Positions 1-64,000 of a DNA stretch of 64,000 nucleotides are shown here, piece after piece; positions within the stretch are counted from its first letter, which is position 1; every line of letters starts with the position of its first letter. A program made the position numbers and the translations under genes. The notes under the pieces are model-generated. The model was not told the origin of the DNA, did not search any database, and saw nothing but the letters and a program-made list of their open reading frames with translations. The DNA is from Anthracocystis setariae (taxonomy: Eukaryota > Basidiomycota > Ustilaginomycetes > Ustilaginales > Ustilaginaceae): positions 248,001-312,000 of the forward strand of contig CAKMXJ010000008.1 of NCBI GenBank assembly GCA_928724745.1, written 5' to 3'.

Positions 1-2599
1 GTAAGGGAGGAGTGGAGATACCCTGAGCACGCTCCTCGTCCGTAAGGTGAGGATAGCCTGTGTAATAAGGGCCATTGTCAACAGATGACGTGATGTCGAT
101 GCCATCTGAGGCAGTTCCATCTTGTGGGGAGGTGATTGCTAGTGGTTCGAAAGTGCGAGTGGCCATAGGCTGGTGAACAATGGCCTGTGGCTCTTGGTTT
201 GGCGATGACGTCGCGTTGCCGACGTCGGTAGTGACTGCATCCGTAGTGATGGGCCTGTCGGTGAAGGGGAAGGATTTTTCGTCGAAGGTAGCATGATGAG
301 CAGACATTATAGTGTTGTGGTTTGTCTGAAACAACTTGAATGCCTTAGAGCCTTCGGTAACGCCAATGTAGACTGCGGGAATAGCTCTGTCGCTTAATTT
401 ATCGCGATTTGCTGCTGGGATGTGTGCCCAGGCCTTGCATCCAAATACCTTGACCTTGGAGAGGTCAGGATCTTGGTTGAAGAGTCTTTTGTACGGTGAG
501 ACCATGCTAATGGCCTTACTTGGAAGACGATTGTTAAGGTACACTGCATAGAGGGCTGCTTCACCCCATAGATAGCGAGGTGCAGAGCTGTGGATGAGCA
601 TAGCTCGAACTTGATTAAAGATGGTCAGGTTCAGACGTTCGGCAACGCCGTTCTGTTCAGGGGTGTACGGTGACGACGTCTGGTGGATGATACCTGCGTC
701 GGCAAGGAACTTGCCGAAAAGGCGATTACAGTACTCGCTACCATGATCGGTGCGGAAGCGTTTTATTTTCTTTCCGGTCTGAGTTTCCATGAGGGTCTTG
801 TAGTTCTGGAAATGGGAAAGCGCTTCCGACTTCTGTATCATCAAGTAGATGACGGAGAATCGAGTATAGTCATCTGTGAAGGAGATGAGGTATCGGTGTC
901 CTTCGGGAGTAACGTCAGGTAGCTTACCGACGACGTCAGAGTGCACTAATTCCAGTGGCTCCGTTGTACGAGTCGTCCGAGTAGGGAACGGTTGTTTGTG
1001 GGATTTGGCGACCTCGCAGGAGTTGCATTTACCAATGGGGACGCCTTTACTGAATTCGGGAATGAGCTGGGCCATTCCTTTCATCCTAGCGTCCCCTGGA
1101 TGACCTAAACGATCATGCCATAGGTTTGCAGATGTCGTTGTGACTCCGGCGAATTCGAGTTTAGGTTGAACAAGGTACGTAAGCATCCCATTCGTAGTTG
1201 TTCCTTTGAAGACGATTTTACCACCTTGGCGAGCTGTGAGCGTGTTCTTGAAGATGCTGATCTGTGCAGTCTTGGCGACCAAGTTAAGGGACATAAGATT
1301 GGCGGCATATGTCGGTACGTATAAAACATTGTGGAGGATGAGGGTATGCGTTTTCCCGTTACCGAGATCGGCAAGTACCTTAACGGTCCCCTTGCCCTCT
1401 GTCTTTACGTGATCACGACTGCCGCTCAGCAGAGGAGGGAAATCCTCAAGGCTGAGATCTGTAAAGAGATCACGATTGATACAAACGTGAACAGTGGACG
1501 CGGAATCGATAATCCATTGCGTCTCAATGCCGTAACCGCTGTCGGTAGTGGACAAAGCGATGTTGGCAATGGCAAGGCCGGTGAAGAAAGAGGATTGTGA
1601 CTTCTTGTCGGAGGGTTGTGCTGCTTTATCCTTAGCCAAGGTAGGGCAATCAGGTCTATAATGACCCTTTTCATGGCAATGATGGCAGGACACTTCCGAC
1701 AAGGGACGGCGTGGTTTGATCCCTTTGTTGGTCTTGCCGCGTCTGTTGTTGCGTTGACGCTTATCTGGAGATGATGAAGATGTCGACTTGTGTCTCCATT
1801 TGCCGTTACGATTCTTGGCAGATTTGGAGCTGGAATCATCCGTCTTGGTGTCGGTCAGGAACGCGGAAGTGTTCTGCCGAGGTCGGGCAGCTAAACCAAA
1901 GGTGTGTAACCCCTGTCTTATTTCCTCGGCCTTGAGTTGGTCAAGGTAGCTGTCGTACTCAATCTTCTCGTCCAAGGGGGTCCCTTGGAAGTTGAACGTC
2001 CTAACGGTACCGTCAGGGTCCATAGAGGTGAAGGTTTGTACATCCCGACGTCGTCTATAACTTTCCTCGAGCTGACTTCGAACGGTATGGTATTCCGATC
2101 GGAGACCCTTCATTAAGACGGTGAAGCGCTTATTCCAGCTGACTTCAATGCCTCCAAGCTTAAGTTGTTCAACTAGCTTGGTGATTCGTGTGTTATAGGC
2201 GGAGATAGTAGTCTTGTCTTGCTTAATGCTATTGAGCTGTGTTTCGAACTCTTCAATCTTGTATTGTAGCTTAGCGCTAAACGACTTCTCCAGATGCTTC
2301 CATATTCCGTTAGCCGTTTCATGGTGGTTTACCATGGTTGCGATTTCGAGTGACATGCTCGACAGTAGGATACCGCGAGCGATAAGGTTGTAACGACGCC
2401 AGTCTCGATACTCGTCAGTACCGGGAGCAGGTATAGGGGTTTCTGTCATAATGGCATCATAGATGTCTGGGCCCTTTTGCATTAGAGTTGTGATGCAGGT
2501 GGCACGCCATTTGAAATAGTCGACAGAGTCGTCAAGGTCCGGGAGTTTTTGCCCGTTGGAGAGAAGCTGCGTAGCGAAATCGGAAGTAACCTTAGACAT
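1..2599 (-). CDS. Ty1/copia Gag-Pol polyprotein, N-terminal 866 residues (partial)
   Basis: Translation from the ATG at 2597-2599 stays open to position 1. Residues 1 to about 290 are a copia-type Gag (UBN2 style). A CX2CX4HX4C zinc knuckle (CHHCHEKGHYRPDC) begins near residue 305. The aspartic protease motif WIIDSAS follows, with Asp365. Next come the GAG-pre-integrase HHCC zinc region (LWHDRLGHPG ... CNSC) and the integrase core with D555, D618 and E654; the last two are separated by exactly 35 residues, as in D,D35E integrases. After the core lies a copia-typical stretch (KVFGCKAWAH ... YIGV), then a linker leading towards the RT. The start is supported by the Gag-like sequence directly after it and by the primer site about 300 nt upstream. 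Only the truncation by the window edge prevents a full description. Confidence 0.93.
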   Translation of the reverse strand, partial: MSKVTSDFATQLLSNGQKLPDLDDSVDYFKWRATCITTLMQKGPDIYDAIMTETPIPAPGTDEYRDWRRYNLIARGILLSSMSLEIATMVNHHETANGIWKHLEKSFSAKLQYKIEEFETQLNSIKQDKTTISAYNTRITKLVEQLKLGGIEVSWNKRFTVLMKGLRSEYHTVRSQLEESYRRRRDVQTFTSMDPDGTVRTFNFQGTPLDEKIEYDSYLDQLKAEEIRQGLHTFGLAARPRQNTSAFLTDTKTDDSSSKSAKNRNGKWRHKSTSSSSPDKRQRNNRRGKTNKGIKPRRPLSEVSCHHCHEKGHYRPDCPTLAKDKAAQPSDKKSQSSFFTGLAIANIALSTTDSGYGIETQWIIDSASTVHVCINRDLFTDLSLEDFPPLLSGSRDHVKTEGKGTVKVLADLGNGKTHTLILHNVLYVPTYAANLMSLNLVAKTAQISIFKNTLTARQGGKIVFKGTTTNGMLTYLVQPKLEFAGVTTTSANLWHDRLGHPGDARMKGMAQLIPEFSKGVPIGKCNSCEVAKSHKQPFPTRTTRTTEPLELVHSDVVGKLPDVTPEGHRYLISFTDDYTRFSVIYLMIQKSEALSHFQNYKTLMETQTGKKIKRFRTDHGSEYCNRLFGKFLADAGIIHQTSSPYTPEQNGVAERLNLTIFNQVRAMLIHSSAPRYLWGEAALYAVYLNNRLPSKAISMVSPYKRLFNQDPDLSKVKVFGCKAWAHIPAANRDKLSDRAIPAVYIGVTEGSKAFKLFQTNHNTIMSAHHATFDEKSFPFTDRPITTDAVTTDVGNATSSPNQEPQAIVHQPMATRTFEPLAITSPQDGTASDGIDITSSVDNGPYYTGYPHLTDEERAQGISTPPL

Positions 2600-2900
2600 G
2601 TTAACAGATCTGTAAGGTTGTAACAGAGTTGATACCGTGTGTACCGACGAAGGTAGGGGCTCTTGAATAGGAACTTCGCTGTCTTGTACAGCGGAAACGA
2701 TATTTTGTGTTGCAGATGAGGCTTCGCTGGTCACTACAGCGGGAACAGTGTTTTCGTTATTGCAAACTGTATGGTCTCTCGAGCGTCGCGATTGTGCGGA
2801 TCGAGGAGGTACTGGGTCTCCGACGTCTGGAATCGAAAGAAGAGATCTTACTGGATTGTTTCTTGTGTTGTAGCGTCGGTATTCTCCCAGTCGTGAAGCC

Positions 2901-2915
2901 GTTGGGCTCATAACC
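2901..2915 (-). promoter_or_regulatory. Primer-binding site complementary to the initiator tRNA-Met anticodon arm
   Basis: In element sense this site reads GGTTATGAGCCCAAC. Its complement, GTTGGGCTCATAACC, matches the anticodon stem-loop of fungal initiator tRNA-Met rather than the tRNA 3' end. Drosophila copia and yeast Ty5 prime this way, with a cleaved tRNA half. The site lies 3 nt inside the proposed LTR end (CA at 2919-2920 in element sense), which supports that boundary. Confidence 0.75.
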
Positions 2916-2918
2916 TAT

Positions 2919-3371
2919 TGGAAGTCGACTGCGCCAAGGGGCGACCTTGACGGTAGGCAGCCAGGTACGATGAGTCTATCGTCTGCCAAAGATACTATAA
3001 CAAGTAGCTAAGTCGCTATAGATCTCACACTGGTGGATGGGCGTATAGAGCTGGCTCTGTTGTTATGTCAGGCCAGTTAGATCCGTGACCAAGAGTGGGC
3101 GGTGACGTTAGGCAGCAGGCACGAAGGGGAGAGACCTATGTCGATACAACAGTAGCGACGTCGGTAAGGATCTGTAAGTAGCAGGCGTTATGATACGGAG
3201 AAGTTGGTAATAAATCGATTAAGGGATCATCAACTGTGCGCTCGATGTACGCCCTATAAATACACTTAGTCCCCTACACCGTTGTTGCCCGTAGCGGTGT
3301 AGGGAACCCCATAGCGTCGACGTTAGTGACAAGATTCTACGCTAAGTGTAAACAACAGTTGATCATCAACA
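2919..3371 (-). repeat. 5' LTR of the copia element (outer boundary approximate)
   Basis: The inner edge (TG at 2919-2920 on the plus strand, CA in element sense) is fixed by the primer site. The outer edge is placed at 3371 because element-sense TGTTGATGATC starts there; no second LTR is present to confirm it. A TATA-like box (TATTTATAG in element sense) lies near 3254-3262. The LTR carries two nested inverted repeats: a perfect 10-bp stem at 3272-3281/3295-3304, enclosed by a 9-bp stem at 3261-3269/3342-3350. Confidence 0.5.
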
Positions 3372-3660
3372 TAAACAACGATGTTGACAATAACATGACC
3401 CGACGAGTAACATCCCGGTCAGAGATGTGATGAGGCACCATGTCAACGTCACGTGGGAACGCACAGTGCCAGCATTGGCATTGGCACGCGCATAGTTTCC
3501 CCGCTGCCGAGTCCCGAGGAATTGTATTGTCGGCAACTATGTCGGAATATCACCGCCCTAGTTATGGACATACCGACGTCTGTAGTGTCACGTTGATAGC
3601 TGACGCAGCAGGTGACCATATATTTCAACAAGAGGACAGGAAACGCTCTCATGTACGATT
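3372..3660. other. Junction between copia LTR and gypsy fragment, no intact gene
   Basis: Short frames only. From 3616 the frame of the downstream pol is open but lacks an ATG until 3661; stops at 3601 and 3613 break it upstream. The peptide encoded by 3619-3660 resembles the RT stretch just before the catalytic box, so the gypsy RT is broken here. 3372-3615 could be degenerate RT or unrelated flanking DNA. Confidence 0.55.
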
Positions 3661-6201
3661 ATGGGTCAATCTCGCTCTGTGGCTTTCCTCCAACGTGTGT
3701 TAACTGATGCTTTCCGCGACGCTGGCCTCGCAGACGTTGCCTTTGTCTACGTGGATGATTTTGGGGTTCGCTCCGACTCCCTCGACGACCACGAGCAGCA
3801 CGTTCGCCGTATCCTCACAGTCATTCGGGACCTAGGCCTCACCTTGGCTCGGGACAAGGCTCACGTCGCCCGGACCGAAGTACCACTGCTGGGCCATCTT
3901 GTGTCTGGATCCGGGACCCGTACCACGCCAGCGAAATGCGCAGCCATAAGTTCTATTCCTTACCCTGCTACAGTTAATCAGCTCAAGCATGTCGTAGGGT
4001 TCTTCTCCTACTATAAGAACTATGTTCCTCGTTTTGCGGCGCTGATCGCTCCTCTCCTCCGGTTGAAAAAGCTCCTCCTCCACCCAGCGCCCAAAGCCGG
4101 TCAAGCCCGTAAGTCCTATTGCGCCGGCACATCCGTTCCAGATGAGCCAGCAGCTCGGCAATCCCTCATCGAGCTTAAGCAGATTTTGCAAGATCGCGCC
4201 CTTCGTTTCCCCGACTACGCCAAACCCTTCCTGTTGTACGTGGACGCATCCCAGCAGCACGGCTTTGCCCTCGCCCTTCACCAGAGTCGCTCTCCCTCCG
4301 ACGCCATTGTCGCCTCATGCGTGGATGCCATCGACCCAGCTTCGCCTGATGCCTCGGCGGAGGTTCCGATTTGGTTTGATTCCCGTGCCCTCAAGCCCGC
4401 CGAACGCGCTTACTGGCCCACGGAGCTTGAGGCCGCCGCCGCAGTCTGGGCTCTCGGCCGGGTCCGCCGTTTTCTCGACGCATCCCCAGGGCCGCACTTG
4501 TTGTTCACCGATCATCTGGCTGTCACCTCCATCGCGGACGCCAAGCCCTTCTCTTCTACTCCGGCTGCTCGCAATCCCCGCTTGGTCCGTTTCGCTCTGC
4601 TGCTGGCGGAATTCCGTCCGAAGCTCCGCATCCTCCATCGCAAGGGCATGTACATGGCCCATGTCGATGCTCTTAGCCGCATTCAGGCCAGCGAGGTTGC
4701 CGCAAACGTTTTTCACGCATCCGACATCGTTCTTAGTGCAGGGCTGGAATCCGACATCCGTTGTTCTCAATTGGCAGACTCGGCCATGCGGCGTCTTCGT
4801 GAGGAACTCCTTCAAGCAGCCGGTCCGACAAGGCCTTTCGATAATGGTGCTTTCGGTATCAAGGGCCAGGATCTGCTATACAAGGTGGATTCTAACGGTC
4901 TCTGGCGCTTGTGCATCGGCCCGCTTGCCTTGCCGCGGCTCATCGCTTTGGCCCACGTCGGCCATCTGGGCGTCAAGGCCACCTTTGACCGTTTCCGCGC
5001 GGTGGCGTATTCCCCGCACCTCCTCCGCCACGTTGAAGACTACGTGCGCCGCTGCATGCACTGTCAGCAGACGCGCACACTTCGACACCGCCCTTACGGT
5101 GCTCTGCAACCGCTCCCAGCTCCTGATGCGCCCTTTGTAACTGTCTCCTGTGACTTCATAGTTCGGCTGCCTACCGCCCGTGCGCCCTTCGATCTTGAAG
5201 CTAATGATACCGTCCTGGTCTTGACGGATACCAGCACTCGCCGCGTGTACCTTCTCGCCGGTGCTTCCAGCTGGTCGGCCAAACGGTGGAGTCTACGCTA
5301 TGCCGATCGTCTTCTGCCTCATCTGGGCTGGCCCCGCAAGATTATAAGCGACCGCAATTCACGCCTCACGTCTCAGTTCTGGCGCAGCCTTAACGAACGC
5401 TACGGCTGCGAGCTGGCCACATCCACCGCTCATCACAAGAGTGATGGTCAGAGCGAGCGGGCCATTCAGTCGGTCGAACTTCTCCTGCGCGGTCTATGCA
5501 ACGCTTGGGCTGATGATTGGCCCACGCATTTCAGCCTTGTCGAACTGTTGCTTGGTAACCGTGTGAACGCATCTATGAACGCTGCCCCGAACGACCTTCT
5601 CTACGGTCTCAAGCTTTGTGATCCGTTCACCGCTCTCCAACCGGACACAGGCTTGGGTGACCTCTCTTTGCAAGATCGGCGCGTTGTGATGCGCCAACAA
5701 GCGCTCGACCACTTGGCTTTGGTTCAGGCGTACATGCGCCAACGTTATGATCAATTGCATGCCAAACCTCCGTCCCTTTCTGTCGGCGATTGGGTCTGGC
5801 TCGAACTAGGCGATGGATACTCGTTGCCCAAAGGGATGCTGCCTCCTGACCGCCGCCTGGGCGTTCAGCGTGTTGGCCCCTACCGAATTAAGCGAGTGGT
5901 TAGCCCTCTCGCTTACGAGCTCCAATTCCCCGCCGGCAGCCGCCTCCACCCAGTGGTGTCCATTCAGCATCTGGAGCCTTTTGTTCCGTCGGACAAACCA
6001 GTGACCTCCGCTACGGTCTCCGCCATCCTTAACGAGCGCACAGGCCGCACGCGAGGCAAGATGTATCTCGTCCGCTTCGAGCACGCCGGACACGACAAAT
6101 GGGTTCCCGCTTCTACCGTCTCCGATCCAGCAGTTCTCGATGCCTGGGCTCAGCGCCAAAAGGAAGCTGCGCCTCCGGTTCCTCTCAGCAACGCCAACTA
6201 A
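3661..6201 (+). CDS. Ty3/gypsy Pol fragment (RT C-terminus, RNase H, integrase, chromodomain)
   Basis: 846 residues from the first in-frame ATG; that ATG lies inside the RT and is not a natural start. YVDD, the RT catalytic box, is at residues 30-33. RNase H follows, with Asp in FLLYVDAS, Glu in PTELEAAAAVWAL, Asp in LLFTDHLAV and the C-terminal HVDALSR. The integrase has an HHCC zinc region (AHVGHLG ... CMHC) and a DDE triad at about D498, D564 and E599. A GPY/F motif (VGPYRIKRVVSPLAYEL) precedes a C-terminal chromodomain-like module (YLVRFEHAGHDKWVPASTV), which is the mark of chromoviruses. Everything downstream of the truncation is open, so loss of the 5' half appears recent. The fragment cannot transpose on its own. 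Confidence 0.9.
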   Translation: MGQSRSVAFLQRVLTDAFRDAGLADVAFVYVDDFGVRSDSLDDHEQHVRRILTVIRDLGLTLARDKAHVARTEVPLLGHLVSGSGTRTTPAKCAAISSIPYPATVNQLKHVVGFFSYYKNYVPRFAALIAPLLRLKKLLLHPAPKAGQARKSYCAGTSVPDEPAARQSLIELKQILQDRALRFPDYAKPFLLYVDASQQHGFALALHQSRSPSDAIVASCVDAIDPASPDASAEVPIWFDSRALKPAERAYWPTELEAAAAVWALGRVRRFLDASPGPHLLFTDHLAVTSIADAKPFSSTPAARNPRLVRFALLLAEFRPKLRILHRKGMYMAHVDALSRIQASEVAANVFHASDIVLSAGLESDIRCSQLADSAMRRLREELLQAAGPTRPFDNGAFGIKGQDLLYKVDSNGLWRLCIGPLALPRLIALAHVGHLGVKATFDRFRAVAYSPHLLRHVEDYVRRCMHCQQTRTLRHRPYGALQPLPAPDAPFVTVSCDFIVRLPTARAPFDLEANDTVLVLTDTSTRRVYLLAGASSWSAKRWSLRYADRLLPHLGWPRKIISDRNSRLTSQFWRSLNERYGCELATSTAHHKSDGQSERAIQSVELLLRGLCNAWADDWPTHFSLVELLLGNRVNASMNAAPNDLLYGLKLCDPFTALQPDTGLGDLSLQDRRVVMRQQALDHLALVQAYMRQRYDQLHAKPPSLSVGDWVWLELGDGYSLPKGMLPPDRRLGVQRVGPYRIKRVVSPLAYELQFPAGSRLHPVVSIQHLEPFVPSDKPVTSATVSAILNERTGRTRGKMYLVRFEHAGHDKWVPASTVSDPAVLDAWAQRQKEAAPPVPLSNAN

Positions 6202-6535
6202 CCACGCTCCTTCCGTCTTGTCTTGCATCCAAGTCTCAGTTCTTCTCTCAGTTTCTCTGTCTCACCGGATCGTTCCTCCCCAGCGTCGACCAGCGCAGTC
6301 CCCTCGTCGTTTCCGTACCTTCAACACGGTATCCCCTCCGGTTTCGTTCGTTCGCATCGTGTTTCTCGTCGTTTCCGTACCTTCAACACGGTATCCCCTC
6401 CGGTCTCGTTCGTTTGCATCGTGTTTCGCATTCGCAGTCTGTTCTCACAGTTACGACCTCGATCCTGGTTTCCTCGTTGCCGTGGTTTCCTCGCTCCTTT
6501 CTCGGAAACCACCGCCTTCTTTTTAGGAGGGGCAG
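6202..6535 (+). other. Gypsy 3' non-coding region with polypurine tract
   Basis: Lies between the pol stop and the 3' LTR. It ends in a purine-rich tract, AGGAGGGGCAG (6525-6535), directly before the LTR start TGTTAC, which is the expected plus-strand primer position. It also contains a 62-bp tandem duplication (listed separately). Confidence 0.7.
6305..6428 (+). repeat. 62-bp tandem duplication, two copies
   Basis: Copies at about 6305-6366 and 6367-6428 each begin CGTCGTTTCCGTACCTTCAA and differ at only a few bases (for example TTTCG versus TCTCG). They lie in the non-coding 3' region of the gypsy element. Confidence 0.85.
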
Positions 6536-6720
6536 TGTTACGCCGATGCGTAACCTCTCGCGCGAGACAGTATCGCGCGAGCCCATTCACATGCCTCAGG
6601 CATGTATGACGCATGTAGTCACGCGCAGCTGGCCTGTATATAGACTCACATCGTCGCTCACTCCTTCTTGGTAATCATCATCTTGTTATCGTATGCCGCC
6701 GTGTGTGTGTACGTGTAACA
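6536..6720 (+). repeat. 3' LTR of the gypsy element, 185 bp
   Basis: Begins TGTTAC and ends GTAACA, a perfect 6-bp terminal inverted repeat, and sits directly after the polypurine tract, so both ends are well defined. It has a TATA box (TATATA, 6637-6642). The first 70 bp are unusually palindromic: a 7-bp stem with 4-nt loop at 6537-6554, a 12-bp perfect palindrome TCTCGCGCGAGA at 6556-6567, and ACATGCCT/AGGCATGT around one base at 6589-6605. The right-hand target duplication would be about TTGCG (6721-6725); it cannot be verified because the left end is missing. Confidence 0.88.
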
Positions 6721-6814
6721 TTGCGTTATTGCGCCCACTCCTTGCATGCTCACATTCGCTCCTCCATCCATCGCTTCGCACAATCTACGACGACCTGGAA
6801 AGACACCTGTCGCC

Positions 6815-9013
6815 ATGACGGATTCAGCAGAGGCTTTTCTGGCCGGTATCGAGGACGAGGTCCGCACCAAAGCAAAGCAACGCAACAGCAGCTCCAACGG
6901 AATGGATCGGGACGGCGAGCGCGATCACAACAGAGACAAGGAACGCGACCGTAAAGACAGGAGGTCAGGAAGGGATGCCTATGAAGAGGACCGTCATGGC
7001 TCGTCTAGCTCTCGCAAGAGAAGGGATGCAGGCGACCGCGACGAGCATGATCGATATCCGCGCAAATCTCAGCGCGAAGACAGGGACAGACGCGACAGAG
7101 ATGATGATGAGCATCGAAGGAGACGAAAAGAGGACGACTACTACACAGGATCTCGCGGTGATCGAGATGGCAGGCATGGTAGGGATGCGAGGGACGGCTA
7201 TCCCTATCGAAACGACCGCGATCGCGACCGCGATGATCGGTATCCCGCACGCAGGGACCGCTCAAGGTACGATGATGATGACTACTATCGTGATCGCGGA
7301 AGCAGGGGTCGTGGCGGCGACTGGAGAAGCGCGGAAGGTCGAGGCAGCAGTCCGTCAACTCGCAGAAGCCCAACACCAGAAGGTACCATCCCCATCAGCG
7401 AGCGAACAAGGCCGGATAGCAAGTGGGACATTCCTGCTCCAGGCTTTGAAGGCACAAGCGCGCTCGCTGCCAAGGCGACGGGCTTGTTTGGCATTCCAGG
7501 CCAAACCAGATTGGTAGGGATGCCACCTGTCAATCTCGGTGTCAACGGACCTGGTGTACCACCCGGTGTCGGCCTGCCACTGCCTCCCATTCACATGGGC
7601 GGCCAGCCTATTCATCCTCATCGTGGCGGGTCAACGCCTTATCAACAGGGCCGTCAACCATACTCAGCTCAACATGGCAATCAACAGCACCCAGATCAGC
7701 CGTACCCCAACTTCGACCAACATCCTTCCAATCCTCATCAACAGCAAGCCTCGTACTCGCGCCCTCAAGGTGGGCCGCATGGCCAGCTACACTCGCCACA
7801 CTCCGGCTTCCAGCCTGACAATGGTTCACACCACCATGGCGGTCCACCGGGTGACGCAGCTGCTCAACATGCCAACCGTCAAGCGCGTCGTCTTTATGTC
7901 GGCAACATCACGCACCAAGCTAATGAGCCAGCGCTCGTCGCTTTCTTCAACGAACAGATGCTCAAACTCAAACTCGGCACCGAGCCAGGCGAGCCCGCCG
8001 TTTCGGCCCAAGTCAACGTCGACAAGGGATATGCCTTCGTCGAGTTTCGCCATCCAGAAGTAGCCACCAACGCCATGTCGTTCGACGGTATCGTCTTTCA
8101 AGGTCAGTCGCTCAAGATTCGTCGACCAAAGGACTATGCTGGACCAGATGTGCGACCGCCGTCCAACATTCACGTGCCAGGCGTGATCAGTACCAATGTG
8201 CCTGACTCGCCGCACAAGATCTTTGTGGGTGGTCTGCCCACGTATCTTACAGATGATCAGGTGATCGAGCTCCTACAAGCCTTCGGAGAGCTGCGAGCCT
8301 TTAATTTGGTCAAGGATACTGCAACGGGCGCTTCCAAAGGGTTTGCGTTCTGCGAATACGTGGACACCGCACTCACCGATCTAGCTTGCCAAGGTCTTAA
8401 CGGAATGGAGCTTGGCGATCGCAATCTTGTGGTCCAACGAGCTAGTGTGGGAAGCGAGAAGAAAGCAGCTGCGATTGCTGCGACTGGTGCCAATGCTGGA
8501 TCTCTGGGTGGTGCTGCGGTTCCCAGCTCATTGCAGCAGTTCGCAGGTGAGGGTGGAGATGCAGGCGAACCTACGTCGTGCATGGTCATGCTCAACATGG
8601 TCACGCCTGAAGAGCTGCAAGATGACGAAGAGTACGCGGATATCGTGGAAGACATTCGTGACGAGTGTACAAAGTACGGCAGAGTCACCGATGTGCGTGT
8701 CCCTCGACCGGAACAGAAGAGTAAAGGCGCGGCCGCGCTGGAGTGGAAGCGCACTCGCGACGAGAATGCATCGAGTGGTGACAAGGGAGGAGAGCGGGAG
8801 GGTGTAGGTAGGGTCTATGTGAGGTACGGCGAAACGGAACACTGTGCAGCAGCGTTGAAGGCGATTGCGGGTCGACAATTTGGAGGCCGAACGGTGATTT
8901 GTGCGTTCTTGAAAGAGGAGGACTGGCCGAGTGACGAGGATGGTGGACAGAACGCCGACGACACTGCTGCTCAGGCCAAAGGGGCCGGCTATGGTGCTGC
9001 CAGTGATCCCTGA
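6815..9013 (+). CDS. U2AF2: Splicing factor U2AF large subunit (U2AF65)
   Basis: Recognises the polypyrimidine tract at 3' splice sites and recruits U2 snRNP in the nucleus. The protein has 732 residues. Residues 1-190 form an Arg/Asp/Ser/Glu-rich RS-like region. A U2AF-ligand-type segment follows (SPTPEGTIPISERTRPDSKW) and then a Pro/Gln/His-rich linker. RRM1 starts near residue 357 (RRLYVGNI, with YAFVEF), RRM2 near 466 (HKIFVGGL, with GFAFCEYVD), and a C-terminal U2AF-homology motif spans about 587-725 (SCMVMLNM ... GRVYVRY). The order RS-RRM-RRM-UHM is diagnostic. I chose the ATG at 6815 (CGCCATGAC context, start of the conserved acidic peptide). An upstream in-frame ATG at 6746 would add 23 residues and lies only 26 bp after the gypsy LTR. 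It is longer than the usual 475-520 residues because of the N-terminal and linker expansions. No intron. Confidence 0.95.
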   Translation: MTDSAEAFLAGIEDEVRTKAKQRNSSSNGMDRDGERDHNRDKERDRKDRRSGRDAYEEDRHGSSSSRKRRDAGDRDEHDRYPRKSQREDRDRRDRDDDEHRRRRKEDDYYTGSRGDRDGRHGRDARDGYPYRNDRDRDRDDRYPARRDRSRYDDDDYYRDRGSRGRGGDWRSAEGRGSSPSTRRSPTPEGTIPISERTRPDSKWDIPAPGFEGTSALAAKATGLFGIPGQTRLVGMPPVNLGVNGPGVPPGVGLPLPPIHMGGQPIHPHRGGSTPYQQGRQPYSAQHGNQQHPDQPYPNFDQHPSNPHQQQASYSRPQGGPHGQLHSPHSGFQPDNGSHHHGGPPGDAAAQHANRQARRLYVGNITHQANEPALVAFFNEQMLKLKLGTEPGEPAVSAQVNVDKGYAFVEFRHPEVATNAMSFDGIVFQGQSLKIRRPKDYAGPDVRPPSNIHVPGVISTNVPDSPHKIFVGGLPTYLTDDQVIELLQAFGELRAFNLVKDTATGASKGFAFCEYVDTALTDLACQGLNGMELGDRNLVVQRASVGSEKKAAAIAATGANAGSLGGAAVPSSLQQFAGEGGDAGEPTSCMVMLNMVTPEELQDDEEYADIVEDIRDECTKYGRVTDVRVPRPEQKSKGAAALEWKRTRDENASSGDKGGEREGVGRVYVRYGETEHCAAALKAIAGRQFGGRTVICAFLKEEDWPSDEDGGQNADDTAAQAKGAGYGAASDP

Positions 9014-10363
9014 TCTGACTTGGACTAGACCGTGCTGCTCTTCTCTTCTGCAATGCAAAGGATACTCGGTATGATTGATCAGGGTTGAATCGTAGCAAGC
9101 TTTAGTAGGCGAGACTGAGAATTAGAATCGATCGGCATCGGGCTTCTTCTAATCTGAGAAATGCTCCGATTGTTGCATCTTCACGGGCCAAATCGGACAT
9201 CCCCAGCAGACCAAAATCGGCCCACTTTTTCGTTTTGTCCTAAAAAAAATCCAATCTGAAAGTTGGGATCTCTTGGCCTATTTTTGCATCGTTGGTTGCA
9301 TGTTACAGTGCAGTGGAACGAGGAGAAGGAGGAGGAAGACCGAACTGATTTTCGGCCCCAAGCTGATCTGCACGCAGTTTGACATTTTCACCATGCTCCT
9401 TTCTACTATTATTGTTACTCTACTAGGCTACTGTGCTCTGCCCTGCACAGCCTTCGGTGAGACGAGCGCGCCACAACTTCGGCGTAGTCGTGGAGATGAA
9501 GTCGGCTCGGCTGAAGATGGGCACGTCTAGTCTCTTACTGGAGCGAACGTATTATTGGCAGTCAAATGACAGCTGTGGCACCGTGTTCACGCCACCTGAT
9601 GAAAGATCAGATGAGCAAGCCCGCAGGATGCCCGAAATGCTGACCAGTTGCTGGCGAGCGTGCTGTCCATTGGCGAGTATAATTTTGGGTGCAGATTTTG
9701 ATGAAGAAAATGGCACGATTTTGCAACCTTGAGATTCCTTTCTTCTGCACCTCTGCACCTCTTTTTTTCACAAGAATCTACCGTACAGTACAGCACAGCA
9801 CATTGTCCTCTAAATAATGGGAACTTGCGAGCGTTTTTGACCTGCACTGCTCAGATGCCTCGTGTTGGAAGCGCGTCGGGTCTCGCCAAAAAGTTTCTTG
9901 TACTGTATTGTTGGACTTTCTTCCTGCAGATTGAACTGATTGAGCACGCTTAGGCCAAATCGGAAAACTAAATATGGCCGTTCACCGTTGATTTCAACCT
10001 GCCTCAGGGTTGCGCACCTTGCCGTGGGCCATGGATGCAGTCTTCGAGATCGACACGGTGGGGCTTGAATGTGATGCAGATCCGTCAGTACTTACAGTAG
10101 TCGTGCTGTAGTGTGTTGCTGTTGCTTGCATTGTGGTTGCGTGTGTGCTTGTGCCACTGCCGCGTTCAGAAAAAGTATGTGTGCGTCCCGAACATCGAGA
10201 GTTCCTGATTGATGGGGTGAACTGATTGTGATCTTCGACTCGCTCGCCTCTGTTTCATCGCTGTTGTCCTTCCTCATCACCACCGTCACTCACGTTCCTC
10301 GCAAACCCTACCTTCACATTCCTTTCAACAGCACTTTCTCCTCCTCCACCCTCACATTTCAAC
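9014..10363. other. Intergenic, 1.35 kb, no supported gene
   Basis: Holds the U2AF65 3' flank and the HMG-CoA synthase 5' region. An ACAGT-type cluster lies at about 9783-9802. A short frame at 9393-9530 has a signal-peptide-like start but no other support. The 100 bp before 10364 are C/T-rich, as expected for a 5' leader. Confidence 0.6.
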
Positions 10364-11870
10364 ATGTCGGCTCGTCCCCAGAACGTCGGTATCAAGGCCA
10401 TCGAGATCTACTTTCCACGGAGATGCATCTCAGAAGATGAACTCGAGGACTTTGACGGTGTCGCCAAGGGCAAGTACACCATCGGCTTCGGCCAGAAGTA
10501 CATGGCCTGCACCGACGACCGAGAGGATATCAACTCTTTCGCTCTTTCAGGTATGTATATTGCATGTTGACTCGACACATTTTCGTGTCACCATCGGCAG
10601 AATCAACGTACTGATCATCTTCGCCTTTGTTTGCTGCAACGTGCTTCGATGTGCTCCAGTCGTCTCCGGTCTTCTCGAAAAGAACAACATTGACCCCCGC
10701 AACATCGGACGTCTTGATGTCGGTACCGAGACCATCATCGACAAGTCCAAGTCCGTCAAGACGGTTCTGATGGACTTGTTCGCTCCTTCTGGCAACAACG
10801 ACATCGAGGGTATCGACAGCAAGAACGCCTGCTACGGTGGCACCGCCGCTCTCTTCAACGCGATCAACTGGGTCGAGTCCAGCTCGTGGGATGGCCGCGA
10901 TGCCATCGTCGTCGCTGGTGACATCGCTATCTACGCCGAGGGTTCCGCCCGACCTGTCGGTGGTGCCGGCGCTGTCGCAATGCTAATCGGCCCCGACGCT
11001 CCTCTCGTGTTTGAGCCCGCTCACGGCACTCACATGAGCAACTTCTGGGACTTCTACAAGCCCAACCTCTCCTCTGAATACCCCGAAGTCGACGGTCCCG
11101 AGACCATCCAGGCTTACCTTGGATGCCTCGACAAGGCGTACGATGCCTACCGCCAGCGTGCTGCCAAGCTTCGCAACGGCGCTTCCAGCGGCGCCAACGG
11201 CCATTCCGATGCCTCCAACCTTGCCTCGATCAAGGTCGACGACTTTGACTACACGCTGTTCCACAGCCCTTACTCGAAGCTTGTGCAGAAGGGTTTCGGT
11301 CGATTGCTGTACAACGACTTTGTTGCAGACCCCAAGAACGCCAAATACGCATCGATCCCGGCCGAGTTCGCCGAGCTCGACCGCAAGTCGACCATCACCA
11401 ACAAGGACGTGGAGAAGGCTTTCGGCGCTTTCGGTAAGGAGCTGCAGCAGACCAAGCTTGAGCCTGGAATGGACACTGTGCGAAGATGCGGTAACATGTA
11501 CACCGCCTCGCTTTATGGCGGTCTGGTCTCGTTGCTCTCCAACGTTCCTTCTGCAGAGATCCAGGGCAAGCGCATCCTGCTCTATTCGTTCGGCTCCGGT
11601 GCCGCCGCTTCCATGTTCTGCATTCGTGTCAACGGCTCCACCGAGGCACTGGTCAAGGCGGCAGACCTCAAGAACCGCCTCGCTAGCATGAAAGTGGTCC
11701 CCTGCCAAACTTATGTCGAGGCTCTCAAGACACGCGAGGCTACGCACAACGCTGTCAACCACAAGCCTGTCGGCCAGCTTGAGAACTTGTGGCCTGGTGC
11801 TTACTATCTCGAGAACGTTGACCACATGTACAGGAGGACTTACGGCCGCATCCCTCACAACGCCAACTAG
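10364..11870 (+). CDS. ERG13: Hydroxymethylglutaryl-CoA synthase
   Basis: Condenses acetyl-CoA with acetoacetyl-CoA to HMG-CoA, the committed entry to the mevalonate and sterol pathway. Two exons, 10364-10550 and 10660-11870, with a 109-nt GT-AG intron (GTATGT ... CCAG). The splice joins S-V-V-S-G-L in frame, giving 465 residues, the normal fungal length. The N-terminus NVGIKAIEIYFPRR and the block KYTIGFGQ are typical. The catalytic cysteine is Cys120 in NACYGGTAALF, and the catalytic histidine lies in DYTLFHSPYSKLVQKGF. The C-terminal GAYYLENVDHMYRRTY is also conserved. Codon use is strongly biased to C/G-ending codons, consistent with high expression. Confidence 0.96.
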
Positions 11871-13181
11871 ACGTTGACCGACTGCTAGCCAAGATTCGGC
11901 GCAAAGGGAATACATTTATCGTGGCGTGAGAATCAGGATTCGTCCTATCCGGCGGATGCCCAATTGTACTGTACATAATCGCTTCTCCTATGCCATTGCT
12001 TTTGACCTTCTTTCTACGTACATCTTCTAAATCCGAACATAGCTGCTACAAGGCTGTGCGGCGTAGATTGGCGCTTGTCCTGCTCGGATGCGTCGCAGTA
12101 TGTGCGCGATGGAAACAGCATGTAGAAGGAGGATCGATATGGTCAATTGAGACTTGCGATGGAACATTTTTCATTGTCTTTCCTTTCTGCCAGCCTGTAT
12201 GTTCCATCCGTGCGAAGTGCGGAAGCGATTTGAGTCAATTTAGGTCACGATGTGACCCAAAGCACGTCTCGCGAGCTCTATTTAGCGCGGATGCGGAAGC
12301 TTCGAGAACGCAATTGCCGGCGGTCAGCCCGACCGGATCACTGCATGTCGCGCCTGTCAACCAAAGCTCATCCGCTTCCTGCTAGGCCCGAATTTCGGAA
12401 ATGCCGACCTGCCATTGTGATTGCTCCAATCCAATCCGACTTACCTCTTCGACATATTGAAACATCATCATCTCGACGCTATGCCCTAGAAATCGGCCCT
12501 TTGCTCTGGACAAGAGCGATGGATCTCAGTAAATAGTGCCTCAGCTACCAGTTGTGTGCCTTGGTCACCGGTTATGTGCCTCAGCTACCAACCATGTACC
12601 CCGATCGCCCGCCGTGTGTCTTGACGGCCGTCGAGGAGCCGTCGCTATCGAATCATTATGGCCGACAGCTTCGTCTCTTGAGAGACATCGACAGCTCAAG
12701 AATATGAACGACGATTCCGCATCCGTTCTTATCCCATCGATTCGGGTCAATCCGACGAGGGTTCGATGGATCATTTCTTGACCAACGGGTCAACAGCCAT
12801 AGATGCCCGGGAAAAATTCGGACTGGCCGTGAGGTGCCCTGACTGTCGGTGCTGGGCTGTCGCCTTCAGGCTCAGACTTTCTGCAGAGCCCGGAACCATC
12901 TTCAGCAATCTTGCCTGTTGGCTGGAGTCGGATGCTCCCGACCTGCGGAGATGACTCTGGTCGATGGAGCACAGACAAGAGGTATATAGACACCTTCTCT
13001 CGGAGACGTTGGTCTCGACGAGATTCTCCCTCGGCCCCACATCCATACTCTTCCTCACCGAGCAGTGCAGTGCAAAGCAGCTGCGGTTGATATAGATCTC
13101 TAGAGTCGATTCTCCCCATAGGCTTCAGTATCCTTATACGGTAGATCCCCGCATCCTTTCTTTGGTGTCATTCTCGGCGCT
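11871..13181. other. Intergenic, 1.3 kb, no supported gene
   Basis: 3' flank of HMG-CoA synthase followed by the upstream region of the multicopper oxidase. Short frames here lack codon bias and conserved motifs. TATA-like TATATAGA occurs near 12981, about 200 bp before the oxidase ATG. Confidence 0.6.
11970..11977 (+). promoter_or_regulatory. Possible Pumilio (PUF) element in the ERG13 3' UTR
   Basis: TGTACATA matches the PUF consensus UGUANAUA, about 100 nt after the stop codon on the transcript strand. A single 8-mer match is weak evidence. Confidence 0.25.
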
Positions 13182-16100
13182 ATGCCTGACTCAAGCACCG
13201 CGATCCGTTCCCCAGGATGGGTGCAGCAAGTCTGGCTCAGATTCGCACCCCGCCTTACTCTGATCCTTGCTCTTCTAGCAAGTACCTTCTATGCTCTTGT
13301 TTTGGCGGTTCCCACCCCGCAGCTGGCTAGACTTCAGGATGAGGCAGCCAGCGTTCCCACATCGCGTTACGGCGAGCAAGACGCCATTCATCGACAGTTG
13401 CTTGTCGAGCGACACGCTCAAATCTCTTCCGGCTCCGTCGCGGCTGGATTCGTTCACCCCACCCACCTCTATCGTCGCGCAGCTGAGGCTTTGCCGACTC
13501 CCGACAAAGCCTACAACTTGACTGTGACTCAAGGAATGATCAGTCCGGATGGCTTTGAACGACTTGGCTTCCTCATGAACGGCAAGTTCCCGGCCGATCC
13601 TTTCGTCTGGGATGAGAACGATGATGTCGAAATCACAGTTAACAACGAAGGCCCCGTCCCGTTTGCCATCCACTGGCACGGCATCCACCAGATCGGCACC
13701 CCCGAGATGGATGGTGTGCCTGGTCTGTCGCAGTGGAACATCTACTCGGGTCAGAGCTACACGTATCGCTTCAAGCTGACCAACCAGTACGGTGGCTATT
13801 GGTACCACAGTCACGAGCGAGGCTATTATGCTGATGGCCTCCGAGGAACCATTTACATTCGACCAAAGGCCGACAGGAAGAAGCCATGGAGTCTCATCAG
13901 TCAGAACCAAACCGATGTCGATCAGCTGGAAGCCGCCGAGAAGGACTTTCAGGTCATGTCGCTGTCGGATCACTGGCACGTCAACCACACGGACATGTTG
14001 CTGACGGTTCACGAGACTGGAGTTCCTCCTGCCTGCTTTGACTCGCTCCAGATCAACGGTCGTGGTCGCCAGTACTGCTTTGATGACTGGAGCACCGTCA
14101 GCTCGACCGTGCAGGATGGTCTCTTGCGCAATTTCAGCGACATCAATCCCGATGGTTTCACTTCTAAGGGCTGCATTTCGCTTGTTCCGCCCAAGGATGG
14201 CTACACGGTTAAAGGCACGCTCGATACCCGGTATGGTGGAACTTGTCAAAACACCACCTCTCCACTTACGGTCTTCAGTGCTTCCAAAGCGATCAAAGCA
14301 GGTCGACGCTGGCTCAATTTGGAAGTCATAGACACGGCCACAAACTGGTACTATGGACTCAGTATCGACTCGCACAAGATGTGGATCGTGGCGGTAGACG
14401 GCCACTACATTGAGCCGATGCAAGTCGATTGGGCTCAGATCACTATCGGCAGTCGTCTTAGCATCATGGTGGAGCTCAATCCGGACTACAAAGGCAACAT
14501 CTTCCCTATTCGCCTCACCGGCTCTCGTGCTCTGCAAGCCATCGAAGGACATGCGTTTCTTTCGTACATTGACGATGTCGACACTACATGGTCTCCCAGT
14601 CTCGAGGAAGACTTTGGCTATGTGACACGCCAGCTCAGCAGTGCTCATGTCCCTTTGAACGGCTTCGTAACAGACCCAGACGTTGTCAAGTGGAAGGCAA
14701 ACCTGACGATTCCCTTCGATCCCATCAGCGGTTGTCCACTGGAATCCAACATGACCCTGCACGCTGTTGCTTCTCAAAATAGCCTGAATGTTTGGCAGGT
14801 AGCGTCGACGCCACTCGACACCGCGCGTCTTGCTGACGACCGACCGATTCTTTTCAACGCGACCGATGGCAACGCGACCACGAATCAGATGACGCCCTAT
14901 GCAACAATCCCGATGGGCACAGTCGTTGACATCATCCTCGAGAACAATATTTACTCCATCGTAGGCGGTCCTAACAGTCCTCATCCTTTCCATATGCACT
15001 CAAGGAGGTTCTGGATCATTGGTAGCGGCTCTGGCCCGTTCCCGGCCGACACGGTGCTTGAGGCTGAAGATAAAGGCGTGGTCTTCAACTTCGATAATCC
15101 ACCTCTGCGTGACGGCTTTGACATCGACGCCAATTCTTGGGTCGTTATTCGCTACGTGGTCGACCATCCGGCCGCCAACATCCTTCACTGCCACATCGAC
15201 GACCATGCCATCGAGGGTATGGCGGCCATCCTGCTCGAGGGCTTGGAGACGCTCACGGGTAGCGACTTCAGTGAAAGCATCAAGTCCCGACCTGCCAATT
15301 GGGTTGAGACTCAGAACGATGAGCTTGGCCTGGTGCTGGAGGACTCCTGGAACACGGGTGCGGTCGGGCTCAAATGGGTCGAGCCTGCTGCGACCAACAC
15401 TTTGACCCCATGGGGTGATCCTCGTCCACTAGCTAGCAGCATTCAAAATTTGGCCAGCTCCAACAGCGTACTCAAGGCGATCGCGAGCTCGTTGCAGAGC
15501 GCATTGAGTTCCGCTCAGGCGGCTACGACCGGCGTTACCGCGATCACGGCGACCGTGGGGGATCACTTGACAGTCTTCACCGGTGTAGCTTCGTCTGGCG
15601 CAACTGCTACCGTTGCTGGAGCTGCTGCGAGTCAGACAACCCTGAATGCTGCAGCGACTGCGCCTGCACGTACAATTTACGCGACCACAACTCTCACGCT
15701 GTCTGGCCTCGGTCCTGCTGTGACAGCAAGCTCATCGGCCGCCTTGGCGGCCACAACAACGTCTGGGCATGTCGCATTGATCCAACCTTCACAGAACAGC
15801 ACCTCCACCGCAGGCCTGTCTACTACGACCAGCTCGTCGCCAGGCAATTTTTCTACGATCAGTTCCGCGAGAGGCAGTTCTTCCTCAAGCGTTTCGACGG
15901 TAAGCAATTCGACGGCAAGCAGCTTCGTAGGGAGCCCAACCACTACAAGCAGTGGTGTACTCAGCAGTGCCACGAGCTCTTCTAACGTATCTTCAAGCTT
16001 TTCTACCGCCAGCTTCGGCAACAGCTCCAGCATCTCGGCTCAGCAAACCGGATCCGCGAGCAGCAGCCTGAACACCACTGCTGCTTCTGTGGCTAATACT

Positions 16101-17585
16101 GCGACTTCGGCACCTTCTGCGACTGCCACTGGAAACTCCAGCAGCTACGCGAGCAGCGCTGCGACTGTTACAGCTTCTGCAAGCTCAAGCAGCTTCGGCA
16201 ACAGCTCCAGCATCTCGGCTCAGCAAACCGGATCCGCGAGCAGCAGCCTGAACACCACTGCTGCTTCTGTGACCAATACTGCGACTTCGGCACCTTCTGC
16301 GACTGCCACTGGAAACTCCAGCAGCTACGCGAGCAGCGCTGCGACTGTTACAGCTTCTGCAAGCTCAAGCAGCTTCGGCAACAGCTCCAGCATCTCGGCT
16401 CAGCAAACCGGATCCGCGAGCAGCAGCCTGAACACCACTGCTGCTTCTGTGGCCAATACTGCGACTTCGGCACCTTCTGCGACTGCCACTGGAAACTCCA
16501 GCAGCTACGCGAGCAGCGCTGCGACTGTTACAGCTTCTGCAAGCTCAAGCAGCTACGTCAGCAGCAACAGCAGCAGCTACATCAGCAGCTACAGCAGCTC
16601 AGCTCAGCAAACCGGATCCGCGAGCAGCAGCCTGAACACCACTGCTGCTTCTGTGGCCAACACAGCGACTTCGGCACCTTCTGCGACTGCCACTGGAAAC
16701 TCCAGCAGCTACGCGAGCAGCGCTGCGACTGTTACAGCTTCTGCAAGCTCAAGCAGCTACGTCAGCAGCAACAGCAGCAGCTACATCAGCAGCTACAGCA
16801 GCTCAGCTCAGCAAACCGGATCCGCGAGCAGCAGCCTGAACACCACTGCTGCTTCTGTGGCCAACACAGCGACTTCGGCACCTTCTGCGACTGCCACTGG
16901 AAACTCCAGCAGCTACGCGAGCAGCGCTGCGACTGTTACAGCTTCTGCAAGCTCAAGCAGCTTCGGCAACAGCTCCAGCATCTCGGCTCAGCAGACCGGG
17001 TCCGCGAACTCTCTCGGAGAGGGCAGCAGCTTCTCCAGTGTCGTCCCCGCGTCGTCTGCAAGCTCCAGTAGCTACGGGAACAGCTACAGCAGCTCAGCTC
17101 AGCAAACCGGATCCGCGAGCAGCAGCCTGAGCACCACTGCTGCTTCTGTGACCAATACTGCGATCACGGCACCTTCTGCGACTACCACAGCTTTCGCGAC
17201 TTCAACATACACTGCATCCGCATCACCTGCGTCCGCGTCGCTTGCGTCCGTGTCGCCTGCATCTGCGTCGCCTGCATCCGCGTCCGCCTCGACGTCGATC
17301 AATCCCACTGCTTCGGCTGCAAGCTTGAGCAGCAGTTACGTCAACAGCTACAGCAGCAGCTACGTCAACAGCTACAGCAGCAGCTACGCCAACAGCTTCA
17401 GCAGCAGCTACGTCAACAGCTATAGCAGCAGCTATAGTAGCAGCTACAGTAGTCCAGCTCAATCGACCGGGTCCGCAAGCAGCGATCCAACCACTGGTAC
17501 TCGTTATGTGTCCTCTGCTGCGACTTCAATACTTCTTGCGACTACTACATCCTCCGCCAGCAGCTCGCCTTTCCCATTTGGTTGA
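13182..17585 (+). CDS. Multicopper oxidase (laccase/ferroxidase type) with giant Ser/Ala/Thr-rich repeat tail
   Basis: Intronless, 1467 residues. A hydrophobic segment at residues 24-43 is a signal peptide or signal anchor. The oxidase region holds all four copper motifs: HWHG (about 163), WYHSHE (about 208), HPFHMH (about 600) and HCHIDDHAIEGM (about 668). These supply the ligands of the trinuclear and type 1 sites, with Met as probable axial T1 ligand. It should oxidise phenols or metal ions outside the cell. Typical family members have 550-650 residues. Here a further roughly 700 residues of Ser/Ala/Thr/Asn repeats follow, likely heavily O-mannosylated and able to span the cell wall. I see no C-terminal GPI signal (end SSASSSPFPFG). 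Substrate (iron, phenols, melanin precursors) cannot be told from sequence. Confidence 0.88.
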   Translation: MPDSSTAIRSPGWVQQVWLRFAPRLTLILALLASTFYALVLAVPTPQLARLQDEAASVPTSRYGEQDAIHRQLLVERHAQISSGSVAAGFVHPTHLYRRAAEALPTPDKAYNLTVTQGMISPDGFERLGFLMNGKFPADPFVWDENDDVEITVNNEGPVPFAIHWHGIHQIGTPEMDGVPGLSQWNIYSGQSYTYRFKLTNQYGGYWYHSHERGYYADGLRGTIYIRPKADRKKPWSLISQNQTDVDQLEAAEKDFQVMSLSDHWHVNHTDMLLTVHETGVPPACFDSLQINGRGRQYCFDDWSTVSSTVQDGLLRNFSDINPDGFTSKGCISLVPPKDGYTVKGTLDTRYGGTCQNTTSPLTVFSASKAIKAGRRWLNLEVIDTATNWYYGLSIDSHKMWIVAVDGHYIEPMQVDWAQITIGSRLSIMVELNPDYKGNIFPIRLTGSRALQAIEGHAFLSYIDDVDTTWSPSLEEDFGYVTRQLSSAHVPLNGFVTDPDVVKWKANLTIPFDPISGCPLESNMTLHAVASQNSLNVWQVASTPLDTARLADDRPILFNATDGNATTNQMTPYATIPMGTVVDIILENNIYSIVGGPNSPHPFHMHSRRFWIIGSGSGPFPADTVLEAEDKGVVFNFDNPPLRDGFDIDANSWVVIRYVVDHPAANILHCHIDDHAIEGMAAILLEGLETLTGSDFSESIKSRPANWVETQNDELGLVLEDSWNTGAVGLKWVEPAATNTLTPWGDPRPLASSIQNLASSNSVLKAIASSLQSALSSAQAATTGVTAITATVGDHLTVFTGVASSGATATVAGAAASQTTLNAAATAPARTIYATTTLTLSGLGPAVTASSSAALAATTTSGHVALIQPSQNSTSTAGLSTTTSSSPGNFSTISSARGSSSSSVSTVSNSTASSFVGSPTTTSSGVLSSATSSSNVSSSFSTASFGNSSSISAQQTGSASSSLNTTAASVANTATSAPSATATGNSSSYASSAATVTASASSSSFGNSSSISAQQTGSASSSLNTTAASVTNTATSAPSATATGNSSSYASSAATVTASASSSSFGNSSSISAQQTGSASSSLNTTAASVANTATSAPSATATGNSSSYASSAATVTASASSSSYVSSNSSSYISSYSSSAQQTGSASSSLNTTAASVANTATSAPSATATGNSSSYASSAATVTASASSSSYVSSNSSSYISSYSSSAQQTGSASSSLNTTAASVANTATSAPSATATGNSSSYASSAATVTASASSSSFGNSSSISAQQTGSANSLGEGSSFSSVVPASSASSSSYGNSYSSSAQQTGSASSSLSTTAASVTNTAITAPSATTTAFATSTYTASASPASASLASVSPASASPASASASTSINPTASAASLSSSYVNSYSSSYVNSYSSSYANSFSSSYVNSYSSSYSSSYSSPAQSTGSASSDPTTGTRYVSSAATSILLATTTSSASSSPFPFG
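16014..17010 (+). repeat. In-frame tandem repeats of 180 and 204 bp in the oxidase tail
   Basis: Units start at 16014, 16194 and 16374 (60 codons each, near-identical DNA), then 16554 and 16758 (68 codons, where YVSSNSSSYISSYSSS replaces FGNSSSIS), then a partial unit from 16962. A second, shorter array of SSSYVNSY-type units lies at about 17335-17450. Near-perfect nucleotide identity, including synonymous sites, indicates recent unequal exchange or gene conversion. Confidence 0.95.
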
Positions 17586-18547
17586 CTCATGTGGAATAAT
17601 CCAGATCTGAAAAGCACAACAACCACAACAGCTTGACCAATTCCAACAACTTCAACATCTTCGATATCTTGGTCAACGAAAACGAACCACAACTTCGACA
17701 CATCCTCCCTCTGATCTGTTCGCTATTTCTCAAACCGCTTCCACGAGACTTCCACGTCGAGAAATGCATCCAGAATCAGGCTCACAGATGGTGGCTGTAT
17801 GCCACACTTTGGTGCCGTTCGGCAGCCTCAGAAGTTCGCGTGGCCTCCCAAAGCGAATGCGTCAGACCGTGCACCGTGTTGTTGCTAATCCGCATCGATT
17901 GGACAGGCATTGTTTCTTGATCTCACAGATGCATGTACTTATCAGTGGAATTCAGTGTTGTCTTTCTGTACCCTTTCTTGCCAGGCATGACGCTAGAAAG
18001 CGCGCAAAGTCTGCCCTGTACCGGTACGTGTCCATGAATTGCGCTTCGAAAGTTGCACATGTCGGGAGAACGTCATCGTGGAGGTTGACAGCTGAATTAT
18101 GTGCTCGACCTGCATGCTTAGTTCGCAGCTTATTATACTCTGCCTGCTGACATCGAAAGTTTGTTGCGGCTAGTCTACGTTGGTGGCGACCATATGACTG
18201 GCCGAAGCGAGCGAACGGCAAGTCGGTGCATCGAAGGATACAACGTCTGGTGCGTGCGTTTATGTTGCCGTCCTGTTTCCCCGTTGCGCACAACGGCTAT
18301 GTAATTGTGGAGGACCCTTTTTGTACGTCCAGAAACAAGTTTCAAAGTCCGTGCGCTTCGGAGCGAGAGACAGAAGCCTACAAAAAGTCAAACGAGCTGA
18401 TGCTTATGTAGACCCTTCTTATCGTCTTGCTCCATCATCTGAGAGCAGATCCACTCCACGAACCGCAACAAGTCGCTCTATACTTGGGACGTTCTGGAAC
18501 ATCGATACGTCGAGCTGTCCTTCACCTTTAATCTTGACATTGCAAGC
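17586..18547. other. Intergenic, 0.96 kb, no supported gene
   Basis: 3' flank of the oxidase and 5' region of the amidase. Short frames on both strands show no recognisable motif. Confidence 0.6.
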
Positions 18548-20191
18548 ATGTCTACCTGGCAACAAGTCGCTGAGGCTAAGCGCAACGAACGCGAGAGGTT
18601 GATCCCCTCGGAGTACAAAGTCGCTGGCGAAGCGCTACCTCCGATCAGCACTGCTTCGGTGGTAGACTTTCCACGCACGTGTGGTATCCTGTCGGAGCGT
18701 GAAGTCGAGATCACGGAGACAGATGACGTGTCTGAGCTGCTCTCGAAGCTCGCCAAGGGTCACTATACAGCTGCCGAGACGCTCGAGGCTTTTATCAAGA
18801 GGACGTGCATTGCACACCAGCTAGTCAATCCTCTCACCGAAATCTACTTTCAAGAAGCGAGGAAGCTCGCTGCAGAGCTGGATGCCGAACTCAAGTCGAC
18901 CGGTAAACCTCGAGGCCCACTCCATGGATTGCCCATGTCGGTCAAGGATCAGTTCCAGATCAAAGGCTTGGACGCTACGATCGGCTACATCAGCTATGCG
19001 AACAAACCGTCGAACTCGGACTCGGTGCTGGTCGAATTGATCAAGAGGGCGGGTGCGGTGCCGTTTGTCAAGACGAATCTTCCTCAGACCATCATGTATT
19101 CCGAGACATCGAACCAGCTGTGGGGCACGACGCTAAACCCACACAACCGGACGCTGCATCCCGGTGGGTCGAGCGGAGGTGAAGGCGCGTTGGTGGCGAT
19201 CAAGGGCTCGCCATTGGGCGTGGGTACGGACGTGGGTGGCTCCGTGAGGATTCCAGCCGCGTTGTGTGGCATCTTTGGCTTACGACCGTGCTCACATCGG
19301 TTCCCCTATGAAGGAGCGGTCAACTCGCTGGTAGGTCAAATTACGATTCCATCGGTGTTGGGCCCAATGAGTCGGTCTCTTTCCGGGTTGATCGAATTCT
19401 CGAGGGCGGTTCTTGCTCAACAGCCTTGGCTGCTCGACCCTCAAACTCCATCGATCCCTTGGAACGAGGAACGCTTCCAGCGGGCACGTACACAGAACAA
19501 GCTCAACATTGGGGTCATGTGGCACGACGGACACGTCAAAGCATCACCTCCGTTTGAGCGCGCTATCAAAGAGGTGCTGTCGTCGCTCTCTGGTCATGAC
19601 GTGATCGACTTTGAACCGTACCAGACGCAGGAAGCATCGTCGATCCTGATTGACGCGTTCTGCGCGGATGGCGGCAAGGACATTGAAGCGGCGATCGCGC
19701 CGCTCAAAGAGCCTCTGGGCCCATGCCTGTCCGGGGTAGGTCAGCGCGAACACACGGCATTCGAGGTGTGGCAGGCCAACAAGCGTAAACTCGCGTTCCA
19801 GAAGGCGTATCTGGATCATTGGAACGCAACGTCTGAGCGCACGAAGGACGGTCGACCTATCGACATTCTGATTGTACCCGGCATGGCGTATACTGCGGTG
19901 CCTCCGAACAGCGATATCTACGTGATGTATACGGGCATTTTCAATGTGGTCGACTACCCAGCAGTGGTACTGCCGATCACCAAGGTGGACGTCAAGGTGG
20001 ATGGGCAGGTCAAGAGGAGCGGAGATTGGCTTTCGGAGGACGACGAAAAATGGCACAAGAAGTGGGATGCTGAAGCACAGATCAATGCTCCCGTGGGGAT
20101 TCAGATCGTGGGTCGAAGGTATGAGGAGGAGTCAGTGCTGGGATATGCTGAACAGATTTGGGAGGCCGTGACTGCTTGCAAGAACAAGTGA
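18548..20191 (+). CDS. Amidase-signature family hydrolase (fungal acetamidase/FAAH-like)
   Basis: 547 residues, intronless. It has the Ser-cisSer-Lys triad of the amidase signature family: Lys133 in MSVKDQF, Ser208 in the PGGSSGGEGALVA motif, and the nucleophile Ser232 in GTDVGGSVRIPA. The spacing 75 and 24 residues equals that of mammalian FAAH (K142, S217, S241). The family hydrolyses carboxamides, and fungal relatives include acetamidase AmdS and fatty acid amide hydrolases; the actual substrate is unknown. No signal peptide or membrane segment is evident, so it is probably cytosolic. The C-terminal INAPVGIQIVGRRYEEE is the conserved family end. Confidence 0.92.
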   Translation: MSTWQQVAEAKRNERERLIPSEYKVAGEALPPISTASVVDFPRTCGILSEREVEITETDDVSELLSKLAKGHYTAAETLEAFIKRTCIAHQLVNPLTEIYFQEARKLAAELDAELKSTGKPRGPLHGLPMSVKDQFQIKGLDATIGYISYANKPSNSDSVLVELIKRAGAVPFVKTNLPQTIMYSETSNQLWGTTLNPHNRTLHPGGSSGGEGALVAIKGSPLGVGTDVGGSVRIPAALCGIFGLRPCSHRFPYEGAVNSLVGQITIPSVLGPMSRSLSGLIEFSRAVLAQQPWLLDPQTPSIPWNEERFQRARTQNKLNIGVMWHDGHVKASPPFERAIKEVLSSLSGHDVIDFEPYQTQEASSILIDAFCADGGKDIEAAIAPLKEPLGPCLSGVGQREHTAFEVWQANKRKLAFQKAYLDHWNATSERTKDGRPIDILIVPGMAYTAVPPNSDIYVMYTGIFNVVDYPAVVLPITKVDVKVDGQVKRSGDWLSEDDEKWHKKWDAEAQINAPVGIQIVGRRYEEESVLGYAEQIWEAVTACKNK

Positions 20192-21159
20192 GCTGCTAGC
20201 TGGCCACCGATCGTACAGAGTTGTACTGTACTGTACTGTACTGTGCTGTGCAATTTTGTATCGTAAAAGACAGAACAGACCAGGCTTGCTACCATCGACA
20301 AAAAGGGCTTCTCTGACATGTCGAGATGGATGCGTGCGTGGTGTGGACTGGGACTGAAGTCAACCAAGTTCGAGAATCTCACACAATTAATTAATTACCC
20401 AATTCTGTGATTTTCAAGTGATGGTGAAAGAATCACGTGATACAGAGGCGCGCGGTGTTGGTCTCTGGCGGATGTTAGCTTTGCGCGTTTGTTGATTTGG
20501 ATGGGAAAGTGAGAAACTGAAGAAGAAAAATTGACGGCAGCAAACGCACAGAGAGAGTAAGTCGCTCAGACTCGCTCGGTTGGACTGTGACTGTCAAAGA
20601 AACGAGTGGACATGGCATGGAGAACGAGTTGGGCTTTCAGTTGCATTTGCACGGAGCTCGAGTGAGAGTCGACTTCGGTCAAGCAGTCGGCTCAGAACAT
20701 GCAGCTGGGACACTTTCCATCCACTTGTCACTCGTCTGCAAGCAGCTTTCTGTGTAGCGAGACAGAGACAGAGACGTCGGTGTCGCTCTCACATCGTGCT
20801 CTGCTCCATTCCCGTCAGCTCTCTTTCTCTAGATTGATGCAAGGCAATGTGTTCTTGGCCATCCTCAGCATTCTTGATCGTATCCACACTCTTGCTCTCC
20901 TTCAGTCTCTAGACCATAGCTCGACCTTGGCCAGCCCTCTGCACGACACTCCCCAATCCCGATTGTCAGGTATCCTCTAGACATTGTCATCTCTTCATTC
21001 ACAAGCAAGAGAGTCGTAGAAACATGCATCCATCTCGACTTTTCTAAGTCATCCAGTCGAGCAACCACCATCTTTGATCCCGAAACGCGAGCATACACCA
21101 TCTTTGCGATCCCCTTTCTCGCCCAACCTCGCCTCGCCTGGTGGCAATTTCACACCGAC
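20192..21159. other. Intergenic, 0.97 kb: amidase 3' flank and MPS1 upstream region
   Basis: A (TGTAC) run lies at about 20222-20247, directly after the amidase stop. A perfect E-box palindrome is at 20432-20441 (listed separately). Downstream the DNA becomes C/T-rich, as expected for the MPS1 leader. No supported gene. Confidence 0.6.
20432..20441. promoter_or_regulatory. ATCACGTGAT palindrome (CACGTG E-box)
   Basis: A perfect 10-bp palindrome around CACGTG, of the kind bound by fungal bHLH factors of the Cbf1 or SREBP type. It lies 240 bp after the amidase stop and about 720 bp before the MPS1 ATG, so its target is unclear. The match is seen; function is inferred. Confidence 0.35.
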
Positions 21160-23950
21160 ATGACCGCCGTATCTCGATACAACGACTTGCCGCCATCCAC
21201 GCCGGTCTTGCGTCGATCGTTTCGACATGGCGGCGCCATCTCAGAGCAAACTCCTAGTGATAGGGCCAATGCAACCATTGGCGACAGTCCACTCCCACCC
21301 GCCCCTGTCAGTCACTTCCTCGGCGAAGCAGAGACCCAGCCAGAGCACCTACCCGAACCACTGCCGACCGTGCATGCTAGAGCACGTCCATATACGATCT
21401 CAGCAGAGGCACAGAGAGAGGTCCATTCTGACCCATACGACGATTCACCGGGAACTGGACGACGAGCTGCTCCAGTAGCTTCGCATCGAGACGAACTGCA
21501 GCATTTGAGAGCGACAAGTCTCTTCCGCGAGGTTCAGAATCAGGAGCCCATCACTCGCTCCTCGCCTTTCGCTTCCAATGCAGGCTATCAACACGACGAG
21601 CCGAGGTCCAAAAGCTCACCACCCTCGCGCAAACCAGCACGCCACGTAGATCACATCGAACGCGCTTCACCCGAGTCCATGCCTCAAACCATTCTGCCAA
21701 CCAGGACGAGGAGCAATGACAAGCCGGATGAGGAAGAGGACGAAAAGAAGGTGCGCTATGCACCCATCGAGGAACGTGCGTCGGTCAAGCGCGACACGCC
21801 GGACGACGCTGGTTCAAGAGCAGCATCATCGAGTGCACAGCCAGCTATCGGATACCGCACCCCGGCCATGGCTGGTCGAGCTCTTCGTTCGGCTGCTACC
21901 GCCGCACCCGCTACTGCACAGAGAAGTGCAGCCAGGAGCCTACGCACACTCACACGATCCTCCAACCGACATCCACCAGCGAGAAGGGTGGTCAGAAGGT
22001 ACTCGGATGACGAGGACGACGAGCTAGATGAAGAGGACAAGCGAGAAGAAAAGAACAGGAAGGAAGCGCAAAGTACAAGCCCGGAAAACGCCCAAGAACG
22101 TCCTTCGCGACACGATCAAGATGGCAGTTCCAATTCCGGTTCGGGCTCAGGGTACGGCTCGGGACCAGGCGCACTTCCACGTTCGATCGAGGCTGTCGAA
22201 CGTGCAGACCGTCGCTTCTTGCCATACGGCTATGATGTGCAAAAGGAAAAGATCAGGGCCGAAATGATGGAGAGGGCATCGCTCGTGCGTTCACCAAGTC
22301 CTCCACCTCGACCAGCGGCTGTAGCGACAGATGATCCGGACTACGAAATGCAACCTCCGCCACCTCGACGCAACGAAGCGTATCCTCTCGCGAGGAGAGC
22401 AATGCTCGAGCCAACGGCTGACGGTGCCAATGGCTCAATTCATCCGACCAAGGGCCAAGCAGAGGCGATCCACAACTTCCTGGCATCCAACATCGCTGCG
22501 CCGACCGATCCCATGGCGCATCGTCGACTGGTACCTGTTGCATCCAACGAGCTTCGAGCCGCTCAACGACCGGCTGAGCTCCACCACGACGATATGCTTC
22601 GTGCCGCGGTGGCACCTGACGTCTCGATCCCAGCCAGTGCCGAAGCGGACAACGAGCCGGCAGAGGAAGGTGGGTGCCGACTCTACTCTGAGATCCGACA
22701 CGAGTCGATCTGGGCGGAAACCACACGGCAGATGCAGAAGCCGCTTGCGCAACATGAACGCTTCCAGAAGGAGATCGCTGGATCGACGCGATTCGTCAAG
22801 ATGCCCGGCTTCAAATTCCATCGTAAGCAGCTCAACAAGGGTGGATTTTCATTAGTGCATCTGCTGCGCGGGCCGGCTTGTGAGAAGGTGCGCAATGCCG
22901 AGACCAAGGCGATCGAAGAATTGCCAGTGCCCGAGGAGCAACAGGCGTTTTTTGCGCTCAAGCAGGTGGATCTGAAGCAGATCGAATCCGAACAGGACAA
23001 GTTGGATCTGATTGCCGAAGCCAACTTGCTTCGAACGCTGAGCGACCTCGAGGGGGCGGGGACGTATCTGTTGCGGTACTTTGGACATCATGTGTCGATA
23101 GACCGAAGCGGTGTTCCGGACAAGTTGAGGATCTTGATGGAGTTGGGTGAGAGCGATTTCGGCACGTTGCTGGCGCAGCAAGCACCATTGCCGAGGGAGG
23201 CTATTGCGCATTACTTCCGCGAAATGCTCGAGGCGGTTCATTTCATCCACGAGGCGAATCTGGTTCATGCGGATCTCAAGCCAGCCAACTTCCTGATGGT
23301 CGATAACAGGATCAAGCTGATCGACTTTGGTATCTCGAAAAAGATCCCCAAGGGTACGGTGCACATTTCGCGAGAGGCGATCATCGGGACGCCGAATTAC
23401 ATGGCTCCCGAAGCGATCAAGATCGCACGTGCAAAGGGGAGGAGGGTGTACAAGGCGGGCAAGCCGAGTGATGTTTGGTCGTTGGGATGCATTCTGTATC
23501 AGATGATTTGGGGGAGGCCACCTTTTGACCGTGTTCCCGCCAACAGGAAGTTAGAGGCGATCGTTGATCCCGACCACGAGATTGCGTGGAATAGGTTCAG
23601 GGATCCGAGGTATCCGGAGCGGATGGAGGTGGATGATGAACTGTTAGATTGCGTCCAAGCGGCTCTTCGATATGGTAGCGAGGAGAGGGCGACGATTCCG
23701 GAGCTATTGAAGCATCCATTTTTGAGGAAGTACGCACCGGAAGAGGAGAGGATGGAGGAGGTGCAGGAGGTGGATCTGAACGAGACGATTACGATCTCGA
23801 GGGGGACGTTGAGGAATTTGGTGGCAAGGATCAGGACGTTGGCGCTGCAGCAGGAGTTGACCGAGGAAAACGTGATCGAGAGGGCGGATCTACTCTTCCT
23901 CAACCTTCAACAGCAACAGCAGCAGCAGCAACAACAACAACAGCAACAGC

Positions 23951-23995
<45 letters not shown>

Positions 23996-23997
23996 AA
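21160..23997 (+). CDS. MPS1: Dual-specificity kinase Mps1/TTK (spindle assembly checkpoint, spindle pole duplication)
   Basis: 945 residues, intronless. The first about 540 residues are low-complexity and charged. The kinase domain spans about 550-865: a Gly-rich loop (LNKGGFSLVHLL), catalytic Lys in FALKQVDL, catalytic loop LVHADLKPANFLM, LIDFGISKKI as the DFG segment, and GTPNYMAPEAIK followed by a long insert before SDVWSLGCILYQMIWGRPPF. HADLKPANFL (not HRD), GISKKI and the DPDHEI stretch are particular to Mps1 among kinases. It phosphorylates kinetochore Knl1/Spc105 to recruit Bub proteins. The protein ends in about 29 consecutive glutamines running into the stop codon, which is unusual for this family. 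The start sits in good context and begins the Pro/Ser-rich N-terminus. Confidence 0.93.
23908..23994 (+). repeat. CAA/CAG trinucleotide run encoding C-terminal polyglutamine
   Basis: 29 Gln codons, mixed CAG/CAA at first and then a pure run of about 16 CAA, ending directly at TAA. The pure CAA part is a probable hypervariable microsatellite. Confidence 0.95.
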
Positions 23998-25086
23998 CAA
24001 CAGTTACAGCACTAGGACCCCTGTCGCTGTCGATCGTCAAGTCAAGGGACGGAAGATGTCAACCCCAAAACACAAACACAGATACAAACACATATTCGCG
24101 AGTTTGGTTTGTGGCCAGCTTCCGTCGACATGGAGCTGCCCAACACAGCAACATTTTTTGTTGCGGTCGACTCGGATTTCGCTTACATACAGTTCATTCA
24201 TGGTTTCGTTCGTTCATTCATTGATTCGTTCATCAGTTGCGGTATTCTTCATCATCCTGGAACGGTACTTTGTTACGCATAAAGACGAGGCTGCCAAGGT
24301 GGTGGTGAGAAAGTCGGAGAGCAATGTGAGCATGAGCAAGTGTGGAATTTGTTCGAGGACTTTTACTAACATCGAATATCTCGAAAAAAAAGGAAGGGCG
24401 ATAAATGTGAGTCTGGAAGCTGAGTGAAGTTGACCGAAGGAAAGGGAAACAGAAAGAGACAGAGAAAAGGTACGGACAGCGTTGACCATGGCTGAGTTGA
24501 CAAGCGCCACGTCCACCACCCAACACACGGCGGCTGACGGCGGCGACCATTGTGAACAGTCGCGGGTCCAAGCTCACGGCGCACTTGCCAACAACACAAG
24601 CAAGTTGGTCTGGCATCTCGACAACAGCCTTGCATCGTCCGCATTTGCTCCCTCCCTTCCACAGATACCCCCCCCCCCCCCCCATCCATCATCGGCATCC
24701 TACATCCATCTCAGACCTCTACATTCATCCCCATCACTCACTTGCCACGCTCAGTCTCACATAGTAAGTGTTCGCTTCAACCCAAAGGTCTCGTGTGAGG
24801 GTCGACCCCGCCCATGGCCAACCCTACCACCACATCGGATAGCGACGGGCGACACTCGTATGATGATCACAACCTCTTCACTTTCACAAATACATGTTAG
24901 ACTGCTTAGTCAAATCGTGCAGAGAAGAAGCATTCTGATCCGTCCCACGTCGCCATCCCCACCAATTCACCCAACCCAACCCCGACTCGAGAAAACGTTG
25001 AACGGAACAGCAGCTGACCCTACTCACCCTGCACTGTACTCCATCTGCTCACGTTCTCGTTGCAACAGATCAGAGCCCCACACGCG
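23998..25086. other. Intergenic, 1.1 kb: MPS1 3' flank and SGT2 5' region
   Basis: Contains a poly-C tract (about 24667-24683) and C/T-rich DNA before SGT2. A 245-codon frame at 24482-25219 overlaps SGT2 in another frame and is composed of leader-like Pro/Ser/His codons; I do not regard it as a gene. Confidence 0.6.
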
Positions 25087-26166
25087 ATGTCTTCAAGTCA
25101 AACACACTTGGCGTACGCCGTGGCTCAATGGCTTCAGCAGACGTCATCCACAGCTTCAGCTGATCAGAAGTCCAAGCTCGAATCCGCAGCAAAGTCCGTT
25201 TCGGAAGCGTTCGGCGTAGACACCTCCTCGACCTCCCAACAGACTCAATACGGTTCCGGTCCGGGTCTCCAAGCCATCTTTGACATCTTCCTCAAGACGC
25301 AAGCCAAGATGGCCCCTACCCCCGCTTCCGCCTCCTCTACATCCGCTCCCGCCACGTCCTCAGCCTCTTCCTCGACTGCTGCTCCTTCCGATGACGACCT
25401 CGCCAAGGCCGAACAGCTCAAGGCAGAAGGCAACAAGGCCATGTCTGCAAAGGACTACGGTGCCGCCATCGAAGCGTACGGCAAGGCGATCGAGCTCAAC
25501 CCCAACTCGCCCGTCTACTACTCGAACCGAGCCGCTGCCTTCTCGCAGATCGGTCAGCACGATCAGGCCATCGACGATGCCAAGCAGGCGAGCAAGATCG
25601 ACCCCAAGTTCGGCAAGGCGTACAGCCGACTCGGACACGCTCTCTTCTCGTCAGGCAGGTACGACGAAGCCGTCGAGGCTTACCAAAAGGGTGTCGAGGT
25701 AGACCCCTCCAACGAGGTGCTCAAGAAAGGTCTCGCCGCATCCAAGGAGCAGGTGTCTTCGTCGTCGTCTTCCACCTCGGCCAGCGCTGGTGCAGGCTCT
25801 GCCTCTCGCGACGCTGTCTCGGCGCCAGCCGCTGATGCCGGTGCCGGTGCCGGTGGATTCCCTGGCTTCGGTGGAGCTGGAGGTATGCCTGACCTGGCAT
25901 CGATGATGAACAACCCTATGATTGCTCAGATGGCGCAAAACCTGATGAGCAACCCAGACAGCTTGGCGCAGTTGATGAACAACCCAATGTTGAGGCAGGC
26001 CGCAGAGAGGTTCGGCCAGGGTGGAGGAATGCCCGATATGAGTTCCATGATGAACGATCCCGCATTGAGGGATATGGCCAGGAACTTTATGGGCGGTGCA
26101 GGTGGCGCTGGTGGCGCTGGAGGTGCTGGCAGAGGAGGAAATAACAACAACAACATGTATGGTTAG
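25087..26166 (+). CDS. SGT2: Small glutamine-rich TPR co-chaperone Sgt2/SGTA
   Basis: Receives tail-anchored membrane proteins after synthesis and hands them to the GET pathway; it binds Hsp70/Hsp90 C-termini through its TPRs. 359 residues. An N-terminal dimerisation region (LAYAVAQWLQQ ... SVSEAFGV) is followed by an Ala/Ser/Pro linker. Three TPRs lie at about 125-230 (AEQLKAEGNKAM, NPNSPVYYSNRAAAFSQI, DPKFGKAYSRLGHALF). The C-terminus is Met/Asn/Gly-rich with STI1-like NNPM and NNPML motifs, the client-binding part. I chose the ATG at 25087 because the upstream in-frame extension begins at a TTG and the N-terminal motif starts here. Confidence 0.95.
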   Translation: MSSSQTHLAYAVAQWLQQTSSTASADQKSKLESAAKSVSEAFGVDTSSTSQQTQYGSGPGLQAIFDIFLKTQAKMAPTPASASSTSAPATSSASSSTAAPSDDDLAKAEQLKAEGNKAMSAKDYGAAIEAYGKAIELNPNSPVYYSNRAAAFSQIGQHDQAIDDAKQASKIDPKFGKAYSRLGHALFSSGRYDEAVEAYQKGVEVDPSNEVLKKGLAASKEQVSSSSSSTSASAGAGSASRDAVSAPAADAGAGAGGFPGFGGAGGMPDLASMMNNPMIAQMAQNLMSNPDSLAQLMNNPMLRQAAERFGQGGGMPDMSSMMNDPALRDMARNFMGGAGGAGGAGGAGRGGNNNNNMYG

Positions 26167-26535
26167 ATAGGTGGGCCGAGCCACATGGTCGGTCAAGTCT
26201 TGATATCCTTTTTTTAACACATTCGGACCCTTTGAGAATGTTCGTGTGAGTGGGTTCAGTGTTTCAGTGTGCATTTCGGATGCGGTCGAAGTCAATGTTG
26301 ATCCAGGTTGCAAGTGAGCATCTATATGGAGAGTACTGTAGGCATCGATGGCAGAGAACAGAAGGGTTGGTGTGATGCGAACCAAAGAAAGTGGATAGTA
26401 AGTAGGGTCATGTGGAGGCGACGAGTTTGTTAAGGGAACAAGACGCTATGCCGACATTTTCTCGGTGACTTTGGCTTGCCTTTTGCTTCTTGAAGCTGTG
26501 CCATCATTTGTCGCATTGGCGCTCAACTCATCAGT
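26167..26535. other. Intergenic, 0.37 kb, no supported gene
   Basis: SGT2 3' flank and the short promoter of the MOCS2A gene. No notable element seen. Confidence 0.6.
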
Positions 26536-26890
26536 ATGTCTGGTAAGTTGGTATCGAAGCGTCTCTCTGTTGGCGATCGATAGCTAACGGCGCTCATCTT
26601 GTTCTTGATCTGCAGGTGGGGATAGCATCAAGGTGTACTACTTTGCCTCTGTACGCACTACCATTGGACGATCTTTCGACGTCTTCTCTCTACCCTCGAC
26701 GCCGTATGCGCTTTCGTCTTTGATCACGCTCATCTCGGATCGATACTCGGACCAGTCGCAATTGACGGCCATTCTCAATACGTGTAGGTGGAGTGTCGAT
26801 AACACGCTTATCGAACTTGACGAGATTGTACACTGGCAACTCCAGGGTGGCGAGGAAGTGGCTGCGATCCCTCCGGTCTCTGGTGGTTAA
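26536..26890 (+). CDS. MOCS2A: Molybdopterin synthase small subunit (MoaD/MOCS2A)
   Basis: Ubiquitin-fold sulfur carrier of molybdenum cofactor synthesis; its C-terminal Gly-Gly is thiocarboxylated and donates sulfur to precursor Z with the large subunit. Two exons: 26536-26542 (only ATG TCT G) and 26616-26890, with a 73-nt intron (GTAAGT ... CTGCAG). The joined start is MSGGDSIKVYYFASVR, a typical MoaD first strand. The protein has 93 residues and ends IPPVSGG, the diagnostic di-glycine at the extreme C-terminus. The next gene starts 13 nt after the stop on the same strand, which suggests a shared transcript. The tiny first exon is inferred from splice signals and frame, but without it there would be no ATG. 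Confidence 0.9.
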
Positions 26891-26903
26891 ACTGCGCAAA
26901 AAA

Positions 26904-27689
26904 ATGTCGACGCCGATTGAAATCAACCCAACAGATCAAGAGGCGGTGACGAAACCCCTCCTCCCCTCCCCGAGCCTATCCAGCTTCTCGGCACATCACT
27001 ACTCGGCAGCACCGAGCGGCGTCGACTCGAACCTCGTCATCCTCCTCCACGGTCTCGGCGACACCGACACGGGCTTCTTCACCCTCGGCAAAAGCTTGCA
27101 AAACACACTGCCGCAGACAGCGATACTCACACTACAGGCTCCACTCACAATCCCGTTCCTGGAATCTCCGCATTGGATGTGGTACACGACGTTTGACGCG
27201 TTCGGCGAGATGCTCACCAAGCCGAACCCAACACACACGGTGGAGCTGCTAGTGCAAGTGGTGCGACATTTGACCGAGACGTGTGGATGGAAGGCGAGTA
27301 GCGTGCATTTCTTCGGGTTCGGTCAGGGCGCAACTATGGCACTCGAAACTCTGGTTGCATGGACAAAGCACCACACGCAGTCGGTGGGCAGTGTAGTTTC
27401 AGTGACTGGCGAACTCGTCTCACACCCCACCCTGGGGAAGCCCTCGACTACCCCCGTTCTGCACATCTACCGATCCAGGGTTGATATCCCCAGCGAATCG
27501 ACCAAATGGTCATCGCTGCGGAAAGCAACTTTGGCTCTGTCATTTAAGCGTCTGCCTCTGGGTGCGGATGGGAGCGATGAGGCGATGATCCGAGGAAACG
27601 AGTGGGATACGGTGATGCAGTTTTGGGCAAAGTTCTTCCGCAACAGATCGTCCTGGGAACTCTCGGGCGACGCTGTCTCGCTCCAGTAA
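26904..27689 (+). CDS. Alpha/beta-hydrolase of the phospholipase/carboxylesterase (APT-like) family, catalytic Ser replaced by Gly
   Basis: 261 residues from the ATG at 26904, 13 nt after the MOCS2A stop. The fold is recognisable: SNLVILLHGLGDTDTGF is the oxyanion-hole region of acyl-protein thioesterase/LYPLA-like proteins, followed by AILTLQAPL and WMWYTTFDAFG. The nucleophile elbow, normally GFSQGG, reads FFGFGQGATMAL, so the Ser is Gly. The DNA is clear (TTC GGT CAG). A late histidine position cannot be assigned with certainty. The protein is therefore probably a non-catalytic or altered family member; some fungal homologues may share the change. An extension of the frame upstream overlaps MOCS2A but starts with GTG and is not conserved-looking. 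Confidence 0.82.
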   Translation: MSTPIEINPTDQEAVTKPLLPSPSLSSFSAHHYSAAPSGVDSNLVILLHGLGDTDTGFFTLGKSLQNTLPQTAILTLQAPLTIPFLESPHWMWYTTFDAFGEMLTKPNPTHTVELLVQVVRHLTETCGWKASSVHFFGFGQGATMALETLVAWTKHHTQSVGSVVSVTGELVSHPTLGKPSTTPVLHIYRSRVDIPSESTKWSSLRKATLALSFKRLPLGADGSDEAMIRGNEWDTVMQFWAKFFRNRSSWELSGDAVSLQ

Positions 27690-27713
27690 TTGTAATTGTA
27701 ATGGTTTGGAGCT

Positions 27714-28351
27714 TCAAAAATGGTACAGAGTGCGTCCCTGCAGTTTGAGCGCATAGATCACGTCTAGTGTCCGAACCGTCTTGCGGTTACAGTATTCTAT
27801 ACCAGAGAAGGGGGATGAGTGAGACTCGGTGTTCCAGCGAAGCGAGCGGGATGGGGTGGGATGATTTGGCTTACCTGAGTAAACGATGGAATCGCAAATG
27901 GCACGTGTGAGAAAGTCACGCAGGATGAAGCGGGTTTCTTCAAACACTGTCCCTGCTATACCTACAGAGCGTGACGAAGAGAGGGTTAGGAGAGAGAGAT
28001 TGGGATGAAGACGGGAAAAAGGGGAGGGCAAGACTTACGAGTGACACCAGCTCGACGAGCGAGGCGGCGGAGGGAGCCTTTGGAGATGCGTTCGAGCGCG
28101 GTTCGATCAGCGCGAAAGCGTTTTTGCGCGCGTGCGGCTCGGCCCGATCCATAATTTGGCAGAGTCTTGTTGCTCTACACGGTTCCCCAAGATGTCAGTG
28201 GAAGTCGGAAAGGTTGATAGAGGGGTGAAGCGAGGGGGGACTTACAGTGAAGATTTCTATATTGCCAAGAAACGAGGAGGGGAGGAGGGTTGGATCAGTT
28301 GAGCTCAGCAGAGATAGAGTAAGTTAGCAGGGGGGACTCACTGGCACCCAT
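27714..28351 (-). CDS. Divergent histone H4 variant (five exons)
   Basis: Exons in transcript order: 28351-28342 (ATG GGT GCC A), 28256-28246, 28174-28039, 27961-27875, 27796-27714. All four introns (85, 71, 77 and 78 nt) have GT-AG ends and splice in one frame, giving 108 residues. The H4 fold is plain: SKGSLRRLARRAGVTRIAG, FEETRFILRDFL, then NRKTVRTLDVIYALK and LQGRTLY, in the exact H4 order and spacing. Compared with canonical H4, the Lys/Gly tail is replaced (only Lys4, Lys10 and Lys25 precede the core), KRHR becomes KRFR, the Lys20 position is Ala, Lys44 is Thr, Lys59 is Arg, Lys77 is Asn, His75 is Tyr, Arg92 is Leu, and the end GFGG is reduced to HF. The two micro-exons are less certain than exons 3-5. 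It ends 24 bp from the convergent esterase-like gene. Confidence 0.88.
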
Positions 28352-28546
28352 CACGATTGTCGAAGGACAGGTTGCACAGAGCATCAGACTTGGTGCAGGT
28401 ATATATTGAATCCAGAGTGGATGGAGTAACAAAGGTATGTGTTTGGTTCCGCACTACCACTCGATCATTTTATGAATGGAGCTACGATCAATTCCGCACA
28501 AAGCAAACAAGTCAGTCAAGCAAAATCCTACACCTCGGAACAATGG

Positions 28547-29260
28547 TCAGATCAAAGAACTCACAATAGGTGCGACAACCGCATACCACTCTCCAATGGT
28601 TCTGAAAAACGTATCATCTCCTTTATCAATCGGTCCGTCAGGTCCCCACACTGTCAACTCATCCCTCTCCACCGCTGCGATGGGTTCGATTCGGATGGTT
28701 TCCCTTTCCCTCGTCCCCTCCACTTCCACATCCTCCTCAGTGTTGATGCAGGGAGTTGGCGAGGGGGAATAGGAGTGTTCTTCATCGTCGTGATCCGATG
28801 TGGCTTCTTCATCGTCATTGTTGTCGTCGTCGTCGCTGTCCATGGAGAATTTCTGCTGTCTCGCAGGTGGCTTTGCGATTCTCTGCCTCTTGTATTCCCT
28901 TTCCCTCACCTCATTCTTCTGCCCTATCTCCTCCTCTTTCGCTGACGAATTCGAAGGTGGCGTGGGGGTGAGTTGCGAGATGCGTACGATCTTGGCTGAA
29001 TAGCCATCGGGAAGGGGCAACGGTGTAGACTGAATGGCACGCCCTCGAAACGCCGAGATGAAGCTGCGTGTCTCGGAACCGTTTGACAAAGAGTCAGTGT
29101 GAGCTGGGCGAAGGACGAGGAAGGAGTCGATGGGCGCGGGACCGTTGTAGTCGATGTGGAAGGGCATGAGGTTGGCATGGCATGTAGGGAGATTGGAGGG
29201 GTCAGGGAAGGAGATGTGCATTGGTGGCGGGATGAGCTCGATGGCTGGAGTGGCGGTCAT
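28547..29260 (-). CDS. RNH203: Ribonuclease H2 subunit C
   Basis: Non-catalytic subunit of the heterotrimeric RNase H2, which removes ribonucleotides from DNA and RNA from RNA:DNA hybrids in the nucleus. 237 residues from the ATG at 29260. Conserved pieces are the N-terminal LPTCHANLMPFHIDYNGPAP block, FLVLRP, SAFRGRAI, and the C-terminal GDDTFFRTIGEWYAVVAPI. A variable acidic Ser/Asp-rich region lies between. A GTGAGT directly after the codons for VVAPI, with acceptors further on, may be a 5' splice site; the last residues (VSSLI) could then be replaced by a short alternative end. An upstream extension of the frame to 29470 is not conserved-looking. Confidence 0.85.
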   Translation of the reverse strand: MTATPAIELIPPPMHISFPDPSNLPTCHANLMPFHIDYNGPAPIDSFLVLRPAHTDSLSNGSETRSFISAFRGRAIQSTPLPLPDGYSAKIVRISQLTPTPPSNSSAKEEEIGQKNEVREREYKRQRIAKPPARQQKFSMDSDDDDNNDDEEATSDHDDEEHSYSPSPTPCINTEEDVEVEGTRERETIRIEPIAAVERDELTVWGPDGPIDKGDDTFFRTIGEWYAVVAPIVSSLI

Positions 29261-29813
29261 CTTGAGCTGTGTGATGAGGGTGAGGACAAGGAGAGTCGAG
29301 TTGAGGTGGTGGACTGTCGAAAGCGTTACCGACAAGAGCGAGGAGAAGCAGAAAAGGGTTCTCTTGTCAAGACCAACACTCCCACACTTATTCGCGTGAC
29401 AAACAGGTCCAGGCGCGTTAGGCGTGTAAATTGATTTGACTTGCGCTTCCATTCGGCCGAAAAGAATCAATTCGTTTGAATCGTCAAAAAGTTGTTAGAC
29501 CGAGGCAAAGCAATTTCCGATGCAAATGAAAGATCGGAATCGCCTGATCGGAAGATAGCAACAGAATAGAAAAAAAAAAAAAATCCAACAGCAAAGCCAG
29601 AGAGCGGCGTGGAAGCGAACGAACACAGCGACGGAGCAACCGACACTGAGTTGAGAAGAAAGTTTTTCGAAGATTCAAATAAATATTCACGTTTGTGGAT
29701 TCACAATATTATAATTTGGGTACACTGCAGTCGCTTTCTGTCTCATCCCTCTTCGTTCTCCACACCATCGTCCCGATCACCACACACTCACACACACATA
29801 GACTATACCAACC
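29261..29813. other. Divergent promoter region of RNH203 and SSZ1
   Basis: 553 bp shared by two outward-facing genes. It contains a poly-A tract (about 29570-29582) and a single GAAGATTC heat-shock-factor half pair near 29669, too little to call a heat-shock element. The SSZ1 side is CA-rich just before the ATG. Confidence 0.6.
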
Positions 29814-31632
29814 ATGACCGAAGCTGCAGGTGCCGTCATTGGCATCAACTTTGGCCACTCTTACTCCTCCATCGCCTGCATCAACCAACAGTGCGTCTAC
29901 CCCTCCCACTCTGCCCCCACAAACATCTTGATCGCATATATATACTGACATGCTCCTGTCTCGTTTCCTCTTTGCTTTGCTGTACAGCGGTCGTGCTGAT
30001 GTGATTGCCAACGAAGACGGTGAGCGTCAACTCGCTACCCGTATCGCTTTCAACGGCGACCAGGTCTACCTTGCCAATCAGGCTACCCCACAATTGATCC
30101 GCAACGCTCCCAACGTCATCGACTACTTTGTCAACCTCCTCGGCCGTCCCTACTCTTCACTCACCGATGCCGAGAAGAAGCGCGCCTCCGCTCCTGTCAT
30201 CGACGTCAACGGTGCTCCCGGCTTCAACGTCGAGATCGATGCCAAGCAGACCACTCTCACCGTCCACGATGTTTCCGTCCGCTTCCTCCGCTCGCTTTTC
30301 CTCACCGCCAAGGATTTCCTCTCCGGTGTGCCCATCGCTGGTGCCGTTCTTTCCGTTCCCCAGTGGTTCCCCGAAGCCCAGATCACCGCTTTGAAGAAGG
30401 CTGCTGAGGAGGCTGGTCTGATTGTGCTCCAAGTCATCCCTGCTTCTTCCGCCGCCCTCGCCGCATACGGTCTAACCTCCCCTCAGGGTCCCGGTGCTCT
30501 CCCCGCCCACCCTGACGGTGTCGAGGGTGCTCCCTACGCCGTTGGCAAGGAGCTCGACCGAAACGTCGTCGTCGTCGACGTCGGAGGCACTTCCACCGAC
30601 GTCACCCTCCTCTCCGCCCGCTCCGGTCTCTACACCACCCTCGCCTACCTCCACGACGCCACCGTCGGCGGCACCACGCTCGACGCTGCCCTGATCCAGT
30701 TCTTCGCCAAGGAGTTCACCAAAAAGACCAAAATCACCATCGCCGAAACCGACAAGCGCGCGTGGGCCAAACTGCGCAACGAGGCCGAATTCACCAAACG
30801 CGCGCTCTCGGCCTCCAACTCGGCCACGTGCTCGGTCGAATCGTTGGCAGAAGGCATCGACTTTACCGGTAGCGTCAACAGGATGCGCTTCGACATGCTG
30901 GCCGGCGCTGCGTACGCCAAGGTGATTGCGGCGGTGGAGAAGGTGTTGGGTGAAGCCAAGATCGAGGCGTGCCAGGTGGATGAGGTGGTGTTGGCTGGTG
31001 GGAGTGCGAGGTTGACTGGGTTGGCGGATAGGTTGAGTGGGTTGTTTGGGGAGGTGGATGAGGCGGGTGCTCATATTACTGCTTCGATCGATGCGGATCA
31101 GGTGATTGCACGTGGTTGTGCTGTTCAGGCACAGGTGATTGCTGCTGCTCCTGATGCGAGCAAGGAGTCCGAGTACATTCACTCGGTTCCCGCCGTCCCC
31201 GTGGATTCCGTCGCCGATCTCAAGGTGCACACCACCTCGGCTCCCATCGGCCTCGCCCTCTCTGCAGACAACTTTGTCACCCTGATCCCAGCATACACCC
31301 CATTCCCACTCCGACGTTCGTACCGCTTCAACGTCGCCAAAGGCGCCGACTCGGTCGCATTCACCATCGACGAGGGCGTCGACGAGATCAAGACCGAGAC
31401 CATCCAACAGGACGACGAGGATGTGGATGAGGACGACGAGCCGTTGGAGCCAGAGGTGGTTAAGACCGCGGTGACCAAGTCGAGTGGTAAGAATGTCGCC
31501 AGGTTTACGGTGCCTACGCCGAGCAAGGGTACAAAGAAGGTCGAGTTGGAGTTGGTCATGATCAAGGCTGGTTCGCTCGAGATCAGTGCCAAGGAGCAGG
31601 GGGCTGCTGAGGCCGTTAAGCTTTCTCTTTAA
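29814..31632 (+). CDS. SSZ1: Ribosome-associated Hsp70-like protein Ssz1
   Basis: Partner of zuotin in the ribosome-associated complex, which stimulates ribosome-bound Hsp70 on nascent chains. Two exons: 29814-29890 and 29988-31632, with a 97-nt intron (GTGCGT ... TACAG) that splits a His codon. 573 residues. The ATPase region begins VIGINFGHSYSSIACI, then VIANEDGERQ, AVLSVPQWF and VVVDVGGTSTDVTLL, with EVVLAGGSARLTGL near the end. The peptide-binding half is short, as in Ssz1 (about 540 residues) compared with canonical Hsp70 (about 640). Codon use in the first half is extremely C-biased, typical of highly expressed fungal genes. Confidence 0.94.
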
Positions 31633-31821
31633 ACGGCTTTATATATAGAGGTTCCCTTTTCAATCTTATTACAGTTTTTCTTTCTCAAATCCATGCTTTC
31701 GTGGAGTTCACACCGGACTCGATCTCTTTGCTCACTACGGTAGTGGACTTTGTGGAATTATAGAGACTGACACTGACGTACAGTACGATACGATACGATA
31801 CAAACTAGGGTTGACGCGAGT

Positions 31822-33588
31822 CTATGGATGGAGGAGACTGTTCCACCACCTTGAACTCCCCTTTGCATGCTGGGTACGCACAGACGAAGCTGACGTGCTA
31901 GGATATCTCGTATGCCCCACCCCGCCGTCGCGCGTAACTTGCTTGAGCTTCTTCAATTTGCTCGCGGACAACCCTACCGCCAACGCCGGCTGCAGATTAT
32001 CCTCCGGATCCGAATGCAGATGGATCGACGCACACGGGATGTCCACCCCCTGGTATACTTCGGGCCCAGTCCGAAGTCCTGTTCCCATCTTCGGCTTAAC
32101 TTTAGCGCATCGCGCGAGTGGCTCGACGATATGTGGAGTGTTGACGCGTGTCGATGAGGCCGCGGTGGTGGTGGTGGTGGTGGTGGTGGTGGTGGGGTTG
32201 ATTGTCATTTTGAGATGTTGTTCGCGAGTGCGGTCGAATTTCTTCGCGCCCGTTCGAGGCGCCAACGCGGTAAAGCAGGGTTCACACGATGAACCCGAAG
32301 ACCCCTCTGACGAATTCGATACCTTTCGTAACCTGCGCACCTCTCCCAACCTCGAAACTGGCGTGCGCGCTAGATCGTCAAATGGATTCCCCACACCACG
32401 CAGCGATGCAACACTCCGGACTGCACGCAATCTTGATTCGGTACTGCCCCAGTCGTGCTTGGATTCAGAAACCCACCTTTGATGCGCAGCGGAGGAGGAA
32501 GAGGTGGTGGTGGTGGTGGTGAGTGTGCGAGAGGGTGTGTCGAACGACGCTGCGTGTCGAAGTGTTTTCACTTTTCGATCGTAGGATATGGTGGAGGGTG
32601 ATGGTGATGCTAGGAATTCCATTATTGCTGAACTCGATGGAGGCGTGATGCCAACGTCGCTTGCACTCCTCAGTCTGCCGATCTGCTGAGTGACTTGAGG
32701 AAACAGCGAACCAAAGGTGCCCCTTCGAGCGGAAAACGTATCGACCGTGGTGGGACTACCGCAGTAACTGCTGTCGGCAGCATCGTGGTCGAGTACACTT
32801 CGCCCGAGCGCAACCGAGTGAGTGGTGGAAATGTGCAGAGCCGAGGGTTTACGTGGAGTTAAGAAGCTGTCCGAATCCAGAGTGGCGTCCGGTGCAAGAT
32901 CAAGCAACGGGTTGACGGTGAATGCGGCATCCAGAGTTTGCTGATCTAGCCTATGTCGGGCCAAAGGGAGTCGAGCCAAGCGAATCCCTTCCCCCACTCC
33001 TTGACCCTCATCCTGACAGGTGGGATCGAAAATATCGCTCTGTCTACGTTTAAAACTCGGTCCTACTCCACCAAAGAACGACTCGTCATCCACCCTCTCT
33101 CCAACACTCCTCTGAGCCAGAGCACTAGAACTCCTCTTCCTCCCCCTCCTTTCCACCTCCTCGCCCAACTTGACATGACCGAAGCTCCCCACAAGTGGAC
33201 TCATCCCCTCGCCACTGTGCTCTGTAGCTGCACCCACACTACTGCATCTCCCAGGCGTACCAGGCGAAAGCGGACTGCCAAGCGTCAACAGCGTCGCACC
33301 GCTACTCCTCCTCCTACCAATCCTGCTATTCTGACCGTGCTGCTCGTCCAACGCGAGGAGGTGCTGCCATTCATCCTTTTCGATACAGTCGTAGTATACT
33401 TGACCGTCGGACTCGCGGATTCGCAGACGCTGTTCGCGCTTTTGATGAGTTGTCGTGCCGAAGAATCGGTCGAGCTCTTCTTTGGTTTGGTATCGGACGG
33501 GACGGAAGTTGGTGTAGCGAGGTGAGTGTGGGTGGTGGTGGGTACTGGAAGCGGTGTGAGAGCGAGCTCGTGTGATGGTTGCAGACAT
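31822..33588 (-). CDS. Low-complexity protein of unknown function
   Basis: 588 residues, intronless. I do not recognise a family. The N-terminal stretch (YTNFRPVRYQTKEELDRFFG ... REQRLRIRESDGQVYYDCIE) looks ordered and may be the conserved core. The rest is Ser/Arg/Thr-rich, with a poly-Thr run encoded by a GGT/ACC microsatellite near 32164-32200. No signal peptide or membrane segment. Ser/Thr-Pro and Arg-x-x-Ser sites are frequent, so phosphorylation is plausible. Only the length and coding-like composition support it as a gene. Confidence 0.7.
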   Translation of the reverse strand: MSATITRARSHTASSTHHHPHSPRYTNFRPVRYQTKEELDRFFGTTTHQKREQRLRIRESDGQVYYDCIEKDEWQHLLALDEQHGQNSRIGRRRSSGATLLTLGSPLSPGTPGRCSSVGAATEHSGEGMSPLVGSFGHVKLGEEVERRGRKRSSSALAQRSVGERVDDESFFGGVGPSFKRRQSDIFDPTCQDEGQGVGEGIRLARLPLARHRLDQQTLDAAFTVNPLLDLAPDATLDSDSFLTPRKPSALHISTTHSVALGRSVLDHDAADSSYCGSPTTVDTFSARRGTFGSLFPQVTQQIGRLRSASDVGITPPSSSAIMEFLASPSPSTISYDRKVKTLRHAASFDTPSRTLTTTTTTSSSSAAHQRWVSESKHDWGSTESRLRAVRSVASLRGVGNPFDDLARTPVSRLGEVRRLRKVSNSSEGSSGSSCEPCFTALAPRTGAKKFDRTREQHLKMTINPTTTTTTTTTTAASSTRVNTPHIVEPLARCAKVKPKMGTGLRTGPEVYQGVDIPCASIHLHSDPEDNLQPALAVGLSASKLKKLKQVTRDGGVGHTRYPSTSASSVRTQHAKGSSRWWNSLLHP

Positions 33589-34419
33589 GATGGATTAGGA
33601 CTATAGCTTCGAGTGGGTGGGGGAGGAGCAAGATGACTGAACAGGAGGAGGAGGGAGGGAGGGAGGGACGGGGGGAGGGTGTATATATCCAAACGAGCTG
33701 TCAAAGGGAGGAGGGGGTTCGGTTTCGGCTTTGCGTCCTTTTGACAGCTGCATCCCTTTGTCCAACCTGTGCGTACTGTACATGTGGGCTACGGCCAGCC
33801 ACGAATCAAGCCGTTTCTTGGTACACCAAATGCACCTCATTCCTGGCCCGACCGGCTGAGTTGTAGGCTTCATTCAATTCCCCCCGAACGCATTGATATC
33901 GCGGAAAAAAAAAAAAACCACCCTTCCTTTTGTGCGGAAATCAACCTTCCGATACCTTGACGCCTCCCCACCGCTTCATTCCCACCCACAAGCTTTGGGA
34001 TAAACTTTATCTGCAGAGAACGTCAGACAAAGGGACGACCGCACCTGCCTCAATTTACCATTCATGCGCCTTTGATTGATTCATGCCAAAGAAAAAGAAC
34101 AAATCCAAAAAGAAAAGAAAAGAAAAGGAAAAAAAAAAAAAAAAAAAAAAAGGAGGACAAAGGGGATGTATGCATGCTGGCGTTATTCGATAGACGCAAT
34201 TCCTTCGGAACATCCCGAAAGCCAACCCAGAAAAAGAAGGAGGAAAAGGGACGAAGCGCCACAACCTTGGCAAACAATGGGCGGTGGTGCGGCGACAAAC
34301 ACAAAGCATTCGTAGTAGACCGCTGAAAGGGCCGCAGCCTCAACACACACACACACACTCCTTATTCGCCGTATCGAGAGGGAAATCCAAAATGCAGCAT
34401 CTAAAATGACTTTAGGCGA
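33589..34419. other. Intergenic, 0.83 kb, no supported gene
   Basis: Upstream region of the low-complexity protein gene and 3' flank of the acyltransferase gene. Contains a GGGA-rich purine stretch (about 33645-33680) and an A-rich tract (about 34080-34152, including 27 nearly pure A). Confidence 0.6.
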
Positions 34420-36600
34420 TTAGTATACAAGATAGCCAATGTTGAGCAAAGGGAACCCGGCCATCAACCCGATCCAAAAGATCATATTCCCCAACGTCTC
34501 ATTGCGCTTGATAAACGGCACCTGACTCAACACGATCAACGGCAACTGAACCATCTGTGCTGCAAACAGATAAAACCTGATCTTGCCACTAACGATCGCC
34601 ATCACCAACTCATGCACCAACGAGCTGAGCAAGAACGTTAGGAACATGGCCATGTTCCTACTGACCCCCCAAGCCGCAATCGTGCTCGCATACACATGGC
34701 GCAGCAAGAAAGAATGCACCGGCTTGTTCCACTTGCGCGAAAACACATCCATCGAGGTAGCGTTCCACCAGTCCAGGTAGAATTCGCGATCCGCAAACCG
34801 CGTAAGTTCGGCAAACCCGTTGCAGATGCACTCGAACATGATGTAAAAGATCAAGAGATAGTTGATCATCATGGGCACCGCGAGCTGCAGGAATGTGCGC
34901 AGGAACGGCGTCTCGGGGGTGGGAGTGAACGGCATGATCCAGTGTTCGGTGATGACGTAGATCACCAGGAACGTCCCAAACGTAGCGAGCGTCTTCTCAA
35001 CCACGTACAGCGGACGGATGGTCTTGCAACGTGGGTAGGAGAGGTCGTAGACGAGCGTGGGCACCAACAGATAGTCCCAGAAATTAGCATAGGTGACGTT
35101 GGAAGGCCACATAACCGGATCCTGGTGGATGAGATCATGCGAAGCATCGGTGGGCGCGCGCGGCGAAAGAAGGTCTTCGCGAAGAACTTCAACTTCGCGT
35201 GCCAGATCAGAAATGAGCGAATCAGGGTGCGACGAGAGCGGATGAGGGTCGCGGATCTGGTGCTGATGCGGCTCGCGAGAGATTGATGCCCTTCGACTGA
35301 CCTTTTGGTCGGTCGAGCTCGAGTTGACCTTGCGATCAGCATTGTCCTTGTCTGTGACATCCTTGTGTAGCTGCATATGCTCCTGCTTGCTGAGCTTGTT
35401 CTTGCGCGTTGAGGCGGCAAGCTCATCCTCCTTTTCCCGCTGGTCCTCGACTGTAAGCTTGGACTGCTCCGGCGCCGCGTCAGACACTCCCTGTAGAAGT
35501 TGACCCGCCTGCAGTCGATTAGAGTTGCTGCCCCTCTGCTTATCAAGCGAGGACCACTCGCTCAGCAGCTTTGCCGTGGTCTTGCTGGCATCCGAGGCTT
35601 CGAATCCTGCGGCTTTTCGAGCGGTTCGGACAGCTTTGCTCCATGCTGCTTTGAGCTGCTCGTGTCCCCTGCCGGCTTCAGACCCTTCGACTTCGGCGAC
35701 ACGCTCCTCCAACATGCCCTCCACCCTGCGCATGCGATGATACGTATCTGCCATGTTTCCGTTGACGGTCATGTATGAGTGGATCTTCATCATCATGGCC
35801 AGGGTATGCAACACGAAGAAGCCGCTCTGCACCCACGGCCACTCCCGATACCTCGCCCATTTGATCACCAGACCGAGCAACGTCGCTTGCCACAGATGCT
35901 GAAATACTACCGCCATAGGCCAATATCTGACCCAGCCTCTACGGCACACGTTTGCAAATGGCACGCAAATGAACAGAGATGCAATCAAGACTCCGTCCGA
36001 TATCGCCAAGATCCATGCGTCCCTGGAGAAAAGCGTCGCGAACGTCAGACTGAGCACCTGACCCGTGCTAGCAAAACTGGTGTAGGAGGTGTTGAGCACG
36101 AACAGCGCCAGACAGACCCAAAAGAGCGTGAAGAAGCCGCGGAATTGGTCGCGCGAAGAGTCTTCGTTGAATCGATCAAAGTGACTCCTGCGTGGCTTGA
36201 AAGTGACGACGGCCTTCATCTTCTTGCGCGACTTGGAAGAGGCAGCGACGGGTTTGAGATAGATGGAGCCGCTTTTGCTGACTCTATGCGACAGACCTTT
36301 GGCACCGATGTGCTGGAATTCGACCGTGGAGGAGCCAGAGCCGCGCGAGTTGGAGATGGTCGTGGTGACGGTGGACGTGGCGACGACGGGCTCAGACTCG
36401 GAATCGGGGGTCCTGTTGCCGTTGAGAGGCGTGGAGGGGATTTCGGAGGAGGGTACCATTTCGGAGGTGGGTGTGGTGAGGACCGACGTGGAGACGTCGT
36501 CGGGCGTGTCCGTGGTGAGCTTGGCGACCTTGGGATGTCTGGGTAGGAAGTCCTCCTCGGTGGGGAGTTGGCGCAGCTTGGATGCTGCTGAGCTCGACAT
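34420..36600 (-). CDS. ARE2: Sterol O-acyltransferase (ACAT/Are2 type, MBOAT family)
   Basis: Esterifies sterols with fatty acyl-CoA in the ER membrane for storage in lipid droplets. 726 residues, intronless. A disordered, Ser/Thr-rich N-terminus of about 150 residues precedes the first membrane helices (FFTLFWVCLALFVL). A charged Lys/Glu/Ser insert at about 290-450 separates them from the MBOAT core. The core holds FWDYLLVPTLVYDLSYPR, the signature FYLDWWNATSMDVFSRKWNK (near 608), and the catalytic His in LLSSLVHELVM (near 660). The SRKWNKPVH form and the YPR motif favour the sterol branch over DGAT1. At least seven hydrophobic segments can be counted. Confidence 0.88.
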   Translation of the reverse strand: MSSSAASKLRQLPTEEDFLPRHPKVAKLTTDTPDDVSTSVLTTPTSEMVPSSEIPSTPLNGNRTPDSESEPVVATSTVTTTISNSRGSGSSTVEFQHIGAKGLSHRVSKSGSIYLKPVAASSKSRKKMKAVVTFKPRRSHFDRFNEDSSRDQFRGFFTLFWVCLALFVLNTSYTSFASTGQVLSLTFATLFSRDAWILAISDGVLIASLFICVPFANVCRRGWVRYWPMAVVFQHLWQATLLGLVIKWARYREWPWVQSGFFVLHTLAMMMKIHSYMTVNGNMADTYHRMRRVEGMLEERVAEVEGSEAGRGHEQLKAAWSKAVRTARKAAGFEASDASKTTAKLLSEWSSLDKQRGSNSNRLQAGQLLQGVSDAAPEQSKLTVEDQREKEDELAASTRKNKLSKQEHMQLHKDVTDKDNADRKVNSSSTDQKVSRRASISREPHQHQIRDPHPLSSHPDSLISDLAREVEVLREDLLSPRAPTDASHDLIHQDPVMWPSNVTYANFWDYLLVPTLVYDLSYPRCKTIRPLYVVEKTLATFGTFLVIYVITEHWIMPFTPTPETPFLRTFLQLAVPMMINYLLIFYIMFECICNGFAELTRFADREFYLDWWNATSMDVFSRKWNKPVHSFLLRHVYASTIAAWGVSRNMAMFLTFLLSSLVHELVMAIVSGKIRFYLFAAQMVQLPLIVLSQVPFIKRNETLGNMIFWIGLMAGFPLLNIGYLVY

Positions 36601-37577
36601 AGCTGCCAGACTTTTATGGGGGAGGTGGGTGGTACGGCTAGGTGAATGGTGAGGTCGAGCCGCGAATCATCCAGGTTGGGGTGGTGTGAAAAAGAGGATG
36701 CGATTGTTCGGCGTCTATTTCCGATCGTTGCAACGGTTGTGCCAAGGACGAAGCGCGTCAGTCCTAGCGAAGGAGGAGGATGCAGCCTGGACCAAGGCCA
36801 GTCCCGTGGTGACAGACGTTGTCGTGGGTTCGGTTTTGGTGGTGGGGGATCGGAAGCAAGTAGCCGACCAAGACTTTAGCAGAACACGACGTCGGCAGTT
36901 TTGGATCGAGCCGCGTACTGTGCTGTAACAGGAAGCGTGTCCAGCTCAATGGACGTGCACCACGCTTGCGAGGGAAACGCTTTGACGCAATATTGCTGCG
37001 GACCGTCAAAGCTTGCTTATGGTTTCTGTATCTAGATGAGAGTGAGTTTGGTGAGTGCCTGGGTGATGCAGGGACGTGATGATGGTTCGGTCATTCGGAA
37101 CTTTTTTTTCTTTCCCGCACAAACTGCCTGGATTTTACCTGCAGTGGAGTGTAATGCAATGCAGCTCTCTTACTGTGTCGTATTGTGCTATGCTATGCTA
37201 TGCTGTGCTGTGCTGTGCTGTGCTGTCGTGTACCACCAGGCTATCCGTGCGCGCTCCACTTGGTTCGAAGCGCTGAATTTGCAGCAGAGCGAGCATTGCT
37301 GCACATCATTGATTCGGCCCTTCGGCCCCTTTTCAATCAAGTAACCCCTGACCCTGACAGCACATCGGTCCAAAGAAAACAGCGAGTCAAACCCAGTACT
37401 GCGACCATCACTTGCCATCGTCCTCTAGTCAAAAGCAGTCCATAGAAAGTGTAGCAAACAGCTTCTGACATCTGAGTTGTTTTTTGCGTTGAGACCTTGT
37501 CAGAAACGATTCAGATGGAAATATACGCAATAATTCTTCGTTCCAAACATCAAAAGACATTGTTCGTCTAACGGTTC
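36601..37577. other. Intergenic, 0.98 kb, no supported protein gene
   Basis: Acyltransferase upstream region and 5' flank of tRNA-Glu. A run of degenerate GCTAT/GCTGT pentamers lies at about 37187-37226. Just before the tRNA, 37560-37576 is a 17-nt near-copy of the tRNA 5' part. Confidence 0.6.
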
Positions 37578-37676
37578 TCCTTGTTCGTCTAATGGTTAAG
37601 ATAAGGCTCTCTCAGACTTAACATCTGATTTGACAAAACTTCAGCCTAGATCGGGGTTCGATTCCCCGGCAGGGAA
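37578..37676 (+). tRNA. tRNA-Glu (anticodon CTC) with a 27-nt intron
   Basis: Acceptor stem TCCTTGT pairs with GCAGGGA (two G-U pairs), discriminator A. D stem GTCT/AGAT with loop AATGGTTA. Anticodon stem AGGCT/AGCCT with anticodon CTC at 37611-37613. T arm is CGGGG-TTCGATT-CCCCG. The intron occupies 37615-37641, in the canonical position after nucleotide 37. A run of seven T at 37684-37690 is the Pol III terminator. All stems close, so the gene appears intact. Confidence 0.93.
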
Positions 37677-37812
37677 CTTATCCTTTTTTTCCTTCAATTT
37701 CACCATGGATCTTTTTGCGGGGTAAGGGGTCTGTGCACGTCCGACATCTTTGTTGCTTTCCATATACTACTTTCTGAACCTACTTACGACGACGCCCTCC
37801 TGTCAGGCGACG

Positions 37813-38606
37813 ATGACGATGACGGCGACAACAGCAACACCGAACTACTCATCGGGAAACGATCGATTCGATGCCGAAGCTGCTACGTGGGATACCAAAC
37901 CGGAAGTAGTCGAATCCTCGCAACTCTGCCTGTCCACCATCCTTACCCACCAATCTGCCTACTTCCCCTCGCTCGCCTCCAGCCACGTCCTCGAGATTGG
38001 CTGCGGTACTGGACTGTTAACCGTCCCGCTCGCTTCACATGTCAACACGATCTTGGCGCTAGACACGGCGGCGGGGATGATCTCGATGCTCAATGCCAAA
38101 CTGGACAAGCACGGATTGCAACCCAAAGTATCGGCCAAGGTCAAACTACTCGACTCACCAGAGGATCCCGTACTGGAAGGGAAAAAGTTCGATGTGGTGG
38201 TGAGTCATCTTGTGTTCCACCATGTTCCGAATATGAAGCAGCTGGTGGAGGTCATGTATGGTACTCTGAAGCACGGGGGGAGAGTGTGGGTGTCAGATTT
38301 CGAAAATGACGGGCCTCAAGCTGAGGCTTTCCATCCGAAAGATAAGGTCAGTTCCGCCCACCGCACACACAGCGACTAAACAAGTTTCCCCAGACTGAAA
38401 TCAAGATCATCTCTTCCTTGTCTTCCCCACCACAGCATGCAGGCGTAGAACGTCACGGTCTCAAACGCACCGAGATGCAACACATCCTCACCTCGGTCGG
38501 CTTCACTAACGTCGAGGTGTTTGAAAGTTTCAAAATGGACAAGGAGATCGAAACTGGTGCCAAGCAGACTTTCCCATTCCTTGCTATCACTGGCATTCGA
38601 CCATAA
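37813..38606 (+). CDS. Class I SAM-dependent methyltransferase (UbiE/Methyltransf_11-like)
   Basis: Two exons, 37813-38346 and 38436-38606, with an 89-nt intron (GTCAGT ... CACAG) joined in frame at DK-HAG; 234 residues. Motif I is VLEIGCGTGLLTVPLA, the acidic end of strand 2 is LALDTAAGMI, and motif post-I/II is FDVVVSHLVFHHVP. The second exon supplies a conserved tail (GLKRTEMQHILTSVGFTNVE ... FLAITGIRP). The substrate is not determinable; small-molecule methyltransferases of this type are common in fungi. The start is the first ATG in frame after a possible splice acceptor. The tRNA-Glu gene lies 136 bp upstream. Confidence 0.88.
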
Positions 38607-38700
38607 CAACCTGTGTCTCTAAAGCAGTCACGCAAATGGACAACGTTATCATGATACGACATTGGTGCATTGGTGCTGTAGTGGTGGAAGCGAGGATCAT

Positions 38701-41499
38701 CTATGTGGCTGCGGAGGCCGCTGCTTCAGCTTGAGCTGTTTCGAGCATCCACACTTCGCGCATGACTTCGATGGTCCGACCTTGATTCGCATGGATCACA
38801 TCATCCGCATTCCATCGCTGCCTGCTATCGTTCTGTCCCTCCCTTGCCTGCTGAACCGCCTGCCATCTAGTCAAAAGATCATCCCAAAAGTAACTCTCCT
38901 CTGGATCCTCGTCCTGCTCTACCAGGACACGCGAGCGCATCGCGAGATCCAGATTCAACGTCCTCAACAACAGATCGTCTCGCACGGCGACAGCTTGATC
39001 GAGCATACTTCCTCCGTGTTCACGCGACACGCGATTCAATGCATGGATCAGCGCAGTATACGTCGAGAGGTCCGCTGGTGGAAAGTTGACATGCTCTGCC
39101 GTGACTGCTTCTTCAGCGGCGCATGTGAGCGGTGAAATCGTATTGATGCCGACAGCGCGCGCGAGGACCTTGGTGGCCGAATCCCATCGAGAAAGACCTT
39201 CGCGGGCAAGACAATCCAGTGCGATCGTCCAAGTGGTGAGGCTCGGTCGGATCTTGAAGAGAACCGTCATCTCACGGATGACACCCATTGCCGCTTGGCT
39301 TGAGCCCCAAGCCATCTTCTCCTTTTTTTGCGGTGGCGCCTCGGCGGAAGCTTGATTCGTTGATGTATTCTCAACATCCACATTGAGGCGGCCAAAGGCG
39401 CGAACGAAGGGGTCGATGGTGTAACTGTCAGGTCGTTGAGAAGGTGGCCATGTTTCGAAAACTAATCCATCGTCTTGCGCAGTCTCGGTCAAGTCGGACC
39501 GGGCTACTGGGAGAGAAGCTTGCTTCCACATCTCGTACACCTGAATGAGGCGTTTGTAGTCCTTGGCGTCGACGCACGCGCCTACAATTGCTTTCAGGAT
39601 CAGGTTGATCGCATGGGTCGACGGCCAATGTTTGCCTCGGATCTCTTGTGCCAGGTCAAGCCTTTCCTTGCCTTGCTTCGGCAGTACCTGTTGATCAAGT
39701 ACGAGCGAAATCATCCTCATCGTTATGCCTCCTGCTGGTATCCTGAACCCAGCCTTACCAACGTAGAATTGAATTGCTTCCTGGAACTTGTCCTTTTTGA
39801 CATGACTGTAGAGTCTTGCAGTTTCCCAGAGACCTTTGCCTGCGCGGACTAGATAAAGCTGTGAACGAACAGGACTGAGGAATTCCTCGGCAGTGAGAGT
39901 CTCGTGGGCGATCGAGACTTGTTGTCCGCCGTGATCGGGCTTATGCTGCGTACCTGCTTCAGTGACCTGCACAGGAACAGCGACAGTTGCAAGCCTGTTG
40001 GCATAATCTTGCAGATCAGCGAGGACGTTCGCAGACGGCAGATGAGAGTACACCGAGTCATCGCTCTGGTTGGAATTCGTAGGAACGTATTCATCCTCCC
40101 CGCGCCGAACCCGAGTGGCAGAACGAAGCGTTGTAAGCAGATGGTCTCGTGCTGCGACGACATTTCCTTGCTGCAAGTGCGATTGAATGGTGGTATCGAG
40201 CTCGGACGTTCTAAAACCTTGGCTAGTCGCAAAGTTGGATTCTGTTCCGATGCTCTCGATGATAGCGTCGACGTTGACGCGCTTGTGCATCGGATGCCTT
40301 GCTGGATCGTTGGCCAGCGTCTCGGCTAGCGTTCGGGCTCGATCAACGTAATCAGGCCCGGCCCTTACGAACTCCTCGATCAACAGAGTCTCTGTAAATG
40401 GAGTCATCTTGAAGATCCAAGACTTCGTGCGATCGGTACGACTGACATCTAGGCCCTTCTCTGCCCAGTGCACAGCATCGTCCAAGCGACCTGCTAGAGT
40501 AAGCGTCCTGATGCCAAGATTGTATAACGTGCACAGCTCTGAAATTGCTGACGGGATGGCGCCTCGTCTCTTAGTCTGGTGAGCATATATGAGCTTGTTG
40601 AAATACTGCCATGCCAAAGCATGACGGGGAGCATCTGATGCAGCGGAGCTGCCAAGACCGAATCGAAGAATATGAGCCAAGGTGGACTGAAGAACGGTCC
40701 AAAAGCCCTTTTCGGCGGCCATCATACTTGCTTGCTGCAAGAGGCGCAAGTCGTCACCATACGAGTCAAGCAGCACTAGGATGCACTTGCGGAAATCTGC
40801 TGCAACCGAGCTGGCTTGCTTAGTAAATGTAATGTTGGAGGCGGTCTGGAGATGCTTGGTGCCTGGAGCGTAACCGGGACAGAGCTGCATCCAAGCGAGC
40901 ATTTCTTTCTTCTTGCCATTGCGAATTGCCCAGAGTGCTGCAGAGGCGAAGATGGGCAAAGGCTCGTTGAGTGGAGTGCCAAGCGTTTGGAGCTCTTGTA
41001 GTACAGCGGTTGCTGATTCGAAGTCATTGTCCTTGATCAGGCGAGCGAGCAACTGTGTGGGTGCCGAGAGTGTCGATAATGAGTTTGGTAGTGCGCTTGC
41101 ATGGCGCTGCTGTAAGGCTTGTTGTTTGGAGTGATCTTTTTGTGAGGAGGATATGTGTTGACTGTATGTATCGTCCTCGGTCTCAAAAAGAGAATAGTCG
41201 ACCCCGCGTGGATCAATGTCATTATTGGAGCCAGGCAGAGAGGAGGCAGGATTTGAGGTCGAGTAGGCGAATAACGCGCGAGGCCTCTGCGGCGGCTTGG
41301 ACACGATAGATGACGATGCAGCTGAAAAGTTGAACGAGAATGGTGTTGAGGAAGAGCTCGATGTTGATGCCGAGGTGGCAGCTGACCAGGTATAGTTAGG
41401 ATAGAACGCCGCGGAGCTCAGCTTGCGGCGTTGGTGAGATGGTTGTAGCCATGCTCTGCAAACGTCTCGGGTGGGCAGAGAGCCACTGGATGGCCTCAT
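38701..41499 (-). CDS. Large helical-repeat protein, probably mitochondrial (PPR-like)
   Basis: 932 residues, intronless. The N-terminus is rich in Arg/Ser/Ala without acidic residues (RDVCRAWLQPSHQRRKLSSA), as in mitochondrial targeting peptides. The body is a long run of amphipathic helices with PPR/TPR-like pieces, for example ATAVLQELQTLGTPLNE, LAGRLDDAVHWAEKGLDV, WTIALDCLAREGLSRWDSA and TYTALIHALNRVSREHG. This suggests an organellar RNA-binding or assembly protein. I cannot name an orthologue, and the repeats are too degenerate to count by eye. Convergent with the methyltransferase gene, 94 bp between stops. Confidence 0.72.
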   Translation of the reverse strand: MRPSSGSLPTRDVCRAWLQPSHQRRKLSSAAFYPNYTWSAATSASTSSSSSTPFSFNFSAASSSIVSKPPQRPRALFAYSTSNPASSLPGSNNDIDPRGVDYSLFETEDDTYSQHISSSQKDHSKQQALQQRHASALPNSLSTLSAPTQLLARLIKDNDFESATAVLQELQTLGTPLNEPLPIFASAALWAIRNGKKKEMLAWMQLCPGYAPGTKHLQTASNITFTKQASSVAADFRKCILVLLDSYGDDLRLLQQASMMAAEKGFWTVLQSTLAHILRFGLGSSAASDAPRHALAWQYFNKLIYAHQTKRRGAIPSAISELCTLYNLGIRTLTLAGRLDDAVHWAEKGLDVSRTDRTKSWIFKMTPFTETLLIEEFVRAGPDYVDRARTLAETLANDPARHPMHKRVNVDAIIESIGTESNFATSQGFRTSELDTTIQSHLQQGNVVAARDHLLTTLRSATRVRRGEDEYVPTNSNQSDDSVYSHLPSANVLADLQDYANRLATVAVPVQVTEAGTQHKPDHGGQQVSIAHETLTAEEFLSPVRSQLYLVRAGKGLWETARLYSHVKKDKFQEAIQFYVGKAGFRIPAGGITMRMISLVLDQQVLPKQGKERLDLAQEIRGKHWPSTHAINLILKAIVGACVDAKDYKRLIQVYEMWKQASLPVARSDLTETAQDDGLVFETWPPSQRPDSYTIDPFVRAFGRLNVDVENTSTNQASAEAPPQKKEKMAWGSSQAAMGVIREMTVLFKIRPSLTTWTIALDCLAREGLSRWDSATKVLARAVGINTISPLTCAAEEAVTAEHVNFPPADLSTYTALIHALNRVSREHGGSMLDQAVAVRDDLLLRTLNLDLAMRSRVLVEQDEDPEESYFWDDLLTRWQAVQQAREGQNDSRQRWNADDVIHANQGRTIEVMREVWMLETAQAEAAASAAT

Positions 41500-42002
41500 T
41501 GGGGCTATTATGGACCGTTGAAGGGCAGTCTAGCGCCTCATCCAAGATACGAACCTAGAAGCGTTGCGTTGTTGGATATTTCAGAGCAAGATGGATCCCA
41601 CGTCCACGAAAAGAATTCACAAAAGAGCCTTTTGGGGCTGCATCGAGTAGCCGAGTTCCGAAGGTGCCCATTCTTCCTTTTTTTCTTGTGTCAATGTTAG
41701 GCCGCTCGATAGTCTCGAGTCTGAAATATGCAGCTGTGTGTTGAGGCGAAAGAGCTCTAAATTCGACAGTTGGCAAAGAACCGAAGCTTCCACGTCAACT
41801 CAGCACTTTCACTCAAATCAATTACTCTGTCAAGCTGCTGAGTGTTGCGATGCATCACAGCATGTCGAGCCGCAAGTGTTGCTTTGCTGTGCACAAATAA
41901 AGACACGTCCACCCTCCACACAATTGTCCGCAATCTTGCCTCTTGCCGTCAAACATCGTCGCTTCTTCTCCCTCGACTTGCCCCGCAAACTGTCGTCTCG
42001 CT
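41500..42002. other. Divergent promoter between the helical-repeat gene and the MPD1-like gene
   Basis: 503 bp with C/T-rich leader DNA before 42003. No ER-stress element (CCAGCGTG-like) was noticed by eye. Confidence 0.6.
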
Positions 42003-43589
42003 ATGGTGGCACCAACTCCCAAGTGGACTTTCAGCCTGATGCTGCTGGCGGCCACTCTTATCAGTAGCTCGAATGCAGCCCTCTTCTCCAAAAATTCCAA
42101 AGTCACCATTGTCGACTCGTCCAACTTCAAGCGCGAGGTCCTCGACATCGAGAAGCCCACCATGGTCGCCTTCACTGCGCCTTGGTGCGGTCATTGTCAG
42201 AAACTCGTACCTGACTACTCCAAGGTGGCTGCCCAGCTCGACGGCGTAGTCAAGCTCGCCTCGATCGACTGCGATGATGAAAAAAACAAACCAACTTGCG
42301 CCAAATACGGCATCCAAGGTTTCCCCACGCTTAAACTCTTCCCTTCAACAAAGAAACGTCTACCCAGAGACTACCAGGGCGCCAGGAACGCCAAGGATAT
42401 CGCTGCGTACATGGTAGATGCTCTTCCCATGGGTGCCAAGAAACTCAAGGCGGAAGAACTGCAAGAGTACACCGATAACGATGCTACCACGCCAAAGGTC
42501 ATTCTGTTCTCCAAGAAATCTACCAGCTCGCCTCTGTACAAGTCTCTGGCCTTGGACTTCCGCAAGAGTCTCTCTTTCGCCTTCTTGCGTGGCGATCAGC
42601 GACCTGTTCAGGCTGCGGCTCGAATCCACCTCGGCCTCGATGTCAGTGACGACAAGCTTCCCTACCTCATCGTTGTTCCTGCCCGCCCAGAAGATCAAGA
42701 GCTTGATAAGAGCTCCATCAAGGTGTACAACGGTCAGCTCAAGTATCACGAGCTCAACACCTGGATCAAGAACAACGTTCCCGAAGCCAAGTCCGGCAAA
42801 GCCAAGAAACCTCCGTCCAAGTCTTCGCCCAAGAAAAAGGCAATCAAGCTGGACGAGGATATCAACGAACTTCCTAAGGGCGCCAACCGCGAGTGGCGCG
42901 TCGAAGAGGATATGACGCCCCAAGAGAGGCAGAAGAAAATCGAGCAACTAGCCGAAATGCTCAACACCGCTATCAAACAGAGCAATGACCTTAAGGAAGC
43001 TGGAGTTGCTACTGACAACGCCGAGCCGGATGTCGCTGATGAGCCCAGCACAAAGAAAGCCCAAAAAGAATCCAGGCCGCAGGATGTGCGCGCTTCCGAC
43101 GAAACCGCCGCCCAGGCCCGGGACGCGTCTCATTCGACTTCCTCTTCCTCCACCGACGCTTCCGCCTCATCCTCTGGTTTGGGCGATGACACCTCCTCCG
43201 ATGCTTCTTCTCTCAAAGAAAACCTGCAACGCTGGCTGGAAGGCGAACACATTGACTGGTCGTCGGACTACGCAACCCAATTCGCTTCCGCCCAACAACA
43301 AGCCGAAACGCTCATCAACCAAGACCCTGACCACGCCGAAGAGCTCGCTCTTGAGGCCGAAAAATGGCTCGCAAAATACCTCGTCTCAGACCTCGAACTC
43401 ATGAAAATCGCACGACAAGCTGGCAACCAAGACCCAGCAGTCGCAGACGACAAGTTTGAAAGAATCAACAACATGTACGACCAAATCCTTAAAAGGATCG
43501 ACGAAAGAGAGCAGAGGATCAAACAAAAGCAACAGCAAAACAACCACAATGATCCACACACCTCAAGCTCAAGTCACGACGAGTTGTAG
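42003..43589 (+). CDS. MPD1: ER protein disulfide isomerase, Mpd1/P5-like
   Basis: Forms or isomerises disulfide bonds in the ER lumen. 528 residues from the ATG at 42003, which gives a clean signal peptide (residues 1-25, ...LISSSNA). One thioredoxin domain follows, with active site WCGHC at 61-65 and the cis-proline loop GIQGFPTLKLF. A second, thioredoxin-like region without CxxC spans about 150-275. The C-terminal half is Lys-rich, then Ser/Asp/Glu-rich with coiled-coil potential. The protein ends SSSHDEL, a canonical ER retention signal, which confirms both the frame and the location. The upstream in-frame extension to 41943 starts at TTG and would mask the signal peptide. Confidence 0.93.
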   Translation: MVAPTPKWTFSLMLLAATLISSSNAALFSKNSKVTIVDSSNFKREVLDIEKPTMVAFTAPWCGHCQKLVPDYSKVAAQLDGVVKLASIDCDDEKNKPTCAKYGIQGFPTLKLFPSTKKRLPRDYQGARNAKDIAAYMVDALPMGAKKLKAEELQEYTDNDATTPKVILFSKKSTSSPLYKSLALDFRKSLSFAFLRGDQRPVQAAARIHLGLDVSDDKLPYLIVVPARPEDQELDKSSIKVYNGQLKYHELNTWIKNNVPEAKSGKAKKPPSKSSPKKKAIKLDEDINELPKGANREWRVEEDMTPQERQKKIEQLAEMLNTAIKQSNDLKEAGVATDNAEPDVADEPSTKKAQKESRPQDVRASDETAAQARDASHSTSSSSTDASASSSGLGDDTSSDASSLKENLQRWLEGEHIDWSSDYATQFASAQQQAETLINQDPDHAEELALEAEKWLAKYLVSDLELMKIARQAGNQDPAVADDKFERINNMYDQILKRIDEREQRIKQKQQQNNHNDPHTSSSSHDEL

Positions 43590-43837
43590 TCTTCAATTCA
43601 TCCCAACTTTGGCTCATCGCACAATGCGTACGCTACTGAAAGCGTCATTGGATCAATGTGCAACAAAGGACTGTGCCAAAACTTCCTATCGTGTTATACA
43701 TGCTTATATATCTCGCCAAAGAAAAAAAACCGCTAGCAGGGCGTACGGTATGAATAGACAAACAAAAGGCAAAACAAAAAAAGCGAAACGAGTTGGAAGG
43801 GTATGAAAAGCTCGATGGGACAGGGGGAACATGTAAT

Positions 43838-45961
43838 CTACATAGGGGAAGAACCGTTACCTTTCTTGTTTCGATGACCTCCAGGATTGTGTTCGACATA
43901 AGGACCATTGCCTACAGCGCTCGCCTTCCTATACGAGTGGCACGCATGGGCATGTTTGAAAAAGGCGGCAAAGTTGCGACGTCTCTTGGCGGTACAAATG
44001 AGAACCCATTCCTTGCACTGATGGCACTTGCCCTCGACCGTACCTGCAGCATCGGCGTACACCTTGAGATGCGTGGGCGCCGTAAATCGAAGTCCCGACA
44101 CCGACGAGATCCCATGCTTGTGCACCTGATCGTACCAGTACTGCGAGTTCTTCAATTGAAGCCAGTTGCCGCTCTCGCAACGGTCACACCAAGCTTCACG
44201 CGAGTTACCCGAGCCACGCACCCAGCGCGGAGTATACAGATCGCCAGGAAACCGCAGCTTATCCGTCTGCAACCGAGGTCGGTCTTCCTCGTTCTCCACC
44301 TCAAAGTCAGACGCAGGCGGGTCAGCCATTCCCGTACGGATCTCGCAGTGCTGGTCATAGTACACATCCTCCATCTTGCTGCCAGCAGGCGCGCGAAGAA
44401 CAATGTCGGTGGTAACGTGGAACGGCGTGCTAGCCAACGAATTCGTCTGCTGGGCCACCGAGGCAGTCGACGAAGATCGGTCGCGGTTTTGACGCTTATC
44501 GCCGCTGGCCATGCCACTGGGCGTGGGATACTCAGCTTCGATGCCGTATCTCATCACGCCATTGTCGCGCCAGCCCCCAAGGCTGGGGGACGAGCCCGAA
44601 GAAGTCATTCCCCCTGCAATACCAGAGTGAGATGGGTTGCCGCTCCAGGGGCCCCACTGCGGTTGGTTGGCATACCCTGGTCGCAGCGCGGTCGATGGCT
44701 GCTGTTGAGCGCCGTACGCTTCCGACGGTAGCGACGGTCGACGCGGGTCCGTATGCGAAGGTCGGTAGCTGTTCATCATACTGCTAATGGGAGCGGATGG
44801 CCTTGAAAACGACAGGTTGGGAGCGAGAGAGTACCTGCGCGAAGCACTGTCACTGGAACCTCCAACACCGTGCGATCCCATGGCGTCCTCATCATACTGG
44901 CGCTTGCCCAAGTTGGAGGCAGGGAATTCGTATCCGCTGATCTCGAAACCGCTCGAGTTGGACCAGTTTGGTCGGGGACCTGAGCGGGTCTCAGGAAGGG
45001 GAGGGGGCTGCAGACGACGAGCACCGTAGTGGTCGTTGGAAGAAGTCTCATCGGCGGCAAGGTTGGACTCCGATGGCCACCATTGACCGCCGTTGGGATC
45101 AGTGGAAGACGAGTCCGAGGGACGAGGCTGATGGTAGTTGGTTCTTCGCACATACTGCGAGTCGTTCTGGTCAGAGGCACTGCGCTGTCTGCTGTCGGCG
45201 GTGGATCCAGCAAGACCAGAGGGGGCGGGCATATTGGAGTACGAAGACGGGTGACTGGGATGCGAGTGCTGGTCTTCGATGCCGGACGAGTAACTGGCCA
45301 CCTGCGCTGGTTGTTGCCACGTCTGCTGAGAGCGGTACGACTGTTCATCGTAATTGCCTTGGAAGCCCATGGTCATTGCAACAGTTTCGCGTGGAATGTC
45401 CCAGATCGAGGTGGCAGCCTCGACTTCCGAGGCAGTTGCAGGTTGCGAGTGATCACCTTTGGCAGCAGGGCCGGCATTGGGGAAGCGAGACTTGGGATGG
45501 GGTGCGCCGGTAAGACAATTCCAGATTCCCTTCATGCCATCTCCCCACAGATGAGAGCCGTCTTCGACCGGACGGTTGTGTTGAGGTTGTGTGGAGTGCG
45601 GATACGCGCGTTGGTGATTGTCTGCGGAAGACATGTTGGTGGAGGTACTTCGATGGTTGGGCTGAAGTGTATTGAAGTGTGGGGTGAGCGGTATGGAGAT
45701 TCTCGATTCAAACAGAGGTTGACCGTCAAGGGGGCTTCGCGGTTCAAAAGGAGCAGTTGAGCAGGACGCAGTTGAGGGAGAAGAGGACGGGCTATACTCG
45801 GGCGAAGGAGAGTATGCGCTGAAGGGGCGGCTTCGACGGATGCTAGTGGTCAACGAGCTGATGGGAGGAAGAGTGGTGGTAGGGCGTGAAGAGGAAGACG
45901 GAAAGGCAGAAGGAGAAGGTGCCTGATGCTGTCGATACGAGTGCCTTGGATCCTTTTGCAT
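43838..45961 (-). CDS. Putative transcription factor with Rua1-type C-terminal zinc-binding domain
   Basis: 707 residues. Residues 1 to about 540 are disordered, rich in Ser/Pro/Gln/Tyr, as in many fungal activators. The C-terminal about 150 residues carry DLYTPRWVRGSGNSREAWC, then DRCESGNWLQLKNSQYWY, HKHGISSVSGLRF, and paired Cys/His (CHQC ... HAHACH). This is the Rua1 C-terminal domain, named after the Ustilago maydis regulator that activates the ustilagic acid glycolipid cluster. No glycolipid genes lie nearby, so this is probably a paralogue with another target. Assignment rests on my recognition of the domain, not on a search. Confidence 0.78.
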   Translation of the reverse strand: MQKDPRHSYRQHQAPSPSAFPSSSSRPTTTLPPISSLTTSIRRSRPFSAYSPSPEYSPSSSPSTASCSTAPFEPRSPLDGQPLFESRISIPLTPHFNTLQPNHRSTSTNMSSADNHQRAYPHSTQPQHNRPVEDGSHLWGDGMKGIWNCLTGAPHPKSRFPNAGPAAKGDHSQPATASEVEAATSIWDIPRETVAMTMGFQGNYDEQSYRSQQTWQQPAQVASYSSGIEDQHSHPSHPSSYSNMPAPSGLAGSTADSRQRSASDQNDSQYVRRTNYHQPRPSDSSSTDPNGGQWWPSESNLAADETSSNDHYGARRLQPPPLPETRSGPRPNWSNSSGFEISGYEFPASNLGKRQYDEDAMGSHGVGGSSDSASRRYSLAPNLSFSRPSAPISSMMNSYRPSHTDPRRPSLPSEAYGAQQQPSTALRPGYANQPQWGPWSGNPSHSGIAGGMTSSGSSPSLGGWRDNGVMRYGIEAEYPTPSGMASGDKRQNRDRSSSTASVAQQTNSLASTPFHVTTDIVLRAPAGSKMEDVYYDQHCEIRTGMADPPASDFEVENEEDRPRLQTDKLRFPGDLYTPRWVRGSGNSREAWCDRCESGNWLQLKNSQYWYDQVHKHGISSVSGLRFTAPTHLKVYADAAGTVEGKCHQCKEWVLICTAKRRRNFAAFFKHAHACHSYRKASAVGNGPYVEHNPGGHRNKKGNGSSPM

Positions 45962-46510
45962 AGCTTAAGCAGCGGGGAATCTTGAGAAGCTTGGAGTAGT
46001 CCAGGCTACGAACAGGTCGCGGGAAACCAAAACGGAAACACGGAACGGAGAGGCGTAGTGGTTGCTATCTCGACATGTACCTGGAATAGGCCAAGGAGTG
46101 TGATGAGCTGATGCGTATGGTGAGCGGAGGAGGAGGAGGAGGATGTCCAAACGAGGTGGTGGGAAGGAGAAAGGATAGGAAGGAGAAAGGAAGACGATTG
46201 GTGACTAGGCAACATGGCTCACTTGACTTTTAAGGAAACGGCAGCAGCAAGCGAGATACAGCAGGCAGACGCAGAAGAGAGCGGATAAAGATGTCGGTGG
46301 AAATGCAGGTGACCCCGGAAGGCGGTCAGGGGACTCTGGGTGTCGGTATATTGTAACGGGGTGTGTGACGGGGTGCTTTTGCAGCAGCGGCCAGAAGCGC
46401 AGTTCAAGACGGTGAAGGAACAGAGAGGGGCATCCGAGGCGCATCCGCGATGACGGGCGATACGATACCAAGCATTGCATCACGGCAGTCCAGTCGGTTA
46501 CTGCATTTGC

Positions 46511-46544
46511 ACAGTACAGTACAGTACAGTACAGTACGGTACGG
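46511..46544 (+). repeat. (ACAGT)n pentanucleotide array
   Basis: About six ACAGT units followed by ACGGT variants. Together with 46622-46671 it forms an inverted pair. Confidence 0.95.
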
Positions 46545-46621
46545 TGGGCATGCAGAGAGGCTGGCAAACTTGGAAAAGCATGGATGAGGCATCGGACGGA
46601 GAGGCAATGACAAAATCGCAC

Positions 46622-46671
46622 TACTGTACTGTACTGTACTGTACTGTACTGTACTGTACTGTACTGTACTG
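46622..46671 (+). repeat. (ACTGT)n pentanucleotide array
   Basis: Ten perfect units of the reverse complement of ACAGT. The unit contains GTAC and is nearly self-complementary. Confidence 0.95.
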
Positions 46672-47322
46672 CCGAGAGATTTTGGAAAGCCACTCAGGGC
46701 AGGACGCATTGCATGTGCATGGATGGCAGCTCGGGTTTTCCATCCAGTCGACCCAAGTACAGTCACAGTCACGTACAGGACAGGACAGGACAGCCCAGCG
46801 GCCAAGGCATGATACAGGCGGACATGACACGTTAGGCGAAAAGGTTAAGGCCAGGTCAGTTTCAAGTCAGGTCAGGCCAGGTCCCATGGAAGCAGCCACA
46901 GAGTTGCAGGAGCATGAACTACAGTACAGTACGGTAGTCCTGCGCGTAGGGCCCGACGGGGGGTAAGTGAGGAAGAAAAGGGCAGATGAGAAAAGAGCAG
47001 ATGGTTGAAACCAGCCATTTTTGACACAGACGGTGCCGCATCCAACAGGAGAGGGAGCGTCAGCCTGAATCGCGCTTCGGTGGTGCCTGGCTGATTGGCG
47101 AGGTCATGGAAAGACGCGGAGTGTAATAAGTGTGCGTGCTCGACCACGGCAGGAAAAACGAGCTCTATCGATGCTATGGCCAAAATGCACTTTGTCCATG
47201 CGACAACACGAGACATCAACCGTCGATGCGCATCACATCGCTCCCTCTAGTGCCCCCGACTCCATCCATCGTCGCCTTCGGCCATCTTCTGGTGCCATTT
47301 TTTTTCTAAATTAATAATTTTT

Positions 47323-47349
47323 ATCTGGATAATTATGATTTATCCAGAT
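47323..47349. repeat. Perfect 10-bp inverted repeat in A/T-rich DNA
   Basis: ATCTGGATAA and TTATCCAGAT flank a 7-nt loop. The surrounding 60 bp are strongly A/T-rich, in contrast to the rest of the window. Confidence 0.85.
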
Positions 47350-50300
47350 TTTCTAGGGTAAAATAAACAGGTAAAACAGATCGATCCGCGGGAAAAAGAA
47401 AGTGATTTTCGATGGTTGAGACAACCCGGCTGTTTGCCAATCGGCCCCCTCCTCTCGCGGGATTTTCCGTATTGTACTGTACTGTATATCCAGCCCAGTG
47501 GATAGCAACGTTCGACAGAATCGAAAGGTCGTAGATTGGCATCCAGCAAGGGTTCTGTAGAAAGCGAGGTTAGGCAGCCGCCTTGCATGAAGTCCGATTG
47601 CTGCTGGGAGCGAAGATGAAACAAAAAGACAAGGCAGCGGTTGGCAGATTCGTGCCAGCGCCCGTGGATGTGAAGCGTCAGCATCCATTTATGTATGATC
47701 CGGCGAATTCACGAACCATCCTTTAGGGCAGTTGACAATGGTGGTAGGCGCTCGGATCCGAGTGGAATCTGTGCGTCTCAGGTGACCAAGCAAAATCATA
47801 ACGTCTAGTTGCGATAGCACTACACACCATAACAATAGACAGGATGCAGCGAAGCATTGCCGAGTAACGCGGGACTCCGCTCCATTTACCGTCTCGTCAT
47901 CTGCTCTCCTTGTCTGAACTTGCACATGTCAGAATGAAGTGAGATGCTGTGCTGTACTGTATGATCTCATCGGTAGAGGAACGTCACGTTCAGTGTAGCC
48001 TGACCGCCTGTTTCGATTCTCGTTCGGATTCTCTTCTCGCTTCGCTTCAAAGGGCAAGAGCAGGATTATGAAATGCAAAGTGAGCGGATTGGAAGCAACA
48101 GATTGTGTTTGCTTGTCGACAGAAGAGCGTTGGCGTGTTTGGATCGATTTCTTGGGTGAGGCTTGAAATGCGCTAGATGCATGTGCTGAAAGTGTGGGAA
48201 CCAGATTGTCACAAACCGCAGTATAGCAGAAGCAAGCCACGATGGAAAATCCGCAGGATTATCCGATTTCGAACAGGGAACACACTTCGAAGCCACATTC
48301 TGCAGCCCGCCCTTTCATTCGACAGTTTCCATGAAGCCCGTGGGTCTGTCTTTTTTAGAGTCAGTATTTTTTTTAAAATTATTTATTATTATTAATTTTG
48401 TTTTTACTTGTATTGAGCATCGATGAAGCTCGTCGGTTTCCGTTGGATCTGTTAAGCTGTCAAGTATCATGACTGGCCATAGCTGGTACGAGACTTACCG
48501 TATAACGATGGGGCTCGGGATGGTTCGAAGGCAAGACATCTCCCTGGGCTTTCGAGTGAGGTCCGTAACCCCTGCTCTAGCCAATATGAAATGGATGGAT
48601 ACCGATAGGTGGGCTTAGCGGCATGCATTTACTTTCCGAAACAATCTCATGAGACCCGAACCCTCTGAGTTCTGTACAATACGAGAAATGCAGCGAAGAT
48701 GAAGTGAGCGAAAACCAATCAGAGCTCCAGCATGAGATGAAAGAACCTCAGTCACAGACTTCATCTGTTTGACATTGCATAAGATGAGTCTCTCTGATAC
48801 CCGTCGCCCTGCACCTCTATGTTCTGTCCCCCGCAGTAGGGTACCGGTTCGTGGGAAAACCATGTTCCATAAACCCCCGATGGAAGCAGTTGCAGTAAAA
48901 GAGCAACCGCCCCTCTTTCACAAGAGTAGCATATTACCAGCCGAGCACCGGGCAGTGTTGCCTCGGGCCACAGTGGGAGCTCAGCTACAGTGGACAGTAC
49001 TTTCACAGTACGCATGATTCCGACCGTTCTTTGACTTGGGTGATATATCGAGTCAGCATTAGAATAATGCATCTTGAGGGAAGCTGGAGCTTCCTGTCAG
49101 TTCTTTTAAACAGCCACTACCGGCCTACCACAGTATATAGTACTGTTGTGTATTGAACTACGGTAAAATGTTTACAGTTTGACAGAGCACTGACTTTAAA
49201 ATTGATGCTGTTCTCATGCAAGGCAGTCGTGGGATCACGTCCGCGTGCGCGTGGGAGAAAACCTGTCCGTGGATCACGGATGCAAACTCCCGAACAAGCC
49301 GCCTCAAATCGGCCCACGCCAAGGGATCGCTGCTGTTGTTGCATGCTCGCAGCGAGCCTTTCTTCAATTTTTTGCTCGTTTCGAAAAACTTCATTGTGCT
49401 GTCAAAGGGCTAACAGTTGGATGGTCGACGATGTTGGCGCTTCGCACTGTACAGTACTATAGTAGAAAGTCGCATTTTCGCTGATGCAGAAGAATACCAT
49501 GTCTTGATCCGTCGGGTGGGGTTCTATCCACCATTTCAGGACGGGAACACCACCATGCGTGGCCTCGGCAGACAAATATGCAACGTAGAAATCTAAGTGC
49601 CGACGATCATGTCTTGTTCGTTCGGCACAGTAGCGTCGCCTTCGTTGGTGTTCATGCTTGGCAGTGCCAATTCAGCACACTACAGTATCCAGTGGCTACC
49701 GTCCTGCTTGCTCAGAAGCACTGCTCCCAAGCATCCGCCCACACTTGCAGGAAGGAGTCGAGCCGAGAATCATGCGCAACGGTTGGATGCATAACGGTGC
49801 TTTGATCACTAATACGGCGTTCATGTGATGGCACGGTATGAATGAGACCAAGCCAATACACTGACACAACAGTAGCAGTACATTATACTTGTGTAGGGCT
49901 TCCAGCAAGACGCTGTATACCATATACAAGTTGTGACACTGACTCCTTTGACTGGTGGTTCTCACCAGTGTGATGTTGAATCCAAAATTGACTTCCAGCT
50001 CCGAAGAGAAGAATTCCGCGTGATTGTAACGATAGTTTACCCCTTGCTTTCGATGGCTAAACTTTTTTCGGTGGTACGGTACTGTACTGTATAGTACTGT
50101 ACTTTGGCCTCAAGTTGCTGCTGCTGGATGTCGGATTTTGAAGATTGCCTGAACATATAAATTACAACTCCGAAAATTGGGTTGACAAAGCGCTTTTCTC
50201 GGAATTGTGGCTGATGACGCCGTGCTGGTGAGAAAGCCATAAGAGTGCTGCTCTTTGGGTTTCAAACCGACTACTTGGTGCCTCGATTTGCCGAAAGCTT

Positions 50301-53300
50301 CCGACGGGACTTGCTGCAAACGGCTTTCTTGGGCAGGCTGCCTTCCCTTGACATCTTTCCACCGTATCCCTCGCTTTGCGCTCGGCTATTGTGGATAGCG
50401 TTCCTGATTCAATGATCTCTTACAATTTCAGTACACTCAAGTATTTTCAGCATATCGCCTCTTTTGGATGTGATCCCTTTGCCATGTTTCTGCTGCGCTC
50501 GGGTCCGATCAGGGCATTTCGCTTTCTGTTCTGGAATCGCTTCTCGCTCTGGCCCTTTCTTTGTTGTTGTTCACTTTGTGCCAAGCGCTTTGCCGATGCA
50601 CACAACGCTCATTTTCGACTCGGGTCGTACGAGCTGCCCCGCCTGGCTTTAGTGACGGCATGGGTCATATGTTTCACTTTGCGAAGACAAGGTGGCTTGG
50701 TCGCAGTGAGACGCAGCCTAGTTCGACGTTGGCAAAATACGGAAACCACTGAAATTTTTTCGCTTGGTTCATGCAGATACACTAGATGGCACATGCCTTT
50801 GGTTAGGATCGTGGATGCATGGATACTGCAACAATGCCTTGTTTTCTCATGCGACGACGCTTTAATATCGATGAGAGTCCTTTTCCAACGAAACCCCTTG
50901 GTGTATCAAGAAACAAGAGGTGTATGATTGGCTTGATTGGCTGCATGTTATTTCTGCCAGTTAGTGTCTAATTGATTCTTTACCACTTCCACTGTCATTA
51001 CAACCTCATCGCAAGCGAGTATCGACGGAGCGGAGGCGACCGAGTTGCAGTGGCTTAGACCACTGCGTTCTGTTGTGCCTTACACCGAAACAAAGCGCTG
51101 CTTACGCTTCCGCCACCTCGGCTCCGCTTGCAGAAGTGTCTACGAGGCACAGTTTAACCGCTTGCCCTGAATGCTTGTCACATCAAGGTTGGTGAATCAC
51201 TGTAGAGTACAGTATAGTACAGTGATGAGGGATCGGTTATCGAACTGCTGAAACCGTTCTTTCGGCCAACAGCAAGCGAGGGTGAAGTTCTCAGGGAATC
51301 GGGGTGCAGAGGAACGTGCCTAGCTCCGCAACTACGAAGCAAGTCGGCGTCGGATCGGAGATTCGAGTCCACGGCAAGGCGACCAAAATTATCTTTTTTG
51401 CGCTTCTTCTCGGTCGTTTCGCCGTAATTTCGGCACGCCTTTCCACCGGAGATTGGTTGGAGAGCCAAACTGGATCGTCGCTTTCTACGCTGTGGTTTGC
51501 ATGGATAGATTCGCGATCGACACTACGTACATTCCTCAAATGTGTCTGGTCCTGCAGAGCTGCCGAAAACGCTAGTGGTAGTGCGAATGCAGAGCAGTTG
51601 TCGAGGTGGGAGAAGGTGTATATTAATAATAATACGGTATGAAAACAACCCACATTGATGAACCATTTTCTGGATTTGATCTCTTCTCTTGTCCTTTTGG
51701 TTTTATTTCGACACCACGCAAAACCCACCTCGCCAAGACAGCATCTGGATATAGTAACAGCAGAGCAGTGCGCGTGTCAACAACCATGCAAGCGAAGTCG
51801 GCGTTTCAATTGTGCCAACACTGCACACACACTCTGTACAGTATATACTGAAAATACAATCTTTCACAGTACAGCACAGAGCAGTACAGTACTGTTCGGT
51901 GATCTTGCTTCCGTCCCGGGTTTTGACCAACCCATCGTCGTGGGTTTTCGCGCCTCGGCATGAAACGACAGATGCCTTTCCTATTGCGTAAGAGCCTGCA
52001 AAACCATCGCTACTGAGAGGGTCGGAATCGGTCGAGAGCATCCTTTTCGTTCGATACTTGGAGCTCAACTTGACCGTTGTTCGCACAGTGAGTGCGCTTA
52101 CAGTGCCATCGAGCAAAGCGGAAGGTTTGTATCTGATTGGTCCGCATGAAGTGTTTGACTCCATCAACGTATGAAGTCGTCTTTCATGCCGGCTTTCTCA
52201 ACCTGTCACCGTTTGATTTGCAAATCAAAGCTACAACCTTGTTGTCACCAGTGTTCAGTGTGCGCATATCTGCTCGAAAGTCTTGCCCTATCAGTATAGA
52301 CAGACCAACATTTGCACATCTGACTATCATAGCCGAGGCTCTGGTGGCTTTGTTTGATTGGATCATGAGGCAAGCAATCGATATCAGGGGCAAGGGGAAT
52401 GCAAAAGCCAAATCAGCCACATCTGGTTTCTCATATCGCCGGGGTCTCCGACTGCACAGACTGGATCGTAGCTTTTGGTTTTTCCGAGATCAAGGCGAGC
52501 GTTAGCGCTGTAATGCTCAAAATCCAAATCAGATGTTCCGAGAACCCGGACAGCCGTCAGAACGGCGTGTTGGTGCCGATTACAATACAGTAGATTCTTA
52601 ACCAGATTGTGGCAGCAACCTCAGCTGCGACAGCTCAGTTCCAATATGCAGCCAAGTGCCGAAGTCCTTCCGGAATACAACATGCAGTGTATAATAAAGC
52701 TTTGCATGAGCATGTGAAATTTGCGCTATCATCACTTGGAGCCAAAACAATTCGCTTAACCACCGATCTGAAATCTGCCATGCACAAGGTGTGCCGGCAT
52801 CAAGGCAGGCAAAACCGATTCAGAATCAAAACCATCAACAAAGGTAGCGAACCATCAGCAGTCACACTCGCACCATGTTACCTTGTCCTATTGTGCAACT
52901 GATCATGTCAGCACCCGTGCCCAGGTGGCGCTCAAATAAGATACGCCGTAGCAAAAAAGTTCGAACTCCTTTCAACATCCGACCTGTACAGCGTTCTAAC
53001 TTCCGCCAACTTTGCAACTTTGCCGTGCGAAAATACTCGCAGCCTTTTCCTCAATATCCGTTTCGCGCGACAGGGGGCGATGCCTCAAGACCGCTTAGGC
53101 TCAATTCGTCGACATGCATCAGACCAACACTCGAACCTTCGTGACAGACTGATGCTCCAATAGGCTCGATGCAATTCAGGCGCCATAGTCTATTACTTGC
53201 TTGGTGATATAATACATTGATGTAGAAGAGGAGGCTCTGTGTGTACTGACCATACTTATGCAAAATGTGAGACGGAGTTCGCGAAGAAGCTGAGGGTTGG

Positions 53301-53323
53301 CCAACGCCAGTCACGATCCCAGC

Positions 53324-54928
53324 CTAAAGCCAGAAGGTCTTGCCAAAGGGAACAGCTAGCAGACGTTCCGGATCGTCTGGTGATGTCTGCTGCAGTTCCC
53401 TCTGCAACTGCCAGTAGGGGTCTGACCATCGTTCGTCGCTCATTTGCCAGGTACCCCAATGCATCGCAAATGCACGCTTGCTGCCAATGTCGCGCGTCAC
53501 TTGGACTGACTCGGTGACATGCATGTGTTGGATCTGCATGTGCCATCTTGGCTCGTAGGATCCGATCGGAAGGCACGCCATATCAAAGGGACCTAACGCC
53601 CGTCCGATCGCGGTAAACAGCGACGGAGAGTATCCGGTGTCTCCACAAAAGAAGAGCGAGCGCGCTTCAGGACCACCGCTGGGACTCGGCGATCGCCGCG
53701 CACCGGACGCATCATTGTCTTCGGAATACACCCGGATAGCATACGAGTTCCATAATGTGGTGTTGGTATCAAGGGGCGTCCTCGCGCTCCAGTGGCTAGC
53801 AGGTACAGCCGTCACATCGAAGCAACGCTCGCGTTCTGTGAAGCCGGCACCCGACTTTCTGCCGCCGCATGCGACGCGGATCGTCATTGGCAATCGACTT
53901 TGTTGCCACCAGTCGAGCTCCACGATCTGGTCCGCCGCAAGGCCATACTGAGTCAAAAGCTTGGTGAGGCCCACAGGTACGATGAAAGTGGTGTGCTTTG
54001 GAATGAGCGGAAGAACATCAATGTCGAGGTGATCAAAGTGATTGTGTGTGAGGAGAACCACATCGATCGATGCATTGGCGATAAGCTCTTGAATAGTGCA
54101 AGGCATTGGCCTCATTCTCGTCGGGCTGAACAAGCTCGCCACAGGTTGCTCTCCAAAGACAGGGTCTGTGAGGATGGTAATGCCGTCCAGTTGAATGAGA
54201 CAAGTCGACTGTCCGATCCATGTAAACGAAGATTGCTTCGCATCTCGGACAACAGGCACATTGCTTCGCGACCCTTTCGCCGAACCTGACGCAGAGGGGG
54301 AAAAGAGTTCGTTCCATTTGATCCTTTCTACCGGAAGCAGCATCTCGATCATTTGACGCCCAGCTTCTGTCTTCTTGTCAGCCTTGAGCCCACCATCCCA
54401 CCAGATGCGTGGCTTGTAGAATACGCTATAGAAAAGCTTCCAGAAGACCCATTCCCAAGCACCCTGCTCGCGCCACTCCGGAACAACGTTGGCATATCTT
54501 CCCAGCACTTTTAGTGAAGAGAAACGGCTGTGGATCCTCGACACTTCGGTGTCAGTAGCGCCGCCGTACCAAGACTGACCCCGCGCGGAAGATGCAGGCA
54601 GTGCTTCTGGATCTGTATCTTCGTCACTTGCATCCAGATCTTGCTTCTTGAGCGTCGCCTTCGCCTTTTCCTTATCGATACTCGCTCTTGCTGCTCCCTT
54701 CGAGTTCGAGTGAGCTAGGACGCCGACGCGTTCGGCCACACGTACGCCAGAAGAGATGGCATGGGGCGGAAGCAGTGGCGCTCGTAGAGGGTACTTGCGT
54801 TTGCGTGATGCCAGCTCGCGCCTTCGGATAGTCTCTTGTGCGAGATAGTACAGACCCCAACCTGCCGCATAGACCGACGTTGCGGTGACAAGGACCGTCT
54901 TGATGTTTTGCGGCTTGGACGGCAGCAT
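53324..54928 (-). CDS. NAPE-hydrolysing phospholipase D-like metallo-beta-lactamase-fold protein (Fmp30-like)
   Basis: 534 residues from the ATG at 54928; the frame extends 6 codons further only by way of a GTG. A hydrophobic N-terminal segment (VLVTATSVYAAGWGLYYLA) suggests a membrane anchor or mitochondrial import. The metal site is complete: THNHFDHLD (HxHxDH, near 293-300), VPASHWSAR, FFCGDTGYS and AMHWGTW. The sequence around TWIGQSTCLIQLDGITILTDPVF and SYEPRWHMQ matches NAPE-PLD and yeast Fmp30, which act on N-acylphosphatidylethanolamine. Ser-rich inserts at 75-130 and around 435 enlarge it beyond the usual 400-470 residues. Confidence 0.9.
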   Translation of the reverse strand: MLPSKPQNIKTVLVTATSVYAAGWGLYYLAQETIRRRELASRKRKYPLRAPLLPPHAISSGVRVAERVGVLAHSNSKGAARASIDKEKAKATLKKQDLDASDEDTDPEALPASSARGQSWYGGATDTEVSRIHSRFSSLKVLGRYANVVPEWREQGAWEWVFWKLFYSVFYKPRIWWDGGLKADKKTEAGRQMIEMLLPVERIKWNELFSPSASGSAKGSRSNVPVVRDAKQSSFTWIGQSTCLIQLDGITILTDPVFGEQPVASLFSPTRMRPMPCTIQELIANASIDVVLLTHNHFDHLDIDVLPLIPKHTTFIVPVGLTKLLTQYGLAADQIVELDWWQQSRLPMTIRVACGGRKSGAGFTERERCFDVTAVPASHWSARTPLDTNTTLWNSYAIRVYSEDNDASGARRSPSPSGGPEARSLFFCGDTGYSPSLFTAIGRALGPFDMACLPIGSYEPRWHMQIQHMHVTESVQVTRDIGSKRAFAMHWGTWQMSDERWSDPYWQLQRELQQTSPDDPERLLAVPFGKTFWL

Positions 54929-55193
54929 GATCGAAGCACGTAGCACGCAAGCAGTTCAGACGCGATGCGTCTTTGATTCGCTCGGCGTTCAGCCCACGTT
55001 GCTTGATGCTCCTCCCAGGCCGTTCTGTTCTTCTGCCACAGAATCAGGCACGGAACTGGCCGACGATGTTGAGAATGATGGTGGACTTGAACGAGGTAAA
55101 TGACGACATGAAAGCATGCGACCTTTGCTGGTGGAGGCACGTTTATTTTTCTTCATGTCTTCGGTTCGAGCTCTAAAATTCCGTGTGCGTGTG

Positions 55194-55224
<31 letters not shown>

Positions 55225-55700
55225 TTTTTTTTTTCTTTTCTCGGGCTGTAGCCGGCGTGATCCGGAAAACAAAAAGTCCGTCACTCTTAGATCTGCTAAT
55301 CGGGCCTGAACCGATTGCGAAGGAGCCTCCACTCCCCTTTGTTGATCCTCATGCAAGGCGTGTGACATTTGCGGCTTGGCCGACGAGAAGGTCAAAGGGA
55401 CGTCTGAATCACTCACTCTAGATGCATCTTTCCTTTTGTTCGATTCACGGGGACAACCAGACAGCGCCGACAAGCTCGTCTTCCCCCTCCTGGTGATGTG
55501 GCGTGTGGGCAGAGGCACCGCGCATGCTTTACAATCAAGCTGTTGGGATCTGAAGAGGTGACAAGAAGTATAAAGCTTTGGCCAAGACCAAATTGTCCTC
55601 CCCTACCTATCCCCTTGCGATCGCTTCGGCAACCTCCGATACTCAATCCACGCATCTTTCGATCTGCTAGGCGGAATCGAAGCAGTTCTCTTTCGACGCG
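54929..55700. other. Divergent promoter region of the NAPE-PLD-like gene and RAM1
   Basis: 772 bp, including a dinucleotide/homopolymer tract (listed separately). No supported gene. Confidence 0.6.
55183..55234 (+). repeat. (GT)n followed by a 27-nt poly-T tract
   Basis: A GT run from about 55183 to 55208 passes directly into T only. Such tracts are polymorphic and slip in sequencing, so the length is approximate. Confidence 0.9.
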
Positions 55701-57515
55701 ATGCCTGCGATCAAGGCAGCAGCCTGGCCTCAACCTCTCGACAATGTCTTCACTCAAACCTCGGATGACCAGGTGGACACCGAACAAGCCATCAATGAGC
55801 TCTTCTCGCAGTTACGTCCTTCAAGATTCCACTTCTCCAAGCAAGCTCCCGGAAAGAAAGACCCACTGATCAACCCATGGCTTTCTGAAGCCGAGCAACA
55901 GCAACAGCGGGCGCAACAAAAGACGAGCCCAAAACCAGATCTTCTTCTAGAACGACAAGCACATGTCAACTTTCTGACCAAGCTGCTCGATCCGCTGCCC
56001 GGTGCATACACTGCTTTCGACACCAACCGATCATGGCTTCTGTACTGGATCTTGCACTCGTACGATCTCCTTTCGGTGTCGTTGGATGCAAAGGGCAGGG
56101 CGAGAGCCATCGCGACTCTGCTGTCCTTCCAGAATGAAGCCACAGGTGGCTTTGGCGGCGGACCCGACCAGATTGCTCATCTGATGGCCACTTATGCCGC
56201 CATATCGGCCCTCGCTATTATTGGTGGGCCTGGTCCGGCTCCTACAGCTGAGGACGTGGCAGATGGCAAGTCAGTTGAAATCGGATGCGGAGGATGGGAT
56301 GCAATCGACCGCAAGAAGATGTACAGCTGGATCGAGAGCCTCAAGCAACCCGATGGAAGCTTCCTCGTCCATGTCAATGGAGAAGTTGACGTAAGGGCTG
56401 GCTACTGTGTCATCTGCATCACCACCATGCTCGGCATCTCCACTCCGACGCTATTGAACGGCATGGCACCTTTCATCGCCAGCTGCCAGACGTACGAGGG
56501 CGGCATCGCTGCTGCAAGTCAACCCACATATCAAGAAGGCAGCGAGGCATCCCAAGGAATTGCTCTAGTATCTGAAGACCTGGCTCGTCCTCCACTTGGC
56601 GAAGCGCACGGGGGTTACACTTATTGCGCAGCAGCAAGCCACCTCGCTCTCACTTTGCTCGACTCGTCTCTCACCGCAACCACGGCGTCTCTCCCTTCCG
56701 CAACACAATTCTCCATGCCATCGACGGCAACCCTCAACCAAGACGCGCTGATCCGCTGGGCGACCGCTCAACAGGGAATCCCATTCGAAGGATGCGGGTT
56801 CCGCGGACGTACCAACAAGCTCGTCGACGGATGCTATGGCTGGTTCTCTGGCGGCGGCCTTTTCACCGTGCTATCAGCCATGATTGAAGCTCATCTCTTC
56901 AACGAAGCGCGCCAAACCACTGCACCACCCATCTTCGAGGACTGGAATGGCATGCTCACCGCGCCTCCGATCCCAGTCGTGTTAGCCCCCTCTGCCGAGA
57001 GCCCCAGCAGCGGCAACGGCTCTTGGAAGACCGAGTCCACCCTAAGCGGCAGCTGCGATAGCGAGGACGAGACGGACGCGGACCTGTCACCGCTCACGCT
57101 GTTCGATCGCGTCGGACTGCAGGAATACATCCTGATCGCCGCACAACGGCGCACAGCCGAAGGAGGTGGACTACGCGATAAACCAGGCAAACGGCCAGAC
57201 GCTTACCACACGTGCTACAACCTCTCCGGTCTCAGCCTCGCCCAGCACTCGGTGCGACTCAGCCCGCAAACCAAATCGGTCTTGCTTGATCACTTCAAGC
57301 AAGTCAACGCTAATGATGGTGGTAGTGAGTGGAACAAGGCTGTCTACTCCACCATGCTCGCTTGGACCTTGTCCGCACGCGACGAGCTGGTTGTTGAAGC
57401 CACCAGCGATAAAGGTCAACAATTGCCGAGCAATAAGCTTAATCCTACCCATCCCATCTTTAACGTCACTTTTCCAAAGGCTAAGATGTTCATGGATTGG
57501 GCATATGGTCAATAG
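55701..57515 (+). CDS. RAM1: Protein farnesyltransferase beta subunit
   Basis: Zinc-binding catalytic subunit that attaches farnesyl to CaaX cysteines of Ras, Rho and lipopeptide pheromone precursors in the cytosol. 604 residues, intronless. The alpha-alpha barrel repeats are visible (GGFGGGPDQIAHLMATYAA, PDGSFLVHVNGEVDVRAGYC, YEGGIAAASQ, AHGGYTYCAAASHLAL, GFRGRTNKLVDGCYGWFSGG). Zinc ligands are Asp376 and Cys378 in VDGCYGW and His503 in AYHTCYNLSGLS, matching Asp297, Cys299 and His362 of rat FTase. A Ser/Asp-rich insert around 425-460 makes it longer than usual (about 430 residues). In smuts this enzyme is needed for the a-type mating pheromone. Confidence 0.95.
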   Translation: MPAIKAAAWPQPLDNVFTQTSDDQVDTEQAINELFSQLRPSRFHFSKQAPGKKDPLINPWLSEAEQQQQRAQQKTSPKPDLLLERQAHVNFLTKLLDPLPGAYTAFDTNRSWLLYWILHSYDLLSVSLDAKGRARAIATLLSFQNEATGGFGGGPDQIAHLMATYAAISALAIIGGPGPAPTAEDVADGKSVEIGCGGWDAIDRKKMYSWIESLKQPDGSFLVHVNGEVDVRAGYCVICITTMLGISTPTLLNGMAPFIASCQTYEGGIAAASQPTYQEGSEASQGIALVSEDLARPPLGEAHGGYTYCAAASHLALTLLDSSLTATTASLPSATQFSMPSTATLNQDALIRWATAQQGIPFEGCGFRGRTNKLVDGCYGWFSGGGLFTVLSAMIEAHLFNEARQTTAPPIFEDWNGMLTAPPIPVVLAPSAESPSSGNGSWKTESTLSGSCDSEDETDADLSPLTLFDRVGLQEYILIAAQRRTAEGGGLRDKPGKRPDAYHTCYNLSGLSLAQHSVRLSPQTKSVLLDHFKQVNANDGGSEWNKAVYSTMLAWTLSARDELVVEATSDKGQQLPSNKLNPTHPIFNVTFPKAKMFMDWAYGQ

Positions 57516-57614
57516 AAAATCGCACTTAAGTTAGTCACTGTATTACATCGCTTGCAAAGAGATTGACTCCATCCATCGTGAGTGTCTGTGGTGCCAAACT
57601 GAATCTTACTTGTT

Positions 57615-60600
57615 CTAAACCGTGACCATCTCGACTCCGGCCTTGGAGTGGATGGCGATGACCTTGGACCCATACTCGAACGGATCCCTATCGTAAACTA
57701 CAAGCTCGTCATCATCATCCATCTCCGCCTCAATGTCCAAAAGATCGTCTAGACCGGTAGAAATCAATTCTACGATCTTGTTTCGGTCGAGCAGCCCGTC
57801 TGTTTCCAAAGCGGCCCTGGTGGCGTCCCAGAGGAGGTTGCTTGCCATCCACGCTTCTTCGATCTTGAGAGCGACCTTGACGCCGGCGTTGATGAGGGTT
57901 GAGAGGGTGGTTTGTTGGGTAAGTGGTGGACCTGGCAAACCACGGAGTTCGTCGAAAGTTCGAGGCCAAGTCTGTGGGATCAGAAGCACTCCTACGTTTC
58001 GCTTTGCCAGTTCGTCCGCGACAAGGTGACCTTCAGCAGCACCGCTGATGACAAGTTTGACTTGAGGGAACGAGTCGTGCAGGCGTAGGACTTGCGAGAT
58101 GTGATCGGCACGCAAAGCCGTGACGACGAGCGGGAGCTCTCCGGAAGCAACTTTGTTCCAAAGGCTACGTGAGTTACCGTTCTGTGCGCTCGTGACATCT
58201 TCCTCCTGGCCAGCAGTCAGAAGCTGACGTAGCAATCCGATCTGCTCGGAATTGCTCGGTCCACCGCGACCGTTGTGCAAGAGGGTAACGTGCATCGCAA
58301 CATGCTCCTCCTCCACAGCTCCAGGGGAGAGGACCGTCTTTGCGCCTGTGTCGAACTTGACCGAGATACCGCTGAAGAAGGTATCGCTCTGGGGGAACAC
58401 GATCGCTTTGGTGACACCCGAAGCGCGAGCACGGATGAGATCGTGTCCGCCAAACTGAAGTCCATCTACAGCTCGAGCCAGAGGCCAGGACTTGAGATAC
58501 TGGGCAGTTTCGATGATCGCATTGTCCGCCGAGACTGGGTCCACCGTGTAACCGTCGGACGCCTCGGCTTCCGAGACGATGTCTGTTAGGCCAAGATTGG
58601 AGCCGTATGAAGTAAGACCAGGAAGAATGACACCACCATCGACATCGATGACGTTGGAGCAAGAAGAAGTGCAGGCTTCACCGCTGCAAATCACCTTTCC
58701 ATTCTCCACCACGACTTTGCCACTACGCGGACCGAAGCTGGTCGATGCAATGCCAGCTTTCTGGGCGCGGAAGTACCTCTGTGCAACATTGGAGAAGACA
58801 GTGCACTTTGAATCGGCCTCTTTGGCACTGGGGAAAGCTAGCTTTTCGAAAGTGATGATCTCATCGTAGCTCTTCTTGACTTGCTTGATCTCCTCGGTCC
58901 AGTTTCCGATCCTGGGTGCGCTTGGAGCGGGAGTATCGGGAGTCTTTACGGCCTCTTGCTCCTCCTTCGGCAAACTGGGAGCGGGTACAGCTGCATGAGG
59001 ACCCAGCTGCGGGACACCATCGACGACCACCTCGACAGGTGTGGCTCCAATCCTGAGCGGATGAGTGTTCCAAACCACCAAATCGGCATCCCAACCTGGC
59101 CTGACGTATCCCAACCTGTGATCCAAACCCAACCTTTCGGCAGGAGCACTAATGACACTTCGCATTGCCTCCCTTTCCTCCAAGCCGAAGTGGTGCGCCT
59201 GTGCTGCCTGGTTCAAGATCCTCCTAGAATCCGTCACTGGGTGGTCCGACTTGTAGATTGGGGTAATGTTGTAGGACGAAAGAATGGCGCCAGTGAAGGG
59301 TGTGCCAAAGTAAGACTCAAGCTTGTAGTTTGCGTTGGTACTAAAGATAGCGATGGCGGGAGTGACGTTTCCGTAGGTCTGCTTGAGGAGGTCAGGGACG
59401 AGGTAGGATTCGTGCGCGTGATGGAATGCGGCTACGGGGAACTGGAACTCGTTTGAGTGACGAATGAAGGCCTCAAAGTCGACCTGGGTGTAGCAATGAG
59501 TGTTGAGCTTGACCTTGCCGCGGAGAAGCGCCACGAGGGCCTCGAGCTCGAGATCGTCGGGGAATTCGGCGTCGGCCAGAGTAGCAGGAGCAGCATGAGC
59601 CCCGTGAAGAGACGAGAAAGATCGAGCGGACTCGCAGAAGGCATCCTGCTTCTGCTTGAGTTGTTTGGCGGCGTTAAAGGTGCGACGGAAATCCCAAGCT
59701 TCGTCGAATCGAGTCATCTTGTACACCCTGCGTGCATTCTCACCGCAGGCCATCTTCATGTACCTCCAGCTTGAGCTGCTGTCATTCCTGAGCATTCCAG
59801 TTTCTAGTTGTTCTGCCAGAGTCAGAGCAGGGTGGGAACCTTGACCTTGACCGAGGCGAGCGAGGGAGGTGGGTGGCTCGATGAGACGATCTTGCGGGAG
59901 ATGGGAGGAGGGCTGGCGATACTTGATGGGGAAAGCCTGCCCACCCATCGAGTTGGCGGAACCAGGAAGAACAAGTCCGGTGGTGACACCGCCAGCGATG
60001 GATCTGCGGAAAGAGACGTCGTGTTGATTCATGGCGTCGACGGTGCGGAGGTAGGGATTGGTGTTCTTGCCGATGCTGTTGACGTCATCGTGAGCAGGGA
60101 GGGTGGGGATAGCACCAACCGAGAGATGAACGTGCATGTCTACCAGGCCGGGAGTCACCCATTTGCCATTGGCATCGATAATCTTGGCATGGTTTGCCGC
60201 CTTGAACTTGTTGTGCTTGGTCTCAGCGATGGACTTGATGATGCCCTGCGAAAGCAACACATCGCGCTCGTGCAAGACCTCGGCGCCGTGATTGTTACCT
60301 GTCCAGAGGGTTGCATTGCGGATGATGACATCTTGAAGATCGGGTTCGGCGCGATCCGAACGGGTGCGCTTGTGGAAGTCGACGGGAGGCCCGACGGGTG
60401 CCGAGATGGCATTGCATTTGTCGAGCGAAGCAGAAAAGACAGCTTGAATGACAGGATGAGCTGAAGGCTGGTAGACGTGGTGCTCGGTTCCGCTAAGGGT
60501 AGTGAAAGCGCCCAAGTAGGAAACAAGGGTGACGAGGCCGAGAAGGGAGAGGAAGGCCGAACGCAAAGTTGAAAGCGAGCGAGGCTTGCGACTGGATGGC

Positions 60601-60650
60601 GCAGGCGCAGAATAGCTCGGCAGCATGTCATACGACTTGGTGGACGACAT
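57615..60650 (-). CDS. Membrane-anchored double-domain amidohydrolase-superfamily protein
   Basis: 1011 residues, intronless. One hydrophobic segment (FLSLLGLVTLVSYLGAF, about 32-48) suggests a type II membrane protein or uncleaved signal. The first amidohydrolase domain holds VTPGLVDMHVHLS (HxH metal motif near 172), THCYTQVDF, FHHAHESYL, TPIYKSDHPV with the catalytic Asp, and GYVRPGWDADLVVWN. This is the imidazolonepropionase-like arrangement. A second unit follows at about 640-1000: VVVENGKVI ... VDGGVILPGLTSYGSNLG repeats the beta-sandwich entry, but HxH is replaced by Tyr-Gly-Ser. It therefore looks like a tandem duplication whose second copy has lost its metals. Substrate unknown. Confidence 0.85.
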   Translation of the reverse strand: MSSTKSYDMLPSYSAPAPSSRKPRSLSTLRSAFLSLLGLVTLVSYLGAFTTLSGTEHHVYQPSAHPVIQAVFSASLDKCNAISAPVGPPVDFHKRTRSDRAEPDLQDVIIRNATLWTGNNHGAEVLHERDVLLSQGIIKSIAETKHNKFKAANHAKIIDANGKWVTPGLVDMHVHLSVGAIPTLPAHDDVNSIGKNTNPYLRTVDAMNQHDVSFRRSIAGGVTTGLVLPGSANSMGGQAFPIKYRQPSSHLPQDRLIEPPTSLARLGQGQGSHPALTLAEQLETGMLRNDSSSSWRYMKMACGENARRVYKMTRFDEAWDFRRTFNAAKQLKQKQDAFCESARSFSSLHGAHAAPATLADAEFPDDLELEALVALLRGKVKLNTHCYTQVDFEAFIRHSNEFQFPVAAFHHAHESYLVPDLLKQTYGNVTPAIAIFSTNANYKLESYFGTPFTGAILSSYNITPIYKSDHPVTDSRRILNQAAQAHHFGLEEREAMRSVISAPAERLGLDHRLGYVRPGWDADLVVWNTHPLRIGATPVEVVVDGVPQLGPHAAVPAPSLPKEEQEAVKTPDTPAPSAPRIGNWTEEIKQVKKSYDEIITFEKLAFPSAKEADSKCTVFSNVAQRYFRAQKAGIASTSFGPRSGKVVVENGKVICSGEACTSSCSNVIDVDGGVILPGLTSYGSNLGLTDIVSEAEASDGYTVDPVSADNAIIETAQYLKSWPLARAVDGLQFGGHDLIRARASGVTKAIVFPQSDTFFSGISVKFDTGAKTVLSPGAVEEEHVAMHVTLLHNGRGGPSNSEQIGLLRQLLTAGQEEDVTSAQNGNSRSLWNKVASGELPLVVTALRADHISQVLRLHDSFPQVKLVISGAAEGHLVADELAKRNVGVLLIPQTWPRTFDELRGLPGPPLTQQTTLSTLINAGVKVALKIEEAWMASNLLWDATRAALETDGLLDRNKIVELISTGLDDLLDIEAEMDDDDELVVYDRDPFEYGSKVIAIHSKAGVEMVTV

Positions 60651-61431
60651 GCCTTGAGGTTTTAAGCTTGCAGGTGATGATGGTGGTCAGAAGGCAAGGT
60701 GCTCATTACTTGACCTCCTGAGTTGTCGCTAGCAATCTTCGGTGGAATGAGACAGGGCTCAAAGGTCTGAGTCACATCACGGTTCAGCCGTCTCGCATTC
60801 GCCTGTTGATTGCATTCAAGAATCGGACTAGCCGATGACTGTAACAAGTGATCAGTGACCGGCAATGCAATTGGTTGATGGATTTATCAAGTCGAAGGCA
60901 AAAAAGGAATCAATTAAATAATAATGGCGGAGCTGGCTCTTCCGACGTGCGTTTGGGTTGAGCCGTGCATTTCATGCGTGACCTGCCCACGCGGATCCTG
61001 ACATTTTGATTTCCAAACGACATTAGGCCAGATGGTCTTGGTGTTCGAGGATCATGGAATCGCAGTATGCGGCATACTGTACATGCGATTGTTCAGAGGT
61101 TTGAGCATAGGAAAGTCAAGTATGCCTGCTGCGGAATCATGGCGGCGCTGAACGGGCTCGTCGCAGACTTACAGATTGCGCCATCTTGGCTGATCCTGCA
61201 ACTCAATCCTAGCGCAAATCGCAACATCCCGCGCCCCTGTCTGCTCACATCAAGCTGCAAACGTGAATGCTTGGCAAGGTCAAAACAGTGGCCTTTGCGA
61301 GGTCCCCTCCCCGATACTGAAACTCGTTTTGACGTGCAGAGGTCGGGAGCGTACTCTTCTTGCATGTATACGGCAACATGCATTACGTGAAATGAGATTC
61401 TAACTACTATATTTTTGCTGTTTGACAGGTT
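60651..61431. other. Intergenic, 0.78 kb upstream of the amidohydrolase gene and of tRNA-Ala
   Basis: Short frames only, none with recognisable motifs. Confidence 0.6.
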
Positions 61432-61514
61432 GGGGGTTTAGCTCAGTTGGTAGAGCGTTCGCTTAGCACTGTCTAATTTGCGAAAGGTCGCGTGTTCGAC
61501 TCATGCAGTCTCCA
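61432..61514 (+). tRNA. tRNA-Ala (anticodon AGC) with a 10-nt intron
   Basis: D arm GCTC-AGTTGGTA-GAGC. Anticodon stem TTCGC/GCGAA with anticodon AGC at 61465-61467. The intron is 61469-61478, after nucleotide 37. T arm is GCGTG-TTCGACT-CATGC. Acceptor GGGGGTT pairs with AGTCTCC through three G-U pairs, and the discriminator is A. TTTT at about 61517-61520 can terminate Pol III. The weak acceptor stem is odd, but the anticodon and arms are intact. Confidence 0.85.
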
Positions 61515-61964
61515 CAAGCTTTTATTCTTTTGGGCCTGATTTCAAGACCATCTTTTGGTGTCCTTTTTTTTTTTTTTTTGTCAGTCAGTTGCCTTCTGTT
61601 TAGTGGTGCTCTCTGATTTGATGAAGTGGCTCCTCGCTTGAACGAAAAAGCTGAGTCGCGTTCCTTTTGTGTGTGTGGAGGGGCCCAAAGCGCGGAATTC
61701 GGATAGGCCTCGGTGAATTTGTGTTGGTGTTTCGTTCGACAGCTTCCGCATTCACGACGTTTCCTTAAAGCCGTCCCCAGCTCACATAGCTAGCTCAAGC
61801 TTGGCTCAGTTTCGATTGCGATTCAACCTTCAAGGAAGCACTCTTTCTCTCTCACGACCATCCAAGTTTGACCTTGCAAGCACCATATCAAGTCACGTTG
61901 GCGTTCTTCCCAAACCATTCACCCTACCTTGTCAAGCACACTTTCGCCTCCTGGCGCTGCTACC
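61515..61964. other. Upstream region of the CCCH zinc-finger gene
   Basis: 450 bp with a poly-T tract (about 61565-61580) and a C/T-rich leader before 61965. No supported gene. Confidence 0.6.
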
Positions 61965-63950
61965 ATGGCGTCGATGAGTGAAGAAGAGAAACTCAAGGCC
62001 GAGATCGCAAAACTCTCAGGTGCCATCCAGATACATAAGCAGCAGCACCATCATCAGCCATCATACTCGCCCTATGCCTCTGGCTATCCTTCGCGAGGTC
62101 GCGGATACTATCCGTCAGCAGCTACATCATCCTTCCGTGGCGGCTATAGCAGTGCTCGAGGCGGATACCATGCACCGTCCACAACTGGAAGAGGTAGAGG
62201 ACGAGGTGCAGCAGTTGCTCCCATCCGTAATCGTACCCTGATCCTCAACGAATCTAGCTCGAAACCAGCGTCAAGCAGCTCTTCCACAGACGACATCAAA
62301 CCGGACAAAGAAGGCGCAACTTCGACCGACACAAACAACACTGGCTCGGCTTCCGCCAAACCCACGGATGGGTGGATCAAACGCAAGTCAACCCACAACA
62401 TGTCACTGGTCAGCACATCTACGTTCCAGCGCACCGAACCTGCCCGCCTAGCAGCGCTCGAGGCTACCCGCAAAGCCAAAGCGCAAGCCAAAGCCGCCTC
62501 CTCCTCTTCGGCTACTGCTAACAAATCAAAACGCGGCAAATCCAGCAAATCCTCTTCTTCCGTCCGAAGAGGAGACAACATGGGTGAAGTGGTGATCGAC
62601 GGCGTGGTGTTCGAGTTCGATCCATCGGGCACCAAATTGGTCAAGAAAGCGGTCCAACCCTCGGCCTCGGATGCTGCACCCGATCAACCCTCGACCTCCT
62701 CCTCCTCCAATACCGCCCCTACCTCAGCTGTGCCGCTCAAGACCTCGATCAACGGCCAAGACTACATCCGCACCAAGCGCGGCAACCTCATCTCGGCGGA
62801 TCTCCTCGCCAAACGACGCGCACAACGCCAAGCCGCTGCCAAGATGGGCCGACTCGACAAGATGGTCGGCCAGATCTCGGCGATCCAAGCCACACGCAAT
62901 GGCGCTGCTGCTTCGCGCTCGCGCAAAACCGACGTCCAAAAGGCTCGGACGCTTTGTACGTTTTTCAACAAGACTGGGCAGTGCAAGCGCGGGCTGTCGT
63001 GTCCGTATGTGCACGACGCGACCAAGATCGCGCTATGTACCAAGGTGCTCCGACCTGGTGGTTGTACATTGCCGAAGGGCACGTGTCCACTGTCGCATAC
63101 GGTGAGGCCAGAGAGGGTGCCGCATTGCGTGCATTACCTGCGCACGCGAAACTGTAGGAATGGCAATCAGTGTCTGTACACGCATTCCGATGAGGTCGCA
63201 GTGCCGGGTAGGATTTGTCGCGAGTTCAGCGAGTTTGGATGGTGCGAAAGCGGGAGAGCGTGTAAGGAGAGGCATACGTATGAGTGTCCCGATTTTGTCG
63301 AGGCGGGCAAGTGCGAGAGGAAGGGGTGTAAGCTTGTGCATATCATCCGGGCGACTGATGTTGGTGAGGAGAGGAAGCAAGGCGGAGCTGTGGACGAAGG
63401 TGGGGAGGGGGAGGGGGAGGCGTTGCAAGATGCAGATTTGTTTATGCGCGATGATGCCGCAGCCGCAGCCGCAGCGCAGGAGGAGGAGGGGGAGGGGGTG
63501 CGGGGGAAAAGAAAGCGACCGCTTATGCAGACCGAACTAGACGATGCCCAATTGCTCCCGCACGACGACGACGACGATGAGGATGCGGAGGAAGATGCGG
63601 GTGGAGAGCTCAATTTTGCAAATCGAAATGTGAGTCGTTCCACAAAGAGGAGAAAGGCAAAGGCGTTTACACAGCAACTCGATTTCATCTCTTTCAACGA
63701 CGACGATCAAGGTGAAAGTGAAGCAGAAGCGGAGGAGGAGGACGACGACGACGACGATGAGGAAGGGGAAGATCAGCATTCAGATGTCGCAAGTGTCCAC
63801 AGTGACGAGTTCGAACTCTCCGACACAGAGGAGAGTGCTGAGGAGGAGATTGGTCATCAAGCAGAAGAACACCCAGATATGGATGACGATGACGATGACG
63901 ACGATGATGATGATGATGATGATGATGATGTGGTCGACCGCGATCTCTAA
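61965..63950 (+). CDS. CCCH zinc-finger protein, ZC3H3-like (five fingers)
   Basis: 661 residues from the ATG at 61965; the frame extends upstream only from a TTG. The N-terminus is rich in Tyr/Gly/Arg/His (RGRGYYPS, RGGYSSARGGYH), like RGG-type RNA-binding regions. Five CCCH fingers follow at about 325-460: CTFFNKTGQCKRGLSCPYVH, then CTKVLRPGGCTLPKGTCPLS with H, CVHYLRTRNCRNGNQCLYTH, CREFSEFGWCESGRACKERH, and CPDFVEAGKCERKGCKLVH. Five closely spaced fingers of this type characterise ZC3H3 (fission yeast Red5), which acts in nuclear mRNA polyadenylation, export and RNA decay. The last 200 residues are strongly acidic, with an Asp run encoded by a GAT/GAC microsatellite just before the stop. 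Confidence 0.88.
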   Translation: MASMSEEEKLKAEIAKLSGAIQIHKQQHHHQPSYSPYASGYPSRGRGYYPSAATSSFRGGYSSARGGYHAPSTTGRGRGRGAAVAPIRNRTLILNESSSKPASSSSSTDDIKPDKEGATSTDTNNTGSASAKPTDGWIKRKSTHNMSLVSTSTFQRTEPARLAALEATRKAKAQAKAASSSSATANKSKRGKSSKSSSSVRRGDNMGEVVIDGVVFEFDPSGTKLVKKAVQPSASDAAPDQPSTSSSSNTAPTSAVPLKTSINGQDYIRTKRGNLISADLLAKRRAQRQAAAKMGRLDKMVGQISAIQATRNGAAASRSRKTDVQKARTLCTFFNKTGQCKRGLSCPYVHDATKIALCTKVLRPGGCTLPKGTCPLSHTVRPERVPHCVHYLRTRNCRNGNQCLYTHSDEVAVPGRICREFSEFGWCESGRACKERHTYECPDFVEAGKCERKGCKLVHIIRATDVGEERKQGGAVDEGGEGEGEALQDADLFMRDDAAAAAAAQEEEGEGVRGKRKRPLMQTELDDAQLLPHDDDDDEDAEEDAGGELNFANRNVSRSTKRRKAKAFTQQLDFISFNDDDQGESEAEAEEEDDDDDDEEGEDQHSDVASVHSDEFELSDTEESAEEEIGHQAEEHPDMDDDDDDDDDDDDDDDDVVDRDL

Positions 63951-64000
63951 CCAAGGTGGACATTGGTCATTGCCATTTCAGTCGACAGCAGAGTCGCAAA

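Follow-up and report, generated by a model that had tools for sequence, protein, structure and literature searches.

A divergent, intron-rich histone H4 variant in the smut fungus Anthracocystis setariae

One of the questions raised by the smut fungus Anthracocystis setariae concerns a small gene that looks like histone H4 and yet departs from it along its whole length. H4 hardly varies among eukaryotes, and few variants of it are known. What, then, is a gene that would encode the fold of H4 without its canonical tail, and is it a working histone, a histone-fold protein with another role, or a copy in decay? The gene lies in a stretch of 64,000 nucleotides that was analysed as a whole and is referred to here as the window, and coordinates given without a contig are positions in it. 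A preliminary description had proposed that five exons at 27714..28351 splice into an H4 fold.

That proposal, including its coordinates, proved to be right. The gene runs from 28351 down to 27714 on the minus strand, and its five exons join into an open frame of 108 residues (MGAKIFTSNKTLPNYGSGRAARAQKRFRADRTALERISKGSLRRLARRAGVTRIAGTVFEETRFILRDFLTRAICDSIVYSEYCNRKTVRTLDVIYALKLQGRTLYHF). Exon 1 (28342..28351, 10 nt) supplies MGA and one further base and is followed by the donor GTGAGT at 28341, whilst exon 2 (28246..28256, 11 nt) is flanked by the acceptor ATATAG and the donor GTAAGT. The remaining N-tail, the basic patch KRFR and the start of the fold with LARR are found in exon 3 (28039..28174, 136 nt), loop 1 and the long middle helix, with the clade signature RFILRDFL, in exon 4 (27875..27961, 87 nt), and loop 2, the last helix, the C-terminal GRTLYHF and the stop in exon 5 (27714..27796, 83 nt); all three are also detected by tblastn with canonical H4. 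The four introns (85, 71, 77 and 78 nt, in phases 1, 0, 1 and 1) are without exception GT-AG, with the donors GTGAGT, GTAAGT, GTAAGT and GTAAGC, and three of them hold a branch-like CTRAY motif, intron 4 being the one without. For intron 3 a second AG six bases downstream was considered as an alternative acceptor; its use would cost two loop 1 residues (IA), and the first AG was kept.

Is this locus an H4 at all? Residues 16-108 of the spliced product match H4 chains in the PDB with E values down to 1.6e-24. The top chain, 6yov_B, aligns with the variant without gaps, and is itself one residue short after KRHR in comparison with canonical H4. As the exons had been picked for their likeness to H4, a test free of splicing was needed, and the genome's own canonical H4 was therefore compared by tblastn with the raw 64 kb window. 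This returned two segments in the right order, 28150-28031 and 27959-27717, with a joint E of 1.9e-13, the next match having an E of 0.11. With the canonical H4 of the same genome the variant shares 54% identity over 79 positions (canonical 22-100, no gaps). The PDB matches, the unspliced search and the clade of orthologues described below thus uphold the preliminary description of a divergent, intron-rich H4 variant, and since the tail is replaced and no lysine stands at the place of Lys20 the gene is a variant of H4 rather than a canonical H4.

The Pfam comparison is less straightforward. At E values up to 1 the variant matches CENP-T_C (E 0.00098, 19.6 bits against a cut-off of 28.1) and ABC_N (E 0.035) and nothing else, both below their cut-offs, and its fold is kept while surface and tails have changed, a combination that would also suit a histone-fold protein that has left the nucleosome for another complex of the CENP-T, CENP-S or TAF type. 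We consider such a departure unlikely. CENP-T_C is also the best-scoring family for canonical smut H4 (31.5 bits), whose score with PF00125 (21.2 bits) is under the cut-off of 26.4, so that the CENP-T_C match of the variant is no sign of CENP-T, and membership of that family was rejected at 19.6 bits. Furthermore, the variant retains the H4-type C-terminus GRTLY-x-F together with the DNA-contacting loop arginines, and the best 60 of its 89 PDB matches are all named H4. An H4 variant that still belongs to the nucleosome is the reading pursued here.

Such a gene is not confined to A. setariae, as protein searches found four orthologues. These are a protein of Kalmanozyma brasiliensis labelled 'Histone-fold' (P0001), UHOD_12180 of Ustilago sp. 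UG-2017b (P0002), a 'putative Histone H4 (putative)' of Pseudozyma hubeiensis (P0010) and the translation of a contig of 1,666 bases (P0004). The first two are annotated without exon 5, the third is missing part of loop 2 and the last is translated through the counterpart of intron 4; the absence of exon 5 and of the loop 2 part we take to be probable errors in the gene models. The variant is 79% identical to the K. brasiliensis protein (52 positions), 75% to that of Ustilago (52 positions) and 68% to that of P. hubeiensis (71 fold positions), and inclusion of the tails gives identities of 69% to the trimmed K. brasiliensis protein and 70% to the trimmed Ustilago one. A tree was built from 35 rows (5 variants, the 1 canonical smut H4 and 29 other H4 sequences selected from search lists, with no H4E among them), and in it the variants form one clade with a support of 100/99, a drawn stem of 0.81 and tips of 0-0.37 changes per column; its bootstrap had not stabilised, 21 of the 32 inner branches stay open and P0004 fills less than half of the columns.

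The orthologues also bear on the splicing. Exons 1 and 2 are backed by the annotated starts of P0002 and P0010, which read MGGKTFTS where MGAKIFTS is found here; the annotated K. brasiliensis protein has a different N-terminal start. At the exon 4 donor the read-through letters of P0002 and P0004 fit GGTAAG or AGTAAG, as inferred from the protein letters. Intron 4 (27797..27874, 78 nt) is a multiple of three in length and free of stops, and with its P0004 counterpart equally open, automated annotation may translate straight through it. This open intron may be the cause of the broken public annotations of the variant gene.

With regard to the spread of the variant among smuts, no row named Mycosarcoma maydis or Sporisorium was present among the best 120 of 5033 matches (7995 candidates scored, many of the rows nameless), whereas the same database does contain the neighbouring hydrolase from M. 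maydis and Sporisorium, from which it follows that the distribution of the variant may be patchy. For both the variant and the hydrolase of K. brasiliensis the longest contig is given as 563,724 bases, which suggests that the two are on one contig there, as they are here.

Upstream of the variant, on the same strand, is a gene for RNase H2 subunit C (PF08615, 55.6 bits), and the gap between it and the variant ATG (28352..28515, minus strand, 164 nt as the final RNase H2C exon is predicted to be spliced) presumably holds the variant promoter; a TATATA stretch can be read some 50 nt before the ATG. On the other side is a convergent gene for an alpha/beta hydrolase (PF02230, 60.4 bits), and with only 24 nt between its stop and that of the variant (27689-27714) the two transcripts probably overlap. 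The nearest named relatives of the hydrolase are those of smuts (Sporisorium, Ustilago, Mycosarcoma maydis, Kalmanozyma, Pseudozyma and Melanopsichium), at 59-65% identity, with other matches reaching 67%. Adjacent to the hydrolase on the plus strand, 26633-26904 contains a ThiS/MoaD-like frame ending in GG (PF02597), whose stop is at 26890; 13 nt past this stop, and likewise on the plus strand, comes the ATG of the hydrolase. The ThiS/MoaD-like and hydrolase parts are annotated as a single protein of 329 residues in Sporisorium graminicola (P0139). Two-gene transcripts do occur, MOCS2 being an example, and by analogy with it the ThiS/MoaD-like frame and the hydrolase could possibly share one.

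Which parts of H4 have been changed, and which retained? The canonical N-tail with Lys5, 8, 12, 16 and 20 is not found, in agreement with the earlier view that the acetylatable tail had been replaced. In its place is a tail seven residues longer, the start of which, MG(A/G)K-x-FTS-x-K-x-LP, is common to three species, and the only lysines before LARR are residues 4, 10, 25 and 39. The basic patch reads KRFR, RRYR, KRYQ and KRYL in the four variants that cover it, and in all four the stretch from the patch to LARR has 20 residues against 21 in canonical H4, so one residue is missing from the variants. The claim that Lys20 has become alanine depends on where this loss is placed. When the patches are aligned, which calls for a one-residue deletion, the place of Lys20 holds A, A, A and T; when the alignment is continued ungapped from the fold, which puts the variant patch one place later, it holds R, R, Q and L, and the residue here is then an arginine. 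Whichever alignment is used, none of the four sequences covering the place has a lysine there, be it replaced or deleted. An equivalent of Lys16 (K, R, K and K; Lys25 here) exists only with the patches aligned.

Over the aligned positions, the same non-canonical residue is found in all rows present (3 to 5 rows) at 14 positions, namely N25A, I26L, Q27E, G28R, A33S, S47A, I50V, G56F, V57I, K59R, L60D, S83T, V87I and R92L, and 28 positions are canonical in every row present, these counts being made on P0010 without part of loop 2 and on P0001 and P0002 without exon 5. The latter include R35, R36, R39, R40, R45, D68, Y72 and K91, as well as R95, T96, L97, Y98 and F100. The change of Arg92 to Leu is seen in all three sequences covering the position. 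At the C-terminus, GRTLYHF stands where canonical H4 has GRTLYGFGG, such that G99 is changed and the final two residues are absent, making the C-tail two residues shorter. Alignment to canonical H4 confirms the other substitutions of the preliminary description (His75 to Tyr, Lys77 to Asn, Arg92 to Leu and a C-terminal HF) as well as its list of what remains (the equivalents of Lys31, Lys79 and Lys91 and the KR-x-R patch). The Gly56 to Phe change of the smut variants also occurs, as ETRFVLRDFL, in an H4 protein with an H4-like tail and the source tag lgn (P0046).

The genome has a conventional histone set beside the variant. A search of it with H4, in which the best candidates only were scored, found one canonical H4 gene and the last exon of the variant. 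The presence of a canonical H4 elsewhere is thereby established (G000:C34:276083-276516); the gene's two exons are separated by one intron following Lys20, its tail is normal and its C-terminus is GFGA, and an H3 gene in divergent orientation (C34:273596-273958, minus) lies some 2.1 kb away. The variant has the fold and the DNA-contact arginines in common with this H4, and differs from it in having four introns, a replaced tail and a position away from H3/H4 neighbours. A study of histone introns in 24 fungi included Ustilago maydis (PMC3029354). Three H3-type genes were found, two H3 (on C34 and C32) and one CENP-A-like (on C8). The last of these, G000:C8:581975-582411 (L007, L008), has an enlarged loop 1, on account of which it looks like CENP-A, and lies on the same contig as the variant at a distance of about 306 kb. 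It was also the candidate for a second divergent H3 that might serve as the variant's partner, and was set aside in that role for its likeness to CENP-A.

Considered together, we favour the reading that the gene is a functional, protein-coding H4 paralogue, kept in several genera of the Ustilaginaceae, whose product would pair with H3 and form weaker nucleosomes, and give this joint statement a probability of about 0.6. Because the fold and the DNA-contacting arginines remain, pairing with canonical H3 and the wrapping of DNA are likely, with the retained loop arginines expected to bind the DNA. The H4 C-tail contacts both the chaperone Asf1 and the docking domain of H2A (PMC3439350), and Asf1 may handle the variant through the retained C-terminal RTLY-x-F; given that Asf1 was reported in the same work to bind H3/H4 in vitro even without the H4 C-tail, the motif is only suggestive of this. 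As to H2B, D68 and R92 of H4 are described as hydrogen-bonding to it, changes in them being thought to destabilise nucleosomes, and K91 as pairing with E71 of H2B (PMC8025322). Because Leu stands in the place of Arg92 and the C-tail lacks its final two residues, the variant would be expected to dock H2A-H2B more weakly, and the result would be nucleosomes or tetrasomes from which H2A-H2B is readily released. These nucleosomes would also be without Lys20 methylation and the usual sites of tail acetylation. Finally, the four introns and the location away from H3/H4 neighbours suggest expression outside the S-phase programme, probably weak or limited to a single life stage. That the variant could mark special chromatin, as was first proposed, is plausible. 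A further step, which we offer as a tentative and on balance doubtful proposal, is that smuts have independently evolved a replication-uncoupled, Lys20-unmethylatable H4, the nucleosomes of which would be poor in H2A-H2B or easily opened by virtue of Arg92Leu and the trimmed C-tail, for use in stage-specific chromatin such as that of spores or of growth within the plant.

The closest published case is H4E, reported from Pezizomycotina, basal Taphrinomycotina and Glomeromycota (Flipphi et al. 2024, PMC10878826), the group to which the Neurospora variant named as a precedent in the preliminary description belongs. In Aspergillus nidulans H4E (hheA) is nuclear and interacts with H3; on nitrogen starvation it is well expressed, and no phenotype was detectable on its loss in that report. 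Could the smut gene be a basidiomycete branch of H4E, inherited from a common fungal ancestor with its introns reshuffled? The kind of change is the same: a divergent, longer N-tail, altered modification targets, several non-canonical introns and a basic patch that is more or less kept, the last being matched by KRFR, RRYR, KRYQ and KRYL. Nevertheless, H4E of the Pezizomycotina typically has seven introns in phases 2, 1, 2, 0, 0, 0 and 0 with exons of 29-32, 16, 88, 60, 18 and 21 nt between them (PMC10878826), whereas the variant has four introns and inner exons of 11, 136 and 87 nt, the nearest agreement being 87 against 88 nt in other phases. Introns cannot exclude kinship, as their plans vary between H4E groups too, Glomeromycota having a single intron. 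The C-tail of H4E is longer whilst that of the variant is two residues short, and the synteny of H4E with nudA and svf1 in Eurotiomycetes and Dothideomycetes is replaced here by the immediate neighbours RNase H2 subunit C and the alpha/beta hydrolase. The report itself obtained no stable phylogeny of H4E, and its main text contains no words beginning 'basidio' or 'ustilag' (PMC10878826). Intron plan, C-tail and immediate neighbours speak against membership of H4E, descent from which seems improbable, and the Neurospora protein stands as a precedent of kind, with the Pezizomycotina intron plan and the long C-tail absent from the smut gene. The variant may accordingly be filed as an H4 variant working like H4E, membership of which is not supported; a separate origin is the better reading, made beside a tree that holds no H4E, and if true would make the variant the basidiomycete counterpart of H4E by convergence.

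Is the smut gene under selection or in decay? The uninterrupted frame had been advanced as an argument against a pseudogene, and this has been dropped, since 762 of 5000 neutral simulations to the same divergence also remain free of stops and an open frame is thus weak evidence. The conclusion nonetheless holds on other grounds, taken from the protein level. In comparison with one relative, P0004, 43 of 50 residues are identical where exons 4 and 5 can be compared (23 of 26 in exon 5), against 3 of 24 read-through residues in intron 4, which is no better than shuffled sequence (mean 5.2, with 970 of 1000 shuffles reaching 3). Residues derived in common point the same way. The variant is 68-70% identical to its relatives, while the hydrolase is 59% and 60% identical to its K. 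brasiliensis and P. hubeiensis copies, respectively, so the variant appears to evolve no faster than the enzyme next door, but far faster than H4. A decaying H4 duplicate that by chance is still open, for which an identity to canonical H4 that is extreme for this histone, the open simulations and the relatives' public gene models broken near intron 4 might speak, is therefore very unlikely in view of the contrast between exons and intron 4, the identities just given and the 28 positions canonical in all rows present.

The H4 paralogue kept in several smut genera seems to be a previously undescribed member of the small set of H4 variants, a survey of titles and abstract openings in the open literature having found no report of one in Basidiomycota. 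Gly56 to Phe and Arg92 to Leu are among the 14 changes common to this clade of H4 proteins, which are about half identical to the canonical form, and the clade reveals which portions of H4 are dispensable and which are indispensable; if the variant enters nucleosomes it would be a natural test of the roles of Lys20 and the H4-H2B contact. Other known variants provide a measure of how far it has gone. H4V of Trypanosoma brucei is likewise a divergent paralogue beside a canonical H4, is enriched at transcription termination sites and is 80% identical to its own canonical H4 (PMC10878826), in comparison with the 54% of the smut variant over its 79 positions. Human H4G also has an altered C-terminus, but is without the C-terminal tail region and is otherwise 85% identical (PMC10878826), whereas the smut variant keeps RTLY-x-F and has diverged throughout.
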